Below are positions 1 to 64,000 of a stretch of 64,000 nt of DNA, piece after piece. The DNA is from Maribacter hydrothermalis. Lineage in GTDB: Bacteria > Bacteroidota > Bacteroidia > Flavobacteriales > Flavobacteriaceae. Where the stretch lies: NCBI RefSeq assembly GCF_001913155.1, contig NZ_CP018760.1, positions 744,001 through 808,000 of the forward strand, read 5' to 3'. The first letter of the stretch is position 1. Every line of letters begins with the position of its first letter. The notes beneath the pieces were generated by a model. The model ran no database searches. It had not been told where the DNA came from and worked only from the letters and a program-made list of their open reading frames with translations. Position numbers and translations under genes: made by a program.

Positions 1-1560
1 TTCCAATGCTCCCGTGGTCGCATTTTGCGTTAATCCCGCTCCGGCTACATCACTATTAATGGTCACCGCATTTACTGCATCTGCTGCGATATCCGAAGAT
101 TCTACTGCACCTGTTGCTATTTTATCTGTAGTTATTGCATTATCTGAAACATCCAAGGTGACATCCTTGAATACCGAATCGTCTCCGCCTGTAATATCTA
201 TTGTACTATTTGTAGATGAAATTGTTCCGTCCGCAATGGCCGACTCATCAACTTCCAATGCTCCCGTGGTCGCATTCTGTGTTAATCCCGCTCCGGCTAC
301 ATCGCTGTTTATTGTTGCCGCATTTACTGCATCCGCCGCGATATCCGCACTCGCTATTGTACCGTCCAATATTTCCGCTGTCGTGATAGCATTATCCGCC
401 ATCTTTGCATTGGTTATTGCATTGTCCGATACATCTAAAGTGACATCCTTGAATACCGAATCGTCCCCACCTGTAATATCTATCGTACTGTTCGTTGACG
501 AAATCGTTCCGTCCGCAATGGCCGATTCGTCAACTTCCAATGCTCCCGTGGTCGCATTCTGTGTTAATCCCGCTCCGGCTACATCGCCATTTATTGTGGC
601 CGCATTCACTGCATCCGCTGCGATATCCGCACTCGCTATCGTACCGTCCAATATTTCCGCTGTCGTGATAGCATTATCCGCCATCTTTGCATTGGTTATT
701 GCATTGTCCGATACATCCAAGGTGACATCCTTGAATACCGAATCGTCCCCGCCTGTAATATCTATCGTACTGTTCGTAGATGAAATCGTTCCGTCCGCAA
801 TGACTGATTCATCAACTTCCAATGCTCCCGTGGTCGCATTCTGTGTTAATCCCGCTCCGGCTACATCACTGTTAATGGTCGCTGCATTTACAGCATCCGC
901 CGCGATATCCGCACTGGCTATCGTACCGTCCAATATTTCCGCTGTCGTGATAGCATTATCCGCCATCTTTGAATTGGTTATTGCATTGTCCGATACATCC
1001 AAGGTGACATCCTTGAACACTGAATCGTCCCCACCTGTAATATCTATCGTACTGTTCGTTGACGAAATCGTTCCGTCCGCAATGGCCGATTCGTCAACTT
1101 CCAATGCTCCCGTGGTCGCATTCTGTGTTAATCCCGCTCCGGCTACATCACTGTTTATCGTGGCCGCATTCACTGCATCCGCTGCGATATCCGCACTCGC
1201 TATTGTACCGTCCAATATTTCCGCTGTCGTGATAGCATTATCCGCCATCTTTGCATTGGTTATTGCATTGTCCGATACATCCAAGGTGACATCCTTGAAC
1301 ACTGAATCGTCCCCACCTGTAATATCTATCGTACTGTTCGTTGACGAAATCGTTCCGTCCGCAATGGCCGATTCGTCAACTTCCAATGCTCCCGTGGTCG
1401 CATTCTGTGTTAATCCCGCTCCGGCTACATCGCCGTTTATTGTGGCTGCATTTACCGCATCCGCCGCGATATCCGCACTGGCTATCGTACCGTCCAATAT
1501 TTCCGCTGTCGTGATAGCATTATCCGCCATCTTTGAATTGGTTATTGCATTGTCAGCAAT
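1..1560 (-). repeat. Tandem array of 282-bp coding repeats
   Basis: The same landmark (ttccaatgctcccgtggtcg) recurs at 1, 253, 535, 817, 1099 and 1381. The spacing is exactly 282 bp (94 codons) except for the first interval, which is 252 bp because ten codons of a DNAIT...KMA duplication are missing. The units differ by only scattered substitutions and all lie in the same reading frame. They use GCG, GAC, TCG and ACG codons much more than the non-repeat N-terminus of the same gene. Confidence 0.95.
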
Positions 1561-3156
1561 AGTAAGTGTTACATCGTTTAATGTTGAATTAGCTCCTCCT
1601 GTAACATCAATATCACTAGAGGTAATGCTTCCATCACCAATAATATCAGTAGGATCTACCGAAATAGTATATTCCGTATTATTTCCTGTTACCGAGGGTG
1701 TAACGTTTACTCCTGTTCCTTCGACAACTGTGGTGGTAAGTTCACTAGACGTGATAATACCGTCTAATTCTTCTAATGCAGATTGTACATTAGTTGTTGT
1801 AATATTTCCTGCCGGTGTAACCTCAACTTCACCTGCAATTTGATTATCGGTAACCATTGTCCAGATTGTACCATCATATACATACAACTCATTTGTTACA
1901 GTATCTAAATAGGTTACTCCCGGATTATCATTTGCCGGTACACCTACTGGTACTCCATTTCCACTGGTAGTAAGTTCGTTGGTTGGGTCAATATCTAAAT
2001 CTAATGCATTGTTCGCAGCTAAATTTGCTATTGCTTCCTCTACAGTTGTTTCATTTACCGTATCACCATCTACATCTAACGGTGTAGTTAACAATACTTC
2101 GGTACCTTCTTGATTATCGGTAACCATTGTCCAATTTGTACCATCATATACATACAACTCATTTGTTGCAGTATCTAAATAGGTTACTCCCGGATTATCA
2201 TTTGCCGGTGCAGCTACTGGTGCTCCATTTCCACTAGTTGTAAGTTCGTTGGTTGGGTCAATATCTAAATCTAATGCATTGTTCGCAGCTAAATTTGCTA
2301 TTGCTTCCTCTACAGTTGTTTCATTTACCGTATCACCATCTACATCTAACGGTGTAGTTAACAATACTTCGGTACCTTCTTGATTATCGGTAACCATTGT
2401 CCAATTTGTACCATCATATACATACAACTCATTTGTTGCAGTATCTAAATAGGTTACTCCCGGATTATCATTTGCCGGTGCACCTACTGGTACTCCATTT
2501 CCACTAGTTGTAAGTTCGTTGGTTGGGTCAATATCTAAATCTAATGCATTGTTCGCAGCTAAATTTGCTATTGCTTCCTCTACAGTTGTTTCATTTACCG
2601 TATCACCATCTACATCTAACGGTGTAGTTAACAATACTTCGGTACCTTCTTGATTATCTGTGTTTACCAATGCAGCAATATCTGCTAATGGAACAGAAAC
2701 AATATTATTTTCAGAATCGATTATGTCTAACGTACCATTTGTACTATTAACCGTAAAAGTAACATTTGTGGTATTGGTATCAACTACCGCAGCAATATCA
2801 ACCAAAGGAATTGAAACTGTATTTAAATCGCTATCTGTTAAAATAAGACTAATACCATCTTCTGTTAATGAAGCATTGGTGGTATTAGCATCCGTAGATG
2901 TCAACTCCCATGAATTACCATCCCAGAAATAAATAGTTCCAGAATCAGTATTCACATATAAATCTCCTAAATCAGCACCAGTTGGTGTTACTGCTCCTGG
3001 TGCAGAAACATCAGTACCCTGTAACACTTCGCAATTACATTGATCCTCTAACGTAACTGTGGTTTGAGCTATAGAAATGCCTGACAACAGTAAAGCAAAT
3101 ATTACCATTAGGCCTTTAATGGATTTACCTAGGGTTATAGTAGTTTGACTCTTCAT
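1..3156 (-). CDS. Repetitive secreted surface protein (C-terminal part lies outside the window)
   Basis: The gene starts at the ATG at 3156 and stays open to the window edge (1052 codons, no stop), so the 3' end is missing. The N-terminus looks like a signal peptide: basic start, then a hydrophobic run ending ALLLSGISIAQ. It is followed by a short Cys-containing segment (DQCNCEVLQG) and motifs such as FWDGNSWE and YVYDGTNWTMV, common in flavobacterial surface proteins. Three 90-residue repeats follow, then at least five 94-residue repeats rich in DNAIT, AEILDGTI, ADIAADAV and LTQNATTGALEVDE. The short I/A-D-A/G/T rhythm suggests a stacked beta or fibre-like rod, but I cannot name a fold. No catalytic motif is seen. 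A T9SS sorting domain would be expected at the unseen C-terminus. The function is unknown; adhesin or surface fibre is an inference from composition. Confidence 0.85.
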   Translation of the reverse strand, partial: MKSQTTITLGKSIKGLMVIFALLLSGISIAQTTVTLEDQCNCEVLQGTDVSAPGAVTPTGADLGDLYVNTDSGTIYFWDGNSWELTSTDANTTNASLTEDGISLILTDSDLNTVSIPLVDIAAVVDTNTTNVTFTVNSTNGTLDIIDSENNIVSVPLADIAALVNTDNQEGTEVLLTTPLDVDGDTVNETTVEEAIANLAANNALDLDIDPTNELTTSGNGVPVGAPANDNPGVTYLDTATNELYVYDGTNWTMVTDNQEGTEVLLTTPLDVDGDTVNETTVEEAIANLAANNALDLDIDPTNELTTSGNGAPVAAPANDNPGVTYLDTATNELYVYDGTNWTMVTDNQEGTEVLLTTPLDVDGDTVNETTVEEAIANLAANNALDLDIDPTNELTTSGNGVPVGVPANDNPGVTYLDTVTNELYVYDGTIWTMVTDNQIAGEVEVTPAGNITTTNVQSALEELDGIITSSELTTTVVEGTGVNVTPSVTGNNTEYTISVDPTDIIGDGSITSSDIDVTGGANSTLNDVTLTIADNAITNSKMADNAITTAEILDGTIASADIAADAVNAATINGDVAGAGLTQNATTGALEVDESAIADGTISSTNSTIDITGGDDSVFKDVTLDVSDNAITNAKMADNAITTAEILDGTIASADIAADAVNAATINSDVAGAGLTQNATTGALEVDESAIADGTISSTNSTIDITGGDDSVFKDVTLDVSDNAITNSKMADNAITTAEILDGTIASADIAADAVNAATINSDVAGAGLTQNATTGALEVDESVIADGTISSTNSTIDITGGDDSVFKDVTLDVSDNAITNAKMADNAITTAEILDGTIASADIAADAVNAATINGDVAGAGLTQNATTGALEVDESAIADGTISSTNSTIDITGGDDSVFKDVTLDVSDNAITNAKMADNAITTAEILDGTIASADIAADAVNAATINSDVAGAGLTQNATTGALEVDESAIADGTISSTNSTIDITGGDDSVFKDVTLDVSDNAITTDKIATGAVESSDIAADAVNAVTINSDVAGAGLTQNATTGALE
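1841..2650 (-). repeat. Three 270-bp tandem coding repeats
   Basis: The landmark tgattatcggtaaccattgt occurs at 1841, 2111 and 2381, and its diverged form is at 2651, giving three units of exactly 270 bp (90 codons). Each unit encodes a TEVLLTTPLDVDGD...VEEAIANLAANNALDLD segment followed by VTYLDTATNELYVYDGTNWTMV. The units are almost identical, with a few substitutions between them. Confidence 0.93.
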
Positions 3157-3615
3157 ACTTTTAATATTCAATTCCACCTTCAAAAATTCTTTGGTCATAT
3201 AGGTTTTTCAATATGTTCATTCCAAAAAGATCTATTCTGTTTTTTTACAATATGGATCTATGGTATTCACATTACACAAATATTAATTATAAGTAGTGCA
3301 CCTTAAAATAAATGTTGTGTAGAGAGATATTTACACAGTATACATAGATAAACATGAGGTTTGAATTCATAATTGTTACTGTAAATGAGAATGTTGTTTA
3401 TCGAGAATACACTGTATTTTCAGTACTTAGGAAAGCAAAAACAAGCTAATGGTCCTTTAGCTTTTACTTATAAAATCAGGTAAAAAAATCTGGGAAGATC
3501 ATTATTAAAAACATAAATTCAGTCCTAAAATTTTTGCTCATGGACTATTTCTTTGTTAGCAAATTATTAAAATTTAGCCTCTAAATAAGAGACATAAAAA
3601 ACAATAATGTTGTCT
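3157..3615. other. Intergenic region upstream of the repetitive surface gene
   Basis: About 460 AT-rich bases separate two minus-strand surface-protein genes. I see no credible ORF or RNA gene. The region must hold the promoter of the downstream repetitive gene. The closest match to the flavobacterial -7 box is AATATTTG on the minus strand near 3284, one base off TAnnTTTG, with no convincing -33 partner. Confidence 0.5.
3595..3613 (-). terminator. Weak candidate terminator after the Calx-beta/CUB protein
   Basis: Just after the stop codon, the minus strand has ACAA-CATTA-TTGT followed by a run of T (the plus-strand A run ending at 3601). The stem is only four to five AT-rich pairs, so it is a weak candidate. 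Confidence 0.3.
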
Positions 3616-6600
3616 TTAATTAGACTTGATTCGATATGTGATTCTTCTATTCGTAATTACAGTATATGCTGAAATCACAACCATTGGTGAAAATTCAGAA
3701 GTAGAATTTGACCTTGTCCCTGTGGTTGTAATTTGATCTCCCAAAACAGTACCAGAAGGCAATGGAAATACAAATTTGTATTTGTTGGTATTGTCTGTAT
3801 TACCATCATCATCTAAATAAGACGAGATAGATCCATCTTGATCAGCGGCACTACCTTCAACAGCCGAACCTATATAAGTTTGCCCCTCACCATAATCTTG
3901 AGATAAACCTAATTGATTATCTCCTAATAGTGCGGAACCTTCATTAATATCAGTAAAAAATACTTCTACAGTAGTTCCTGAAGCCGCCCAACCTGTTACT
4001 ACTAAATTAGTACCAGAAATATACGCTCCTGAAATGACAGGAAAATTCTCTCGATTATTTGGACCTGAATCAGAATCAGAACTATCGTTTAAAGTAACCC
4101 CATCATTATTTAAATCTATACCTAGAGCATCACTAACAGTACCATTTGCATATATAGAATTCTGACTAATTCGGTTAGATACTCCACCAATTATACTAAT
4201 ACCAGCACCTCCATTTGAATATATCTTATTGCTTATTATCTCCGAACCATCACCTGCTAACCTAATAGCCATTTGTTGAGGGCTACCCGTACAATTTCCC
4301 CCATTCTGCCCTGAACTAGTTAAGGAATTTTCAGATATAATTACGCCACCAGAAATAGCTTCACCATCTATAGCTGTTGATGCAGATGTATCAATAAGGT
4401 TTTGTAGAATCTGTATCCCTGATCCACCAGTGAGTAAAATTGCATCATCACAAGCTGCATTACCATTATTAGCAAGATGATTGTTTTGGATAATGCTAGA
4501 TGTTCCTCCGTTAACTAAAATTGCGTTGTCTCCAGAATTTGCAATATAATTGCCATCGGCAGTTAAATTACCCGATAAATTCTCTATGCCTATATTTAAA
4601 TCGTTTGTAGTTATTCCGGTAGCATCTAAACCAATTATATTATTTGATACGGATAAAGAACCGCCATCAACCCTAATTCCTGAATTACTGCTCGCAAAAA
4701 TTGATAAATTCCTTATTCCTACATTCGTTCCAGAAGTTCTAAAAACATCACCATTATCCCGATGAACTTGTATTTCTGGTCTATTAAAGTTTGGCAATAC
4801 CGAATTGGAAACACCGACGGTATTTCCTCCAGAACCCAAAACTCCTACATTTGTATCTCCTGAATATGCGGTTTGGGTGCGCCCATCAATTATAGTATTA
4901 TCTCCGGTAACAATTGATAAAGGATTGCCATTTGATAATAAAATATCAAAATAGCCATTTGAAAAATTGGAGTCAGCTGTTCTGCCAAAACTATCTCCAG
5001 AAGGTGGTATCATAAAAATAGAAACATCGTCACCTAAGGCTGGATTAAACATACTATTAGCTTCTATATTTAACGTACTCTCATCTAAAGCATTAGAATT
5101 TAGGATAAACTGCTCCAAGGAACCTTGTCCATTTTCATTAGTATTTACTATAGTATTAAAATTAAAGCCAAAATCAATGCCTGTTACCCCGTTACTTGCA
5201 ACGGTTACTTCGGAAATTGATTGTGCATTGTTTAGTATTCCCAAAGCAGCATCTATTGAAGCAGCAGGATTTGCACCTCCTATCTCTGTAGTCACTTCCG
5301 TAACTGTAGTTGCATTTCCATAACTTCTAAAGGTTTGAATAGGAAAACATGTACCACAATTTAGACCTCCTGTTCTATTAGAGCTTACGGTATTATTTAC
5401 AACTTTTACGAAGTAATCGCCATCTTCCATTCCACCAAATGAATAATCACCATTTATATTGGTGGTTTTTCGTTCTACGAAAGTTCCATTATCTTCAAAA
5501 AGTTCAACTATTGCACCTGAAACTCCAGTGCCAGATGACAGTGTTTGATTTCTACCATTGCCGCCTGGATAATTCATATCCTCGAATACGGTACCAGCAA
5601 TTAAGTTAGATGGTACTTTAATTACCACTACATTATTTATAACAAAATCTTGAGCCATATCTACATTGGCCGTAACTTGTGAATCACCTGGTGATATGTA
5701 TGTTGAGATATCATAAGTATCCAAATCAACACCATATATATTGGGGGTGTTGTATACAGGTGATATGGTGTTATCATATATAGTTGAATTATAAGCGTTA
5801 TTACCTGGATTGCCCCCATCACCTGTTAAATTAAAAGTGTTAGCGCTTTCATTGGTAATAGAAAGAGCCTCAGGGTTGGTACCAGTGTTCCCATCCAAAG
5901 ACGCATCTCCTTCCCAAGATAAAAATGTTGCCTTGGCTCCAACACCCGCAATAGCGTAAAATGAATCTAGCGTAAAAGAAGTTCCTTCATTTGACAGCCC
6001 ATCGAAACCCTGATAGAGGTTAATATTTACTGCTGGCAAGGACTGGTCCTCATAGAAAACCATTAATGACCATCCTCCCAATGTGGTAGCCCTAGTATAA
6101 TAGCTTCCCGTGTTGTCTATACTTAAATTTGAAAAATCAAAAACATTGGTGTTTAAATTTCCTATACCACTTATAATATTGGTAACATCACTAACATAGC
6201 CATAAAAACTCATATCCTCCAATACCGTTTGATATACAAAATTAGCCGATACTGTTTGACCCTCAAATGTTACGTTTTCATCTCTAGTACCACCAGAATG
6301 TGCCCAATACAAATAAGCTTTTTCTACTACGCCAGTATTGGGTATAATAGATGTCAACTGATTAGAGGAATTAGTGGTTATTGCAGCAGATGTTGCCCTC
6401 GAATCATTATTTCCAGTTCTTAAAGTACCCCCTGTGGTTGCATAGTCGTATCTACCATCAAATTGGTTAAAGAGGGTCAATGGAACATTTGCCAAAATCT
6501 GTGAATTAATTGTTCCTTCACCCGTATCACTAAAATTAACTTGACCGTTTGGTGCATTGGCACTTGTAAATTCAATGAAGAAATTTTCATCTAATTCAGG

Positions 6601-8088
6601 TATTCCATCATTTGTAATGGGTACAGAAATTGTCCTTTGATTCCCAATTGCTCCGCTAAATGTAAGTGTTCCTGTAGTTGTTGTAAAATCACTACCTCCA
6701 ATAGCAGAGCCATTAACAGTAGTATAATTAACCGTAAATTGTGTATTTACAAAACCAAATAAGAAAATATTTATTCCGTGCGCTGCCCTTGTTGAAGTTA
6801 CGGTAAAAACCATATTACCTCCATCTTCTGCCAACGATACATCGTTTATAACTAATAAAGGCCCCTCTTCAAAGCAGTTAATTTCTGCTTCAAAACCTGT
6901 TCCCGTATTAGAATTGTTAGATACAAACCTAAAAGTTAAGCACCCCGTACCTCCATTTGATGCATTTATAATTGATGGAATATTATTATTGTCATATTGC
7001 CCTATTAAAGAAGCACTTGTTGAACTACCATCATAAATAAACAAGGAATCACCTGAGCGTACATCAAAACTTGTAAATGTAACAGAAACATAATCAGTAC
7101 CAGGCTCTGGGCAAAGTGTATGTATAACATTTTCATTATTACCATAGTCTCCAAAACTACCGGGATCTAAAAAAACCAAACCACAATCATTAGATGTAGT
7201 TCCGTTGGTCATTGAAATAGAATCATCATCAGTAATAGTTGCAGTACCAAAATCTGAAATATCAACAGCGGGATCCGTAGATGAAATCAATTGCAAGAAA
7301 AAAGTTTCTGAATTTTCCAATAATGTATCATCTAATATACTGATAGTTACAGTCCTGGATCTACCAGTTTGCCCATTAAAATTAAGGGTATTTGTATCCG
7401 AAGTATAATCAGAACCAAAATCAGCTGAACCATTAGCAGTTTGATATGTAACAACATATGGCCCTGATGCAGCAATATTATTATGTGTTACGGTAAAAGT
7501 AACGCTACCGCCATCTTCATTAACAATTACATCATTAATTTCAAGAGCTGGTGTTGGCGGTATAGTTGTAGTAGTAATTTGAAAATTGTCTATATATGCA
7601 TATTGATTGCTATTCCAGTTAGTATTTGTTTTTGCAAATCTTACGGTTGTATTTGCAGAAATAAAAGATGTAATATCTTGATTGAATGTACCAGTTGTAT
7701 TACCCGTTATTGTACCTACCGAGGTGTAACTAGCTCCGCCATTACTTGACACTTGGACATCCAAAGCCCTACTTCCAGACAGGTTTACCGATTGCCAATT
7801 AAAAGATAGTGTCGCTGATGAAGCACTAGATAAATTAGCTGATCTACGAATATTTTCATTATATAAATAATATAATTCTAATCTATTACTATTAATTCTT
7901 AAGTATTGAGCCGTTGGTCCAGCATTTGAATCACCGGTTTCTATCCAATCAGTAGAAAAATTTTGAGTACCATTATTATTAGAATAAGACACGTTACTAA
8001 AATTATCTAAATATGTTTCTTGACTATAGAAACTAATTGTAGAGAATAACATTAAGAAACAATAAATATGTTTTAAGCTCATAATCAT
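3616..8088 (-). CDS. Large secreted Calx-beta/CUB/SdrD-like/beta-helix surface protein
   Basis: This is a 1490-residue protein with an N-terminal signal peptide (hydrophobic run ending STISFYSQ). In order I see a jelly-roll-like segment (about 25-175), a Calx-beta domain (about 178-290, ending ATITDDD), a CUB-like domain with paired Cys (about 295-405), a second Calx-beta domain (about 410-530), a long segment with AYLYWAHSGG and GGWSLMVFYED motifs typical of flavobacterial surface proteins (about 540-870), an SdrD B-like domain (about 880-980), and parallel beta-helix repeats (about 1120-1370, with NN.I, GI and NAI turns). It ends in ITNRRITYRIKSN with no recognisable T9SS domain. The gene starts at the ATG at 8088; an in-frame ATG at 8082 is equally possible. 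The role is unknown; calcium-binding adhesion or polysaccharide binding is an inference from the domains. Confidence 0.88.
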   Translation of the reverse strand: MIMSLKHIYCFLMLFSTISFYSQETYLDNFSNVSYSNNNGTQNFSTDWIETGDSNAGPTAQYLRINSNRLELYYLYNENIRRSANLSSASSATLSFNWQSVNLSGSRALDVQVSSNGGASYTSVGTITGNTTGTFNQDITSFISANTTVRFAKTNTNWNSNQYAYIDNFQITTTTIPPTPALEINDVIVNEDGGSVTFTVTHNNIAASGPYVVTYQTANGSADFGSDYTSDTNTLNFNGQTGRSRTVTISILDDTLLENSETFFLQLISSTDPAVDISDFGTATITDDDSISMTNGTTSNDCGLVFLDPGSFGDYGNNENVIHTLCPEPGTDYVSVTFTSFDVRSGDSLFIYDGSSTSASLIGQYDNNNIPSIINASNGGTGCLTFRFVSNNSNTGTGFEAEINCFEEGPLLVINDVSLAEDGGNMVFTVTSTRAAHGINIFLFGFVNTQFTVNYTTVNGSAIGGSDFTTTTGTLTFSGAIGNQRTISVPITNDGIPELDENFFIEFTSANAPNGQVNFSDTGEGTINSQILANVPLTLFNQFDGRYDYATTGGTLRTGNNDSRATSAAITTNSSNQLTSIIPNTGVVEKAYLYWAHSGGTRDENVTFEGQTVSANFVYQTVLEDMSFYGYVSDVTNIISGIGNLNTNVFDFSNLSIDNTGSYYTRATTLGGWSLMVFYEDQSLPAVNINLYQGFDGLSNEGTSFTLDSFYAIAGVGAKATFLSWEGDASLDGNTGTNPEALSITNESANTFNLTGDGGNPGNNAYNSTIYDNTISPVYNTPNIYGVDLDTYDISTYISPGDSQVTANVDMAQDFVINNVVVIKVPSNLIAGTVFEDMNYPGGNGRNQTLSSGTGVSGAIVELFEDNGTFVERKTTNINGDYSFGGMEDGDYFVKVVNNTVSSNRTGGLNCGTCFPIQTFRSYGNATTVTEVTTEIGGANPAASIDAALGILNNAQSISEVTVASNGVTGIDFGFNFNTIVNTNENGQGSLEQFILNSNALDESTLNIEANSMFNPALGDDVSIFMIPPSGDSFGRTADSNFSNGYFDILLSNGNPLSIVTGDNTIIDGRTQTAYSGDTNVGVLGSGGNTVGVSNSVLPNFNRPEIQVHRDNGDVFRTSGTNVGIRNLSIFASSNSGIRVDGGSLSVSNNIIGLDATGITTNDLNIGIENLSGNLTADGNYIANSGDNAILVNGGTSSIIQNNHLANNGNAACDDAILLTGGSGIQILQNLIDTSASTAIDGEAISGGVIISENSLTSSGQNGGNCTGSPQQMAIRLAGDGSEIISNKIYSNGGAGISIIGGVSNRISQNSIYANGTVSDALGIDLNNDGVTLNDSSDSDSGPNNRENFPVISGAYISGTNLVVTGWAASGTTVEVFFTDINEGSALLGDNQLGLSQDYGEGQTYIGSAVEGSAADQDGSISSYLDDDGNTDNTNKYKFVFPLPSGTVLGDQITTTGTRSNSTSEFSPMVVISAYTVITNRRITYRIKSN

Positions 8089-8413
8089 GTAAATGGAATA
8101 TTGATTATTAGAATACTATTTTCTAATCAATAACAACCATAAAAATAACTAGGTAATTTGCCTAAGCCTAAAAATTGTTGTGAAGCTAGAATATTACCAA
8201 GTGAATGAGTAGAATACCGCTGTCAACACAAAACTTATTTATTAAAATACTTATAATGTACAGGAGTATTTCATCTATTAGGTACTAAAAACTATAGACT
8301 TTTATAAAAATATTCTTATTATAAATGATATTAATAATTGTTTTACTCACTTATTTAAAACGAAAAAGCATCCAAATATTTGAATGCTTTTAATTATAAA
8401 AATTTATTAGAAT
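8089..8413. other. Intergenic region between two minus-strand surface loci
   Basis: This is 325 AT-rich bases. The only structure I can support is the terminator palindrome at 8364-8391, belonging to the OmpA-like gene on the right. The remainder should hold the promoter for the Calx-beta/CUB gene, but no clear TAnnTTTG box with a partner is visible. Confidence 0.5.
8364..8391 (-). terminator. Rho-independent terminator of the cargo/SprF/OmpA operon
   Basis: AAAAGCATCCAAATATTTG and its complement form a 28-base near-perfect palindrome with one mismatch. It lies 22 bases after the stop codon of the OmpA-family gene and has A/T runs on both sides. Confidence 0.7.
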
Positions 8414-10354
8414 TTATTCAAGAATTATGAACTCTGACCTTCTGTTTATATCGTGTTTAACTGCACTACATTTAACCCCGTCAGTACATTCATTTAGTAA
8501 TTTGGTTTCACCGAAGCCTTCACTTACTAGTCGATCTGAAGAAATACCTTTTTTTATCATATAATTTACTGTAGACTCTGCCCTTTTTTGAGATAACCAT
8601 AGGTTATATGCTGCTGGCCCTCTACTATCGGTATGAGAATTTACTTTTAATTTTAAACTTGGATATTTTTCCATAGCCGCAATTACTTTTTCAATCTCCA
8701 CTTCAGAATCCTTTCTAATGTTATATTTATCAAAATCGAAATATATAGTACTTAACTGTAATAGTTTGGCCAAATCATCACCGAAACCAGCTGTAATTTG
8801 ATCTCTTTCTAGATAAAAATCAATGATTTTAGGTTTACCATCAGAAACGCCTAAATATTCTTCAAACGGAATGTATCCTTCCATTAATGCTCTAACAAAA
8901 TTACCCTTATTACAGTCTAATTCTAGACTATATGTTCCGTCAGAATCCGTAATCGTTGATAATAGTTCTTCATTATTCTCATCAATTACTTTTATTGTTG
9001 CACCTACCAATACTTCATTTGTAATTTTATCTCTTACTGTACCCGTAACTTGTTGGATACAATCAAAAACCAAAGGTCTAGTTTCTGTTAAACTATAAAT
9101 ATCATCGTATCCTAAACCTTCTTCTCTATTTGATGCTACATAACCTGTTCTTAATTCTTCATTAAATATGAAGGTGAAATCATCACTATTACTGTTTACT
9201 GGTTTACCTACATTTAAAACTTTACCTGTAAAATCTTGTCTTTTTATTTTTGTTGCAAAAACATCTAAACCACCAAGACCTGGATGCCCATCTGAAGAAA
9301 AATATAAAATCTCCTCACTTGTTATATAAGGAAAAGTTTCTCTTGCTTCGGTATTAATGTTTGGTCCTAAATTTTGTGGTGATCCAAATGTATTATCCTG
9401 ATTGATGGTCACAAAAAATAAATCGGACTCCCCAACTGTACCTGGCATATCCGAAACAAAATATAATGTTTTCTCATCAGCACTTAAAGCTGGGTTAGCA
9501 ACAGAATAAGAATCACTATTAAATGGCAATTCTTCGATTTCATCCCAGGCTCCCTCCTCATTTAATTTTGCTCGGAAAATTTTTAATCGAACAATTCCTT
9601 TATCATCTTTTATAGTTTTCTTCTTTTCAGAATTATTTCTAGTAAAGTATAACGTTTTACCATCTTTGGTTACTACTGAAGTTGACTCATGATACCGAGT
9701 ATTTACGTTTTCATCTAATTTCTTTGCTTTGTTTATTGATGAACTATCTGCATTTACCTCATATAAGTCTAAAAAATCCTTAGCATTCCAAGTATGACGA
9801 TATCTAGCAAAATTACCTGTATCCCTATCCGACGAAAAGATCAAACCTTCTTTATAAAAGGAAGGAGCAAATTCTGAATAGGGGGAATTAAATTCAAATG
9901 GTCCAAGAATATATCTTCCTGAATTATCTTCTATTTCTTTTTTAAAATTACGATCATTACTAAATGCGGTTGCACGAACGTCACTTTTGGTCATTTCCTT
10001 AAACTTGCTCATTATCATACCAGAAGTATCATAATCTCCTAATGTTTTTAATGTTTGCGCATATTTAAAATAATCTTCGGCTGTTGTTTCGTCGGGAAAT
10101 TCAGACATTAATTTCATATACGTATCACCTGCATCTTTATATTCTGCATTGTAATAATAAGAATCCCCTAATTTTCTTAATAAATCTGCAGATGAATAGC
10201 CCTTTTCCAATACTTTTTTATAAATATCAATTGCTGGCCTAAACGAATATGCTTCGAATTTTTCATTTCCTTTTTCTATTAACCGTTCTTGAGCCTCGGC
10301 TAATCCATGAAATAAAAATAAGATTACTATAATATACTTTACTTTATGTTTCAT
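8414..10354 (-). CDS. OmpA-family protein with TPR and WD40-like repeats (PorE-like partner of a PorP/SprF protein)
   Basis: This is a periplasmic peptidoglycan-anchored protein of about 646 residues. The signal peptide MKHKVKYIIVILFLFHGLAEAQ is followed by TPR-like helices (about 25-130), WD40-like/PD40 repeats with SSDR, YFVSD and YFSSDG motifs (about 150-420), a carboxypeptidase-regulatory-like beta domain (about 435-520) and a C-terminal OmpA domain with the YFDFDKYNIR start and the NSHTDSRG peptidoglycan-binding motif. I prefer the ATG at 10354 because it gives a clean signal peptide; an upstream ATG at 10369 directly abuts the previous stop (TAAATG). It is the last gene of a three-gene unit with the PorP/SprF protein and the type B cargo. 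Family knowledge links such proteins to the outer-membrane/peptidoglycan part of type IX secretion. A role in exporting or anchoring the neighbouring cargo is inference. Confidence 0.88.
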   Translation of the reverse strand: MKHKVKYIIVILFLFHGLAEAQERLIEKGNEKFEAYSFRPAIDIYKKVLEKGYSSADLLRKLGDSYYYNAEYKDAGDTYMKLMSEFPDETTAEDYFKYAQTLKTLGDYDTSGMIMSKFKEMTKSDVRATAFSNDRNFKKEIEDNSGRYILGPFEFNSPYSEFAPSFYKEGLIFSSDRDTGNFARYRHTWNAKDFLDLYEVNADSSSINKAKKLDENVNTRYHESTSVVTKDGKTLYFTRNNSEKKKTIKDDKGIVRLKIFRAKLNEEGAWDEIEELPFNSDSYSVANPALSADEKTLYFVSDMPGTVGESDLFFVTINQDNTFGSPQNLGPNINTEARETFPYITSEEILYFSSDGHPGLGGLDVFATKIKRQDFTGKVLNVGKPVNSNSDDFTFIFNEELRTGYVASNREEGLGYDDIYSLTETRPLVFDCIQQVTGTVRDKITNEVLVGATIKVIDENNEELLSTITDSDGTYSLELDCNKGNFVRALMEGYIPFEEYLGVSDGKPKIIDFYLERDQITAGFGDDLAKLLQLSTIYFDFDKYNIRKDSEVEIEKVIAAMEKYPSLKLKVNSHTDSRGPAAYNLWLSQKRAESTVNYMIKKGISSDRLVSEGFGETKLLNECTDGVKCSAVKHDINRRSEFIILE

Positions 10355-10369
10355 ATATAATATTACCAT

Positions 10370-11323
10370 TTAGAAAAAACGAGGTGAAACCAATTTTTGA
10401 AAAGATTTAACCAATTCATACCTTAAAAGAACCTCAAATGAACCATCATTAAACTGTGTTCCTCCCAAATCTGTAGTCTCCCTATCATAAGCTAAACCAA
10501 TCATAAACTGGTCAGAAATTTGGAAACCTGCCATTGCACTTACTGCAGCATCCCATCTATAAGCTGCACCAAAGGTAAATTTATCATTGAACATGAAGCT
10601 AGCAGACATATCAACCTGCAACGGTGCACCACCAACCACTTTTGTAAGCAAGGCCGGCTTAAATTTTAGATTACCGTTCAAATCAAAAACATATCCCGTA
10701 ATCAGATAAAAATTTATTCTCTCTTTAGAAAGAAATTGAACACTTCCGGCATCTCGTTGAGAATTATCAAAATGTTCAGTTTGAAAAAGATTTGGTGCCG
10801 AAAGCCCTGCATAAAATTTACTTGAATGGTAATACATACCTACGCCAACATTTGGCGAAAATCTATTCTCAATATTATCAGCGTTAACGGGTTCTTGATC
10901 AAAATTTCGTAATTGGTTAAAATCAAGATTCAATAAATTTCCCCCAGCTTTTAAACCAAATGATAATTTCCCTTCTGAAGAAACATCAATAGTGTATGAA
11001 ACTACTGCATCAAAGTAAGTTTCTTGTACTACACCATCCCCTATTTCATCATTTACGATAGAAAAACCATAACCAAGTTTACTATTTCTTATTGGAGATT
11101 GAATGTTCAAAGTTTGCGTCTTTGGAGCTCCTTCTAAACCAACCCACTGAGACCTATACAAAGCCGCTATACTTAATGCTCCACGAGATCCAGCATACGC
11201 TGGGTTAACACTCATGGTATTAAACATATATTGCGTGTATTGAGCATCTTGTTGAGCAAAAATGGTTCCACAAATGAGTAAAAAAACACTTGATAGAATT
11301 AAAACTTTATTTCTAATATTCAT
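10370..11323 (-). CDS. Type IX secretion membrane protein, PorP/SprF family
   Basis: This 317-residue outer-membrane beta-barrel protein has signal peptide MNIRNKVLILSSVFLLICGTIFAQ and the family start QDAQYTQYMFNTMSVNPAYAGSRG. The core contains repeated amphipathic strands and the closing FNDGSFEVLLRYEL segment. In flavobacteria, SprF-type proteins pair with individual type B C-terminal-domain cargos such as SprB. Here the gene sits 13 bases after the type B cargo gene and directly before an OmpA-family gene, the usual cargo-SprF-OmpA order. I therefore infer that it is the dedicated partner of the 1578-residue cargo. It is not the core PorP of the T9SS operon, because no other core T9SS genes are nearby. 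Confidence 0.9.
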   Translation of the reverse strand: MNIRNKVLILSSVFLLICGTIFAQQDAQYTQYMFNTMSVNPAYAGSRGALSIAALYRSQWVGLEGAPKTQTLNIQSPIRNSKLGYGFSIVNDEIGDGVVQETYFDAVVSYTIDVSSEGKLSFGLKAGGNLLNLDFNQLRNFDQEPVNADNIENRFSPNVGVGMYYHSSKFYAGLSAPNLFQTEHFDNSQRDAGSVQFLSKERINFYLITGYVFDLNGNLKFKPALLTKVVGGAPLQVDMSASFMFNDKFTFGAAYRWDAAVSAMAGFQISDQFMIGLAYDRETTDLGGTQFNDGSFEVLLRYELVKSFQKLVSPRFF

Positions 11324-11336
11324 ATTTTATAAACTA

Positions 11337-14300
11337 TTATCTACTTATATAAAGATATTCACTATCAATTTTATTTTCACCATCAAATGTGGTATAATCA
11401 AATATATAGAAATATATACCCGCAGGAAGATACTCGTCTACACTTAAAGTAGATCTTCCTCTTGATCTACCGTCAAATACATTATTTTGATTATTATAAT
11501 TTACACCTTCAAAAACTGCAACTCCCCACCTATTAAAAATCTTTAAAGTGCTACGCTGTATTTGGTCTACACCTCTAATAAATAAGAATTCATTTCTACC
11601 ATCACCATTTGGAGTAATCATTTGGTTTACCTCTATAATAAACTCTTCAGGAGGTAAAGGATTGTCGTTGGTAATAGTTATGTCGACTGTTGCTGTGTCA
11701 CAATTGCCTAGGCCCAAGGTATCGCAAACGGTATAGGTAAAACTATCCGTTCCTTCGAAACCATCATTTGGAGTATACGTTACGGTATCGTCTGAAATAT
11801 CATCAGGTGTTCCACCGTCGTTAACCTCTATTGTACCGTTGGTCGGTTCAGTGAAGGCTAAATCACCATCTGACGGAATGCCTAAATCATTTTCCAAGAT
11901 TAAAATCTCTATTGGCGTATCCATTGGAGTACTTGCCGTATCGTCAATTACATCTAACGTTATTGGCTCGCCTACGGTAATAGAAACTGTTGCTGTGTCA
12001 CAATTACCTAAGGTATCGCAAACGGTATAATCAAAACTATCCGCTCCTTCGAAACCATCATTTGGAGTATACGTTACGGTATCGTCTGAAATATCATCAG
12101 GTGTTCCACCGTCGTTAACCTCTATTGTACCGTTGGTCGGTTCAGTGAAGGCTAAATCACCATCTGACGGAATGCCTAAATCATTTTCCAAGATTAAAAT
12201 CTCTATTGGCGTATCCATTGGAGTACTTGCCGTATCGTCAATTACATCTAACGTTATTGGCTCGCCAACGGTAATAGAAACTGTTGCTGTGTCACAATTA
12301 CCTAAGGTATCGCAAACGGTATAAGTAAAACTATCCGTTCCTTCGAAACCATCATTTGGAGTGTAAATTATTGTATCATCGGAAATATCATCCGGTGTTC
12401 CACCGTCGTTAACCACTATTGTACCGTTGGTCGGTTCAGTGAAGGCTAAATCACCATCTGACGGAATGCCTAAATCATTTTCCAAGATTAAAATCTCTAT
12501 TGGCGTATCCATCGGAGTACTTGCCGTATCGTCAATTACATCTAACGTTATTGGTTCGCCTACGGTAATAGAAACTGTTGCTGTGTCACAATTACCCAAG
12601 GTATCGCAAACGGTATAAGTAAAACTATCCGCTCCTTCGAAACCATCATTTGGAGTATACGTTATGGAATCGTCTGAAATATCATCAGGTGTTCCACCAT
12701 CATTGACCACGATCGTACCGTTGGTCGGTTCCGTGATTGTCAGTGTACCATCCGTTGGAATTCCAAAATCATTCTCCAAGATAGAAATCTCTATTGGCGT
12801 ATCCATCGGAGTACTTGCCGTATCATCAATTACATCTAACGTTATTGGCTCGCCAACGGTAATAGAAACTGTTGCTGTGTCACAATTACCTAAGGTATCG
12901 CAAACGGTATAAGTAAAACTATCCGTTCCTTCGAAACCATCATTTGGAGTGTAAATTATTGTATCATCGGAAATATCATCCGGTGTACCGCCGTCGTTAA
13001 CCACTATTGTACCGTTGGTCGGTTCAGTGATTGTCAGCGTACCATCCGTCGGAATTCCAGAATCGTTATCCAAAATTGATACATCAACAGATGTATCCAT
13101 TGGTGTTGACACCGCATCATCTACGACATCTAATTCTTCATTATTACCATTGTCCGGATCTAGGTAATCCGGGGTGCCATCGTTATCGGAATCATCGTTG
13201 GTTGGATCGCCATCATTGTTCGCATCCTCATCCGGCGTATCTATTCCGTCCCCATCATCATCCAAATCCCTATAGTTCACATCTTCCGTGCCATCCGTAT
13301 CGGGTAAGTCCGTGGAAGGATTGTCTATCTCATCGTTTACATCAAATCCATCGTTTATATCACTGCCTTCATATCCGTCATCCAAACCATCGTTATCGGT
13401 ATCTATACCCGTATATGCCTGATCCGGGATACCGTCGTAATTAAAATCGTTACCCTCATTATTATCGGGCACCAAATCATTATCACTATCATTGTCAAGG
13501 TAATCCAAAGCATCTACACCATCCGTATTTACCGGTGACAAACCAGTTGGGTACGCACTATTTACCCCATTGTTAACAGCATATGTAGCTGCATCGTCAT
13601 CATTTGGCGCTATATAGCCTGAAGTAGTTTGAGCCTCCACGTTATCGGGAATACCATCATTATCACTGTCGATATCAAGATGATTAGGTTTCCCATCGTT
13701 ATCCGTATCAATAGGATCCGTCAATGGATTATCATCTGCATCCATATTTGGATCCTCTGTAGAATCAAGAATACCATCGTTATCATCATCTAAATCAACA
13801 CTATCAGGAACGCCATCCCCATCGGTATCTATTACCTGGTCCGGATCTAGGTAATCCGGGGTGCCATCATTATCCGTATCATCGTTGGTCGGGTCGCCAT
13901 CATTGTTCGCATCCTCATCCGGCGTATCTATTCCGTCCCCATCATCATCCAAATCCCTATAGTTCACATCTTCCGTACCATCCGTATCCGGCAAGTCCGT
14001 GGAAGGATTGTCTATCTCATCGTTTACATCAAATCCATCATTTATATCACTGCCTTCATATCCGTCATCCAAACCATCGTTATCGGTATCTATACCCGTA
14101 TATGCCTGATCCGGGATACCGTCGTAATTAAAATCGTTACCCTCATTATTATCGGGCACCAAATCATTATCACTATCATTGTCAAGGTAATCCAAAGCAT
14201 CTACACCATCCGTATTTACCGGTGACAAACCAGTTGGGTACGCACTATTTACCCCATTGTTAACAGCATATGTAGCTGCATCGTCATCATTTGGCGCTAT

Positions 14301-16073
14301 ATAGCCTGAAGTAGTTTGAGCCTCCACGTTATCGGGAATACCATCATTATCACTGTCGATATCAAGATGATTAGGTTTCCCATCGTTATCCGTATCAATA
14401 GGATCCGTCAATGGATTATCATCTGCATCCATATTTGGATCCTCTGTAGAATCAAGAATACCATCGTTATCATCATCTAAATCAACACTATCAGGAACGC
14501 CATCCCCATCGGTATCTATTACCTGGTCCGGATCTAGGTAATCCGGGGTGCCATCATTATCCGTATCATCGTTGGTCGGGTCGCCATCATTGTTCGCATC
14601 CTCATCCGGCGTATCTATTCCGTCCCCATCATCATCCAAATCCCTATAGTTCACATCTTCCGTACCATCCGTATCCGGCAAGTCCGTGGAAGGATTGTCT
14701 ATCTCATCGTTTACATCAAATCCATCATTTATATCACTGCCTTCATATCCGTCATCCAAACCATCGTTATCGGTATCTATACCCGTATATGCCTGATCCG
14801 GGATACCGTCGTAATTAAAATCGTTACCCTCATTATTATCGGGCACCAAATCATTATCACTATCATTATCAAGGTAATCCAAAGCATCTACACCATCCGT
14901 ATTTACTGGTGCCAGACCACTTGGGTACGCACTATTTACCCCATTGTTAACAGCATATGTAGCTGCATCGTCATCATTTGGCGCTATATAGCCTGAAGTA
15001 GTTTGAGCCTCCACGTTATCGGGAATACCATCATTATCGCTATCAATATCTCTAAAATCTGGTTGGCTATCCGAATCTGAATTAATAGGAGTTATACCGC
15101 TTGGAGTATAAACATCATCCATCCCATTGTTGTTGTTATCAATCCCCGTTGGAGCTATATAACCATCAATTTCCTGACTTTCTCTATTATCAATTATTCC
15201 ATCATTATCTGAATCTATATCTCGGTAATCAGGAATTAAATCCTCATCTGTATCGATGGGATTTAAACCATCTTCATATGCATCATCAATATCATTACAG
15301 TTCAAATCTCCTAATGGGCGCAGATAACCTGCCGTTGTTTGAGCTTCAACTTTATCTTTAATTCCATCTGAGTCCGAATCAAAATCACGATAGTCCGGAT
15401 ACTGATCATCATCAGTATTTATAGGATTTATACCGAAACCATAACTGCCTTCATAAGCATCGTCTAACCCATTTAAATTTAAATCAATATTAGATAGCGG
15501 AATAAATCCAAGGTAAGATTGTGCTTCAATATTATCTCTAATTCCATCAATATCAGAATCTATATCCAAATAATCTGGAATTGAAGTGCAGGTACCACGT
15601 ATTCCATCAGTATTTATTGGAGTTAAACCCAACATACCAAACTGTTCAAAAGCATCATCTAATCCATTCCCATTTACGTCTTGTCCAAATTTTACAATAA
15701 ACCCAACATTAGACTGAGCTTCAACAGTATCAAGAATACCATCATTATCAGAATCGAGATCCAAATAATTTGGAATACCATCGCCATCTTTATCTGAAGG
15801 ATTGGTTAAATAATTACCATCGCCATCTTCATCTTGATCTTCGACACTATCCAAAATACCGTCATCATCCTCATCTATATCCCAATCGTTTGAATTTAAT
15901 TCGAATTGGATATTAAACTTACCGTAATCAACTGTCTCAACTCCTGAAACTTGATTTACAGTAAATAAGGCAATTGAACAAAAAAATAAAAAGAAAGGCT
16001 TAACGGTTTTTATTCCGTTAATTCTTATACAAGTAATTTTCCCCATAAGTGTTAGTATTTTACTAAGCACCAT
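11337..16073 (-). CDS. Giant T9SS type B cargo with thrombospondin-type-3 and Ig-like repeats
   Basis: This is a 1578-residue secreted protein. A basic N-terminus and hydrophobic stretch (about 27-43) form a signal peptide; an ATG at 16046 would give a shorter, equally good one. Residues about 60-975 are acidic thrombospondin type 3-like calcium-binding repeats (DxDx[21 protein letters not shown]). Residues about 980-1475 are five 98-residue Ig/cadherin-like domains with [13 protein letters not shown] and [19 protein letters not shown]. The C-terminus (about 1480-1578) carries [21 protein letters not shown] and [12 protein letters not shown], the gliding-motility-associated C-terminal domain that directs type IX secretion (type B). 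It heads an operon with its SprF-like and OmpA-like partners. An adhesin or motility-adhesin role is inference. Long stretches are near-identical tandem DNA repeats. Confidence 0.92.
11660..13140 (-). repeat. Five 294-bp tandem repeats encoding Ig-like domains
   Basis: The landmark atcgcaaacggta recurs at 11721, 12015, 12309, 12603 and 12897, exactly 294 bp (98 codons) apart. The units are near-identical. The last unit in the protein (around 11711) has a 6-bp insertion that duplicates Leu-Gly. Confidence 0.95.
13152..15045 (-). repeat. 687-bp tandem repeats encoding thrombospondin-type-3 segments
   Basis: The landmark gtccggatctaggtaatccg occurs at 13152, 13839 and 14526, giving a period of exactly 687 bp (229 codons). 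There are two full units and most of a third. The second and third units are almost base-for-base identical over several hundred bases, which points to recent duplication or ongoing gene conversion. Confidence 0.95.
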
Positions 16074-16428
16074 GGCAATGTAAAAGTTAATTCTGTTAAG
16101 AAAGTGGGGCAGTCTTAAAGAAAACTATGCTAAGATATAGCATAAATTATTCAACTCAAATTGTTTTTCCACGAACCGTCAAATTCCAGTGATAAAAAGC
16201 ATTTTTACTGGTTGAATTACTTAAAATATAAATTAACAATTACCATATCTACGAAAATTACATAGAATTAGACTATTTAATAAAATAATAATTAGGAAAT
16301 AAAAACTCACATCTTTATTAAATATTATTTTATAAATATTAAAACACCATAAAAGTCAATAAAATTTTGATTATTAAAAGCTGAACATTAAGTAGTCTAT
16401 TTATCTTATTTTTGCACAAATTTTTCAC
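16074..16428. other. Divergent intergenic region between the cargo operon and prfC
   Basis: This is 355 AT-rich bases between two divergently transcribed genes, so it should carry two promoters. Only the prfC-side -7 box at 16407 is clear. On the other side an inverted repeat TATGCT-N7-AGCATA (16126-16144) sits about 50 bases from the cargo start, with unknown meaning. Confidence 0.5.
16407..16414 (+). promoter_or_regulatory. Candidate -7 box of prfC
   Basis: TATTTTTG matches the Bacteroidota -7 consensus TAnnTTTG and lies 14 bases before the prfC ATG. No TTG is seen at the expected -33 distance, so support is moderate. Confidence 0.4.
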
Positions 16429-18018
16429 ATGACCTATAAGCAAGAAATAGCCCGTAGAAGAACTTTTGGTATAATTTCTCACCCTGATGCCGGTAAAACG
16501 ACATTAACTGAAAAATTATTACTTTTTGGTGGAGCCATTCAAGAAGCAGGAGCAGTTAAAAACAATAAAATTAAAAAAACTGCAACTAGTGACTTTATGG
16601 AAATCGAAAGGCAAAGAGGTATCTCGGTTGCCACTTCTGTACTTGCCTTTATCTATAAAGACAAAAAAATCAATATTCTAGATACTCCTGGCCATAAAGA
16701 TTTTGCAGAGGACACTTTTAGAACATTAACTGCCGTAGACAGTGTAATAGTAGTAATTGACGTAGCAAAAGGTGTTGAGGAACAAACTGTTAAACTAGTA
16801 GAAGTTTGCAGAATGCGAAAAATACCGATGCTGGTATTTATCAATAAAATGGATAGGGAAGGTCAAGATGCCTTTGATTTACTAGATGAGTTAGAACAAA
16901 AATTAGGCTTATCAGTTACCCCTCTAAGTTTTCCTATAGGTATGGGTTATGATTTTAAAGGCATATACAACATATATGAAAAAAACATAAACTTATTTAG
17001 CGGCGATAGTAAAAAAAATATTGAACAAACTATAGCTTTCGATGATGTTACCAATCCTGAATTGGATAGAATAATAGGTAATAAAGCAGCTATAGAACTA
17101 AGAGATAATTTAGAGTTGGTCTGGGGAGTATACCCTGAATTTGACAAAGATCTATATTTAAAAGGGGATCAACAACCTGTATTTTTTGGTTCTGCCCTTA
17201 ATAATTTTGGTGTTAGAGAATTATTAGACTGTTTTATACAAATTGCGCCTACTCCGCGTTCTAAAAATGCCGAAGAAAGACTTGTTGAAGCGAACGAGAA
17301 AGAAATGACGGGATTTGTATTTAAAATTCATGCTAATATGGACCCTAAACATCGTGACCGTCTAGCATTTATCAAAATAGTTTCTGGCACATTTGAGCGA
17401 AACAAACCGTACTTACACGTTAGACAAGGCAAAAATTTAAAATTCTCTAGTCCTAATGCGTTTTTCGCTGAAAAAAAGGAAATTGTAGATATATCTTACC
17501 CTGGAGATATTGTTGGCCTACACGACACGGGTAATTTCAAAATTGGCGATACCTTAACCGAAGGTGAAACTTTACATTATAAGGGAATCCCTAGCTTTTC
17601 ACCAGAGCATTTTAGATATATTAATAATGCCGACCCAATGAAATCCAAACAACTAAATAAAGGAATTGACCAACTTATGGATGAGGGAGTGGCTCAATTA
17701 TTTACCTTAGAATTAAATGGTAGAAAAGTGATAGGTACTGTAGGTGCCTTACAATTTGAAGTTATACAATATAGGCTGGAACATGAATATGGAGCAAAAT
17801 GTAGTTATGAAAATTTTAATGTCTACAAAGCGTGCTGGGTTGGTACTGAAAACAGAAAAAGTGATGAATTCAAAGAATTTGAACGGGTTAAACAAAAGTT
17901 CTTAGCTAAGGATAAAAGAGGGCAATTAGTGTTTTTGGCCGATTCCCAATTTTCTTTACAAATGACACAACAAAAATATCCTTCCGTAAAACTTCATTTT
18001 ACATCAGAATTTGAATAA
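16429..18018 (+). CDS. prfC: Peptide chain release factor 3
   Basis: RF3 is a cytoplasmic translational GTPase that removes RF1/RF2 from the ribosome after peptide release. The 529-residue length is normal. Visible GTPase motifs are the P-loop SHPDAGKTT at 17-25, RGISVATS in switch I, DTPGH at 85-89 and NKMD at 139-142. Domain II and the RF3-specific C-terminus (FEVIQYRLEHEYGAKC) follow. It is a single-gene unit divergent from the surface operon, closed by a strong palindromic terminator. The start is the only ATG in front of the conserved TYKQEIARRRTFGIISHPDAG stretch. RF3 is told apart from EF-G by the short length and the AGAVKNNK...SDFMEIERQRGIS insert. Confidence 0.96.
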   Translation: MTYKQEIARRRTFGIISHPDAGKTTLTEKLLLFGGAIQEAGAVKNNKIKKTATSDFMEIERQRGISVATSVLAFIYKDKKINILDTPGHKDFAEDTFRTLTAVDSVIVVIDVAKGVEEQTVKLVEVCRMRKIPMLVFINKMDREGQDAFDLLDELEQKLGLSVTPLSFPIGMGYDFKGIYNIYEKNINLFSGDSKKNIEQTIAFDDVTNPELDRIIGNKAAIELRDNLELVWGVYPEFDKDLYLKGDQQPVFFGSALNNFGVRELLDCFIQIAPTPRSKNAEERLVEANEKEMTGFVFKIHANMDPKHRDRLAFIKIVSGTFERNKPYLHVRQGKNLKFSSPNAFFAEKKEIVDISYPGDIVGLHDTGNFKIGDTLTEGETLHYKGIPSFSPEHFRYINNADPMKSKQLNKGIDQLMDEGVAQLFTLELNGRKVIGTVGALQFEVIQYRLEHEYGAKCSYENFNVYKACWVGTENRKSDEFKEFERVKQKFLAKDKRGQLVFLADSQFSLQMTQQKYPSVKLHFTSEFE

Positions 18019-18052
18019 AAAAATCCCAACTTTATAAAGTTGGGATTTTTTT
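18019..18052. terminator. Bidirectional terminator between prfC and the DUF3467 gene
   Basis: Positions 18021-18048 are a perfect 28-base palindrome (AAATCCCAACTTT and its complement around TA) with A and T runs on each side. It serves converging genes on both strands. Confidence 0.9.
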
Positions 18053-18365
18053 AAGCTTCTCCTGTAGGACCAAAATTCATTGGAATAGAGGGTTGCTCAT
18101 AATCTTTAATGGTACCATGCGCTTTCTCGAAACGCTGAACATTATCATTAAGTGCTTTTAAAAATTTTTTCGCATGCTGTGGAGTCAAAATAATTCTACT
18201 CTTCACCTTTGCCTTTGGAGCACCTGGCATCATACTTATAAAATCAACCACAAACTCTGAAACAGAATGATTTATAATAGCTAAATTAGAATAAATCCCT
18301 TCCGCCATTTTTTCATCCAACTCTATATTAATTTGCTTTTGATTTGGATTCTTATTGTCTGCCAT
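18051..18365 (-). CDS. DUF3467 domain protein
   Basis: This is a 104-residue cytoplasmic protein that starts MADNKNPNQKQINIELDEKM and contains EGIYSNLAIINHSVSEFVVDF and the SRIILTPQHAKKFLKALNDN helix, the hallmarks of DUF3467. I place the start at the ATG at 18365; further upstream the frame runs into the rpoC terminator. It lies directly downstream of rpoC on the same strand, an arrangement I recall from other Flavobacteriia, but a terminator hairpin stands between them. It may be expressed by read-through or from its own promoter. The molecular function is unknown. Confidence 0.85.
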   Translation of the reverse strand: MADNKNPNQKQINIELDEKMAEGIYSNLAIINHSVSEFVVDFISMMPGAPKAKVKSRIILTPQHAKKFLKALNDNVQRFEKAHGTIKDYEQPSIPMNFGPTGEA

Positions 18366-18388
18366 ATTATATTGTTTATTAAAATAAA

Positions 18389-18415
18389 TAACCCTCAAAT
18401 AAAATTTGAGGGTTA
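18389..18415 (-). terminator. Terminator downstream of rpoC
   Basis: TAACCCTCAAAT-AAA-ATTTGAGGGTTA is a 12-bp perfect stem with a 3-base loop starting 9 bases after the rpoC stop. On the minus strand it is followed by a T-rich tract. It would limit transcription into the DUF3467 gene. Confidence 0.75.
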
Positions 18416-18423
18416 TAATCATA

Positions 18424-21400
18424 TTAGAATCTTAAGGCCTCTTTTCTGGCCATTATCTCATCATATTCTTCTTTGGATCCAACAATAATACTATCGTAGT
18501 CTCTCATACCTGTACCTGCCGGAATCTTATGACCAACAATTACATTCTCTTTAAGGCCTTCTAAGGTATCAATTTTACCACTTACAGCGGCTTCGTTCAA
18601 TACTTTAGTCGTCTCTTGGAACGATGCAGCAGAAATAAATGATTTCGTCTGTAAAGATGCTCTTGTAATCCCCTGTAATATAGGGGTTGCTGTTGCGGAA
18701 ACTGCATCACGCGCATCTACTAAAGCTTTATCCCCACGTCTTAATAAAGAATTTTCATCTCTTAATTCACGAGGAGTAACTATTTGACCTGGTTTAAGAT
18801 TACTAGAATCACCGGCGTCCATAACTACTTTTTTTCCAAAAATATCATCATTTTCTTTGATGAAATCGTCCTTGTGAATCAATTGATTTTCAAGGAAAAT
18901 AGTATCTCCTGGATCTACTATTCTAACCTTTCTCATCATCTGTCTAACTACAACTTCAAAGTGCTTATCATTAATCTTAACCCCTTGTAGCCTGTATACC
19001 TCCTGCACTTCATTTACTAAATATTGTTGTACTGCAGATGGTCCTTTGATAGATAATATATCTTCAGGTGTAATTGACCCGTCAGACAATGGCATTCCTG
19101 CTCTAACATAATCATTTTCCTGAACTAAAATTTGGTTAGAAAGTTTAACCAAGTATTTCTTCACCTCACCTAATTTAGATTCAATGATGATTTCCCTATT
19201 TCCTCTCTTAATTTTACCAAAAGAAACAACACCATCAATTTCAGATACCACTGCTGGATTAGAAGGATTTCTTGCTTCAAACAATTCAGTTACTCTAGGT
19301 AGACCTCCTGTAATATCACCAGCCTTAGCGGACTTACGTGGTATTTTCACCAAGATTTTACCTTCTTTGATCTTATCGCCATCATCAACCATAATATGTG
19401 ACCCTACCGGTAAGTTATAAGAACGTAATGTTTCACCCTTAGCATCTTGAATCAATAAAGTAGGAATTAACTTTTTGTTTCTAGATTCAGAGATTACTTT
19501 TTCTTGGAAACCTGTTTGTTCATCAATTTCAACTTGATAAGTTATTCCCTGTTCAATATTCTCATAAGCAATTTTCCCTGGAAATTCAGAAACAATTACA
19601 CCGTTATATGGGTCCCAAGAACAAATTACATCTCCTTTTTCTACTTTAGCACCATTCTTCACATATAATTGAGAACCATAAGGAATGTTACCTGTGCTTA
19701 ACGTTATACCTGTTTTAGCATCGACAACTTTAATTTCACTAGTTCTGGAAATAACTATTTCGGCAGGTTTACCATCTGCACCCTCACCTGTAATTGTTCT
19801 TAAATCTTCTATTTCAGCAATTCCTGAAAACTTAACTTCTAATTTATTATCTTCAGATATGTTACCTGCAATACCACCTACGTGGAAAGTTCTCAATGTC
19901 AACTGAGTACCTGGCTCACCAATAGATTGTGCTGCAACAACACCTACGGCTTCACCTCTTTGAACCATTTTATTGGTTGAAAGATTTCTACCATAACATT
20001 TAGCACAAATTCCTTTATCTGCCTCACATGTAAGAGCTGAACGCACTTCAACCTTTTCTATAGGAGAAGCTTCAATTTTCTTAACATCGGCTTCCATAAT
20101 TTGTTGACCTGACTTAAGAATTAATTCCTCTGTCATTGGGTTGTACACATCATGTAATGATACCCTGCCTAAAATTCTTTCACCAAGACTTTCAACAACC
20201 TCTTCATTCTTCTTAAGTGCCTCTACTTCAACACCTCTAAGTGTTTCACAATCTTCTGTGTTAATAATTACATCTTGAGAAACATCAACCAATCTTCTAG
20301 TCAAGTACCCTGCATCTGCCGTTTTCAAAGCCGTATCTGCAAGTCCTTTACGAGCACCGTGAGTTGAAATAAAGTACTCCAAAATGGATAAACCTTCCTT
20401 AAAGTTAGAAAGAATCGGGTTTTCAATAATCTCACCACCACCTGCAGTAGATTTCTTCGGCTTAGCCATTAAACCACGCATACCTGTTAACTGGCGAATT
20501 TGCTCTTTAGAACCCCTTGCACCAGAATCAAGCATCATATACACCGAGTTGAATCCTTGTTGATCCTCACGTATACGCTTCATTGCCAATTCAGTCAATT
20601 GCGCGTTTGTAGAAGTCCAAACATCAATTACTTGATTATAACGCTCATTGTTAGTAATTAGACCCATGTTATAGTTGGCCTTAATTCCATCAACTTGTAC
20701 GTTAGCTTCAGCAATCATTTCATGCTTCTCTTGTGGAATAATAATATCTCCTAAACTAAAGGATAGTCCGCCTCTAAATGCGAAATCATACCCCATTGTT
20801 TTAATTTTGTCTAAGAAATCAGCTGTTGTTGGCACATCGGTTACACTTAAAATACCTCCAATAATATCTCGAAGAGATTTTTTGTTCAATACATCATTTA
20901 TGTAACCAGCAGCTTCTGGCACCTCCATGTTAAACAATACTCTTCCAACTGTAGTAGGAATTATCTTGTATACTAACTCTCCTTCTTCATTAAAATCCTT
21001 TGCTCTTACTTTAATTCCAGCGTTCAAATCAACCATTCCTTCATTGAAAGCTATCTCTACCTCTTCATATGAATAAAATGTAATTCCTTCTCCTTTAACT
21101 ATAAGTTCCGGAGTCGATTTTCTTTCCTTGGTCATATAATATAGACCCAAAACCATATCCTGAGAAGGCACAGTAATCGGTGAACCATTAGCAGGGTTCA
21201 AAATATTATGCGAGGCCAACATTAATAACTGACACTCTAAAATAGCTTCAGGTCCTAATGGAAGGTGAACCGCCATTTGGTCACCATCGAAATCCGCATT
21301 AAATGCAGTACATACTAAGGGATGTAAACGTATTGCTTTACCTTCAATTAGTTTAGGCTGGAACGCTTGAATTCCTAAACGGTGTAATGTAGGAGCTCTG

Positions 21401-22722
21401 TTCAACATTACCGGATGTCCTTTCAATACATTCTCTAAAATATCCCAAACTACAGGCTCTTTCTTATCTATTATTTTCTTGGCTGATTTTACGGTCTTAA
21501 CAATTCCTCTTTCAATCAGTTTTCTGATTACAAAAGGCTTGTATAATTCCGCTGCCATATCTTTTGGAAGTCCACATTCGAACAACTTCATTTCAGGACC
21601 CACAACAATTACAGAACGCGCAGAATAATCAACACGTTTACCTAATAAATTTTGACGGAAACGACCTTGCTTACCTTTAAGCGAATCTGAAAGAGATTTT
21701 AGTGGTCTGTTAGATTCTGTCTTAACAGCAGAAGCTTTTCTTGTATTATCAAATAAAGAATCTACAGCTTCTTGAAGCATACGTTTTTCATTACGTAAAA
21801 TTACTTCTGGAGCTTTTATTTCTACTAATCTCTTTAAACGGTTATTTCTAATAATTACCCTTCTGTAAAGATCATTTAAATCTGATGTTGCAAAACGACC
21901 ACCATCTAAAGGCACTAATGGACGTAATTCTGGTGGTATAACCGGAATTACTTTCATTATCATCCATTCTGGCTCGTTCTCCCTATTCTCTTGAGATTCA
22001 CGAAGCGCTTCAACAACCTGAAGTCTTTTTAATGCTTCAGTTTTTCTTTGCTTTGAAGTTTCTGTATTTGCTTTATGTCTAAGCTCAAAAGAAAGTTCCT
22101 TTAGATTGATTCTACCCAATAAATCAATTAAACATTCAGCACCCATTTTAGCTATGAACTTATTTGGGTCAGAATCTTCTAAATACTGATTTTCTTGGGG
22201 AATAGTTTCTAAAATATTTAAGTACTCCTCTTCAGTTAAGAAATCCATTTTTTGAATTTCCTCACCTTCAGGACCTTTAGCTATACCTGCTTGTATTACT
22301 ACATAACGTTCGTAGTAAATAATCATATCTAATTTCTTAGACGGTAAACCTAAAAGATAACCTATTTTATTAGGTAACGAACGGAAATACCAAATATGAG
22401 CTACCGGCACAACCAAATTAATGTGCCCTACGCGGTCTCTTCTTACTTTTTTCTCAGTAACCTCTACACCACAACGATCACAAACGATACCTCGGTAACG
22501 AATACGTTTATATTTTCCACAGGCACATTCGTAATCCTTAACAGGACCAAAAATACGCTCACAGAACAAACCATCACGTTCTGGTTTGTGAGTTCTATAA
22601 TTTATTGTTTCAGGTTTTAAAACTTCACCTCTTGACTCTGCCAAAATTGATTCTGGCGAAGCTAATCCTATTGAAATTTTATCGAACCTTTTTACTGGGT
22701 TATTATCTTTTATTCTTGCCAT
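18424..22722 (-). CDS. rpoC: DNA-directed RNA polymerase subunit beta'
   Basis: This is the beta' subunit of RNA polymerase, 1432 residues, a normal length for Bacteroidota. The N-terminal zinc ribbon (CACGKYK...CDRCGVE, about 66-88) and the Mg-binding catalytic motif NADFDGD at 475-481 are intact. The second zinc site ([14 protein letters not shown]) lies near residue 900, and the C-terminal [22 protein letters not shown] trigger-proximal region is present. It is preceded by rpoB with a 62-base gap, so both are on one transcript, and closed by a strong hairpin. Nothing is broken or unusual. Confidence 0.98.
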
Positions 22723-22784
22723 AATAGCGTGCTGATAATGTTTTAATTTGTTTTACTTAATAGTCTTCAATAGCAACTATTGAA

Positions 22785-25700
22785 CTATTCCTCAAGTCTA
22801 ATATCCAAACCTAATCCCTTAAGTTCGTGCATTAAAACGTTGAAAGATTCTGGTAAACCAGGCTCTGGCATTGTTTCACCTTTAACAATTGATTCATAGG
22901 TTTTTGCTCTTCCAATAACATCATCAGATTTAACCGTTAAAATCTCTCTTAAAGTTGCAGAAGCACCATATGCTTCAAGTGCCCAAACTTCCATTTCTCC
23001 AAAACGTTGACCACCAAACTGTGCTTTACCACCTAATGGCTGTTGCGTAATTAAAGAATACGGTCCAATAGAACGTGCATGCATCTTATCATCTACCATA
23101 TGACCAAGTTTCAACATATAGATTACACCTACAGTTGCAGGCTGATCGAAACGCTGTCCTGTTCCACCATCATATAAGTATGTATGTCCAAATCTAGGTA
23201 TACCGGCCTCGTCAGTATAGGTATTTATTTCATCTAAAGTTGCACCATCAAAAATTGGTGTTGCATACTTTCTACCAAGCTTAAGACCTGCCCAACCTAA
23301 TACAGTTTCATAAATTTGACCGATGTTCATACGAGACGGTACACCTAATGGGTTAAGAACAATATCAACAGGAGTACCATCCTCTAAGAATGGCATATCT
23401 TCATGACGTACAATTCTAGAAACAATACCTTTGTTACCGTGTCTACCGGCCATTTTATCACCAACTTTAAGTTTACGTTTTTTAGCAACATATACTTTAG
23501 CAAGTTTCATTATACCTGCAGGTAATTCATCTCCTACAGATATGGTAAACTTATCTCTTCTTAAGTTACCTTGTAAATCGTTAAGCTTTATCTTATAATT
23601 ATGAAGTAAATCAGCAACCAAAGTATTTGTTTCTGTATCCGTTGTCCAGCTTCCACCTACTAAGTGAGCAAAATCATCAACAGAGTTTAACATTTTCATG
23701 GTATACTTTTTACCCTTAGGCAAAACTTCTTCTCCTAGATCATTAAGTACACCTTGTGATGTTTTACCATTAACTATAGTAAATAATTTTTCAACAAGTA
23801 CATCTTTTAATTCTTGGAATTTTACTTCATACTCCAATTCAAGCTTAGAAAGCTCTTCTTTATCCTCAGAACGTTTTCTCTTATCTTTTACTGATCTTGA
23901 AAATAATTTCTTATCTATGACAACACCTCTTAAAGAAGGTGAAGCTTTTAATGAAGCGTCTTTTACATCACCGGCTTTGTCACCAAAAATAGCACGTAAC
24001 AATTTCTCTTCAGGAGTTGGATCAGACTCACCTTTTGGCGTAATCTTACCAATTAAGATATCACCAGGCTTCACTTCGGCACCAATCCTGATCATACCAT
24101 TCTCATCAAGGTCTTTTGTAGCCTCTTCAGAAACATTTGGTATATCATGAGTTAGTTCTTCAGCTCCTAATTTTGTATCTCTAACTTCTAAGGAGTACTC
24201 ATCAACATGTATTGAAGTAAAAATATCTTCACGAACAACTTTTTCAGATATTACAATTGCATCCTCGAAGTTGTATCCTTTCCATGGCATAAACGCCACG
24301 GTTAAGTTTCTTCCTAATGCTAATTCCCCTTTTTCAGTTGCATAACCTTCACAAAGTACTTGTCCTTTTTTAACTCTATCACCTACTTGTACAATAGGCT
24401 TTAAGTTAATGTTGGTTCCTTGGTTGGTTTTTCTAAATTTAACTAAGAAGTACGTTTTCTCATCCTCTTCGAAACTGATTAATCTTTCTTCATCAGTCCT
24501 ATCATATTTAATGGTAATTTTTTGAGCATCTACATACTCTATTACACCATCACCTTCCGCATTAATCAATACTCTAGAATCTGAAGCTACTTGACGCTCT
24601 AAACCTGTACCAACAATTGGTGATTGTGGTTTTAACAAAGGTACGGCCTGACGCATCATGTTAGATCCCATCAAGGCCCTGTTAGCATCATCATGTTCCA
24701 AGAATGGAATTAAAGATGCCGAAATAGAAGCAATTTGATTAGGTGCGACATCTGTATATTGAATTTCAGATGGATCTACAACCGGGAAATCCCCTTCTTC
24801 TCTAGCAATAACCTTGTCTGTATCTATAGTGCCATCTTCTTTCATTGGAATGTTAGCTTGCGCAATTTTCATTCCTTCTTCTTCTTCAGCACTTAAATAA
24901 GCAAAATTATTTATATCAACTACTGAATCTGTTACCTTTCTATATGGAGTTTCTAAGAATCCCATTGAATTCACTTTCGCAAAAACAGATAAAGAAGATA
25001 TCAAACCAATATTTGGTCCTTCTGGTGTTTCAATAGGACATAAACGACCGTAGTGTGTATAGTGAACATCACGCACTTCGAAACCGGCACGTTCTCTTGA
25101 TAAACCACCAGGTCCTAATGCTGACAATCTTCTCTTGTGCGTAATCTCTGCTAATGGATTAGTTTGATCCATAAACTGAGATAACTGATTTGTACCAAAG
25201 AAAGAATTTATTACAGAAGACAAAGTCTTCGCATTAATTAAATCTATAGGCGTAAATACTTCGTTATCACGAACGTTCATACGCTCACGAATTGTTCTTG
25301 CCATACGTGCAAGACCAACACCGAACTGAGAAGATAATTGCTCACCTACAGTTCTAACACGACGGTTAGATAAGTGATCAATATCATCGATTTCAGCTTT
25401 TGAGTTAATTAACTCGATTAAATATTTTATAATAGTTATGATATCTTCCTTGGTTAAGACTTGCTTATCCATTCCAATATCCAACTGTAACTTTTTATTC
25501 ATTCTATAACGACCAACTTCACCTAAATTGTAACGTTGATCAGAAAAGAATAATTTATCAATAATACCACGTGCAGTTTCCTCATCTGGCGGTTCTGCAT
25601 TACGTAATTGACGGTAAATATGTTCAACGGCTTCTTTTTCAGAATTCGTTGGATCCTTTTGTAATGTATTATGAATAATAGCGTAATCAGATTGCGCATT

Positions 25701-26594
25701 ATTTTCTTTATGTAACAAAACTGTCTTTACATCTGCATCTATAATTTCAGCAATATGCTCTTTCTCAAGAATCGTATCACGATCTAAAACTATTTCATTT
25801 CGTTCTATCGAAACAACTTCGCCAGTATCCTCATCAACAAAATCCTCGTGCCAAGTATTCAATACTCTTGCCGCTAATTTTCGCCCAAGAACTTTGGTAA
25901 GTCCGGCTTTAGAAACTTTTACTTCCTCAGAAAGATCAAATATTTCTAAAATATCCTTGTCACGTTCAAAGCCAATGGCTCTAAATAAGGTAGTAACCGG
26001 TAATTTTTTCTTTCTATCGATATAGGCATACATTACACCATTAATATCGGTAGCAAACTCTATCCAAGAACCTTTAAAAGGAATTACCCTAGCAGAATAT
26101 AATTTGGTTCCATTTGCATGGAAAGACTGACCAAAGAAAACCCCTGGCGATCTATGCAACTGAGAAACAACAACCCTTTCTGCACCATTGATTACAAATG
26201 TACCGCTCGGAGTCATATAAGGTATAGTACCCAAATACACATCTTGTACTATCGTTTCAAAATCCTCATGTTCTGGATCTGTACAGTACAACTTTAAACG
26301 CGCTTTTAATGGTACGCTATAAGTAAGACCACGCTCAATACATTCTTGAATTGAATATCTTGGCGGATCTATAAAATAATCTAAGAATTCCAATACAAAC
26401 TGATTTCGAGTATCAGTTATTGGGAAATTTTCCATGAAGGTATTATAAAGACCTTCATTACCTCTTTCATCTGATTTAGTCTCTAGTTGAAAAAAGTCTT
26501 GAAAAGATTTAATCTGAATATCCAAGAAATCCGGGTAATCCGGTGTGTTTCTTGCGGAAGCAAAGCTTATTCTTTCAGTCTGATTTGTGAACAT
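22785..26594 (-). CDS. rpoB: DNA-directed RNA polymerase subunit beta
   Basis: This is the beta subunit of RNA polymerase, 1269 residues. The N-terminal lobe begins [24 protein letters not shown]. The rifampicin-pocket region ([31 protein letters not shown]) is wild-type-like with Asp, His and Ser in place. [13 protein letters not shown] and the C-terminal clamp [21 protein letters not shown] are intact. It is transcribed after rplL, with a terminator-like hairpin in the 132-base gap that could set the ratio of ribosomal protein to polymerase transcripts. Confidence 0.98.
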
Positions 26595-26660
26595 CTACGG
26601 ACAGTGTTTTGATCGTGAGTACTAAATGGGTTGTATACTTCTAAATATACCTAATTCTAT

Positions 26661-26704
26661 AAAAAGGCTTAGGTCTAACCGCAAAAAGCGAAAAGACCTA
26701 AACC
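26661..26704 (-). terminator. Terminator-like hairpin (attenuator) between rplL and rpoB
   Basis: On the minus strand an 8-bp stem TTAGGTCT/AGACCTAA, extended by GG/CC across one mismatch, encloses a small CGC/GCG inner hairpin and is followed by TTTTT. It begins about 22 bases after the rplL stop. Partial termination between rplL and rpoB is known in Escherichia coli, and this looks like an equivalent. Confidence 0.6.
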
Positions 26705-26726
26705 AAAAGTAATATGGTTGTTGCTA

Positions 26727-27104
26727 TTATTTAAGCTCAACTTCTGCTCCAGCTTCTTCCAATGATTTTTTGATACCTTCTGCTTCGTCTTTAGAAACAC
26801 CTTCCTTAACAGGCTTTGGTGCACTATCAACAATATCCTTTGCATCTTTCAAGCCTAAACCAGTTAATTCCTTAACCAATTTAACTACTGCTAATTTAGA
26901 AGCTCCTGCTGCTTTCAAAATTACATCGAATTCAGTTTTCTCTTCTGCCGCTTCACCAGCTTCAGCACCACCACCAGCAGCTACTGCTACTGCTGCCGCT
27001 GCAGGCTCAATACCATACTCATCTTTTAATATACCAGCTAACTCGTTTACTTCTTTTACAGTAAGGTTAACTAATTGTTCTGCGAAATCTTTTAAATCTG
27101 CCAT
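26727..27104 (-). CDS. rplL: 50S ribosomal protein L7/L12 (bL12)
   Basis: This is the acidic stalk protein bL12, 125 residues. The N-terminal dimerisation helix (about 1-30), the Ala/Gly-rich flexible hinge (about 35-52) and the C-terminal domain with [31 protein letters not shown], which recruits translational GTPases, are complete. It follows rplJ by 50 bases as in nearly all bacteria, giving a shared message. The hairpin downstream likely ends a fraction of the transcripts here. Confidence 0.98.
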
Positions 27105-27154
27105 TTTCTATCGTTTAATAAAATTTTAAAATATACTTAGTTTATAGTGCGTAC

Positions 27155-27670
27155 TTATCTTTCAGATAATGTTTTTAGAATTCCGGCTAGCTTACCACCA
27201 CCAGATTTAAGTCCAGAAATAACATTCTTGGCTGGAGATTGTAATAATCCAATTACCTCACCGATCATTTCTTCTTTAGACTTAATGCTAACTAAAGCAT
27301 CTAAATTATCATCACCTATGTAAACTGCTTCTTCAATAAAAGCTCCTTTTAATAAAGGTTTTTTAGATTTTTTTCTAAAATTCTTTATCAATTTAGCAGG
27401 AGCATTGGCTACTTCCGAAAACATTAAAGAGGTACTCCCCTTTAATACTTCAGGTAACTCACCAAAATCTTTCTCAGAAGCATTCATTGCTTTTGCAAGC
27501 AATGTATTCTTAACTACAGCTAGTCTAATATTAGCTTTGAAACAAGCCCTTCTTAAATCAGAAGTTGTACCTGCATCTAAACCTGAAATATCTGCCAAAT
27601 AGATAGTTGTACTATCTGCCAACTGCGTAGTCAAATCTTTTATAACCGTTGCTTTTTCTTCTCTTGTCAT
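27155..27670 (-). CDS. rplJ: 50S ribosomal protein L10 (uL10)
   Basis: This is the stalk base protein uL10, 171 residues. It starts MTREEKATVIKDLTTQLADSTTIYLADISG, has the RNA-binding LRRACFKANIRLAVVKNTLLAKAM segment, and ends in a C-terminal helix that binds bL12 dimers. It lies between rplA (26 bases upstream) and rplL. No long leader exists before it, so any autoregulation must act in the short rplA-rplJ gap or further upstream. Confidence 0.97.
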   Translation of the reverse strand: MTREEKATVIKDLTTQLADSTTIYLADISGLDAGTTSDLRRACFKANIRLAVVKNTLLAKAMNASEKDFGELPEVLKGSTSLMFSEVANAPAKLIKNFRKKSKKPLLKGAFIEEAVYIGDDNLDALVSIKSKEEMIGEVIGLLQSPAKNVISGLKSGGGKLAGILKTLSER

Positions 27671-27696
27671 ACTTTTAATTTTTAACTAGCAGTTTG

Positions 27697-28386
27697 TTAA
27701 ATTGACTTTGGATCTAATTGCAAACTTGGGCTCATTGTGCTAGACATGAATATAGTTTTCATATAAACACCTTTTGCCGCAGTTGGCTTTAATTTATTCA
27801 AAGTATCTAACAACTCCTTAGCGTTATCTGCAATCTTATCTGCAGAAAAAGAAGCTTTACCTATCGCAGCGTGTACGATACCGGTTTTATCAACTTTAAA
27901 ATCTATTTTACCTGCTTTTACTTCAGATACAGCTTTAGCTACATCCATAGTAACAGTTCCTGTTTTTGGATTTGGCATTAAACCTCTAGGTCCTAAAACA
28001 CGACCTAATGGACCTAATTTACCCATAACGCTTGGCATTGTGATAATTACATCAACATCTGTCCAACCATTTTTTATCTTCTCCAAATACTCATCTAACC
28101 CAACATAATCTGCACCAGCTTCTTGAGCCTCTGCTTCTTTATCTGGGGTTACCAAAGCCAAAACCTTTACATCTTTACCAGTACCGTGAGGTAGTGTAAC
28201 TACACCACGTACCATTTGATTTGCCTTTCTTGGATCCACACCCAAACGAACTGCTAAATCTACAGATGCGTCAAATTTTGTATTGGTTATTTCTTTTATT
28301 AAAGCCGAAGCATCCGCAACAGAGTATAATTTATCTTTCTCTATTTTGGAGTGCGCTTCCTTTTGCTTCTTAGTTAACTTTGCCAT
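27697..28386 (-). CDS. rplA: 50S ribosomal protein L1 (uL1)
   Basis: This is the L1-stalk protein uL1, 229 residues, normal length. Signature segments are the N-terminal [21 protein letters not shown], the [20 protein letters not shown] loop and [20 protein letters not shown]. It lies 18 bases downstream of rplK, the conserved L11 operon pair, in which L1 is the known translational autoregulator in other bacteria. Confidence 0.98.
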
Positions 28387-28404
28387 TTAATTACTTTTAA
28401 GATT

Positions 28405-28842
28405 TTAAAAAGGTTTCTTTCCTGCTACCTTCATACCCATAGAACGTGCAGTACCAGCAATCATACTCATTGCAGATTCTACTGTAAATGCGTTAAGATC
28501 AACCATTTTATCTTCGGCTATTGCCTTGATTTGATCCCAGGTAACACTACCTAATTTTACTCTGTTAGGTTCGCCAGATCCTTTTTTAATCTTAGCCGCT
28601 TCCAATAGCTGAATCGCCGCCGGTGGAGTTTTTACAACGAAGTCGAAAGACTTATCTTTGTAAACGGTGATAACAACTGGTAATATTTTACCTGGTTTAT
28701 CCTGTGTACGCGCATTAAATTGCTTACAGAATTCCATAATGTTAACACCAGCAGCTCCTAAGGCAGGTCCAACCGGTGGCGATGGATTCGCTGCACCTCC
28801 CTTAACTTGTAGTTTAACTACTTTACCTATTTCTTTTGCCAT
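28405..28842 (-). CDS. rplK: 50S ribosomal protein L11 (uL11)
   Basis: This is uL11, 145 residues, which binds 23S rRNA at the GTPase-associated centre. The conserved N-terminus ([20 protein letters not shown], with the flexible proline-rich hinge) and the C-terminal rRNA-binding domain (about 75-145, ending [16 protein letters not shown]) are intact. It follows nusG by 72 bases in the secE-nusG-rplKAJL-rpoBC order. Confidence 0.98.
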
Positions 28843-28914
28843 TGTTTAAAATTAAATTGAAAGTGTGTTTACGGAAGCAACACTACTTTAATTATATGTA
28901 TGTAACACTTATTC

Positions 28915-29466
28915 TTATACTTTCTCTACTTGCATGTAACTAAGCTCTAAAGGAGTCTTTCTTCCGAAAATCTTCACCATAACCTCAAGCTTACGTTTTT
29001 CCTCATTAATTTTCTCAACAGTTCCATTAAATCCATTAAACGGACCGTCAATCACCTTAACTGTTTCTCCAAAAACAAATGGAATTGCTACGCTATCAGT
29101 ATTAACTGCAAGCTCATCCACCTTACCTAGCATTCTATTTACTTCATTCTTCCTTAAAGGAACTGGATCACCACCTTTTGTTTCACCTAAAAATCCAATT
29201 ACATTTGTAATTGACCTTATGATGTGAACCATCTCACCCCCCAAATTAGCTTTAATCATAATATAGCCAGGAAAATAAACTCTTTCTTTGTTTATTTTCT
29301 TACCATTTCTAATCTGAATTACTTTTTCGGTTGGAACAAGAACATCCTCTAAATAGTCAGAAAAACCATGACGTTCTACCTCACTTTCAATATAGCCTTT
29401 GATTTTATTCTCTTGACCACTGACAGCCCTAACAACGTACCATTTTTTCTCTAATACTTCTGACAT
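28915..29466 (-). CDS. nusG: Transcription termination/antitermination protein NusG
   Basis: NusG binds RNA polymerase and links it to the ribosome or Rho. The 183-residue protein has the N-terminal NGN domain (KKWYVVRAVSGQENKIKGYIE; VYFPGYIMIKANLGGEMVHIIRSI) and a C-terminal KOW domain (FVFGETVKVIDGPFNGFNGTVEKI). It lies 8 bases after secE, almost certainly translated from the same message. Confidence 0.97.
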   Translation of the reverse strand: MSEVLEKKWYVVRAVSGQENKIKGYIESEVERHGFSDYLEDVLVPTEKVIQIRNGKKINKERVYFPGYIMIKANLGGEMVHIIRSITNVIGFLGETKGGDPVPLRKNEVNRMLGKVDELAVNTDSVAIPFVFGETVKVIDGPFNGFNGTVEKINEEKRKLEVMVKIFGRKTPLELSYMQVEKV

Positions 29467-29474
29467 AAGACTTA

Positions 29475-29663
29475 CTAGTTTAAAACAGTGTTGAAATACA
29501 ACTTAATCACCTTACTAAAGACCGTATCTACACCCCAAGTTGCCAACGCAAAAAGGATAGAAAACACAGCTACAACAACCATCAAGTTTGATGACTCTGC
29601 ACGTGAAGGAAGAGTAACATTATTCCTTAACTCTTCAACGGATTCTTTTATATATGTGAACAT
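29475..29663 (-). CDS. secE: Preprotein translocase subunit SecE
   Basis: This is a short (62-residue) SecE of the single-membrane-helix type. It has an amphipathic N-terminal helix YIKESVEELRNNVTLPSRAESS and one membrane segment (about 25-47, MVVVAVFSILFALATWGVDTVFS). It is the core partner of SecY in the inner-membrane translocon. Its position between tRNA-Trp and nusG is the usual one. Confidence 0.93.
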   Translation of the reverse strand: MFTYIKESVEELRNNVTLPSRAESSNLMVVVAVFSILFALATWGVDTVFSKVIKLYFNTVLN

Positions 29664-29719
29664 TTAAATTTCTGTTTTACAATTTCAACTAAAGGACGTA
29701 TCATCCAAATTCTATTGTG

Positions 29720-29792
29720 CACGGGAGGAGAGACTCGAACTCCCGACACCTGGTTTTGGAGACCAGTGCTCTACCAACTGAGCTACACCCGT
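29720..29792 (-). tRNA. tRNA-Trp (anticodon CCA)
   Basis: This 73-base cloverleaf has anticodon stem-loop CTGGT-CTCCAAA-ACCAG, D-arm AGCTCAGTTGGTAGAGC and T-arm GGGAG-TTCGAGT-CTCTC. The acceptor stem ACGGGTG/CTCCCGT contains one U6-U67 mismatch. The 3' CCA is not encoded. It lies between tuf and secE, the conserved place for tRNA-Trp in many bacteria. Confidence 0.95.
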
Positions 29793-29838
29793 ATGAATAA
29801 CGGCACTAAAGCCACCTATTCTTTTATTTGCATGTAAA

Positions 29839-29862
29839 GGTGTCCCGCTTGAGCAAGACACC
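29839..29862 (-). other. Hairpin between tuf and tRNA-Trp
   Basis: GGTGT/ACACC and CTTG/CAAG pair with a small bulge to form a hairpin 29 bases after the tuf stop. Only three T residues follow on the minus strand, so it looks like a weak terminator or an mRNA-stabilising or processing structure rather than a full stop. Confidence 0.4.
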
Positions 29863-29891
29863 CTTATATACACAATACTCTTTAGATTAAA

Positions 29892-31079
29892 TTAATCTAT
29901 AATCTTAGTTACCTGACCAGCACCTACGGTTCTACCACCTTCACGGATAGCGAAACGAAGACCTACACTTAATGCAATTGGCTGAATTAACTCAACTGTT
30001 ATCGTAAGGTTATCACCTGGCATAACCATTTCAACTCCTGAAGGAAGTGCAATGTTACCAGTAACATCTGTAGTTCTTACATAGAACTGTGGACGGTAGT
30101 TGTTATGGAATGGTGTATGACGACCACCTTCTTCTTTTTTCAATACATAAACTTCAGCTTCAAATTTAGCATGTGGCTTAACTGAACCTGGCTTACAGAT
30201 TACCATCCCACGACTAATTTGAGATTTTTCAATACCTCTCAACAAGATACCTACGTTATCTCCAGCTTCACCTCTATCCAAAATTTTACGGAACATTTCA
30301 ACCCCAGTAATCGTAGAGTTCAATTTTTCAGCACCCATACCAATAATCTCAACAGCATCACCAGTATTTGCAATTCCAGTCTCTATACGACCTGTTGCAA
30401 CAGTACCACGACCAGTAATAGTAAATACATCTTCAACAGGCATTAAGAAAGGCTTCTCAACATCTCTTACAGGAAGTTCAATCCAGTTATCAACAGCTTC
30501 CATTAGTTCCATAACTGTATCAACCCATTTCTGCTCACCATTTAATGCACCTAATGCAGAACCAGCGATTACAGGACCATTATCACCATCGTACTCATAA
30601 AAAGAAAGCAATTCTCTTACTTCCATTTCAACAAGCTCGATTAACTCCTCATCATCAACCATATCCACTTTATTCATGAATACAACCATTCTTGGAATAC
30701 CAACCTGGCGACCTAAAAGGATATGCTCACGAGTTTGAGGCATAGGACCATCTGTAGCAGCAACAACTAATATAGCACCATCCATTTGAGCAGCACCAGT
30801 AACCATGTTCTTAACATAATCCGCGTGACCAGGACAGTCAACGTGTGCATAGTGACGGTTAGCGGTAGAATACTCTACGTGTGAAGTGTTAATTGTAATA
30901 CCTCTTTCTTTTTCCTCAGGAGCATTATCGATAGAATCGAAACTTCTCATTTCAGAAAGACCTGCATTTGCCAAAACAGTTGTAATAGCTGCAGTTAATG
31001 TAGTTTTACCGTGATCAACGTGTCCAATAGTACCTATATTTAAGTGCGGTTTGGAACGATCGAAAGTTGCCTTTGCCAT
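29892..31079 (-). CDS. tuf: Translation elongation factor Tu
   Basis: EF-Tu delivers aminoacyl-tRNA to the ribosome. The 395-residue protein has the P-loop GHVDHGKTT at about 19-27, the [12 protein letters not shown] effector region, DCPGH at about 81-85, NKVD at about 136-139, and intact domains II and III. It sits directly behind four tRNA genes (Thr, Tyr, Gly, Thr), the same order as the E. coli thrU-tyrU-glyT-thrT-tufB operon, and 99 bases before tRNA-Trp. The 55-base tRNA-tuf spacer shows no separate strong promoter, so tuf is probably made from the tRNA transcript. Confidence 0.98.
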
Positions 31080-31134
31080 GTTTAATGAATTTTAATCTTA
31101 GTTTATATTAGTGTACAAATTTATACCTTAATTG

Positions 31135-31206
31135 AGCCAATGACGAGAATTGAACTCGTGACCTCTTCCTTACCAAGGAAACGCTCTACCCCTGAGCTAC
31201 ACCGGC
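31135..31206 (-). tRNA. tRNA-Thr (anticodon GGT)
   Basis: This 72-base cloverleaf has acceptor GCCGGTG/CATTGGC, anticodon stem TTCCT/AGGAA around GGT, and T-arm with TTCAATT. It lies closest to tuf in the tRNA cluster. CCA is not encoded. Confidence 0.95.
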
Positions 31207-31235
31207 GTAAAGTGTTGAACCCACCTAAACAGTAG

Positions 31236-31270
31236 GTTCCTGCCTTCGCAGGAATTGACATTTCTGTCAA
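31236..31270. repeat. Twin hairpins between tRNA-Thr(GGT) and tRNA-Gly
   Basis: TTCCTGC-CTTC-GCAGGAA (31237-31254) is followed at once by TTGACA-TTTC-TGTCAA (31255-31270). The first sequence resembles a dispersed intergenic element common in Bacteroidota. Neither hairpin has a T run, so this is not a terminator. It could act in tRNA precursor processing. Confidence 0.6.
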
Positions 31271-31278
31271 AATTATAG

Positions 31279-31351
31279 AGCGGGAGACCGGGTTCGAACC
31301 GGCGACATTCAGCTTGGAAGGCTGACGCTCTACCAACTGAGCTACTCCCGC
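31279..31351 (-). tRNA. tRNA-Gly (anticodon TCC)
   Basis: This 73-base cloverleaf has acceptor GCGGGAG/CTCCCGC, anticodon arm CAGCC-TTCCAAG-CTG with anticodon TCC, and T-arm CCGG-TTCGAAC-CCGG. CCA is not encoded. Confidence 0.96.
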
Positions 31352-31400
31352 TTATAAAATTACAATATTTCAATTTTAAAATTTCTTTATAAAAGTTTTG

Positions 31401-31482
<82 letters not shown>

Positions 31483-31509
31483 TCAAACTAATATTTTAAA
31501 GAACTTTAG

Positions 31510-31583
31510 AGCCGATGGAGGGACTCGAACCCACGACCTGCTGATTACAAATCAGCTGCTCTAGCCAGCTGAGCTACATCGGC
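31510..31583 (-). tRNA. tRNA-Thr (anticodon TGT)
   Basis: This 74-base cloverleaf has acceptor GCCGATG/CATCGGC, anticodon stem CTGAT-TTGTAAT-CAG with anticodon TGT, and T-arm GTGGG-TTCGAGT-CCC. It is the first gene of the four-tRNA/tuf transcript. Confidence 0.96.
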
Positions 31584-31605
31584 TTATTTACAACTTTTAA
31601 AGCTA

Positions 31606-31633
31606 TAAAAAAGTCCGCTATTTCTAACGGACT
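31606..31633 (-). terminator. Terminator of the xerC-hpf transcript
   Basis: The minus strand shows AGTCCG-N10-CGGACT followed by TTTTTT, a compact intrinsic terminator 50 bases after the hpf stop. It overlaps the predicted start point of the downstream tRNA-tuf transcript. Confidence 0.8.
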
Positions 31634-31634
31634 G

Positions 31635-31664
31635 CAAATGTATAGTATTTTTTGTTTATTCAAA
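31635..31664 (-). promoter_or_regulatory. Promoter of the tRNA-tuf transcript
   Basis: The minus strand has TTTG (31664-31661), 18 bases, then TACATTTG (31642-31635), an excellent match to the Bacteroidota sigma consensus. Initiation is expected around 31629, inside the hpf terminator stem and about 45 bases before tRNA-Thr(TGT). Confidence 0.75.
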
Positions 31665-31682
31665 ACAAATTTTGAAATATTT

Positions 31683-31988
31683 TTATGAAGCTTGTAATCT
31701 TATTTTTTGTTTTTGTTTTATTAACCTGCGTTCCAAGGAACTACAAGCTGAGTCAACTGCCTCTTCGAAAGACTTACATTGTTTTTTAACAACAAATTTA
31801 TCTTTAGGAACTGTAATTTTTATTTCTACTATTTTGTTCTCTTTAGAACTCGTATTCTCAACTTTCATATACACATCTGAGCTAATTACCTTAGAATAAA
31901 AGGTTTCCACCTTATTAAGTCTGTTTTGAAGGAAATTAATCAACTCACTGTTTGCATTAAAATTTACCGATTGCGTATTTACTTTCAT
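31683..31988 (-). CDS. hpf: Ribosome hibernation promoting factor (short HPF/RaiA family)
   Basis: This 101-residue protein starts MKVNTQSVNFNANSELINFLQNRLNKVE and carries the YMKVEN...VEIKITVPKDKFVVKKQCKSFEEAVDSACSSLERRL beta-beta-alpha core of the HPF/YfiA family, which binds the 30S decoding site of idle ribosomes. It lacks the long-form C-terminal dimerisation domain. It lies 47 bases after the xerC-like gene and ends at a strong terminator, in a cluster of translation genes (rpsU upstream, tRNAs and tuf downstream). The HPF versus RaiA subtype cannot be settled by eye. Confidence 0.88.
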   Translation of the reverse strand: MKVNTQSVNFNANSELINFLQNRLNKVETFYSKVISSDVYMKVENTSSKENKIVEIKITVPKDKFVVKKQCKSFEEAVDSACSSLERRLIKQKQKIRLQAS

Positions 31989-32035
31989 AGTCAGAAAATT
32001 TATGGGCTTAAAAATTTAGCCAGATTATACAATAA

Positions 32036-32926
32036 TTATTTATTTCCTCGCGGATGAGCTTTTGCATGAACCTTTTTCAACTCAGCTATGCTATTATGCG
32101 TATAGACTTGTGTCGAGGCCAAACTAGAATGCCCAAGTAACTCCTTAACCGCATTTAAATCAGCCCCTTTATTCAACAAGTGTGTAGCAAAGGTATGCCT
32201 TAGAATATGCGGGCTTATTTTAACCTTTGAGGAAACTACTCTAAAATACTTGTTTATTAATCTATAAACAAGAGTTTCATACATTTTATTGCCCGATTGC
32301 GTAAGAAACAAATAATCATCATCTTTTATCTCTTTAAGCTCCAATCTTTTAATGAAATATGACTTAAACTTATGCTTGCTTTCTAATAACATTGGTATAT
32401 ATCGTTCTTTATTGCGCTTACCCAATACCTTGATTGTCATGTTTTCAAAATCTACATCAGAATCCTTTAAATGTAACAACTCTGACCTTCGCATACCAGT
32501 AGCATACAATACATGTATAAGCAACTCATCCCTAACACCTTCAAAATCATTCGTGTACTCAATAACAGATAACACGTTTTGCATTTCTTGTTCCGAAAAC
32601 GGTATCTCTATTTTCTTTGATGTTTTTAAGGCTTTATGCTTTATAAGCGGATTCACATCTAATAAGCCAATTTTTTGAAGAAATCTATAATAAGACTTAA
32701 GCGAAGATATTTTTCTATTTATGGAACGATTATCAATTTCCTTTTCTGACAAACTGACAATCCAAAAGCGAATTAAACTATAATCTACATTATTAATGCA
32801 AGCAACATCATACTTGGTATTACAAAAATCCCTAAATTCAAGAATATCATTTTCATATGCCTTTGCCGTATGTTTAGAATAATTTTTCTCTAATGAGAGA
32901 TAAGAGTTAAATTCTGATAATACCAT
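32036..32926 (-). CDS. Tyrosine recombinase, XerC/XerD family
   Basis: This 296-residue protein is a site-specific recombinase of the chromosome-dimer-resolution type. The N-terminal SAM-like core-binding domain (FNSYLSLEKNYSKHTAKAYENDI) is followed by the catalytic domain with Arg in ATGMRRSELL, Lys in GKRNKERYIPM, HxxR in HILRHTFATHLL, the second His in LLGHSSLASTQ and the Tyr nucleophile in VYTH. Length and motifs fit housekeeping XerC or XerD rather than an integrase. No att sites or mobile genes are nearby. It lies between rpsU and hpf, separated from rpsU by a terminator. Which of the two Xer proteins it is cannot be told here. Confidence 0.92.
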   Translation of the reverse strand: MVLSEFNSYLSLEKNYSKHTAKAYENDILEFRDFCNTKYDVACINNVDYSLIRFWIVSLSEKEIDNRSINRKISSLKSYYRFLQKIGLLDVNPLIKHKALKTSKKIEIPFSEQEMQNVLSVIEYTNDFEGVRDELLIHVLYATGMRRSELLHLKDSDVDFENMTIKVLGKRNKERYIPMLLESKHKFKSYFIKRLELKEIKDDDYLFLTQSGNKMYETLVYRLINKYFRVVSSKVKISPHILRHTFATHLLNKGADLNAVKELLGHSSLASTQVYTHNSIAELKKVHAKAHPRGNK

Positions 32927-32951
32927 ATTCTAAAGATATTAAAGTTTAAAC

Positions 32952-32980
32952 AAAAAAAATCCCGCAAATTGCGGGATTTA
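32952..32980 (-). terminator. Terminator after rpsU
   Basis: The stem AAATCCCGC/GCGGGATTT with a 5-base loop is followed on the minus strand by eight T residues. It lies 20 bases after the rpsU stop and separates it from the xerC-like gene. Confidence 0.88.
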
Positions 32981-32999
32981 TATATCTATCGTACAAAGT

Positions 33000-33194
33000 C
33001 TAAATTTCTTCCTGATCTCTTAGACCTTGAATATATTCTGCTTTTTGTATCTGTGCTCTACGAACAACTGACGGTTTATTAAACTGTTGACGCTTACGTA
33101 ACTGTCTCATTGTACCTGTCTTATCGAACTTACGTTTGAAACGCTTTAAAGCTCTATCGATGTTTTCTCCTTCTTTTACTGGTATTATTAACAT
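33000..33194 (-). CDS. rpsU: 30S ribosomal protein S21 (bS21)
   Basis: This is a 64-residue basic ribosomal protein: LIIPVKEGENIDRALKRFKRKFDKTG...LRKRQQFNKPSVVRRAQIQKAEYIQ is the bS21 signature. In Flavobacteriia, bS21 with bS18 and bS6 is known to hold the 3' end of 16S rRNA and hide the anti-Shine-Dalgarno. This gene is preceded by a strong Shine-Dalgarno, unlike its neighbours, matching the published model in which ribosomes lacking bS21 preferentially translate rpsU. It has a good promoter and its own terminator, so it can be a single-gene transcript. Confidence 0.96.
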   Translation of the reverse strand: MLIIPVKEGENIDRALKRFKRKFDKTGTMRQLRKRQQFNKPSVVRRAQIQKAEYIQGLRDQEEI

Positions 33195-33202
33195 GGGCTA
33201 TA

Positions 33203-33209
33203 ACCTCCT
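33203..33209 (-). promoter_or_regulatory. Strong Shine-Dalgarno of rpsU
   Basis: AGGAGGT on the minus strand lies 8 bases before the rpsU ATG and is fully complementary to the 16S 3' end. Almost no other gene start in the window has such a sequence. It probably mediates bS21 autoregulation. Confidence 0.85.
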
Positions 33210-33228
33210 CTCTTTATGATTAAGGCTG

Positions 33229-33258
33229 CAAATATAATAACTATATTCATTTAGACAA
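33229..33258 (-). promoter_or_regulatory. Promoter of rpsU
   Basis: The minus strand has TTG (33258-33256), 19 bases, then TATATTTG (33236-33229), a full match to the Bacteroidota consensus. It predicts a start near 33223 and a leader of about 30 bases containing the Shine-Dalgarno. Confidence 0.75.
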
Positions 33259-33296
33259 CCTATTTTCTAATTTTTAAAAACTTTAGCTATCTTTTC

Positions 33297-34466
33297 TTAA
33301 ACCTTTACCGGTTTATATTCTTTTTTATCGATTACTATCTTAGCAATAATCTCTCTCAAAATCTCAGAGGTCCCTCCTCCTATTGGACCTAATCTACTGT
33401 CTCTAAAATTACGAGCCATTGGATAATCCTCAATATAACCATAACCTCCTAAGAATTGTAAACATTCGTATGCAACCTTATCAGCAACTTTGGTTGATTT
33501 TAATTTTGAAATTGTAGCTTCTTTGACAACATACTGGCCTTTGTCTAACCTATTTGCTACTGAATAATTATATTCTTTACACATATCGATATCTCCATAC
33601 AAATCTGCAACTCTATGACGTAAAGCTTGAAACTTATTAATTGATTTACCAAAAGCTTCTCTTTCTGACATATATTGTAAAGCGTATTCCAAAACATGCT
33701 CTGCTCTTGCATGCGCATTAATACCCATTATTAATCTTTCTAAAGAAAAATGTTCCATTATATAAGAAAAGCCCATATTCTCATCACCCATAAGATTCTC
33801 AACAGGAATCTTTACATTATCAAAAGCCAATTCCGCCGTATCGGATGCTCGCCAACCTAATTTATTCAACTTATTTGCAGTAACTCCTTTACTTTGCCTA
33901 TCCACTACAAATATGCTAATTCCTTTATTACCCAATTCAGGTGCTGTTTTTGCAGCTACTATCATATAGTCCGCATATACACCATTAGTTATAAAGGTTT
34001 TTGAACCATTTAATGTATAAAAATCACCTTCTTTTACAGCAGTAGTACGCATTGCTGCTACATCACTACCTCCAAATGGTTCTGATACACAAAGGCAACC
34101 AATTTTATCGCCATCCACACTTGGCCGTAAATATTTCTCTTTTACAAAAGAGTCCGCTTCTTTGTTTAAGTGCGTCATTGCCAAATAAGCATGCGCCCAT
34201 ATTGCAGCGGCAAAGCCCCCAGAATTAATTTTTTGTAGCTCTTCTAGCAAAACCACTGTATAGAACAAGTCTAGGCCCAAGCCACCATCTTGTTCAGGTG
34301 TTGCAAGACCAAAATAGCCCATATCTCCGAACTTCTTCCATATAAATCTTTCAATTGTACCTGTTTCCTCCCATTTATCTATATGAGGAACAACTTCTTT
34401 TTGTAAAAAATCTTTTAGGCTCGCCCTAAATAATTGATGTTCTTCTGTGAAGTACATACTTTGCAT
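33297..34466 (-). CDS. Acyl-CoA dehydrogenase
   Basis: This FAD-dependent dehydrogenase of fatty-acid or branched-chain acyl-CoA oxidation has about 389 residues. Visible family motifs are the N-terminal helix FTEEHQLFRASLKDFLQKEV, the FAD/substrate loop CLCVSEPFGGSDVAAM, NGSKTFITNGVYADYM and the C-terminal LGGYGYIEDYPMARNFRDSRLGPIGGGTSEI. The usual EGT of short-chain enzymes is GGT here, and a Glu is present in HFSLERLIMG. That pattern fits the long-chain/isovaleryl type in which the base sits on this helix. The frame extends further upstream through a TTG, but that would overlap the previous gene, so I place the start at MQSMYFTEE. It follows the HhH gene by about 10 bases. Confidence 0.9.
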   Translation of the reverse strand: MQSMYFTEEHQLFRASLKDFLQKEVVPHIDKWEETGTIERFIWKKFGDMGYFGLATPEQDGGLGLDLFYTVVLLEELQKINSGGFAAAIWAHAYLAMTHLNKEADSFVKEKYLRPSVDGDKIGCLCVSEPFGGSDVAAMRTTAVKEGDFYTLNGSKTFITNGVYADYMIVAAKTAPELGNKGISIFVVDRQSKGVTANKLNKLGWRASDTAELAFDNVKIPVENLMGDENMGFSYIMEHFSLERLIMGINAHARAEHVLEYALQYMSEREAFGKSINKFQALRHRVADLYGDIDMCKEYNYSVANRLDKGQYVVKEATISKLKSTKVADKVAYECLQFLGGYGYIEDYPMARNFRDSRLGPIGGGTSEILREIIAKIVIDKKEYKPVKV

Positions 34467-34476
34467 AGCGTTTTTT

Positions 34477-35355
34477 TTAGAGTGACAAATATAAACCAAT
34501 TCTATCAATTCGCTCAAAAGGAAATTCCTCTATTTTTTTTAATTCGTTCAATGAATTGATACTTCCGTTGAGATTACGATAATTTACTATGCCCTCAGCT
34601 ACGTGTTTTTGAAGATATATCAATTTAGAGAGCTCAGCAGCAGTAGCTGTATTGACATTTATTTTTACAATATTTGGCTTGGTTATCACCTTAAACTGAT
34701 TCAATGTTCTATAAACCACATCTTCTTCCAATCCATAAACATCGTACAATTGCTCATCTACTAAAAACCCGCCCAACCTATCTCTAAATTTTATTATTCT
34801 TGCTGACAACTTTACCCCTATTCCACTAATCTGTTGTAACTCCTCTGCAGTTGTAGCATTTAAATCTTTCCATGTAACTTTCTCTGCAACATCTTTATTA
34901 AGGAATGAATTCTTTTTAAAAGCAAAATTATTCTTCTTGTTCTGTGTCCACTCTGGAAATTTAAAATAAGGGGAAATAATACTAAGTAACGAGTCTGAAA
35001 CTTTTGTAATCTTCTGAAATTCTTCAGCAGAATTCACAAACTCATTGTTATTTCTAAAATTGTGCAACCTATCAATTTCATCAATAGACATTCCTAATGT
35101 ATACCCTTTAAAATCTGTTATGAAATTTGGATTAAATGGAAATACACGAATAGTATCCATTGTAGAAACCTCACTTTTTAAAGAATCTATCATAGCTTGA
35201 GTCTCGCTATCAAAAACTAATGAAGAGGGTTGATTATTTAAGTTAGGTTGATAAATATAATATCCTATTTGAACTATTATTAGAAAAAAACACAAAAAGA
35301 AAATCCCACTTCGTTCTTGTTTATTGAACTTAAAGTGGGATTTAAAATTTTTCAA
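34477..35355 (-). CDS. Membrane-anchored helix-hairpin-helix (ComEA-like) protein
   Basis: This 292-residue protein has one N-terminal membrane helix (about 17-35, GIFFLCFFLIIVQIGYYIY) and the rest exported. Three helix-hairpin-helix repeats are visible: LGMSIDEIDRLHNFR..., DLNATTAEELQQISGIGVKLSARIIKFRDRLGGF and VNTATAAELSKLIYLQKHVAEGIVNYR. HhH repeats bind DNA non-specifically, and ComEA uses them for DNA uptake, but this protein is larger, and homologues in Bacteroidota lack experimental assignment that I know of. It lies 9 bases from the AGCS symporter gene in a probable operon. Confidence 0.85.
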   Translation of the reverse strand: MKNFKSHFKFNKQERSGIFFLCFFLIIVQIGYYIYQPNLNNQPSSLVFDSETQAMIDSLKSEVSTMDTIRVFPFNPNFITDFKGYTLGMSIDEIDRLHNFRNNNEFVNSAEEFQKITKVSDSLLSIISPYFKFPEWTQNKKNNFAFKKNSFLNKDVAEKVTWKDLNATTAEELQQISGIGVKLSARIIKFRDRLGGFLVDEQLYDVYGLEEDVVYRTLNQFKVITKPNIVKINVNTATAAELSKLIYLQKHVAEGIVNYRNLNGSINSLNELKKIEEFPFERIDRIGLYLSL

Positions 35356-35364
35356 ATTCTTATT

Positions 35365-36978
35365 TTAATGATAAACTTCTTTAATAGCTGATAAATATCT
35401 TCCCAAGCTTTTCTTTACTTTAGGAAATAAGATAAGTAAACCAATCATATTTGGAAATACTAACGCCAAAATCATAGCATCAGAAAATTTAATAACCGCA
35501 TCTAAAGTTGCAGCTGCACCGATAACTACAAATACTAAGAACAATACTTTATATAAAATATCTGCTGTTTTACCTCTTCCAAATAAATACTTCCATGACT
35601 GTAAACCATAATATGACCAAGAAATCATAGTTGAAAAAGCAAATAGTATTATTGCAATTGTTAGTACATATCTAAATCCTGGTATTACAGAGTCATACGC
35701 CATCGAAGTTAAATCCACACCACCAACATAAGCACCTGTGTCATTCAATAGAACCGTACTCCCTATACCATTACCATATTCAAAGGCACCAGCATCCATG
35801 TTAAAGAATATAATTACCAAGGCAGTCATTGTACAAATAACAACAGTATCTATAAAAGGCTCTAATAATGCAACAATACCTTCACTTGCCGGGTATCTTG
35901 TTTTAACAGCAGAATGCGCAATTGCAGCAGAACCTGCACCTGCTTCATTTGAGAAAGCCGCTCTTTGAAAACCAACTATAATAACCCCTATTATACCGCC
36001 TAGTGCAGCATCTGGCGAAAAAGCTCCAGAAAATATCATTCCAAAGGCATCACCTATATAGTTTATATTAGCAAAAATAATTACTAAAGACGCCAAAACA
36101 TAAATACCTGCCATAAATGGAACAATCTTCTCAGTAACACTTGCTATTTTTTTAATACCTCCGATAATTACTATACCTACTAAAACAGCAAGTATAACAC
36201 CGATTATTACACCGGTAGCACCACCCTCTAAATTTAACATTGAGGTTAGTTGCACTGCTGCTTGGTTAGATTGAAATGCATTACCGCCACCAAACGATGC
36301 CCCAACACATAATATCGCAAATATACCAGCAAGAATTTTACCTAAAATTTTAAAATTACTTTCGCTTAGACCTTTTGACAAATAATACATTGGCCCACCA
36401 TAAACTGTCCCGTCTGGACCAACATCTCTATATTTTACACCTAATGTACATTCAACGAATTTTGTAGACATACCTATTAACCCACAAATAATCATCCAAA
36501 AAGTAGCTCCAGGACCACCTAAAGCTATTGCAACAGCTACACCAGCAATATTTCCTAAACCCACTGTACCAGAAACTGCAGTTGCTAATGCTTGAAAATG
36601 ACTTACCTCACCTTCTTCACTTTCATCACGTATGGTATCAGGAATATCACCATCATCAGTCATGTGTAATTGAACCTTCTCTAAACCATACTTTTCAATT
36701 TCTTCGTATTTACCGCGAACTACATTAATTGCCAAAGGAAATTTGGAAATACCTGGAAATTTAAAATAGACAGTAAAAAAAGTTGCACCGACAATTAATA
36801 ATATTAAAACTATTGGAATATTGTATCCTGCAATAGTTACGGGCGTTAAAACCGTTGCTTCCCACCATGTAGCAAATGGCATAAATGCGTCATTTACTTT
36901 TTCATCCAATCCTTTTTCTTGTGCAATAGTCAAGAAAGGTATTAACATCGTTAACAGTGTTAGAAGTTTATACTTCAT
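35365..36978 (-). CDS. Sodium:alanine/glycine symporter (AGCS family)
   Basis: This 537-residue inner-membrane transporter couples Na+ to amino acid uptake. After an N-terminal segment resembling a signal (MKYKLLTLLTMLIPFLTIAQ), about ten hydrophobic helices follow. Family motifs are SHFQALATAVSGTVGLGNIAGVAVA, GPGATFWMI, KFVECTLGVKYRD, GGPMYYLSKG and FSNEAGAGSAAIAHSA. It begins a likely symporter-HhH-acyl-CoA dehydrogenase operon. The substrate (Ala or Gly) is from family knowledge, not from sequence detail. Confidence 0.93.
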   Translation of the reverse strand: MKYKLLTLLTMLIPFLTIAQEKGLDEKVNDAFMPFATWWEATVLTPVTIAGYNIPIVLILLIVGATFFTVYFKFPGISKFPLAINVVRGKYEEIEKYGLEKVQLHMTDDGDIPDTIRDESEEGEVSHFQALATAVSGTVGLGNIAGVAVAIALGGPGATFWMIICGLIGMSTKFVECTLGVKYRDVGPDGTVYGGPMYYLSKGLSESNFKILGKILAGIFAILCVGASFGGGNAFQSNQAAVQLTSMLNLEGGATGVIIGVILAVLVGIVIIGGIKKIASVTEKIVPFMAGIYVLASLVIIFANINYIGDAFGMIFSGAFSPDAALGGIIGVIIVGFQRAAFSNEAGAGSAAIAHSAVKTRYPASEGIVALLEPFIDTVVICTMTALVIIFFNMDAGAFEYGNGIGSTVLLNDTGAYVGGVDLTSMAYDSVIPGFRYVLTIAIILFAFSTMISWSYYGLQSWKYLFGRGKTADILYKVLFLVFVVIGAAATLDAVIKFSDAMILALVFPNMIGLLILFPKVKKSLGRYLSAIKEVYH

Positions 36979-37039
36979 AAGTTTAAAATTTATTTTGAAT
37001 TAGTTAGTCTAGCAATATCATAAAAATAATGGATGCAAT

Positions 37040-37047
37040 CAAATATA
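37040..37047 (-). promoter_or_regulatory. Candidate -7 box of the symporter operon
   Basis: TATATTTG on the minus strand matches TAnnTTTG and lies 61 bases before the symporter ATG, just past the K+ channel stop. No TTG is seen at the expected distance upstream. Confidence 0.35.
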
Positions 37048-37063
37048 AATGCTATAAAGATGA

Positions 37064-38071
37064 TTATTCTATGTTGAACATTTTATTCAATTTCTTAATT
37101 TGCTCAGGTCTGCCTAAAACAATCACCTTACTTTTAGGCTGAAGTTTCATGTCTGCTTCCGGATTTATTATATAATCTCCATTAGGAGAAATGTATCCTA
37201 TTATTGTACAGCCAGTTTTTCTTCTTAAATCTAAATCTCGTAACGAATTACATTCAATTTGATTGGAAAAATCTTCTATGGCCACTTCTTCAAGATTGGT
37301 TGTATTCTCGCCTTCAGTAGAAAGCTTGTCCATAAAAGTTATTAGATCCGGCATTACTACTAATGAGGCCATATGATCACCACCTATTTTATCTGGCATG
37401 ATCACTTTATTCGCTCCTGCCAAGATTAATTTCTTTTGAGAGTTAACTAATGATGCCCTACTTATAATAAAAAGATTCTTTTTCATTTGCCTGGCGGACA
37501 ACACAACAAAAAGATTGGCCGCATCATCTGGCAAAGTCGCTATTAAATATAATGCTTTATCAATACCAGCTTCTAACAATACATCATCATCGTTGGCATC
37601 GCCTTCAATAAATAAAACATCTTCTTCATAACGTTCTATTACCTCTTTATCTTTCTCTATCACTACGAAAGGTCTTTTATATGCTCTTAGCCTTTCAGCA
37701 GCTTGCATACCATTTCGTCCAAAACCACATACAATAACATGCTGATTTAAATTTGCGATTGCATTCTTCATTTTTTTCTTTTTAAGCAGTTCTACGGAAT
37801 TTCTAGAGAGTAAATATTCGGTTACTATTGATATTGCGAAACCAACTATAAAAACACTAGTTACAATAAGTACAATTGTAAATATTTTACCTTCTGGCCC
37901 CATTGGCCTAACCTCTGAAAAACCAACAGTGGTTACTGTAATTATCGTCATATAAAAAGCATCGACCCAAGAATAGTCGGCAACAATTCTATAACCGAGC
38001 ACACCAAAAGCCAAAACCATTAGCATTAAAGTCAATGCCAAATAAATTTTAGACCTAAATAATTGCATCAT
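37064..38071 (-). CDS. Potassium channel with RCK (TrkA-N/TrkA-C) domains
   Basis: This 335-residue two-helix channel starts with a first membrane helix (about 8-27), the pore loop FYMTIITVTTVGFSEV with the TVGF K+ selectivity filter (about 47-50), and a second helix (about 62-86). A TrkA-N/RCK domain follows with the nucleotide-binding HVIVCGFGRNGMQAAERL, then a TrkA-C domain (about 255-335). The order is like MthK/Kch channels gated by cytosolic ligands. It lies 3 bases after the PspC gene and is the last gene of a DUF2851-PspC-channel unit. Confidence 0.93.
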   Translation of the reverse strand: MMQLFRSKIYLALTLMLMVLAFGVLGYRIVADYSWVDAFYMTIITVTTVGFSEVRPMGPEGKIFTIVLIVTSVFIVGFAISIVTEYLLSRNSVELLKKKKMKNAIANLNQHVIVCGFGRNGMQAAERLRAYKRPFVVIEKDKEVIERYEEDVLFIEGDANDDDVLLEAGIDKALYLIATLPDDAANLFVVLSARQMKKNLFIISRASLVNSQKKLILAGANKVIMPDKIGGDHMASLVVMPDLITFMDKLSTEGENTTNLEEVAIEDFSNQIECNSLRDLDLRRKTGCTIIGYISPNGDYIINPEADMKLQPKSKVIVLGRPEQIKKLNKMFNIE

Positions 38072-38074
38072 ATG

Positions 38075-38302
38075 TTAAAGATCAAAAACTGAATTTCGTT
38101 TTGTATAAATCAAATCTTTTATTTTAAGCCAAAAAGCCAAGAACAAATAGAGCGCAAATCCGAAACCTACAGTAACAAAAGTGAGGTAAATGAACGATGT
38201 CCTTACCACCCTTGCTCGTATTCCTAATCGCTCTGCTATTCTACCACATACCTCATATCCCCTCTTTTGAAAATAATGTAGTAATTTATAAAATACATTC
38301 AT
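38075..38302 (-). CDS. PspC domain membrane protein
   Basis: This is a 75-residue protein. I choose the ATG at 38302 (MNVFYKLLHYFQKRGYEVCGRIAERLG); longer frames overlap the DUF2851 gene. The PspC-like portion is VCGRIAERLGIRARVVRTSFIYLTFVTVGFGFALYLFLAFWL, with one membrane helix. PspC proteins sense envelope stress in enterobacteria; no other psp genes are here, so the role is open. It sits 11 bases after the DUF2851 gene and 3 bases before the K+ channel. Confidence 0.82.
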   Translation of the reverse strand: MNVFYKLLHYFQKRGYEVCGRIAERLGIRARVVRTSFIYLTFVTVGFGFALYLFLAFWLKIKDLIYTKRNSVFDL

Positions 38303-38313
38303 AGAGTATAAAA

Positions 38314-39591
38314 TTAGCCTTTTATATTCATTAATGCCCCACCAATTACACAATCTAAACATTTGTCTTTTACACAATATTCATTATACAATTGTATATA
38401 TGATTGTGAATCTTTTGCATCCTTAATAGAAGCATTCAATTTTCTGAAATTTAATATTATACTGTTATCTTCCTTCTTAACATAACTTAAATCTTGAAAT
38501 AGCTTTTCGTGATCAAAAGTGCCTTTATAGCTTTGAAAACAGAATTTTAGCGGTATGATCGTATTAATTATTATTAAATCTAAAAAGGAATTTGAAATCC
38601 TCTTAATGCTTTTTTTCGATGTTTTCCCAAAGTTAAAATGAGTCTCCCAATATTCACTTGTTCCGACATTAAAAACCTCAGCCATATTAGGATGGTCCTC
38701 TTCAATTAGTAAATGAAACAAATTACTATTTGAAGAATAAATTGCACTTAATTGCGCAAGCCGTATTGTAGGGAAATTATGCGGTCTAAGTTTAAAAAAA
38801 TCAGGTGCTTTAAAAGGTGTATTAAGGCTAAACTTATTTTTTAAAAAAATATACTCTTTTAACAAGCTATCTTGGTAGGCGTCTTTAACTTGGTCGTTTT
38901 CCAATAATCTTGCTTGTCCCATAAATAAACTCTCTAAAGCAAGAGGCTTATTTTGTAGCTTCCTAATTATGGGAAAATCTATAGTTTTACCTAATTCTAT
39001 AAAGTTATCGCCATTTATTTTTGAGCCAAAATTTTTCAAAAGCATTAAAAACAAAACATGCTCCCAATCATTATTTGTATACGACAATAACTGGTTTATA
39101 AGTAAAGATTTTTGTTCTAATCTTTCTATAAACAAACGATCTAACCAATTGTTTTTCACAAATTCATTAATCGTATGAAACTCCTTTTCGCAATTTATAA
39201 ACTTATAGTTTTTTGAATCTAAAAGGGTTTTATAAGTTTTTAAAAGTTCTTCTGAAATATATTCTTTTAATGATAAGGTAGGTATTTGACTGCCGTCTTT
39301 TCTAAAAACCGATATATCATCTTCCCAAACGACATGTAATATTACATTGTCATAATTACAATCGTCTTGATGCTTATGAGCATACCAGTCTGAAGATTTT
39401 ATATGAATTTCAACATTACCCGCCCATAATTGTCCGTTTAATCTAAGCTTTGCATTAAAGAAATCTGGCCCACTTAAATGATTATGAATACCGGTACTTT
39501 CTACTTCTATGGTATCGCCTGTCTCCGTTACCAGACCATTAATTGGATATTTTCTATACATCCACATAAAATGAAGTAAATCTTCCCTCAT
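38314..39591 (-). CDS. DUF2851 family protein
   Basis: This 425-residue cytoplasmic protein has the DUF2851 hallmarks: MREDLLHFMWMYRKYPINGLVTETGDTIEV, HNHLSGPDFFNAKLRLNGQLWAGNVEIHIKSSDWYAHKHQDD and a Cys-rich end CVKDKCLDCVIGGALM. The N-terminal segment with GNVEIHIKSSDW has the look of a nuclease-like fold with acidic residues, but I cannot demonstrate a catalytic site. It leads a three-gene unit with PspC and the K+ channel. The function is unknown. Confidence 0.88.
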   Translation of the reverse strand: MREDLLHFMWMYRKYPINGLVTETGDTIEVESTGIHNHLSGPDFFNAKLRLNGQLWAGNVEIHIKSSDWYAHKHQDDCNYDNVILHVVWEDDISVFRKDGSQIPTLSLKEYISEELLKTYKTLLDSKNYKFINCEKEFHTINEFVKNNWLDRLFIERLEQKSLLINQLLSYTNNDWEHVLFLMLLKNFGSKINGDNFIELGKTIDFPIIRKLQNKPLALESLFMGQARLLENDQVKDAYQDSLLKEYIFLKNKFSLNTPFKAPDFFKLRPHNFPTIRLAQLSAIYSSNSNLFHLLIEEDHPNMAEVFNVGTSEYWETHFNFGKTSKKSIKRISNSFLDLIIINTIIPLKFCFQSYKGTFDHEKLFQDLSYVKKEDNSIILNFRKLNASIKDAKDSQSYIQLYNEYCVKDKCLDCVIGGALMNIKG

Positions 39592-39602
39592 GCTATAAAA
39601 GT

Positions 39603-39625
39603 AAAAAACCCGCTACAAAGCGGGT
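39603..39625 (-). terminator. Terminator of the rhodanese gene
   Basis: ACCCGC-TACAAA-GCGGGT followed by TTTTTT on the minus strand lies 23 bases after the rhodanese stop and about 12 bases before the DUF2851 start. Confidence 0.85.
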
Positions 39626-39647
39626 GTACTTTTTTAAAGAAAATGAA

Positions 39648-39956
39648 TTAAGCAGTTTCTCCCTCCCAATTCATAAAGCCACCTTGAAGGTTAAAAGCAT
39701 TATCAATTCCCAAGCTATTCATAATTTCGCAAGCTTGGCCACTTCTATTTCCAGACCTGCAATAAACATAATAATTTTTTGACTTGTCTAGTTTTTTAAG
39801 TTCTTCAACGAACTCCGTCCCTTTATAAATATCTAAATTAATAGAATTAGGTATTATACCTTCTTCAACTTCTTCTTCTGTTCTTACATCAAGTATTACT
39901 GCATTGGAATCTTTTTCTAATTGCTCTTCCCAATCTTGTTGTGATAAATCTGCCAT
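39648..39956 (-). CDS. Rhodanese-like sulfurtransferase
   Basis: This is a 102-residue single-domain rhodanese. LDVRTEEEVEEGIIPNSINL is the CH2A-like motif, and the active-site loop CRSGNRSG carries the catalytic Cys66. The C-terminal LQGGFMNWEG is typical. It likely acts in sulfur transfer in the cytoplasm; no signal peptide is seen. It is a single-gene unit with its own terminator. The physiological partner is unknown. Confidence 0.92.
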   Translation of the reverse strand: MADLSQQDWEEQLEKDSNAVILDVRTEEEVEEGIIPNSINLDIYKGTEFVEELKKLDKSKNYYVYCRSGNRSGQACEIMNSLGIDNAFNLQGGFMNWEGETA

Positions 39957-40067
39957 AGTACGCTATATTATTTTGTAAAAATAATCGAATTTTCCTAAAT
40001 CAGTAAGACATCAAATTTTTAACAAAAAATTAATCATCAAATGTTAGAAGATTGCAATAAATCAAAT

Positions 40068-40086
40068 TACATTTGTATATACAAAT
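40068..40086 (+). promoter_or_regulatory. Promoter -7 box overlapped by a palindromic operator, marR
   Basis: TACATTTG (40068-40075) fits the -7 consensus. A perfect 16-base palindrome ATTTGTATATACAAAT (40071-40086) covers the same spot and the expected start site, 12 bases before the marR ATG. This is a typical layout for autorepression by a MarR dimer. No TTG stands at the usual -33 distance. Confidence 0.6.
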
Positions 40087-40097
40087 ATTGTACATAC

Positions 40098-40544
40098 ATG
40101 AATGTTGAAGAAGTTATAAAAACTAATTTTGAAATACCTATTTATAAGCGTACAATTATTCATATGTCATTGGTTAAAAATAAGATTGACGAAGAAGTAA
40201 CCTTAAGTCTTAAACCGTATGATATTACTATCCAACAATTTAACGTTCTTAGCATTTTAAGAGGTCAAAAGGGAAATCCTGCAAATCTTTCAACTATTAA
40301 TGAAAGAATGGTGTCAAAAATGAGTAATACCACACGACTGGTCGATAAATTAATTCTAAAAGGTTTTGTAATTAGAAGTGTATGTAAGCAAAATAGGCGT
40401 AAAGTAGAAATATTAATTACTAAAGAAGGTCTACAGATATTAGAAAAAATTGATGGTATACTTTTTGAAACGGAAAAGACAATACTTAAAAATTTTAATG
40501 AAACTGAATTGCATGAATTAAATAGATTACTCAATAAATTTTAA
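40098..40544 (+). CDS. MarR-family transcriptional regulator
   Basis: This 148-residue winged-helix regulator has dimerisation helices at both ends. The DNA-binding core is PYDITIQQFNVLSILRGQKGNPANLSTINERMVSKMSNTTRLVDKLILKGFVIRSVCKQNRRKVEILITKEGLQIL, with the recognition helix around MSNTTRLVDKL and the wing CKQNRRKVEI. I use the ATG at 40098 because upstream codons overlap the promoter and operator. It precedes a YceI gene by 177 bases on the same strand; this pairing suggests co-regulation. No ligand can be inferred. Confidence 0.92.
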   Translation: MNVEEVIKTNFEIPIYKRTIIHMSLVKNKIDEEVTLSLKPYDITIQQFNVLSILRGQKGNPANLSTINERMVSKMSNTTRLVDKLILKGFVIRSVCKQNRRKVEILITKEGLQILEKIDGILFETEKTILKNFNETELHELNRLLNKF

Positions 40545-40721
40545 ATTAAATAACAAATTAAATTAACATTATACAACCCAGCAATTTGATAGTAATAATA
40601 AAGTAGGAGTAAAAGATATAGAAACCCATATAAATCAAAATTTTACAAAAGTTATATTTTCAAAAGAACAAATTATCACACATATTTAAATATATACACT
40701 AACAATTAAAAATTAAGAAAC

Positions 40722-41303
40722 ATGAAAAAATCATTATTAAGTTTAGCATTCGTTGCTATTTTTGGATTTAATGCAACAGCATCGACGCCTATTGATGGGG
40801 ATAAAAAAGAAATTAAGGCTAGTGAAAGCACCATAACTTGGAAGGGTTATAAAGTTACAGGGTCACACCATGGCTCTATAAATTTAAAATCTGGTCATTT
40901 AGAAATGAACGGTAAAAAATTAACTGGTGGTGAATTTGTCGTTGACATGACTTCAATCACCGTTAATGACCTAGAAGCGGGACAAGGAAAAGAAAAATTA
41001 GAAGGTCACTTGCAGTCTGCGGATTTTTTTGGTATTGAGAGCAACCCTATTTCTAAATTGGTTTTTACATCGGTAAAGCCTATGAATGAAAATTCATATA
41101 CCGTTACTGGAGATTTAACTATTAAAGGAATTACCAAACCGGTTACCTTGGTAGTTTCTATGTTTGAAAACAAAGCAACGGCCACTATTAAAATCGATAG
41201 AACAAAATTTGATATTAAATATGGTTCTGGAAGCTTCTTTGACAATTTAGGCGATAAAGCTATTTATGATGATTTTGATTTGGTAGTAGATTTAGCACTA
41301 TAA
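40722..41303 (+). CDS. YceI family periplasmic protein
   Basis: This 193-residue exported lipocalin-like protein has signal peptide MKKSLLSLAFVAIFGFNATAS. The YceI domain shows STITWKGYKVTGSHHGSINLKSGHLEM, GGEFVVDMTSI, LEGHLQSADFFGIESNP, VTGDLTIKGITKPVTL and RTKFDIKYGSGSFF. The family binds isoprenoid-like lipids. The position behind marR suggests stress or lipid-responsive control. It ends at a clear terminator before the trp promoter. Confidence 0.93.
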   Translation: MKKSLLSLAFVAIFGFNATASTPIDGDKKEIKASESTITWKGYKVTGSHHGSINLKSGHLEMNGKKLTGGEFVVDMTSITVNDLEAGQGKEKLEGHLQSADFFGIESNPISKLVFTSVKPMNENSYTVTGDLTIKGITKPVTLVVSMFENKATATIKIDRTKFDIKYGSGSFFDNLGDKAIYDDFDLVVDLAL

Positions 41304-41343
41304 ATTTTTGAGGTTACCTGAACAGGTAAATACACACAATTTT

Positions 41344-41380
41344 AAATCCCTTTGATATTTTTCTTAGGGATTTTTATTTT
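41344..41380 (+). terminator. Terminator of yceI
   Basis: AAATCCCT/AGGGATTT with a 14-base loop is followed by TTATTTTTA, 40 bases after the yceI stop. Confidence 0.7.
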
Positions 41381-41393
41381 TAAAGAACTAAAG

Positions 41394-41424
41394 TTTGATA
41401 GTTTAAATTTCCTTTTTATATTTG
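41394..41424 (+). promoter_or_regulatory. Promoter of the trp operon
   Basis: TTTG (41394-41397), 19 bases, then TATATTTG (41417-41424) is a full match to the Bacteroidota promoter consensus. The start should lie around 41430, only a few bases before the leader-peptide ATG. Confidence 0.85.
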
Positions 41425-41431
41425 AAGCTCA

Positions 41432-41488
41432 ATGAAAAATTTAATCGCAAAAACTTGGTGGTGGAACAACTTACGAAAAACATCGTGA
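41432..41488 (+). CDS. trpL: trp operon leader peptide with three consecutive Trp codons
   Basis: An 18-codon ORF encodes MKNLIAKTWWWNNLRKTS. Codons 9-11 are TGG TGG TGG (41456-41464). It starts just after a strong promoter and is followed by a terminator hairpin 29 bases after its TGA stop, before trpE. This is the classic layout of ribosome-mediated attenuation: stalling at the Trp codons when charged tRNA-Trp is scarce would free 41485-41495 to pair with the terminator's 5' arm. Identification rests on context and composition; the peptide itself is too short for homology. Confidence 0.9.
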   Translation: MKNLIAKTWWWNNLRKTS

Positions 41489-41517
41489 GCAAAGCATCAT
41501 TGTAGTAAAACTATATA

Positions 41518-41553
41518 AAGGCTTGTCATCACGACAAGCCTTCTTTATTTTTT
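41518..41553 (+). terminator. trp attenuator terminator
   Basis: AAGGCTTGTC-ATCAC-GACAAGCCTT is a perfect 10-bp stem followed by TTCTTTATTTTTT, ending 10 bases before the trpE ATG. A competing antiterminator is possible: GTGA (41485-41488) with TCAC (41529-41532) and AAGC (41492-41495) with GCTT (41521-41524). Confidence 0.9.
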
Positions 41554-41563
41554 AAAAGTAGCT

Positions 41564-42961
41564 ATGACCTATCCATTTAAAACATATCATAAAAAAATTC
41601 TTGCCGATACCATAACCCCGGTAAGTGTTTATTTGAAAATAAGAGATCGTTTTCCTAATAGTATTTTATTAGAAAGTAGCGATTATCACGCTAACGATAA
41701 CAGCTTCTCCTATATATGTTGCAATCCCATTGCCTCTATTAAGGCTGAAAACGAAATTATTATAAAACAATTTCCAGATGGCGTTACCGAAGAAATTCAA
41801 ATTACTCCAAAAACAGATGTTGTAGCTATTATAGATGCTTTCAGTAAAACCTTTAAGGCAGATACGAATGATTATAAATTCATTAACAACGGGTTGTTCG
41901 GCTATATGGCTTACGACGCCGTTCGTTATTTTGAAGATGTTGATCTATCTGTTAAGGATGACTCTATTCATATTCCAGATATTTACTATGCCGTGTATCA
42001 AAATATCATAGCCATAAATCACTTTAAGAATGAGGCCTACCTTTTTGCACATTGTCATGAAACAGAAAATAACATTCCGGAGTTAGAACAACTTTTAAAT
42101 ATTAGAAATTTTGCCACCTATAATTTTAAAATAGAAGGTGAAAGACAATCTAATTTAGAAGATGAAGAATATAGAGCGCACGTTGCTTTAGCTAAAAAGC
42201 ATTGTCAACGTGGCGATGTATTTCAGCTAGTTTTAAGCCGTCGCTTTTCTCAAGGTTTTAAAGGTGATGAGTTTAATGTGTATAGAGCTTTACGTTCTGT
42301 AAATCCATCTCCATATTTATTCTATTTCGATTATGGCGATTTTAAGATTTTTGGTAGTTCTCCAGAAGCACAACTGATCGTTAGCGAAGGTAAGGCTGAA
42401 ATTCACCCTATTGCCGGTACGTTCAAAAGAACCGGAAACGATGAACAAGATGCGCAACTTGCCAAAGAATTAAAGACCGACGATAAGGAAAACAGTGAGC
42501 ACGTAATGTTAGTAGATCTTGCCCGTAACGACCTTAGTAGAAATGGTAATGTGGTCAAAGTTGAAAACTATAGAGAAGTACAATTTTTCTCTCATGTAAT
42601 TCACCTCGTATCTAAGGTTACCGGAATGAAAAAAAGTGATATACCTACCATGAAAGTGGTAGCTGATACTTTTCCTGCCGGTACATTAAGTGGCGCGCCT
42701 AAACATATGGCAATGCAGCTTATTGAAAAATATGAAAAAACGAGTCGCGGATATTACGGTGGTGCCATCGGGTTCATGGATTTCTCAGGAAATTTTAACC
42801 ATGCTATCATGATCAGAACTTTTTTAAGTAAAAATCATAAACTACATTATCAGGCTGGCGCCGGATTGGTCGCCGCATCAAACCCTGAAAGCGAACTACA
42901 AGAAACATATAACAAACTAGGCGCTTTGACCAAGGCTTTGGAAATAGCTGAAGACATATAA
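41564..42961 (+). CDS. trpE: Anthranilate synthase component I
   Basis: TrpE converts chorismate plus ammonia to anthranilate, the first step of tryptophan synthesis. The 465-residue protein has the N-terminal feedback site LLESSDYH, where LLES binds Trp in known enzymes. The chorismate-binding domain shows RRFSQGF, NPSPYLFYFDYGDFKIFGSSPE, PIAGTFKR, ENSEHVMLVDLARND, FPAGTLSGAPKHMAMQLI and QAGAGLVAASNPESE. It partners with TrpG encoded next. It is preceded by the attenuator and followed by a GC-rich palindrome starting 3 bases after its stop. Confidence 0.97.
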   Translation: MTYPFKTYHKKILADTITPVSVYLKIRDRFPNSILLESSDYHANDNSFSYICCNPIASIKAENEIIIKQFPDGVTEEIQITPKTDVVAIIDAFSKTFKADTNDYKFINNGLFGYMAYDAVRYFEDVDLSVKDDSIHIPDIYYAVYQNIIAINHFKNEAYLFAHCHETENNIPELEQLLNIRNFATYNFKIEGERQSNLEDEEYRAHVALAKKHCQRGDVFQLVLSRRFSQGFKGDEFNVYRALRSVNPSPYLFYFDYGDFKIFGSSPEAQLIVSEGKAEIHPIAGTFKRTGNDEQDAQLAKELKTDDKENSEHVMLVDLARNDLSRNGNVVKVENYREVQFFSHVIHLVSKVTGMKKSDIPTMKVVADTFPAGTLSGAPKHMAMQLIEKYEKTSRGYYGGAIGFMDFSGNFNHAIMIRTFLSKNHKLHYQAGAGLVAASNPESELQETYNKLGALTKALEIAEDI

Positions 42962-42963
42962 AA

Positions 42964-42996
42964 AGCCTCCCCAACCCCTCCAAAGGAGGGGCTTTA
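42964..42996 (-). repeat. GC-rich REP-like palindrome, trpE-trpG gap
   Basis: CCCCTCC-AAA-GGAGGGG flanked by a TTGGGGAGGC tail when read on the minus strand. It belongs to the same family as elements at 43044, 43622 and 43703 and is very GC-rich against its surroundings. Confidence 0.8.
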
Positions 42997-43006
42997 AAAT
43001 GATATT

Positions 43007-43651
43007 ATGAGTAAAAATATAAAAATTAAAGAGCAACAAAATTCCTCCCCTTTGGGGAGGTTAGGTGGAGCTACCGTTTTAGTTATAGATAATTACGATA
43101 GTTTCACTTATAATCTAGTGCATTATTTAGAGGAATTAGGTTGTGAGGTTATTGTAAAACGTAATGACCAACTTACGCTAGAAGAGGTTGATGCTTTCGA
43201 TAAAATTGTACTTTCTCCAGGTCCTGGTATTCCTGATGAAGCGGGATTATTGAAACAAATCATCGAAAAATACGCACCTACCAAAAGTGTATTCGGTGTA
43301 TGTTTAGGGCAACAGGCTATTGCCGAAGTTTTTGGTGGCTCGCTAATTAACTTAGATGAAGTGTACCACGGTATTGCAACTAAAATAAAAATTACAAAAG
43401 AGGATGTTATTTTTGAAGGATTACCTAAAGAAATTGAAGTAGGCAGATACCATTCTTGGGTAGTGAATCCTGATTTACCAGAAGTTTTAGAAGCTACTTC
43501 TTTAGATGAAAACGGACAAATTATGTCGCTTCGTCATAAAACTTACGATGTTCGAGCAGTACAATTTCACCCAGAATCAGTGCTTACTCCACAAGGAAAA
43601 AAGATGCTAGAGAATTGGTTACGCCCCCTAGCCCCCAAAGGGGGAAACTAA
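43007..43651 (+). CDS. trpG: Anthranilate synthase component II (glutamine amidotransferase) with repeat-encoded ends
   Basis: TrpG supplies ammonia from glutamine to TrpE. The 214-residue class I amidotransferase has LVIDNYDSFTYNLVHYLEELG, LSPGPGIPDEAG, the nucleophile Cys99 in GVCLGQQ, and the His188/Glu190 pair in FHPES. The protein normally begins just before ILVIDNYDSF; here about 22 extra residues precede it, and residues SSPLGRLGG are encoded by a GC-rich palindromic repeat. The last residues, PLAPKGGN, come from a second such repeat. No in-frame ATG exists after the first repeat, so the tail is likely translated. The core is intact, and activity is expected. Confidence 0.95.
   Translation: MSKNIKIKEQQNSSPLGRLGGATVLVIDNYDSFTYNLVHYLEELGCEVIVKRNDQLTLEEVDAFDKIVLSPGPGIPDEAGLLKQIIEKYAPTKSVFGVCLGQQAIAEVFGGSLINLDEVYHGIATKIKITKEDVIFEGLPKEIEVGRYHSWVVNPDLPEVLEATSLDENGQIMSLRHKTYDVRAVQFHPESVLTPQGKKMLENWLRPLAPKGGN
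43044..43071 (+). repeat. REP-like palindrome inside the trpG 5' coding end
   Basis: CCTCCCC-TTT-GGGGAGG (43044-43060) followed by TTAGGTGGAGC. It is read in the opposite orientation to the element at 42964, making an inverted pair. It is translated as SSPLGRLGGA at the TrpG N-terminus. Confidence 0.85.
43622..43649 (-). repeat. REP-like palindrome at the trpG 3' coding end
   Basis: Read on the minus strand it is CCCCCTTTGGGGGCTAGGGGGC, the same family pattern. It encodes the last residues (RPLAPKGGN) of TrpG and runs into its stop codon. Confidence 0.8.
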
Positions 43652-43702
43652 ATGAAAAGATGAAAATTAAAACGAATAAAAATAAATAAGGAGACCTTTA
43701 TT

Positions 43703-43731
43703 CCTCCCCTTTGAGGAGGTTAGGTGGGGCC
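43703..43731 (+). repeat. REP-like palindrome directly before trpD
   Basis: CCTCCCCTTTGAGGAGG then TTAGGTGGGGCC, ending 2 bases before the trpD ATG. It forms an inverted pair with the element at 43622. It incidentally provides an AGGAGGT sequence 13 bases before the trpD start. Confidence 0.85.
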
Positions 43732-43732
43732 T

Positions 43733-44728
43733 ATGAAAGAGACATTAAATAAACTTATAAATCACGAAATACTTTCCAAAGAAGATGCAAAACGCATTTT
43801 GGTAAATATTGCAAAAGGTGATTACAATACAAGTCAGATTGCGGCATTTTTAACCGTTTATATGATGCGTAGTATTACTATTGAAGAACTTGAAGGATTT
43901 AGAGATGCCCTGCTGGATTTGTGTTTAGCAGTAGATTTATCAGCTTATAACCCTATTGATCTTTGCGGTACTGGTGGTGATGGCAAAGATACATTCAATA
44001 TTTCTACCCTAGCTTCTTTTGTTACCGCTGGTGCGGGAGTAAAAGTTACAAAACATGGTAACTACGGAGTATCTTCTAAATGTGGTAGTAGCAATGTCAT
44101 GGAATTTCTAGGGATAAAGTTCAGTAACGACGCTGGCTTCCTAGAAAAATGTATTGATGAAGCAGGTATTTGTGTTTTACACGCTCCCCTATTTCACCCT
44201 GCTATGAAAAATGTGGCTCCTATTCGTAAAGATTTGGCGGTTAAAACTTTCTTTAACATGTTAGGTCCTATGGTGAATCCTGCTTTTCCAAAAAACCAAA
44301 TGGTGGGTGTTTTCAATTTAGAATTAGCTCGTATGTATGGCTATCTTTATCAGAAAACCGATAAGAATTTTACCGTGCTACATGCTTTAGATGGTTATGA
44401 TGAGATTTCTTTAACCGGAAGCACTAAAACTATTTCTAACTACACGGAAAGCATGCTAAAACCATCTGATTTTGGTGTGAAGCAAATTAAACAAAGTGAT
44501 ATTGTTGGTGGAGATTCTATTGATACTTCTGCTCAAATTTTCCTTAATGTTTTACAAGGTAGAGGTACCGAACCACAGAATAATGTGGTTTGTGCTAATG
44601 CAGGTATTGCAATTGCAACAGTAAATAACCTAACACCTCTAGAAGGTTTTGAAAAAGCCAAAGAGTCTTTGTTAGGCGGACACGGATTAGCTGCTTTAAA
44701 GAAAATACAGGAACTAAGTAGAAATTAA
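43733..44728 (+). CDS. trpD: Anthranilate phosphoribosyltransferase
   Basis: TrpD joins anthranilate to phosphoribosyl pyrophosphate. The 331-residue protein has the PRPP-binding CGTGGDGKDTFNIST loop, the KHGNYGVSSKCGSSNVMEFLG anthranilate/PRPP segment and HPAMKNVAPIRKDL. I take the ATG at 43733 (MKETLNKLINHEIL); a GTG at 43724 would add three residues from the repeat. It continues the trp operon after trpG with an 81-base gap largely made of repeat sequence. Confidence 0.96.
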   Translation: MKETLNKLINHEILSKEDAKRILVNIAKGDYNTSQIAAFLTVYMMRSITIEELEGFRDALLDLCLAVDLSAYNPIDLCGTGGDGKDTFNISTLASFVTAGAGVKVTKHGNYGVSSKCGSSNVMEFLGIKFSNDAGFLEKCIDEAGICVLHAPLFHPAMKNVAPIRKDLAVKTFFNMLGPMVNPAFPKNQMVGVFNLELARMYGYLYQKTDKNFTVLHALDGYDEISLTGSTKTISNYTESMLKPSDFGVKQIKQSDIVGGDSIDTSAQIFLNVLQGRGTEPQNNVVCANAGIAIATVNNLTPLEGFEKAKESLLGGHGLAALKKIQELSRN

Positions 44729-44779
44729 AAAGATTGCTTTTTACCTTGTAAAGACGAGGGTATAAAGAATAAATGATGT

Positions 44780-45565
44780 ATGAATATTCTAGATAAAATA
44801 GTAGCCGATAAACGTAAAGAGGTGGAGTTGAAAAAATCGATTATTCCGGTTTCTCAATATGAGACTTCTGTACTTTTCGAGAGAGAAACGAACTCTTTGG
44901 CTCAGGCACTTAAACTTAGTGATACAGGCATTATAGCTGAATTTAAACGTAGGTCTCCGTCCAAAGAAAGTATTAACCAAAATGCAAATGTTGGGCAGGT
45001 TGCTAAAGGTTATGAGAATGCCGGAGTTTGTGGTATGAGTGTACTTACCGATATTAAATATTTTGGCGGGTCAATTGAAGATTTAGTTTTAGCACGTGCA
45101 TCGGTAAAACTTCCGTTGCTACGTAAAGAGTTTATCATTAGTGAATATCAAATAATAGAGGCTAAAGCACATGGTGCCGATGTTATTTTGCTCATCGCAG
45201 CAATACTAACAAAGCAAGAAATCAAAACATTTTCTGAATTTGCCAAAAGCCTAGGCTTAGACGTATTGTTAGAGGTACATAATGAAGCTGAACTTCACAA
45301 ATCTATTATGCCAAGTTTAGATATGCTAGGTGTAAACAATAGAAACTTAAAGACTTTTGAGGTTAGTTTAGACACTAGTAAATCTTTATCAAAACTGATT
45401 CCAGATGATTTTGTAAAGGTATCTGAAAGCGGAATAAGTTCTGTTGATGCTATCAAAGAATTAAAGCCTTTTGGATACCAAGGTTTCTTAATCGGAGAGA
45501 ATTTTATGAAGACTGATAACCCTGGTAAAAGTGCTATTGAATTCATTAAAAATTTGAAGAACTAA
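44780..45565 (+). CDS. trpC: Indole-3-glycerol-phosphate synthase
   Basis: TrpC closes the indole ring from CdRP. This 261-residue (beta/alpha)8 protein has the signature IIAEFKRRSPSKESI with the catalytic Lys, LTDIKYFGGS, PLLRKEFIISEYQI, LGVNNRNLKTFEV and VSESGISS. It is a stand-alone enzyme, not fused to TrpF; the two genes overlap by one base (TAATG), showing translational coupling. Confidence 0.97.
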   Translation: MNILDKIVADKRKEVELKKSIIPVSQYETSVLFERETNSLAQALKLSDTGIIAEFKRRSPSKESINQNANVGQVAKGYENAGVCGMSVLTDIKYFGGSIEDLVLARASVKLPLLRKEFIISEYQIIEAKAHGADVILLIAAILTKQEIKTFSEFAKSLGLDVLLEVHNEAELHKSIMPSLDMLGVNNRNLKTFEVSLDTSKSLSKLIPDDFVKVSESGISSVDAIKELKPFGYQGFLIGENFMKTDNPGKSAIEFIKNLKN

Positions 45566-46191
45566 TGAAACTAAAGATTTGTGGAATGAAACTGAATACT
45601 GCTGAAGTTGCACAATTGCGACCAGACTATTTAGGCTTTATTTTCTGGGAACCTTCTTCTCGTTTTTTTGAAGGTGAAATTCCCGAACTTCCACATACGA
45701 TAAATAAAGTCGGAGTTTTTGTTGATGCTGAGCTTGATTATGTTATTGATTTGGTAAGCAAACATCAATTACAAGGCTTACAATTACATGGTCATGAAAC
45801 GCCGGAATACTGCATTAAAATTGCAGCTGAATTAAAGAAATTGAATCAGAAAGTAGATATTATTAAAGTCTTTTCCATAAAAGAAGAATTTGACTTTGAA
45901 GAATTGAAACCTTATGAAAATGTATGCGACTATTTTCTTTTTGATACTAAGGGAAAATTACCTGGTGGTAATGGTTACACCTTTAATTGGCCCGTTTTAA
46001 AAAATTACCCTTCTACCAAACCTTTCTTTTTAAGCGGAGGTATTGGCCTTAACAATCTTGATAAAATTAACGAATTTGCAAAAACACCTGAGTCTAAATA
46101 CTGCTATGCCATTGACGTTAACAGTAAGTTTGAAGTAGAACCAGGTTTAAAAAATATTGAAGAATTACAAAAGTTTAAAGAAGCGCTATGA
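45565..46191 (+). CDS. trpF: Phosphoribosylanthranilate isomerase
   Basis: TrpF performs the Amadori rearrangement PRA to CdRP. The 208-residue TIM barrel begins KLKICGM, with the catalytic Cys in KICGM and the general acid Asp in [19 protein letters not shown], then [11 protein letters not shown] and [17 protein letters not shown], the phosphate-binding end. It overlaps trpC by one base and trpB by four (ATGA). Confidence 0.96.
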
Positions 46192-47372
46192 ATTATAATG
46201 CTGACGAAAAAGGTTACTACGGTGAATTTGGCGGTGCCTTTATACCCGAAATGTTGTACCCAAATGTAGAAGAACTACGACAAAACTATATAAAACTAAT
46301 GTATGAAGATTCTTTTCAGAAAGAATTCAATCAGCTTTTAAAAGACTACGTAGGTCGACCTTCTCCCCTATATTTTGCCAAACGCCTTTCTGAAAAGCAC
46401 GGCTGTAAAATATATCTAAAAAGAGAAGACCTTAACCATACAGGTGCACACAAAGTAAATAACACCATTGGTCAAATTCTAATGGCTCGAAAACTAGGTA
46501 AGACTAGAATTATTGCCGAAACCGGTGCTGGTCAGCATGGTGTGGCTACTGCTACCGTTTGTGCATTAATGGGCATGGAATGTATCGTTTACATGGGTGA
46601 AATTGATATTGCACGTCAAGCTCCGAATGTTGCCCGTATGAAAATGTTAGGTGCTGAAGTACGACCGGCAAAATCTGGTAGTAGAACACTAAAAGATGCT
46701 ACCAATGAAGCCATAAGAGATTGGATCAATAACCCCGTAGACACCCATTACATTATTGGTTCTGCTATTGGTCCGCATCCTTATCCAGATATGGTAACAC
46801 GTTTTCAATCTGTAATTTCCGAAGAAATAAAATGGCAGTTAAAAGAGAAAGAAGGTCGTGAAAATCCTGATTATGTGGTGGCTTGTATTGGTGGCGGTAG
46901 TAATGCCGCTGGTACTTATTATCATTTCTTAGACCAACCTGAAGTTGGTATTATTGCCGTTGAAGCAGCTGGTAAAGGAGTAAATTCCGGTGAGAGTGCC
47001 GCAACATCTGCACTTGGTAAAGTTGGTATTATTCACGGTTGTAAAACCATGTTGATGCAAACTTCTGACGGTCAAATTACTGAACCGTACTCCATTTCTG
47101 CTGGTTTAGATTATCCTGGCGTAGGTCCTATGCATTCGCATCTCTACAAATCTGGTCGTGCCGAATTTTATTCTGCTACCGACGATGAAGCTATGGCTGC
47201 AGGTTTAGAACTATCACAACTAGAAGGTATTATACCCGCGATTGAAACAGGACATGCTTTTGCAATTTTTGAGCATAAAAAATTCAAGAAAGATGATATA
47301 GTAGTCATTAGCCTTTCTGGTCGCGGAGATAAAGATTTGAATACATATATTGATTATTTTAAGCTAGCATAG
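46188..47372 (+). CDS. trpB: Tryptophan synthase beta chain
   Basis: TrpB is the PLP enzyme that joins indole to serine. The 394-residue protein has [18 protein letters not shown], the PLP Lys89 in [27 protein letters not shown], the phosphate-binding GGGSNAAG and the TrpA-interacting regions intact. It is the canonical TrpB1 type, paired with trpA 7 bases downstream. Confidence 0.98.
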
Positions 47373-47379
47373 TACTATT

Positions 47380-48144
47380 ATGAGCAATAGAATTATAACA
47401 AGATTACAAGAAGATAAAAAGCTTCTTTCTATATATTTTACAGCTGGATATCCTGCATTGAACGATACCGTTCAAATCATACAAGATTTGGAAAAGAACG
47501 GTGTCGATATGATTGAAATAGGATTACCATTTAGTGACCCTCTTGCTGACGGACCAACAATTCAAGTGAGTTCTACCGCTGCTTTAAAAAATGGAATGAC
47601 GACCGAAATACTTTTTAACCAATTAAAAGATATTCGCAAAACAGTTTCTATTCCATTGATTATCATGGGATATTTCAACCCAATGCTACAATATGGTGTT
47701 GAGTCTTTCTGTAAAAAATGTCAAGAAATTGGTATTGACGGACTCATTTTACCTGATCTTCCGTTAGATGTATACCAGGAAGAGTACGAGGCTATTTTTA
47801 AGAAATACGGGCTCTTGAATGTATTTTTAATTACGCCGCAAACTAGCGATGCACGTATTCGTCAAATTGACGATGCTTCTAATGGATTTATCTATATGGT
47901 GAGTTCCGCTAGTGTAACCGGTTCAAAATCGGGCTTTGGTCAAGAACAAGAAAGTTATTTTGAACGTATAGCCGCAATGAATTTGAACACTCCACAAATA
48001 GTAGGTTTCGGTATCAAAGACGAAGAGACTTTTAAACAGGCAACAAAAACAGCTAAAGGCGCTATAATAGGCTCTGCTTTTATTAAGTATTTAACAAGCG
48101 AAGGAACTACCAAAACTGCTGATTTCATTAAGCAAATACGTTAA
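47380..48144 (+). CDS. trpA: Tryptophan synthase alpha chain
   Basis: TrpA cleaves indole-3-glycerol phosphate and channels indole to TrpB. The 254-residue TIM barrel has FTAGYPALNDT, IEIGLPFSDPLADGPTIQ with the catalytic Glu and Asp, GYFNPMLQYG, GLILPDLPLD, YMVSSASVTGSKSGF and GFGIKDEETF. It is the last biosynthetic gene of the operon. Confidence 0.97.
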   Translation: MSNRIITRLQEDKKLLSIYFTAGYPALNDTVQIIQDLEKNGVDMIEIGLPFSDPLADGPTIQVSSTAALKNGMTTEILFNQLKDIRKTVSIPLIIMGYFNPMLQYGVESFCKKCQEIGIDGLILPDLPLDVYQEEYEAIFKKYGLLNVFLITPQTSDARIRQIDDASNGFIYMVSSASVTGSKSGFGQEQESYFERIAAMNLNTPQIVGFGIKDEETFKQATKTAKGAIIGSAFIKYLTSEGTTKTADFIKQIR

Positions 48145-48145
48145 T

Positions 48146-48373
48146 ATGAAAGAATTCATAAATAATTGGAAACTAACACTCCTGTTATGCCTAACCATAG
48201 GAATGGCTCCATTTTTCCCTGAGCCTCATATTTGGGGTAAATTAAAATGGATTTTAGGTGGAGGTAAAGGAATGCAATTTATGGATTGGTTTGATGTATT
48301 ACTACACGGCTTCCCTTTTATTCTCCTTATTAGAATAATTTTGATAAAATTATTTAAAAACAAAAACCATTAA
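48146..48373 (+). CDS. Small unknown membrane protein at the end of the trp operon
   Basis: This 75-residue ORF starts 1 base after the trpA stop, so it is co-transcribed and probably coupled. It has a hydrophobic segment (about 10-26, LTLLLCLTIGMAPFFPE), a WGKLKWILGGGKGMQFMDWFDVLLHG middle and a second hydrophobic segment (about 54-68), ending in Lys/Asn. I do not recognise a named family. The placement may reflect convenience of expression; a transport or assembly role in tryptophan metabolism is not shown. Confidence 0.75.
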   Translation: MKEFINNWKLTLLLCLTIGMAPFFPEPHIWGKLKWILGGGKGMQFMDWFDVLLHGFPFILLIRIILIKLFKNKNH

Positions 48374-48613
48374 TAACTTTTACTTTTATAAACTTATTTC
48401 TTTATTTACATACTTTCATGTAATAATTAGTTTTAATAAAAACTGTCTTGAAAGTTAACTACAAAATCACACATTATCAGATATTTAGCTGTAGGATTTT
48501 ATACACATAATTAGGTTCTGAAGCTTCATCACCAATTAAATTGGATGTTAATCGAGTAAATATTTGCCATTACAACTACAATTTTATTTTTATCAGGTTA
48601 AACCTAGCCAAGA

Positions 48614-51600
48614 ATGAAAATAAAACTACCACTAATTAACTCAAAAAAAATTGCTTTAGCTATTATCTCTTTATCACTTTTAAGTGCCATACCCTATTTT
48701 GCAGGTTCAGGGCTAGATAATCCAGAACCTATAGGTGCATTTTTAAATGGTTCATTTCCTGATAAATCTAATGCTAGCGACCCATACATAAGTGTTTTTC
48801 CGAACATTAAGTTTAATTCTCCTTTAACATTTACTCCAATTCCCAATACAAATACTTTAGTTGTTGGGCAACGCGATGGTAAAATATATTGGTTTGAAAA
48901 TAACAACAATGTTACAAGCAAAAATTTGTTGGTAGATTTATCCAGTGAAGTAGGAGTTGTTTGGGATGGCGGTTTTTTAGGCCTTTCAATTCATCCTGAA
49001 TTTGGTACTCCTGGTAAAAACTACATCTATCTATATTACACCACAAAAGATGGTCAAGGGCGTGATTACCCGAATAGTTTTTTAAGTGGGTTTGGCTGTG
49101 CCAGAGAAGATTATTGGGGAGGATTTTTAAAACTAAAAAGAATTGAAGTAAACCCAAACAACCTTACTGTTGTACCGAATAGCGATTTAGAAATGATTAA
49201 AATGCGCATGTTCAGTTCAACTCATAGAGGTGGTGGCATGGCTTTTGGAAATGATGGCTTTTTGTATATTCCAACAGGAGATCAATCTGCATACAGTAAA
49301 CCTCAAATAACAACCACCAATTTAGATGGCGGTGTTCTTAGAATAGATGTAGATCAAAACCCTGCTAAAAGCCATTCTCCAATACGTAAAATGCCACAAG
49401 GTGGCCGTTTCTCAGATGAAATTTCTGGTGTTGGTTATGGCATTCCTAATGACAATCCATTTTTAAGTCCAAATGGAAGTCGCTTTGAAGAATACTATAC
49501 GGTTGGTCATAGAAATCCGCATCGAATGACGAAAGACCGACTTACAGGCACTTTTTATATAGGTGAAATTGGAGAAGGTACCCATGAAGAAATAAATGTC
49601 ATAAAGCCTGGTAAAAATTATGGTTGGCCTGTTTATGAAGGCTACAATAACAGAGGAACTTCATGCGTAAATTTATTAGATGGCATGCCTCACGAAGGTC
49701 CTTTAGTGGCATTTCCAAGGTCGGACGCAAATGCGCTTATTGGCGGATATGTTTATAGAGGTACAGCGATGCCAGATTATTATGGAAAATATATATGTGC
49801 AGATTATGGTGTAGGTGAAGAAATTTGGGCTGTAGACACCGTTACTGGTGAATATGAAACTATAACCCAATTTTCACCAACAAATATTATATCTTTTGGT
49901 GAAGACAATAACGGCGAGCTTTTTCTATTAAGCCAAGGAAATAATGTCTCACTTTATAAATTAAGACAAGAAGGAGAACTTGAAGGAAGTTTGCCTTCAC
50001 TCTTATCTGAAACTGGCGCATTTTCAGATCTACAAACATTAGAACCAAACCAAGGTGTTCTTCCTTACGAATTAATTGAATCTTTTTGGTCAGATGGTGC
50101 AGAAAAAAAACGTTGGATGTCGATTCCCAATAATGGAACTCACAATACTTCATCTGAGCAAATTTTATTTTCAGAAGATGGAGATTGGCAATTCCCTACA
50201 GGGTCCGTATTGATTAAACATTTTGAACTTCCTATTAATGAAAACAACCCAGCAATAACCAAACGTTTAGAAACCAGGTTTTCCATAAAAGCAAGTACAG
50301 GATCATTTTATTTTGCAACTTACAAATGGAACGATGCACAGACTGATGCCGTTTTATTAGCTTCGGGTTTAGATGAAAATATTACAATAACTAAAGCAGA
50401 TGGTAGCACAACCATACAAAAATGGAACTACCCATCTAATCAAGATTGTATCTCATGTCATAATCCAGAAACAGGTGGCGCATTAGGCACGAACACCCGT
50501 TATTTAAATAGCGATTATACGTATGAGAAAACAGGAAGAACCGCTAACCAATTAGTTACGCTAAGTCATTTAGGTGTTTTAAATGAAACTATTAGCGATG
50601 CAGCTACAAATAATTTTCAAACGTATAAAGTAATAAATGATCCTTCTGCAACAATTGAAGAAAAAGCAAGATCTTATATGGATTTAAATTGTGCCTACTG
50701 CCACAGACCAGGTGCTACAGGAGACCGTGCTCAATTTGACCTTAGACTGTTTAATAGCTTACAACAAACCGGACTATTAGATGCGGGTACAAACACCCCA
50801 ATTGGTATTCCTGGCGAAAAAATTCTTGAACCCGGCCATGCTGATAAATCTATTTTATATCATAGAACTAGTTCGACAGACCCTAGTATTATGATGCCTC
50901 CAATCTCTAAAAACAAGGTTGATGAAAAAGCTGTAAAGCTAATTGAAGATTGGATAAACCAAATGGATCCGGATCCATGTGCCAACCGCATTATTATGGA
51001 AACGTTCAATAATGTAACCGGAACAACGATTGCTGAATTAAAAAATAATGGAAATTATCCTGAAAATCCTAGTAACAGTAAACAATTAAATAGTTTTAGT
51101 ATTCCTGTAAATGTTGCGGATAATTATGGGGCACGGGTAAAAGGAATTCTCCAAGCACCAGAAACAGGAACGTACTATTTTTGGGTTAGTGGTGATGATA
51201 ACGTAGAATTAAACTTAAGCACCGACGACAACTTTGAAAATAAAACAAGAATTGCATATCATAATAATTGGTCAAACTTTTCTGAATGGAACAAGTATGC
51301 TACGCAAAAATCATCGGGAATTAATTTAGTGGCAGGAGAAAATTACTATATAGAAGCTTTAATGAATGAAGCAGGTGGTGGTGATAATCTTTCAGTGGCA
51401 TGGCGAAAACCAAGTAACGGTAATGGTGCAAGTCCAGTAGAAATTCTTCCTTGCTCAGCTTTTGTTGATATAAATACGCCAAATCTAATAGCTGTTACCA
51501 ACGTTTCCGTTTCGCCTAATACTGCGGTATTAACTGAAGGTGAAACTATTAATCTTACTAAAACCATTACTCCTATAAACGCAAGTGATATCAGCGTTAC

Positions 51601-53308
51601 TTGGCAATCAACTAATGTAAATATTGCTACAGTAAGTTCTGAAGGACTGGTAACTGCAAATAGTGAAGGTGTTGCTACAATAAACGTAATTACCAATGAT
51701 GGCCAATTTACTGCCACCTCAACTATAACTGTGGAAAGGGCTCTAATTCCTGTTACTGGAATTTCGCTTTCTGAGGAAACACTAAACCTTAATGAAGGAG
51801 AATCAAGAATTGTAACGGCTACCGTTACTCCCCAAAATGCAGATAACAAAGCAATAAATTGGACTTCAAGCAATATAAATATTGTACAAGTAGATACTAA
51901 CGGGAATGTAACGGCAATATCATCTGGCGACGCTATAGTTACAGCAACAACCGTTGATGGAAGCTTTACCGCATCGGTATTTATATCCGTAATTGTAGCT
52001 CCCGAGGTTGAAGTGCTAATTGCACCTAACCCTGCAGATTACGTTGTATATGTTTATTTCGGTTCTACTACTTCTTTGAATATTACAACCTTAAATATTT
52101 ACAATAGCAATAACAGTATCGTTAAAACATTTAATAACCCCAACGCCGTTTTAGATGGGGAAAATTATAGATTAGTAATAAGCGACTTACCTGTAGGCGA
52201 TTATGTTGTTGAAGGTATTAGTGACTTTGGTAGCCATCAAATTGATTTTACTATTCAAAGAGAAGTTGTAGCTGTTACAGGTTTAAATCTTGATGTTTCA
52301 GAAGCTTCCGTACAAATAGCTACAATTAAAACTCTAAATGCTTCAATAATTCCAAGTAACGCCAGCAACCAAACATTGTTTTGGAACTCTAGCAATAATT
52401 CTATTGCCACCGTTGATGTATTTGGTAATGTAAGCGGTATTTCTGAAGGGACCGCCCTTATTACTGCAACCACTGAAGATGGTGGTTTTACTGCAAGTGC
52501 TACGATAACGGTAGGCACCGAGCCAATATCTGACGTTGTTATGTTAATGGCTCCCAACCCAGCAGATTATGTTGTTTATGTTTTCTTTGATTCTCCAAGT
52601 CAATTAAATATCAACACCTTAAACATTTATAACGCGAGTAATACCTTAGTAAAAACTTTTAATAACCCTTCATCTGTTTTGGTCGAAGGTGATAATTACA
52701 GATTACTAATTAATGACCTACCGGTAGGTGTTTATACTGTTGAAGGGGTTAGTGATACGGGTACATACCAAAAACAACTAATTATAAGTAGAAATATTAT
52801 TTCGGTAACAGGCATGTCGCTAGATATTTCTTCTGCTTCGATGATTGTAGGAGAACAGTTGACTATTCCTGTTTCTATAACTCCTAATGATGCTACAAAT
52901 AAAACTATTAATTGGGTTAGCAGTGATCCTACAATTGCAACTGTTAATTCTTCTGGAACTGTTACTGCTGTTTCCACAGGTGAAGTACTTATAACAGCTA
53001 CCACTGTAGATGGGAATTACGAAGACACGGCTACTATTTCAGTTGATTCAATTATTATGCTTATTGCTCCTAACCCGGCAACATTTGTATTTTATGTGTA
53101 CTTCTATTCGCCTAACCCAATGAATGTAACCACTATAAATATTTATGACACTATGGGTAGGTTAGTTAAAACTTTTGCTAACCCGTCTAATTACTTGGTA
53201 GAAGGAAATAATTATAGATTGCTTGTTAATGACTTGCCTTCTGGATACTATTTTATTGAAGGTATAACTACTATTGGAAGTTTCCAAAAACAGGTAATTA
53301 TCGAATAA
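48614..53308 (+). CDS. Secreted PQQ-type dehydrogenase/cytochrome c protein with PA14, Ig-like and repeated T9SS-like modules
   Basis: This is a 1564-residue protein. After a signal segment (about 10-32) comes a glucose/sorbosone dehydrogenase-type beta-propeller (about 55-450: VVGQRDGKIYWFE, HRGGGMAFGNDGFLYIPTGD, GVLRIDVD, HRNPHRM, GEIGEGTHEEIN, NYGWP). Next is a region with two c-type heme-like sites, CISCH and CAYCH (about 615 and 695). A PA14-like domain follows (about 790-945: YYFWVSGDDNVELNLS), then four Big_2 Ig-like domains (about 958, 1046, 1218, 1395). Three copies of an IAPNPA...IYN...VKTF...DLP.G.Y..EG module lie at about 1134, 1310 and 1481. The last is at the C-terminus and looks like a T9SS type A sorting signal. 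The likely role is extracellular sugar oxidation; the substrate is unknown. Confidence 0.88.
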   Translation: MKIKLPLINSKKIALAIISLSLLSAIPYFAGSGLDNPEPIGAFLNGSFPDKSNASDPYISVFPNIKFNSPLTFTPIPNTNTLVVGQRDGKIYWFENNNNVTSKNLLVDLSSEVGVVWDGGFLGLSIHPEFGTPGKNYIYLYYTTKDGQGRDYPNSFLSGFGCAREDYWGGFLKLKRIEVNPNNLTVVPNSDLEMIKMRMFSSTHRGGGMAFGNDGFLYIPTGDQSAYSKPQITTTNLDGGVLRIDVDQNPAKSHSPIRKMPQGGRFSDEISGVGYGIPNDNPFLSPNGSRFEEYYTVGHRNPHRMTKDRLTGTFYIGEIGEGTHEEINVIKPGKNYGWPVYEGYNNRGTSCVNLLDGMPHEGPLVAFPRSDANALIGGYVYRGTAMPDYYGKYICADYGVGEEIWAVDTVTGEYETITQFSPTNIISFGEDNNGELFLLSQGNNVSLYKLRQEGELEGSLPSLLSETGAFSDLQTLEPNQGVLPYELIESFWSDGAEKKRWMSIPNNGTHNTSSEQILFSEDGDWQFPTGSVLIKHFELPINENNPAITKRLETRFSIKASTGSFYFATYKWNDAQTDAVLLASGLDENITITKADGSTTIQKWNYPSNQDCISCHNPETGGALGTNTRYLNSDYTYEKTGRTANQLVTLSHLGVLNETISDAATNNFQTYKVINDPSATIEEKARSYMDLNCAYCHRPGATGDRAQFDLRLFNSLQQTGLLDAGTNTPIGIPGEKILEPGHADKSILYHRTSSTDPSIMMPPISKNKVDEKAVKLIEDWINQMDPDPCANRIIMETFNNVTGTTIAELKNNGNYPENPSNSKQLNSFSIPVNVADNYGARVKGILQAPETGTYYFWVSGDDNVELNLSTDDNFENKTRIAYHNNWSNFSEWNKYATQKSSGINLVAGENYYIEALMNEAGGGDNLSVAWRKPSNGNGASPVEILPCSAFVDINTPNLIAVTNVSVSPNTAVLTEGETINLTKTITPINASDISVTWQSTNVNIATVSSEGLVTANSEGVATINVITNDGQFTATSTITVERALIPVTGISLSEETLNLNEGESRIVTATVTPQNADNKAINWTSSNINIVQVDTNGNVTAISSGDAIVTATTVDGSFTASVFISVIVAPEVEVLIAPNPADYVVYVYFGSTTSLNITTLNIYNSNNSIVKTFNNPNAVLDGENYRLVISDLPVGDYVVEGISDFGSHQIDFTIQREVVAVTGLNLDVSEASVQIATIKTLNASIIPSNASNQTLFWNSSNNSIATVDVFGNVSGISEGTALITATTEDGGFTASATITVGTEPISDVVMLMAPNPADYVVYVFFDSPSQLNINTLNIYNASNTLVKTFNNPSSVLVEGDNYRLLINDLPVGVYTVEGVSDTGTYQKQLIISRNIISVTGMSLDISSASMIVGEQLTIPVSITPNDATNKTINWVSSDPTIATVNSSGTVTAVSTGEVLITATTVDGNYEDTATISVDSIIMLIAPNPATFVFYVYFYSPNPMNVTTINIYDTMGRLVKTFANPSNYLVEGNNYRLLVNDLPSGYYFIEGITTIGSFQKQVIIE

Positions 53309-53329
53309 AAAAATGTAAAATTTATAGGT

Positions 53330-53361
53330 AAAAAGGTTGCTAATTATAGCAGCCTTTTTTT
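53330..53361 (+). terminator. Terminator of the PQQ/cytochrome gene
   Basis: AAAAAGGTTGCT-AATTAT-AGCAGCCTTTTTTT is a 12-bp stem with one G-T pair followed by a T run, about 22 bases after the stop. Confidence 0.88.
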
Positions 53362-53542
53362 GTGTATAATTACTCCAAATTCTAGGTAACTAACTGACTT
53401 TGTTTCATTAACAAAATTTCAAATTAGGCAGCGTTACAATTAAAGATCTCTATAAATTAATAATGCCTTAAACCTTAACAAAGGTAGAACGCTTATTAAG
53501 ATTTAATTCACATCATTTTACTTACTTTTAAAGAATATATCT

Positions 53543-55054
53543 ATGAGAACATTTATGAAAAAATTACTTTCCTACCTGTTATTTTTAACTTTCTTTTCTA
53601 GCTACGCCCAAGACTCTATTCTTGTAAAATCTAAAGTAGCTAATGCCATTACAGAATTAAGAGATTTTGTTGCACTACCAAACGATGCATTAAATGCAGA
53701 TGATATTGACACAAATCTTTATTGGCTAAGAAAAAAATTTACTGAACGTGGTTTTAATAGCTCCATACTAGATACCGAAGGTTTACCATTATTCTTCGCG
53801 GCATTACCAATGGATGACAGTAAGCCAACTATTTTATTCTATATGCATTTAGATGGACAATCTGTTGATGCCAGCAAATGGGACCAACCAGATCCCTATA
53901 AAATTACGCTTAAATCTAAAACCGAAGATGGTTGGAAAACAGAGTCTTTTTCTGATTTAACCGATGACATCAATTATGATTGGCGCCTTTTTGGTCGCTC
54001 CACTTCAGATGACAAGGGCCCAATTGTAATGTTTTTAAATGCTATTGATGTTTTAAGAAAAGAGAATATTGACATACCATATAACGTAAAAGTAATTTTA
54101 GATAGTGAGGAAGAACGTAGCAGTGCACCCTTACCAAAAGCCGTACGTACCTACAAAGATTTGCTAAAAGCAGATTTTTTGGTAATTAATGACGGACCCG
54201 TTCATGTTTCCGGTAAGCCAACCATAATTTATGGTTGCAGAGGAATTACAACTCTTTCAATAACTACATACGGACCAATTAAACCTCAACATAGTGGGCA
54301 TTATGGAAATTATGCACCTAATCCTGGTTTTCAATTGGCACAATTATTGGCAACAATGAAAGATACCGAAGGCAAGGTTTTGATTAAAGGATATTATGAT
54401 GGCATTACTTTAGATGAAGCCACTCTTAACATTCTAAAAAGCGTACCGGATAATACCGAAGAAATCAATACTAGTTTAGCCATAGCCAATCCAGAGAAAG
54501 TAGGTAGCTTTTATCAAGAAGCATTGCAATATCCGTCTTTAAATATCAGAGGACTAGGCTCCGCTTGGATTGGAGACCAAGCTAGAACAATTGTACCTGC
54601 TACCGCCACAGCTGAATTGGATTTAAGATTAGTGCCTGAATCTGATGGTAATCGCTTAAAGAAATTAGTTATTGACCATATTAAAAACCAGGGCTACCAT
54701 GTTATGAATTCTGAACCTACTATGGCAGACCGTTTAAAATACAATAAAATTGTAACTGTATTAGAAGGCTCCGTTACTAACGCTTTTAGAACAGATTTAA
54801 ATAACCCATACGGCAATTTTATTGTAAAAACAATGGAAAAGAAATTTGGAGAAAAACCTATTCAAATACGAATTATGGGTGGTACTGTTCCTATTTCGCC
54901 GTTCATCAATGAACTAAAAATACCAGCGTTTATAGTACCTATGGTAAACCCGGACAATAACCAACATAGCCCTAATGAAAATTTAAAAATTAGCCAGATT
55001 GCTTATGGAATTGAAACTTTTTATGCACTACTCAGTAATAGAATAAACAATTAA
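53543..55054 (+). CDS. M20 family metallopeptidase, exported
   Basis: This 503-residue exopeptidase or amidohydrolase has a signal peptide (KKLLSYLLFLTFFSSYAQ; a start at the second Met, 53555, is also possible). M20 zinc ligands are visible: His102 in MHLDGQ, Asp in STSDDKGP (156-157), the Glu pair in DSEEERSS (189-191) and a C-terminal His in NNQHSPNEN. The dimerisation lid domain lies at about 225-400. The exported location suggests peptide scavenging in the periplasm. The promoter is not clear, and it is not an operon member. Confidence 0.92.
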   Translation: MRTFMKKLLSYLLFLTFFSSYAQDSILVKSKVANAITELRDFVALPNDALNADDIDTNLYWLRKKFTERGFNSSILDTEGLPLFFAALPMDDSKPTILFYMHLDGQSVDASKWDQPDPYKITLKSKTEDGWKTESFSDLTDDINYDWRLFGRSTSDDKGPIVMFLNAIDVLRKENIDIPYNVKVILDSEEERSSAPLPKAVRTYKDLLKADFLVINDGPVHVSGKPTIIYGCRGITTLSITTYGPIKPQHSGHYGNYAPNPGFQLAQLLATMKDTEGKVLIKGYYDGITLDEATLNILKSVPDNTEEINTSLAIANPEKVGSFYQEALQYPSLNIRGLGSAWIGDQARTIVPATATAELDLRLVPESDGNRLKKLVIDHIKNQGYHVMNSEPTMADRLKYNKIVTVLEGSVTNAFRTDLNNPYGNFIVKTMEKKFGEKPIQIRIMGGTVPISPFINELKIPAFIVPMVNPDNNQHSPNENLKISQIAYGIETFYALLSNRINN

Positions 55055-55152
55055 AAAAGTTTAACATTCTATAACAAAGCTTTATTAACCTATTAACGGA
55101 GTTTCCGTATTCTATTAAGTATCTTATACATGAACCTAAAAAAATAGAAAAT

Positions 55153-55296
55153 ATGGGAATTATAAAAGATAATAAAAAGTTTAAAAGAAAAGTAGAACAG
55201 AACAACCCTACCAACCCTACGGGCAATACCGATATAGATACAAATAAATTTGATATAGAAAAAGCTACTATTAAAAAGCAGCAGAATAAGAGATAA
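55153..55296 (+). CDS. Small hypothetical protein
   Basis: A 47-codon ORF runs from ATG to TAA: MGIIKDNKKFKRKVEQNNPT..., highly charged, Lys/Asn-rich, with no Cys and no membrane segment. It sits between the M20 gene and a strong bidirectional terminator, an arrangement typical of a real small gene. No family is recognised, and translation is not proven. Confidence 0.5.
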   Translation: MGIIKDNKKFKRKVEQNNPTNPTGNTDIDTNKFDIEKATIKKQQNKR

Positions 55297-55311
55297 TAAT
55301 CTATACTATAG

Positions 55312-55351
55312 AAAAAAGGCTCGATCTTTAATTAGGATCGAGCCTTTTTTT
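55312..55351. terminator. Bidirectional terminator between the small ORF and ppc
   Basis: AAAAAAGGCTCGATC and GATCGAGCCTTTTTTT form a long GC-rich stem with a 9-base loop and A/T runs on both sides, between convergent genes. Confidence 0.92.
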
Positions 55352-55373
55352 ATGGGTAAACTTTTATTAGATT

Positions 55374-57920
55374 CTATGCTGAATTTCTACTAGCATTAAT
55401 ATTTCCGTAAAGAGACCTGGTTACAATTTTCTCATATAACTCTTTATACTCGGTACCCTCACCTATTCTTTGTAACGCGTATTGCTGTATTACCAATAAT
55501 GGCAATACTATATTCTCACGAATTTTAATGGATTCTCTAGAAATAGCTTCTTTCTGCATTAAAATTTCCATACCAGATAATTTTAACAACATTGCTTTTG
55601 AAAGTTTATACTCAGCATGGAGTATTTCCCAAAATGCGCCATATTCTTTATTCTCCTTCATGTAACTTGTCAATTCAAAATAACATTTGGATAAACTCAT
55701 CATACTATTCATCATTAATGCTTGAAAAAATGGTACTTCTTTATAAAGTCTTTGCACTTCACTAAATCTACCATCATCTTCTAAGTTTTTTAATGCTGTA
55801 CCAATACCATAATATCCAGGTACATTTTGTTTTAACTGGCTCCAAGAACCTACAAAAGAAATGGCACGTAGATCTGACAACTCCAACTTGGCCTTGTTTC
55901 CTCTTTTTCCGGGTCTACTACCAATATTGGCTTTTGTATAATACTTAAGTGTGCTCATATTTTCCAAATATGGCATAAACTTATCATGATGCTTTAAGTC
56001 ATCATATTTTTTAAAACTCATATCAGAAAGTTCTTCTATCAACTTCCTATCCGAATCTGAAATTACAATTTCCTTACCTAAAATGGTATTAGATAAACCA
56101 GCAGTTAACAATTGTTCACTGTTATAAATAAATTGCTCTTTTGTACCATACGTACTCGTTATTGTTTGCCCTTGTATGGTTAATTGAATTTCGTTATTGG
56201 CAACTTTATTTGTTTGGGCAGCATAGAACCGGTGTGTTTTACCTCCACCTCTTGCTGGCGGTCCTCCCCTACCATCAAAAAATATAGCAGCTATGCCATG
56301 TTCATCACAAACTTCTGACAATTCTTCTTTAGTCTTTAAAATTGACCAGTTTGCTTTTAAATAGCCACCATCTTTTGTACCATCAGAAAAACCAAGCATT
56401 ATCGTTTGCTTATTATTTCTATTTTTTATATGTGCTTTATACTCAGGTAAATTAAACAAAAACTGCATGGTTTCTTGTGCACTATCCATACCAATCATTG
56501 TCTCAAACAACGGAACTATATCAAAAGTTATTTCTTTATTTGCCCAACCACACCATCTAAATAATCCATACACAAAAAGTATAGAGAAAATATCCTCAGA
56601 ATTACTAATGATATATCTATTACATCCTTCCTGCCCATTTTTGGCCTGTATAGTTTGTAATTGTAGAATATTTTTAATGGTATCTTTTACAATGTCTTCT
56701 TCATAGTCATCCGCTACTAATTCTAAATTCTCATGTAAAAGAATATCGATAAGTTTATCGTCGGACAACTCGCTAAGCTCTTTTTTTATAAAACCATTCT
56801 TTTTAAGCACTTCTACCATTACTTTGGTGTGCATACTGTGGTCTTGACGAATGTCAATAGTAGCAAAATGTACTTTAAAAATCTTTACCTTATCAATAAA
56901 GCGCTCTAAGTCATTTAAGTATAGACCTTGATATTTTTCAATGAGTATTAATCTAATTTCTTCTAAAGGCAAAATTAAGTCGTCATAGCCAATATCTTTA
57001 GAACTATCGAACATGGCGATGTATAAATTAGAACGTAACTTTTGTAAAGGCTCTTGTACATCTTTAAACGTAAGCTTATGGACAAGTCCTTTTAAATCAT
57101 TATAATAACACTTCATTAAGGTTAAACGAAGCTCATTCATTACATCTCTTGTAATATCTGCTGTAACAAAAGGGTTACCATCGCGATCACCTCCTGGCCA
57201 AAATCCTAATTTTACTATATCGTGATTCTCAAAAATTTTTGACCCTACACTACCTTTTATATATGCATACATGTCTCCAATAGCATCATAATATACATGT
57301 CTTAATGTATAAATAATATTCTTGGCCTCATCTAAAGGTGTTGGCTTCTTCGCATTTATTAAAGAGGTAAGCCCTAATTGTTGTAACCCAACGTCTATTT
57401 CATCAATTTTATCTTCCAAAATCAAAGTTCTTAGATTGGTGATAATATCTAAAACAGCAGGAGTGTAAAATTGTGTTGGGTGAGCTGTTAATACTATTCT
57501 TGCACTAAAGTTGCTTAGCTTATCCCAAATGGTGTCCCATGAATTATTTTTTTCTACCAATTGAAAATAATCTTTCAACGACAAGGAACTAGAATGCTTT
57601 TGCAACTTAGGAAACGCTGCATCTTCCACACTATCATAAAGTACAACTTGACGTTCCACATATTGTATAATGCGAAACATAAAATCTATCTGTTCTTTTT
57701 CAGATTTTATTTCTACAAAATTCTCGAAAAAATTTTCAAGAATTTCCTTCGGATTAAGACCGTTACTTAACCCTTTTTCTGATTGATTTAGTAATAACGG
57801 TATTAACATACCCACGTCATCAATGTCTTTGTAAGGTAGATTTAAAAAAAGACTATTATAAACATTAAACTTATTCTGGACAGATTTTTTAAACTCTGCC
57901 AACCTTTCTTTTTGCTGCAT
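55374..57920 (-). CDS. ppc: Phosphoenolpyruvate carboxylase
   Basis: PEPC carboxylates PEP to oxaloacetate to refill the TCA cycle. The 848-residue protein is a short bacterial form. Catalytic signatures are the His in LTAHPTQF, WPGGDRDGNPFVTADIT, ATIDIRQDHSMHT, GFSDGTKDGGY and the glycine-rich loop FFDGRGGPPARGGGKTH, with the C-terminal NAS.NSA-like end (NINASRNSA). The QNTG end of classical PEPC is replaced by a divergent tail, as in several Bacteroidota. It is a single gene flanked by terminators. Confidence 0.95.
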   Translation of the reverse strand: MQQKERLAEFKKSVQNKFNVYNSLFLNLPYKDIDDVGMLIPLLLNQSEKGLSNGLNPKEILENFFENFVEIKSEKEQIDFMFRIIQYVERQVVLYDSVEDAAFPKLQKHSSSLSLKDYFQLVEKNNSWDTIWDKLSNFSARIVLTAHPTQFYTPAVLDIITNLRTLILEDKIDEIDVGLQQLGLTSLINAKKPTPLDEAKNIIYTLRHVYYDAIGDMYAYIKGSVGSKIFENHDIVKLGFWPGGDRDGNPFVTADITRDVMNELRLTLMKCYYNDLKGLVHKLTFKDVQEPLQKLRSNLYIAMFDSSKDIGYDDLILPLEEIRLILIEKYQGLYLNDLERFIDKVKIFKVHFATIDIRQDHSMHTKVMVEVLKKNGFIKKELSELSDDKLIDILLHENLELVADDYEEDIVKDTIKNILQLQTIQAKNGQEGCNRYIISNSEDIFSILFVYGLFRWCGWANKEITFDIVPLFETMIGMDSAQETMQFLFNLPEYKAHIKNRNNKQTIMLGFSDGTKDGGYLKANWSILKTKEELSEVCDEHGIAAIFFDGRGGPPARGGGKTHRFYAAQTNKVANNEIQLTIQGQTITSTYGTKEQFIYNSEQLLTAGLSNTILGKEIVISDSDRKLIEELSDMSFKKYDDLKHHDKFMPYLENMSTLKYYTKANIGSRPGKRGNKAKLELSDLRAISFVGSWSQLKQNVPGYYGIGTALKNLEDDGRFSEVQRLYKEVPFFQALMMNSMMSLSKCYFELTSYMKENKEYGAFWEILHAEYKLSKAMLLKLSGMEILMQKEAISRESIKIRENIVLPLLVIQQYALQRIGEGTEYKELYEKIVTRSLYGNINASRNSA

Positions 57921-58150
57921 ATTTCAAATACTTATGGCCATACCATTATGGCAAACTTGCTAAAATTCGCATATAAATATCGCTATTCCAAGAGAATTTA
58001 CAGCATCATTTTACTGAAATATCATAATCCCTTATGTATACCACAAAAAAGTGCATATTGACAACAAATATTGCTAAAAACTGAGAAAGCAACATACTTT
58101 TATAATGTAATTAAGCTAATAAAATTTTCATTTTCATATAGTGTTCTCGT

Positions 58151-58182
58151 AAAAGAGTCTTGTTTTAAAACAAGACTCTTTT
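58151..58182 (-). terminator. Terminator of the glycosylase-like gene
   Basis: AAAAGAGTCTTG-TTTTAAAA-CAAGACTCTTTT is a perfect 12-bp stem with an AT loop about 35 bases after the stop at 58217. Confidence 0.88.
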
Positions 58183-58216
58183 TAGTTTAATAAAGATTAT
58201 GAAACACCCTTTTTTA

Positions 58217-58885
58217 TTAAAAATACTCTTGATATTGCATAACCCTAAAATCGAGAGTATTAAATGTAGAATTTTTACGCTTCAGTATTTTATAACTTTC
58301 AAGACCTCCGACTGCCCTATTTGCTGCTCCTGACGGGGCTATTAATGAAACAGTTTTAATTTTTTTGTTTGTTACAGGCAGTAAAAACTCATGAATTCTT
58401 GGTATATTATTTGAAATTATCCATAAGGGTATATTATTATCTTTCAAATGTTTTCTGAAAAAATATTCAGGCCCATTTTTGCTATTGCCACCTGTAAAGA
58501 GAAGTGTATTTATATTTGGATACTTTTCTAAATAACCTATTACGTTTCTTAAAACAATATTCTTCATACCAATATCTGAAGCATCAATTTTTTCTCGCTC
58601 TGCAGATGCTACAATATCACATACTCCTATTCTTTGTTGTTTTAAAAATGCTTTTCGTTGATCTATTGCTTCTTTTGTAGTTTCAAACTTTAAGTGTAAA
58701 CCAAAAATTCTATCTAAAATTGGCCAAAGTAGTCCATCTCTACTGCCATAACAGAAATCTACATCTCCCTCTTTTAATTTTCCCGTAGTAAACCTTGGAG
58801 GTGGTAATGTACCTACTATTAATTTAGTGGTGTTACTATCTATAAAGGGCTCATAAGGGTGAGTATGATGAAATACTTTTTGCAT
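58217..58885 (-). CDS. Uracil-DNA-glycosylase-family protein
   Basis: This 222-residue protein resembles the uracil/mismatch DNA glycosylase superfamily. It begins LIVGTLPPP, where family members have a GxxPG-type water-activating motif, followed by FCYGSRDGLLWPILDRIFG, close to the FYGxxxNRFWPLL segment of the MUG branch. The C-terminal LIAPSGAANRA occupies the place of the NPSGxN minor-groove loop. The catalytic Asn is not obvious, so activity is uncertain. It could excise damaged bases or be a non-catalytic relative. It is a single gene with its own terminator. Confidence 0.7.
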   Translation of the reverse strand: MQKVFHHTHPYEPFIDSNTTKLIVGTLPPPRFTTGKLKEGDVDFCYGSRDGLLWPILDRIFGLHLKFETTKEAIDQRKAFLKQQRIGVCDIVASAEREKIDASDIGMKNIVLRNVIGYLEKYPNINTLLFTGGNSKNGPEYFFRKHLKDNNIPLWIISNNIPRIHEFLLPVTNKKIKTVSLIAPSGAANRAVGGLESYKILKRKNSTFNTLDFRVMQYQEYF

Positions 58886-58964
58886 TACAGTTATTTACCT
58901 TCTTAGTCTAAACTAGCTTTAGTCAATTTCTAAATTACTAACTTTAAATGAAATAAAATAAGTT

Positions 58965-59093
58965 ATGGGAAAAGGAGATAAAAAATCTAGAAAAGGAAAA
59001 ATATCAAATAATTCGTATGGAGCAAGAAGACCTCGAAAAATTAAAAAGAGGCCCACAATTGAAGAGAAAATAAAAATCAATAAAAAGAAATAG
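58965..59093 (+). CDS. Small ribosomal protein bTHX
   Basis: This 42-codon ORF begins MGKGDKKSRKGKISNNSYG and continues ARRPRKIKKR. It matches the THX (bTHX) family of tiny basic 30S proteins known from Thermus and encoded across Bacteroidota. Here it has an extra Lys-rich tail (PTIEEKIKINKKK) beyond the usual length. It is easily missed because of its size. It runs convergent with the lipoprotein gene, 3 bases from its stop, and divergent from the glycosylase gene. Confidence 0.88.
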   Translation: MGKGDKKSRKGKISNNSYGARRPRKIKKRPTIEEKIKINKKK

Positions 59094-59096
59094 ACC

Positions 59097-59462
59097 TTAA
59101 TCGTCTATTCTAAAATTTAGTCCTACTTGGTTTTCTTCATCTAAAGTTATTTCGTAGGTATAAAACCCAATTGGTAAAGAGTCCATTATTGACTCCGCCG
59201 GAAAATAATTTAAACTTGTTGAATCTGTAAGTATTGTAATTGCAGCATTAGCATATGCGTTTTCAAACTCTAAATATTTTGAAAACTTACCAGCTTCAAT
59301 ATTTTCATAAATGGTATCATTTTGAGCAATACGTACTTCACTAAAAAACAATGAAGTGCTATTTTGAATTCGAATATTCACCAGGTTGACTTCATCGTCG
59401 CGATCAGTACATGAGAATACTAAAACCAAGGTAATTAGAGAAAATAAGAAAACCCTTTTCAT
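59097..59462 (-). CDS. Hypothetical lipoprotein
   Basis: This 121-residue protein has a lipoprotein signal: MKRVFLFSLITLVLVFSC with the lipobox Cys at residue 18, followed by TDRDDE, the acidic +2 region typical of surface-exposed Bacteroidota lipoproteins. The rest is a small beta-rich domain (INIRIQNSTSLFFSEVRI-like start, GFYTYEITLDEENQVG end). No family is recognised. Gene end is 3 bases from the bTHX stop on the other strand. Confidence 0.75.
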   Translation of the reverse strand: MKRVFLFSLITLVLVFSCTDRDDEVNLVNIRIQNSTSLFFSEVRIAQNDTIYENIEAGKFSKYLEFENAYANAAITILTDSTSLNYFPAESIMDSLPIGFYTYEITLDEENQVGLNFRIDD

Positions 59463-59509
59463 GAGTGTATTTTATATATATTAATGAACGAAAAAGAGTG
59501 TATTATATT

Positions 59510-60271
59510 TTATCTTACAAATACAGGTTCATTTTCTTTTAGGGTATGCTCTTGACTAAATTCATAATCATCTAAATTAAAACACTTTATATCCTCTAGC
59601 GTTTTTGCGCTAGAATCCAAAATATAGCGCACCATTGAGCCTCTGGCCTTTTTAGCAAAAAAACTAATAATCTTTAATTTGTCATTTTTCCAATCTTTAA
59701 AAATTGGTGTAACAATAGTGGCTTTTATTTTTTTGGGCTGTAATACACTATAATACTCATTACTAGCTAAGTTTACCAGTAATTCATTTTCTTGCATTTC
59801 ATTATTCAATGCATTTGTTAGTCGTTCTCCCCAAAACTCATATAAGTTCTTTTTTCTGCCAATTTTTAATGATGTACCCATTTCTAAACGATAAGGCTGC
59901 ATTAAATCCAACGGTTTTAATATTCCATATTGTCCTGAAAGGATTCTTAGCGTACGCTGTAAACTTTTAATTTTCTCTTCGGATAAAGTATACGCATCCA
60001 GACCCTGGTACACATCTCCACTAAAAGTATAAACTGCCTGTCTTGCATTTTCCAGTGTAAACGGAATTTCAAATTCTTGATTCCGTTCCCAATTTAACTG
60101 GGCCAAATTATCTGAAATCGACATTAATTCAGAAAGTGCTTTAGGTTTCTTTTTTCTTAATATCTTATTCAACTTTTCAGCATCTTCAATAAAAGCGGGA
60201 TACGAATATTCATCCGTTGGCAATTCTTTTTCATAATTCAAGGACTTAGCCGGTGAAATAACAATTTTCAT
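59510..60271 (-). CDS. yaaA: Peroxide stress protein YaaA (UPF0246)
   Basis: This 253-residue cytoplasmic protein starts MKIVISPAKSLNYEKELPT and has the YaaA signatures AVYTFSGDVYQGLDAYTL, LRILSGQYGILKPLDLMQPYRLEMGTSL, NLYEFWGERLT, NLASNEYYSVLQP and FFAKKARGSMVRYIL. E. coli YaaA limits free iron during peroxide stress and is a DNA-binding HhH-like protein. No regulatory site was recognised. It is upstream of the lipoprotein by 47 bases. Confidence 0.95.
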   Translation of the reverse strand: MKIVISPAKSLNYEKELPTDEYSYPAFIEDAEKLNKILRKKKPKALSELMSISDNLAQLNWERNQEFEIPFTLENARQAVYTFSGDVYQGLDAYTLSEEKIKSLQRTLRILSGQYGILKPLDLMQPYRLEMGTSLKIGRKKNLYEFWGERLTNALNNEMQENELLVNLASNEYYSVLQPKKIKATIVTPIFKDWKNDKLKIISFFAKKARGSMVRYILDSSAKTLEDIKCFNLDDYEFSQEHTLKENEPVFVR

Positions 60272-60361
60272 AATGCAATTTTAAGAGTCTAAAAATAAAG
60301 AGGAATATTTGTAAGACCTACGAAAGACAAAAAAGAGTTTATATAGTGCTATTGAAGAAAC

Positions 60362-61390
60362 TTATTCTGTACTGTTTTTACTGTAACTACGCCACTTATC
60401 AATGGCATTGGTCATATCTTCTGGCACCACAGAATCAAAGCTCATTTTTTCACCAGTTACAGGATGAATGAACCCAAGTGTCTTAGCATGTAGGGCCTGT
60501 CTTGGCAGCAATTTAAAGGTATTATCTACAAATTGTTTATACTTTGTAAATGTGGTTCCTTTTAAAATTTTATCACCGCCATAACGCTCATCATTAAACA
60601 AGGTATGCCCAATATATTTCATATGAACACGAATTTGATGCGTTCTACCTGTCTCTAATTTACATGAAACAAGCGTTACATACCCTAAGCGTTCGATTAC
60701 TTTAAAATGTGTCACTGCTTCTTTACCATCTTCCCCTTCAGGAAAAACGTGCATTTGCAAACGGTTTTTAGGATTTCTACCTACGTTACCAATAACTGTA
60801 CCCTCATCTTCCTCAATATTACCCCAAACCAAAGCAATATATTCTCGCTCAGAAGTTTTATCAAAAAATTGTTTAGCTAAATGAGTCATTGCTGCCTCGG
60901 TTTTAGCGACCACTAATAAACCAGATGTGTCTTTATCTATACGATGTACCAATCCTGGTCTTTCATTGCTATTAGCCGGCAAATTATCTGTATGGTAAAT
61001 AAGTGCATTTATTAAGGTACCTGTATAGTTGCCATGCCCTGGGTGTACAACCATACCTGCAGGTTTATTGACAATTAGTAAAACATCGTCTTCATAAACG
61101 ATATCCAAAGGAATGTCTTCAGGAACCAAAAGAAACTCATGTGGCGGATGCTCAAACAACACCTTAACCTCATCACCGGCTTTTACTTTATAATTCGATT
61201 TTACAATTTCATCGTTTACCCAAACATGACCATCTTTGGCAGATTGCTGTATTTTGTTTCTTGTGGCATTTTCAATAAAATTCATTAAAAATTTATCTAC
61301 TCTAAGTGGCACCTGGCCTTTAGATGCTACAAAACGGTAATGTTCAAAAAGTTCACCATCTTCATTCTCAGGTTGCTCTATATGCTCCAT
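60362..61390 (-). CDS. RluA/RluD-family 23S rRNA pseudouridine synthase
   Basis: This 342-residue protein has an N-terminal S4 RNA-binding domain (VDKFLMNFIENATRNKIQQSAKDGHVWVNDEIVKSNYKVKAGD) and the catalytic core with the active-site Asp in HRIDKDTSGLLVVAKT, plus LETGRTHQIRVHM and the RQALHAKTLGF end. The family pseudouridylates 23S rRNA; RluD (1911/1915/1917) is the likeliest assignment but not proven. Its ATG abuts the stop of the PASTA gene (TAAATG), so translation is probably coupled. Confidence 0.93.
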   Translation of the reverse strand: MEHIEQPENEDGELFEHYRFVASKGQVPLRVDKFLMNFIENATRNKIQQSAKDGHVWVNDEIVKSNYKVKAGDEVKVLFEHPPHEFLLVPEDIPLDIVYEDDVLLIVNKPAGMVVHPGHGNYTGTLINALIYHTDNLPANSNERPGLVHRIDKDTSGLLVVAKTEAAMTHLAKQFFDKTSEREYIALVWGNIEEDEGTVIGNVGRNPKNRLQMHVFPEGEDGKEAVTHFKVIERLGYVTLVSCKLETGRTHQIRVHMKYIGHTLFNDERYGGDKILKGTTFTKYKQFVDNTFKLLPRQALHAKTLGFIHPVTGEKMSFDSVVPEDMTNAIDKWRSYSKNSTE

Positions 61391-61981
61391 TTATTGTTCT
61401 GACTCAGCTTTAATTATTGCGCTCTCCGGGATGGTACCATTACCACAAATCAATTCTATTTTTGATGTCTTAGGAAGTTTATCACCTGGTTTAATATATT
61501 TTCCCTTATACTTAATTTGGTATACCATGTCTTTTCCTAGTTCATCTACATAAGTAACCCTTTCCACATCTAAACCAACAGCTTTTAGCATTGACGACGC
61601 ATTACGTTTCGTTACCTGTATAATTTTGGGAACCGTAACTTTTTTGTATCCAGATGGGTTAACCGTTAAATATATTTTTCTATTGGCTTTTACTTTAGCA
61701 CCTGCAGATGGGTTCTGGTCTATTATGGAAAATCTTGGAAAATCTGGATTATAATTTGCCGAATCTAACACCTCATATCTTAGCCCTGCTTCTTCTATTG
61801 ATTTTCTCATATCCATAACAGATTTTTTTGAAAAATCAGGTACCTCAACAAACTCACCATGGTTGGTGGTGCTACTTAGATATCTTAAAACAAGAAAAAT
61901 AAGAATTACCAAAACCAATAATGCAAGACCTAATTGAATAAAAAAAGTCTTACTTTTTAAAAAATTGAAAAAATTTCTCAT
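61391..61981 (-). CDS. PASTA-domain membrane protein
   Basis: This 196-residue protein has a basic N-terminus, one membrane helix (about 13-35, FFIQLGLALLVLVILIFLVLRYL) and two PASTA domains outside the membrane (about 45-110, VPDFSKKSVMDMRKSIEEAGL...IDQNPSAGAKV, and 115-185, VPKIIQVTKRNASSMLKAVGL...YIKPGDKLPKTS). PASTA domains bind muropeptides or are linked to cell-wall enzymes. No kinase domain is present, and I see no Ser/Thr kinase here. I use the ATG at 61981; a TTG at 62002 would extend it by 7 residues. Coupling with the pseudouridine synthase is structural; a shared function is unknown. Confidence 0.88.
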   Translation of the reverse strand: MRNFFNFLKSKTFFIQLGLALLVLVILIFLVLRYLSSTTNHGEFVEVPDFSKKSVMDMRKSIEEAGLRYEVLDSANYNPDFPRFSIIDQNPSAGAKVKANRKIYLTVNPSGYKKVTVPKIIQVTKRNASSMLKAVGLDVERVTYVDELGKDMVYQIKYKGKYIKPGDKLPKTSKIELICGNGTIPESAIIKAESEQ

Positions 61982-62155
61982 ACGTATTATTTGACCCGAC
62001 AAATATAGTAAATGCTCACATACCTTTTAACAGCTTCGGTTTATAGTCATGGTTATGCTCAAAATCCTTTTTGTTTGTATGAATGCGCTATGTTTTCTTT
62101 TTTATTTTCTTGCAATGCTTCATCTTTGCTTTAACTATTTTAATAGATCATACGT

Positions 62156-63130
62156 ATGAAAAAAAATATTGCAATTATAATGGGCGGTTATTCTAGCGAA
62201 TTTAAAATATCGCTTATAAGCGGTAATGTGGTCTATAATTTTCTTGATAAGGAAAAATTCAACTTATTTAGAATTCATATTTTCAAAAACAAATGGGTTT
62301 ATGTAGACGATAATGATAATGAAATACCCATAGATCGCAATGACTTTTCTATTCCCTTAAATGATAGCATCATAAAGTTTCATTGTATATTTAACGCTAT
62401 ACATGGTTCGCCTGGTGAAGACGGATTAATGCAAGCTTATTTCGAATTGTTAGGAATTAAGCACACATCATGCAATTTTTATCAGGCAGCACTCACATTC
62501 AATAAAAGAGATCTCTTAAGTGTACTTAAACCATATGGTATAAAATCAGCTCCATCATACTATTTAAATTTGGGTGATGAATTAAACGAAACAGAAATAA
62601 TTAACAAGGTAAAACTACCCTGCTTTGTAAAAGCAAATAAATCGGGTAGTAGCTACGGGATCACTAAGGTTTATAAGGCTGAAGATTTAAAGAGTGCCAT
62701 TGAAACAGCTTACAAGGAAGATGATGAAATTATTATTGAAGGTTATCTTGAAGGCACGGAGGTTTCTGTTGGAGTTCTAAAAATAAAAGGCGAAACAACC
62801 GTTTTTCCCATAACTGAAATAGTTTCAGAAAATGATTTTTTTGATTATCAGGCTAAATACGAAGGAAAATCGCAAGAAATTACGCCTGCACGTATCAATG
62901 CTGAACAATTAGAAAAAGTAACAATCGCTTCTAAGAAAATATATGATGTTCTAAAAATGACTGGTTTCTCTAGAAGTGAATTTATCTTCATTGGTAATGA
63001 ACCCTATTTATTAGAAATGAACACAACCCCTGGTTTAACTACGGAAAGTATTTTACCACAACAAGCTAAAGCTGCTGGCATTGAACTAGGTATGCTTTTT
63101 GAGCTTGCAATTGATGAGGCATTATCTTAA
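62156..63130 (+). CDS. ddl: D-alanine--D-alanine ligase
   Basis: Ddl makes the D-Ala-D-Ala dipeptide for peptidoglycan. The 324-residue ATP-grasp protein has IAIIMGGYSSEFKISLISG, HGSPGEDGLMQAYFELLGI, the KANKSGSSYGI ATP-binding loop, EGYLEGTEVSVGVL and the Mg ligand/product-binding EMNTTPGLTTESILPQQAKAAG. It is divergent from the PASTA gene, 174 bases away. A long intergenic element separates it from coaD. Confidence 0.96.
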   Translation: MKKNIAIIMGGYSSEFKISLISGNVVYNFLDKEKFNLFRIHIFKNKWVYVDDNDNEIPIDRNDFSIPLNDSIIKFHCIFNAIHGSPGEDGLMQAYFELLGIKHTSCNFYQAALTFNKRDLLSVLKPYGIKSAPSYYLNLGDELNETEIINKVKLPCFVKANKSGSSYGITKVYKAEDLKSAIETAYKEDDEIIIEGYLEGTEVSVGVLKIKGETTVFPITEIVSENDFFDYQAKYEGKSQEITPARINAEQLEKVTIASKKIYDVLKMTGFSRSEFIFIGNEPYLLEMNTTPGLTTESILPQQAKAAGIELGMLFELAIDEALS

Positions 63131-63149
63131 AATACCTATATTTAAAGAG

Positions 63150-63266
63150 TAAACGACCTCGGGGAAAGCCCGCGAGGCATTCAATTGAAAATATAATTAA
63201 GATTTCGACGCAAGCCTTCCATACCGCTAGGCAGGCTTAGGAGCACTTAAATCTCGATTATCGAGT
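63150..63266. repeat. Intergenic element with three hairpins between ddl and coaD
   Basis: A block of about 117 bases holds three stem-loops in a row: CCTCG/CGAGG with inner GGG/CCC (63157-63177), AAGCCT/AGGCTT with a 15-base loop (63212-63238) and CTCGA-TTA-TCGAG (63253-63265). It is more GC-rich than its flanks and resembles dispersed intergenic repeats of this family, but no second copy is in the window. No T run follows. Confidence 0.6.
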
Positions 63267-63277
63267 AAAAACGTACT

Positions 63278-63730
63278 ATGAGACGAGCAATTTTTCCCGG
63301 TTCTTTTGATCCTTTAACCCTAGGTCATCATGATATTATTATGAGAGGCGTCACCCTTTTTGATGAAATTATTATTGCAATAGGTAAAAATGCGGATAAA
63401 AAATATATGTTTAGTTTAGAAAAACGATTGCATTTTATAGAAGAAGCGTTTAAAGATGTGCCCTCTATTAAAGTAAAAACTTACCAAGGCCTCACCGTTG
63501 ATTTTTGTAGGAAAGAAGACGCTAGTTTTATTTTAAGAGGATTAAGAAATCCTGCAGATTTCGAATTTGAGAAAGCTATTGCCCATACAAACAGAAAATT
63601 ATCTGAGATAGAAACCGTGTTTTTATTGACTTCTTCGGGTAAATCTTATATAAGTTCTTCTATTGTAAGAGATGTAATACGAAATAATGGGGACTATACT
63701 GGACTTGTACCTATTTCTGTAAGAAAATAG
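63278..63730 (+). CDS. coaD: Phosphopantetheine adenylyltransferase
   Basis: CoaD is the fourth step of CoA synthesis, transferring AMP to 4'-phosphopantetheine. The 150-residue protein is slightly short but complete. It shows the nucleotidyltransferase motif GSFDPLTLGH (8-17), RGLRNPADFEFE and the ISSSIVRD motif near the C-terminus. It follows ddl by 147 bases containing the hairpin element. A promoter is not obvious. Confidence 0.96.
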   Translation: MRRAIFPGSFDPLTLGHHDIIMRGVTLFDEIIIAIGKNADKKYMFSLEKRLHFIEEAFKDVPSIKVKTYQGLTVDFCRKEDASFILRGLRNPADFEFEKAIAHTNRKLSEIETVFLLTSSGKSYISSSIVRDVIRNNGDYTGLVPISVRK

Positions 63731-63811
63731 AAGCAAGTCTTAGAACTCACAACAGAAAACAACCTTTCAACAACACATAATCGCAAAAACACAACAATTA
63801 CTACTTAAAAA

Positions 63812-64000
63812 ATGGAAAGTTCCTATAAATTAGTAGGAAAATTCTTTCCGTATATGAGTACACCAAAAAATAATTCATCTTTTTCGTTAGATTGGATCAA
63901 ACAAATACCTTCGTCAATTGTAATAATAGATACCAATTTTAAAATTATTAGTGCATCCCCAAAATGGCAGACAAACTTTCAGTTAAATTTATCTCAAATT
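63812..64000 (+). CDS. Start of a PAS-domain protein, probably a sensor histidine kinase (truncated by the window)
   Basis: The first 63 codons are seen, beginning MESSYKLVGKFFPYMSTP, followed by IPSSIVIIDTNFKIISASPKWQTNFQ, the beta-strand start of a PAS domain as found in flavobacterial sensor kinases or PAS signalling proteins. The 3' part is outside the window, so the output domain (kinase or GGDEF-like) cannot be told. No signal peptide or membrane helix appears yet, implying a cytoplasmic sensor. Confidence 0.6.
   Translation, partial: MESSYKLVGKFFPYMSTPKNNSSFSLDWIKQIPSSIVIIDTNFKIISASPKWQTNFQLNLSQI

Follow-up and report, generated by a model that had tools for sequence, protein, structure and literature searches.

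The region directly upstream of trpE in the analyzed stretch of Maribacter hydrothermalis DNA (64,000 nucleotides, hereafter the window) very probably mediates ribosome-dependent transcription attenuation of the tryptophan operon, as judged from its sequence and modelled folding. It carries a short ORF in which codons for the regulated amino acid stand side by side (TGGTGGTGG), an intrinsic terminator before the first structural gene (41518–41553), and, by sequence and folding model, a mutually exclusive antiterminator whose 5′ arm would be covered by a ribosome at the stop codon and free when the ribosome is stalled. This kind of switch is already known in Bacteroidota, and the window holds a member just under the cut-off of the respective Rfam family; what appears to be new here is the full switch anatomy, a short 5′ UTR predicted from the promoter, and a candidate lysine-coded relative on the same RNA backbone.

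All features described below lie on the forward strand. The promoter comprises the −33 element TTTG (41394–41397) and the −7 element TATATTTG (41417–41424), which follows the Bacteroidota pattern TAnnTTTG; direct reading gives the layout TTTG-N19-TATATTTG, base for base that of the original prediction. The transcription start is predicted at 41429–41431, 1–3 nt 5′ of the ATG, with the box at −12 to −5 as described for Flavobacterium psychrophilum in the accessible text of PMC9723704. The leader ORF trpL, MKNLIAKTWWWNNLRKTS, has 18 codons, from the ATG at 41432 to the TGA at 41486–41488, and its three consecutive TGG codons, the sensor, are codons 9–11 (41456–41464), also as originally read. 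On its 5′ side, the leader adjoins a gene for a YceI-domain protein (PF04264; window positions 40722–41303); similar ORFs, recognized by eye, precede the leader in loci L011, L031, and L077.

Segment 1, CUUACGA (41470–41476), pairs with UCGUGAG (41483–41489) in the 7-bp 1:2 hairpin, which is seen in the fold and has both-side changes at its outer pair; extra 1:2 pairing joins GUGGUG in the Trp codons (41458–41463) to CAUCAU (41495–41500). Segment 2, UCGUGAGCAAAGC (41483–41495), contains the stop codon and has segment 1 or segment 3 as its partner, according to alignments, pairing tests, and the fold. A putative spacer hairpin, UGUAGU/ACUAUA (41501–41515), lies between segments 2 and 3 in the fold and in the alignments of near relatives. 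Segment 3, GCUUGUCAUCACGA (41521–41534), is assigned by pairing counts and the fold, and the 2:3 helix has 6 + 4 bp, TCGTGA (41483–41488) with TCACGA (41529–41534) and AAGC (41492–41495) with GCTT (41521–41524). Both pairings of the antiterminator proposed earlier are present, and the first, given as GTGA (41485–41488) with TCAC (41529–41532), reaches 6 bp. Segment 4, GACAAGCCUU (41533–41542), forms 10 bp with the arm of segment 3; the resulting 3:4 terminator, present in 88 distinct alignment rows, consists of the stem 41518–41527/41533–41542, a 5-nt loop, and a T-rich run (41543–41553) that ends 10 nt 5′ of the trpE ATG (41564), where the 10-bp terminator and T run had been placed before. 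The antiterminator and terminator of the original prediction stand, but segment 1 and its 1:2 hairpin were missing from it. The stretch 41420–41575 folds at −35.5 kcal/mol vs −23.8 ± 3.7 for 200 shuffles, none of which is as low.

A complete trpEGDCFBA operon lies 3′ of the leader, each gene being matched by the NCBIfam model of the same name: trpE, anthranilate synthase component I (41564–42961; TIGR00564, E 8.5e-130, 433.8 bits, below the cut-off of 517.7); trpG (43007–43651; TIGR00566), trpD (43724–44728; TIGR01245), and trpC (44780–45565; NF001377), all above cut-off; trpF (45565–46191; NF002295, E 6.3e-39, below cut-off); and trpB (46188–47372; TIGR00263) and trpA (47380–48144; TIGR00262), again above cut-off. 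A search for TrpR family members, which among 14 control genomes is positive in those of E. coli and B. subtilis, finds none in the window's genome (G000), and attenuation may therefore be the main control of the operon. Rfam matches at gathering scores in the window are five tRNAs, with no T-box or riboswitch. In some relatives, mostly Muricauda/Flagellimonas-like genomes, a small GIY-YIG nuclease ORF is inserted between attenuator and trpE (confirmed by PF01541 in L011, 1158–1433, and L031, 1177–1458); similar ORFs are seen in L036, L038, L040, L045, L048, and L077.

In the proposed mechanism, transcription would begin a few bases 5′ of the leader ATG, and ribosomes would initiate on a nearly leaderless mRNA. 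With charged tRNA-Trp scarce, the ribosome would stall on the three TGG codons, covering segment 1; segment 2 would then pair with the emerging segment 3, forming the antiterminator, and the polymerase would continue into trpE. With tryptophan plentiful, the ribosome would reach the stop codon and cover segment 2, segments 3 and 4 would pair, and transcription would end 10 bases before trpE. With no ribosome, 1:2 pairing would take place, and the terminator would form too. We infer the transcription start, the ribosome footprint, and the tryptophan response of this switch.

Folding of a transcript stopped at 41535, with an assumed ribosome footprint of −14 to +15 of the P-site, gives the 2:3 UCGUGA helix a probability of 0.80–0.97 with a ribosome on any Trp codon; the value drops to 0.14 if no ribosome is present and to 0.00 if one stands at the stop codon. 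Under this footprint, the predicted geometry of stalling and stopping works. Without a ribosome, the same transcript forms the 1:2 hairpin with a probability of 0.84, and the AAGC–GCUU part of 2:3 has a probability of 0.89 even then. The full leader at equilibrium has the terminator in every ribosome state (probability 0.97); hence, the switch must be kinetic, decided while segment 4 is made. Other attenuators, too, decide while the distal segment of the terminator is being made.

For the comparison upstream of trpE in relatives that the original prediction had suggested, two sets of loci were collected: the best 80 of 581 candidates from named genomes, and, from the same family, where 298 of 299 genomes gave a match, 30 loci taken automatically and 60 that were chosen. 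The nearest named trpE relatives are Maribacter. Every fetched locus whose upstream DNA could be read, 169 in all, has the leader; this sample comes from the upper part of the list and so favors trpE proteins sharing at least about 71% identity with that of the window. These loci give 155 distinct leaders, some genomes having been fetched twice; locus L076 is excluded, as its contig begins inside trpE. The alignments are A1 (56 of 89 distinct leaders), A2 (92 rows, 88 distinct), and A3 (31). In a less biased check, 47 of the 53 Flavobacteriaceae rows listed match at E 1.1e-5 or better, most of them not read singly; the other six of the 53 have no credible leader match, G853 having the terminator alone and G544, G181, G042, G867, and G010 nothing.

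A −33 word (TTTG, TTGG, ATTG, or TTGT), of a kind also frequent by chance, lies 18–21 nt 5′ of the −7 box in 142 of the 155 distinct leaders, and the final base of the box is G in 151 and A (TAnnTTTA) in 4. An in-frame ATG 5′ of the −7 box in L012, L028, L035, L041, L047, and L064 opens a longer ORF (MISIF... or MIYIF...) and, being located in the promoter, is a trap for gene annotation. The Trp codons are invariant in the 56 rows of A1. Relatives with the terminator and without the Trp run had been named beforehand as the counter-case; three consecutive TGG codons are found in 154 of the 155 distinct leaders, the exception being L145 with TGGTGGCAT. The N-terminal residues of the peptide are variable, while the Trp run and the RNA segments are conserved, a pattern that argues against the leader peptide or the terminated leader RNA acting in trans, with cis attenuation secondary. 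Such action has a precedent in peTrpL/rnTrpL of Sinorhizobium (S.) meliloti, where rnTrpL begins at the trpL ATG and has trans roles, as reported in the accessible portion of PMC7298713. It is compatible with attenuation in cis; we regard a mainly trans-acting leader as extremely improbable.

The three pairings were counted with predefined structures on A2; RNAalifold on A1 finds the terminator as the sole structure. In the 88 distinct rows of A2, the 3:4 helix is paired in 99.9% of cells over 10 pairs, 4 of them changed on both sides. Taken together, 1:2 and 3:4 have 6 pairs changed on both sides vs 2.1 in shuffles (0 of 500 as high); compensatory changes are seen in both helices. The 1:2 hairpin as drawn pairs just 69% of the A2 cells, and a control slid by +3 comes close to it in both-side-changed cells (37 vs 40) and exceeds it in pair types (18 vs 16), with about half the covariation score. 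The 2:3 helix pairs 81.7% of cells vs 25–48% in slid versions, and has 7 cells changed on both sides vs 2.1 in shuffles (1 of 500 as high). Its core is nearly invariant within the family, the covariation score being reached by 15 and the both-side pairs by 21 of 500 shuffles.

The segment-2 word TCGTGA is exact in 144 of the 155 distinct leaders. In 128 of the 155 the stop codon is the TGA of this word, and in 27 it stands elsewhere, 3–14 nt upstream in 13 and 4–5 nt downstream in 14, the latter reading TCGTGA in another frame. Of these displaced-stop leaders, 25 keep TCGTGA intact, the others having TAGTGA (L154) and TTGTGA (L168). Mere conservation of a stop codon is thereby rejected as the cause, and the word is under selection as RNA, wherever the stop codon lies. 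In L028, the terminator loop reads TCGCGA instead of TCACGA, with the TCGTGA pairing preserved via U-G.

The 2:3 pairing was also compared across families, in 42 leaders (15 from the window's family and 27 from others, including 3 of the lysine type described below), against shuffled segments 2. The mean z of the duplex is −2.6, with values below −2 in 32 leaders and below −1 in 41. In other families the sequences differ and the pairing persists, e.g., GGCAACC/GGTTGCC in L203 and ATGTGGC/GCCAC in L210. Foreign segments 2 pair at least as well in 16 of 27 cases for L223, 15 for L247, and 12 for L234, and within the range of 9–16 of 27 for these three together with L078, L117, L154, L168, and L169; no foreign segment 2 pairs as well for 7 rows. 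In this comparison, the family labels of L207 and L214 make same-family rows count as foreign. Persistence of the antiterminator across families, the TGG run in all but one of the distinct leaders, and the lack of T-box or riboswitch matches in the window and of a TrpR family member in the genome all speak against a terminator that is constitutive or controlled by a non-ribosome factor (an RNA-binding protein, a riboswitch, or a T-box), with an incidental ORF. A lone terminator would likewise lower trp expression, and equilibrium folding prefers the terminator in all states; nevertheless, we consider this explanation very unlikely and retain ribosome-mediated attenuation.

The −7 box ends 4–9 nt before the start codon in 114 of the 155 distinct leaders and at least 11 nt before it in 41; an A stands immediately 5′ of the start codon in 97 of the 114. 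For F. psychrophilum, the sigma-A box is placed at −12 to −5 in the available text of PMC9723704, and the predicted 5′ UTR is therefore 0–5 nt in the short class and about 1–3 nt in the window. From the promoter position, the window's mRNA is predicted to be near-leaderless, and the few-base 5′ leader suggested originally is backed by the conservation of that position. Near-leaderless mRNAs are a minority in flavobacteria: according to the accessible parts of the two studies, leaderless messages make up 5.5% of the mRNAs mapped in F. psychrophilum (PMC9723704), and in F. johnsoniae the leader exceeds 10 nt in 87% of the predicted transcripts (PMC6847099). These proportions, the 41 long-spacing leaders, and the in-frame upstream ATG of several relatives (MISIF...) would favor an ordinary leadered mRNA, with translation starting further upstream or a longer 5′ UTR. 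The upstream ATG, however, falls before or inside the −7 box, and the short spacing and preceding A prevail in the counts above. A leadered mRNA seems rather unlikely; it would touch the near-leaderless start only, not attenuation.

On a trpE tree of 50 rows hand-picked to cover both spacing classes, and thus counting switches rather than frequencies, short and long spacing change 7 times, 5 of these forced by well-supported branches, which points to repeated changes between the two. In the long class, the stretch from the predicted start to the start codon is 61% A (a raw share, with no background for comparison); such a UTR would be in keeping with the A-rich, Kozak-like start of translation reported in F. 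johnsoniae.

Attenuators in Bacteroidetes were reportedly already listed in a 2004 survey by Vitreschak and colleagues. The original prediction called trp attenuation classical in proteobacteria; it is not exclusive to them: Bacteroidota have a named Rfam family, Bacteroid-trp (RF01692), in Table 1 of Weinberg et al. (2010; PMC2864571), the part of that paper used here. The window scores 46.5 bits, below the gathering score of 49 (E 9.5e-05 for the stretch), and 13 of 20 chosen relatives pass it, including the near relative L001 at 50.9; by these scores, the window leader is homologous to RF01692, narrowly missing the cut-off. Both come from the same phylum, and the alignment of the window spans positions 1–131 of the 131 in the model. 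Rfam describes the family as a 'Bacteroidete tryptophan peptide leader RNA', and a Trp-codon leader ORF directly before trp biosynthesis genes is common to the family, the window, and the 169 loci. The model differs in stopping in the 5′ arm of the terminator, without terminator or antiterminator, and its consensus is A/U-rich before the AUG, where the window has the promoter box.

The E. coli trp leader works by Trp codons, alternative pairings, and a terminator before trpE. The window shares with it (RF00513, Trp_leader) the Trp codons, the alternative 1:2/2:3/3:4 pairings, and the terminator before trpE, but has a predicted near-absent 5′ UTR, no TrpR family member, and the stop codon inside segment 2; the stretch gives no RF00513 match up to E 10. 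In S. meliloti, translation of a leaderless trpL is on record, and the gene is part of an attenuator before trpE(G), according to the accessible parts of PMC7298713 and PMC10117765. This leaderless trpL/rnTrpL resembles the predicted near-leaderless trp leader mRNA of the window, but belongs to another phylum, and its ATG start and translation are experimental there and predicted here. Closer to the window, in the same bacterial family and with the same proposed mechanism, a Bacteroid-Trp element of F. psychrophilum is discussed as trp control (PMC6414381), and clues for leader-peptide attenuation before amino-acid operons are described (PMC9723704); in the text available from these two sources, the element is named without its anatomy.

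A covariance model of the leader, R1, was run over 296 genomes of the phylum, and hits were then read. Trp leaders occur in several other families before trpE (L205, L207–L210, L213, L215, and L219, with trpE assigned by BLAST; more by eye), before trpD-trpF (L203, L204, L206, and L214), and before trpB (L211, L222, L224, L225, and L234), the latter genes being named by eye from their first residues. Among 20 weak-hit regions read, L216, L217, L218, and L220 were rejected as resembling chance terminators; of another 20, a Trp leader is found in L262 only, and 18 further ones yield no Trp or Lys leader. As weak hits are often false, the tallies of 53/296, 88/148, and 68/246 overstate true leaders; strong matches beyond the fetched loci were mostly not read singly. 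The backbone-only model R2, run over the order for other re-aimed leaders, gives only the Trp and Lys types among the hits read.

The Lys type is found in eight genomes of three genera (L200, L241, L243, L244, L246, L248, L249, and L273) of another Flavobacteriales family, which we infer to be Chryseobacterium-like. Its peptide, MILSNLKK[AGS]KKQ[NY]LR[RP][TM]S, has Lys codons at and around the Trp positions; shared with the Trp type are the 18-codon frame, UCGUGAG as segment 2, the CUUGUCAUCACGACAAG hairpin, and, nearly unchanged, the C-terminus ([N/Y]LR-x-[T/M]-S-stop). L241 (Lys) and L148 (Trp) have the 22-base AACTTACGTCGAACGTCGTGAG in common without a single difference. It lies directly 5′ of an aspartokinase gene, for which the best NCBIfam model is lysine-sensitive aspartokinase 3 (386.7 bits in L243, below the cut-off of 455). 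Among 60 genomes of the Lys-type family, 7 have this aspartokinase (E 1e-60), 4 with the leader and 3 without. The Lys type is absent from the 260 nt before six more distant aspartokinase homologues (L274–L279) and before the three aspartokinase genes of the window's genome. The Lys codons are interrupted, not one run, and Lys is common in AT-rich genomes. We consider it evenly balanced whether, as these sequences suggest, Flavobacteriales share one attenuator chassis re-aimed by a swap of sensor codons, the Lys type being a lysine-codon attenuator.

Lysine riboswitches do this work in some other bacteria. Shewanella lysC, e.g., is listed under the lysine riboswitch in the accessible text of PMC2659441, and Rfam gives no match up to E 1 at the Lys leaders L200, L241, L246, and L248. 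The literature searched (titles and abstract starts, outside subscription papers) contains no Lys-coded leader of this sort. A similar case is SEP5 of S. meliloti (PMC10117765, in the part available): this candidate leader peptide precedes a gene of the aspartate pathway, too, and contains three Lys codons, but these are mixed with six Thr codons, and the species belongs to another phylum. A Thr-rich small ORF (MDCYKTDITFNFTSATITYGTATACFTLWG in L307, about 472–564; G000:C1 near 552171), seen also in L310, lies ~70 nt 5′ of an aspartokinase-type gene of 821 residues and is possibly another leader peptide; a script finds no simple terminator in the L307/L310 region.

The analysis supplies the full anatomy of a Bacteroidota trp attenuator, the Rfam model ending short of the terminator. 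To our knowledge, Bacteroidota mRNAs lack Shine-Dalgarno sequences, and a predicted near-leaderless start on a regulatory peptide, conserved and repeatedly changed, therefore makes leaderless initiation testable there. The Lys type, if true, would be a naturally occurring example of a switch that has exchanged its amino acid for a different one and, if working, would show that an amino-acid sensor can be re-aimed by codon exchange.
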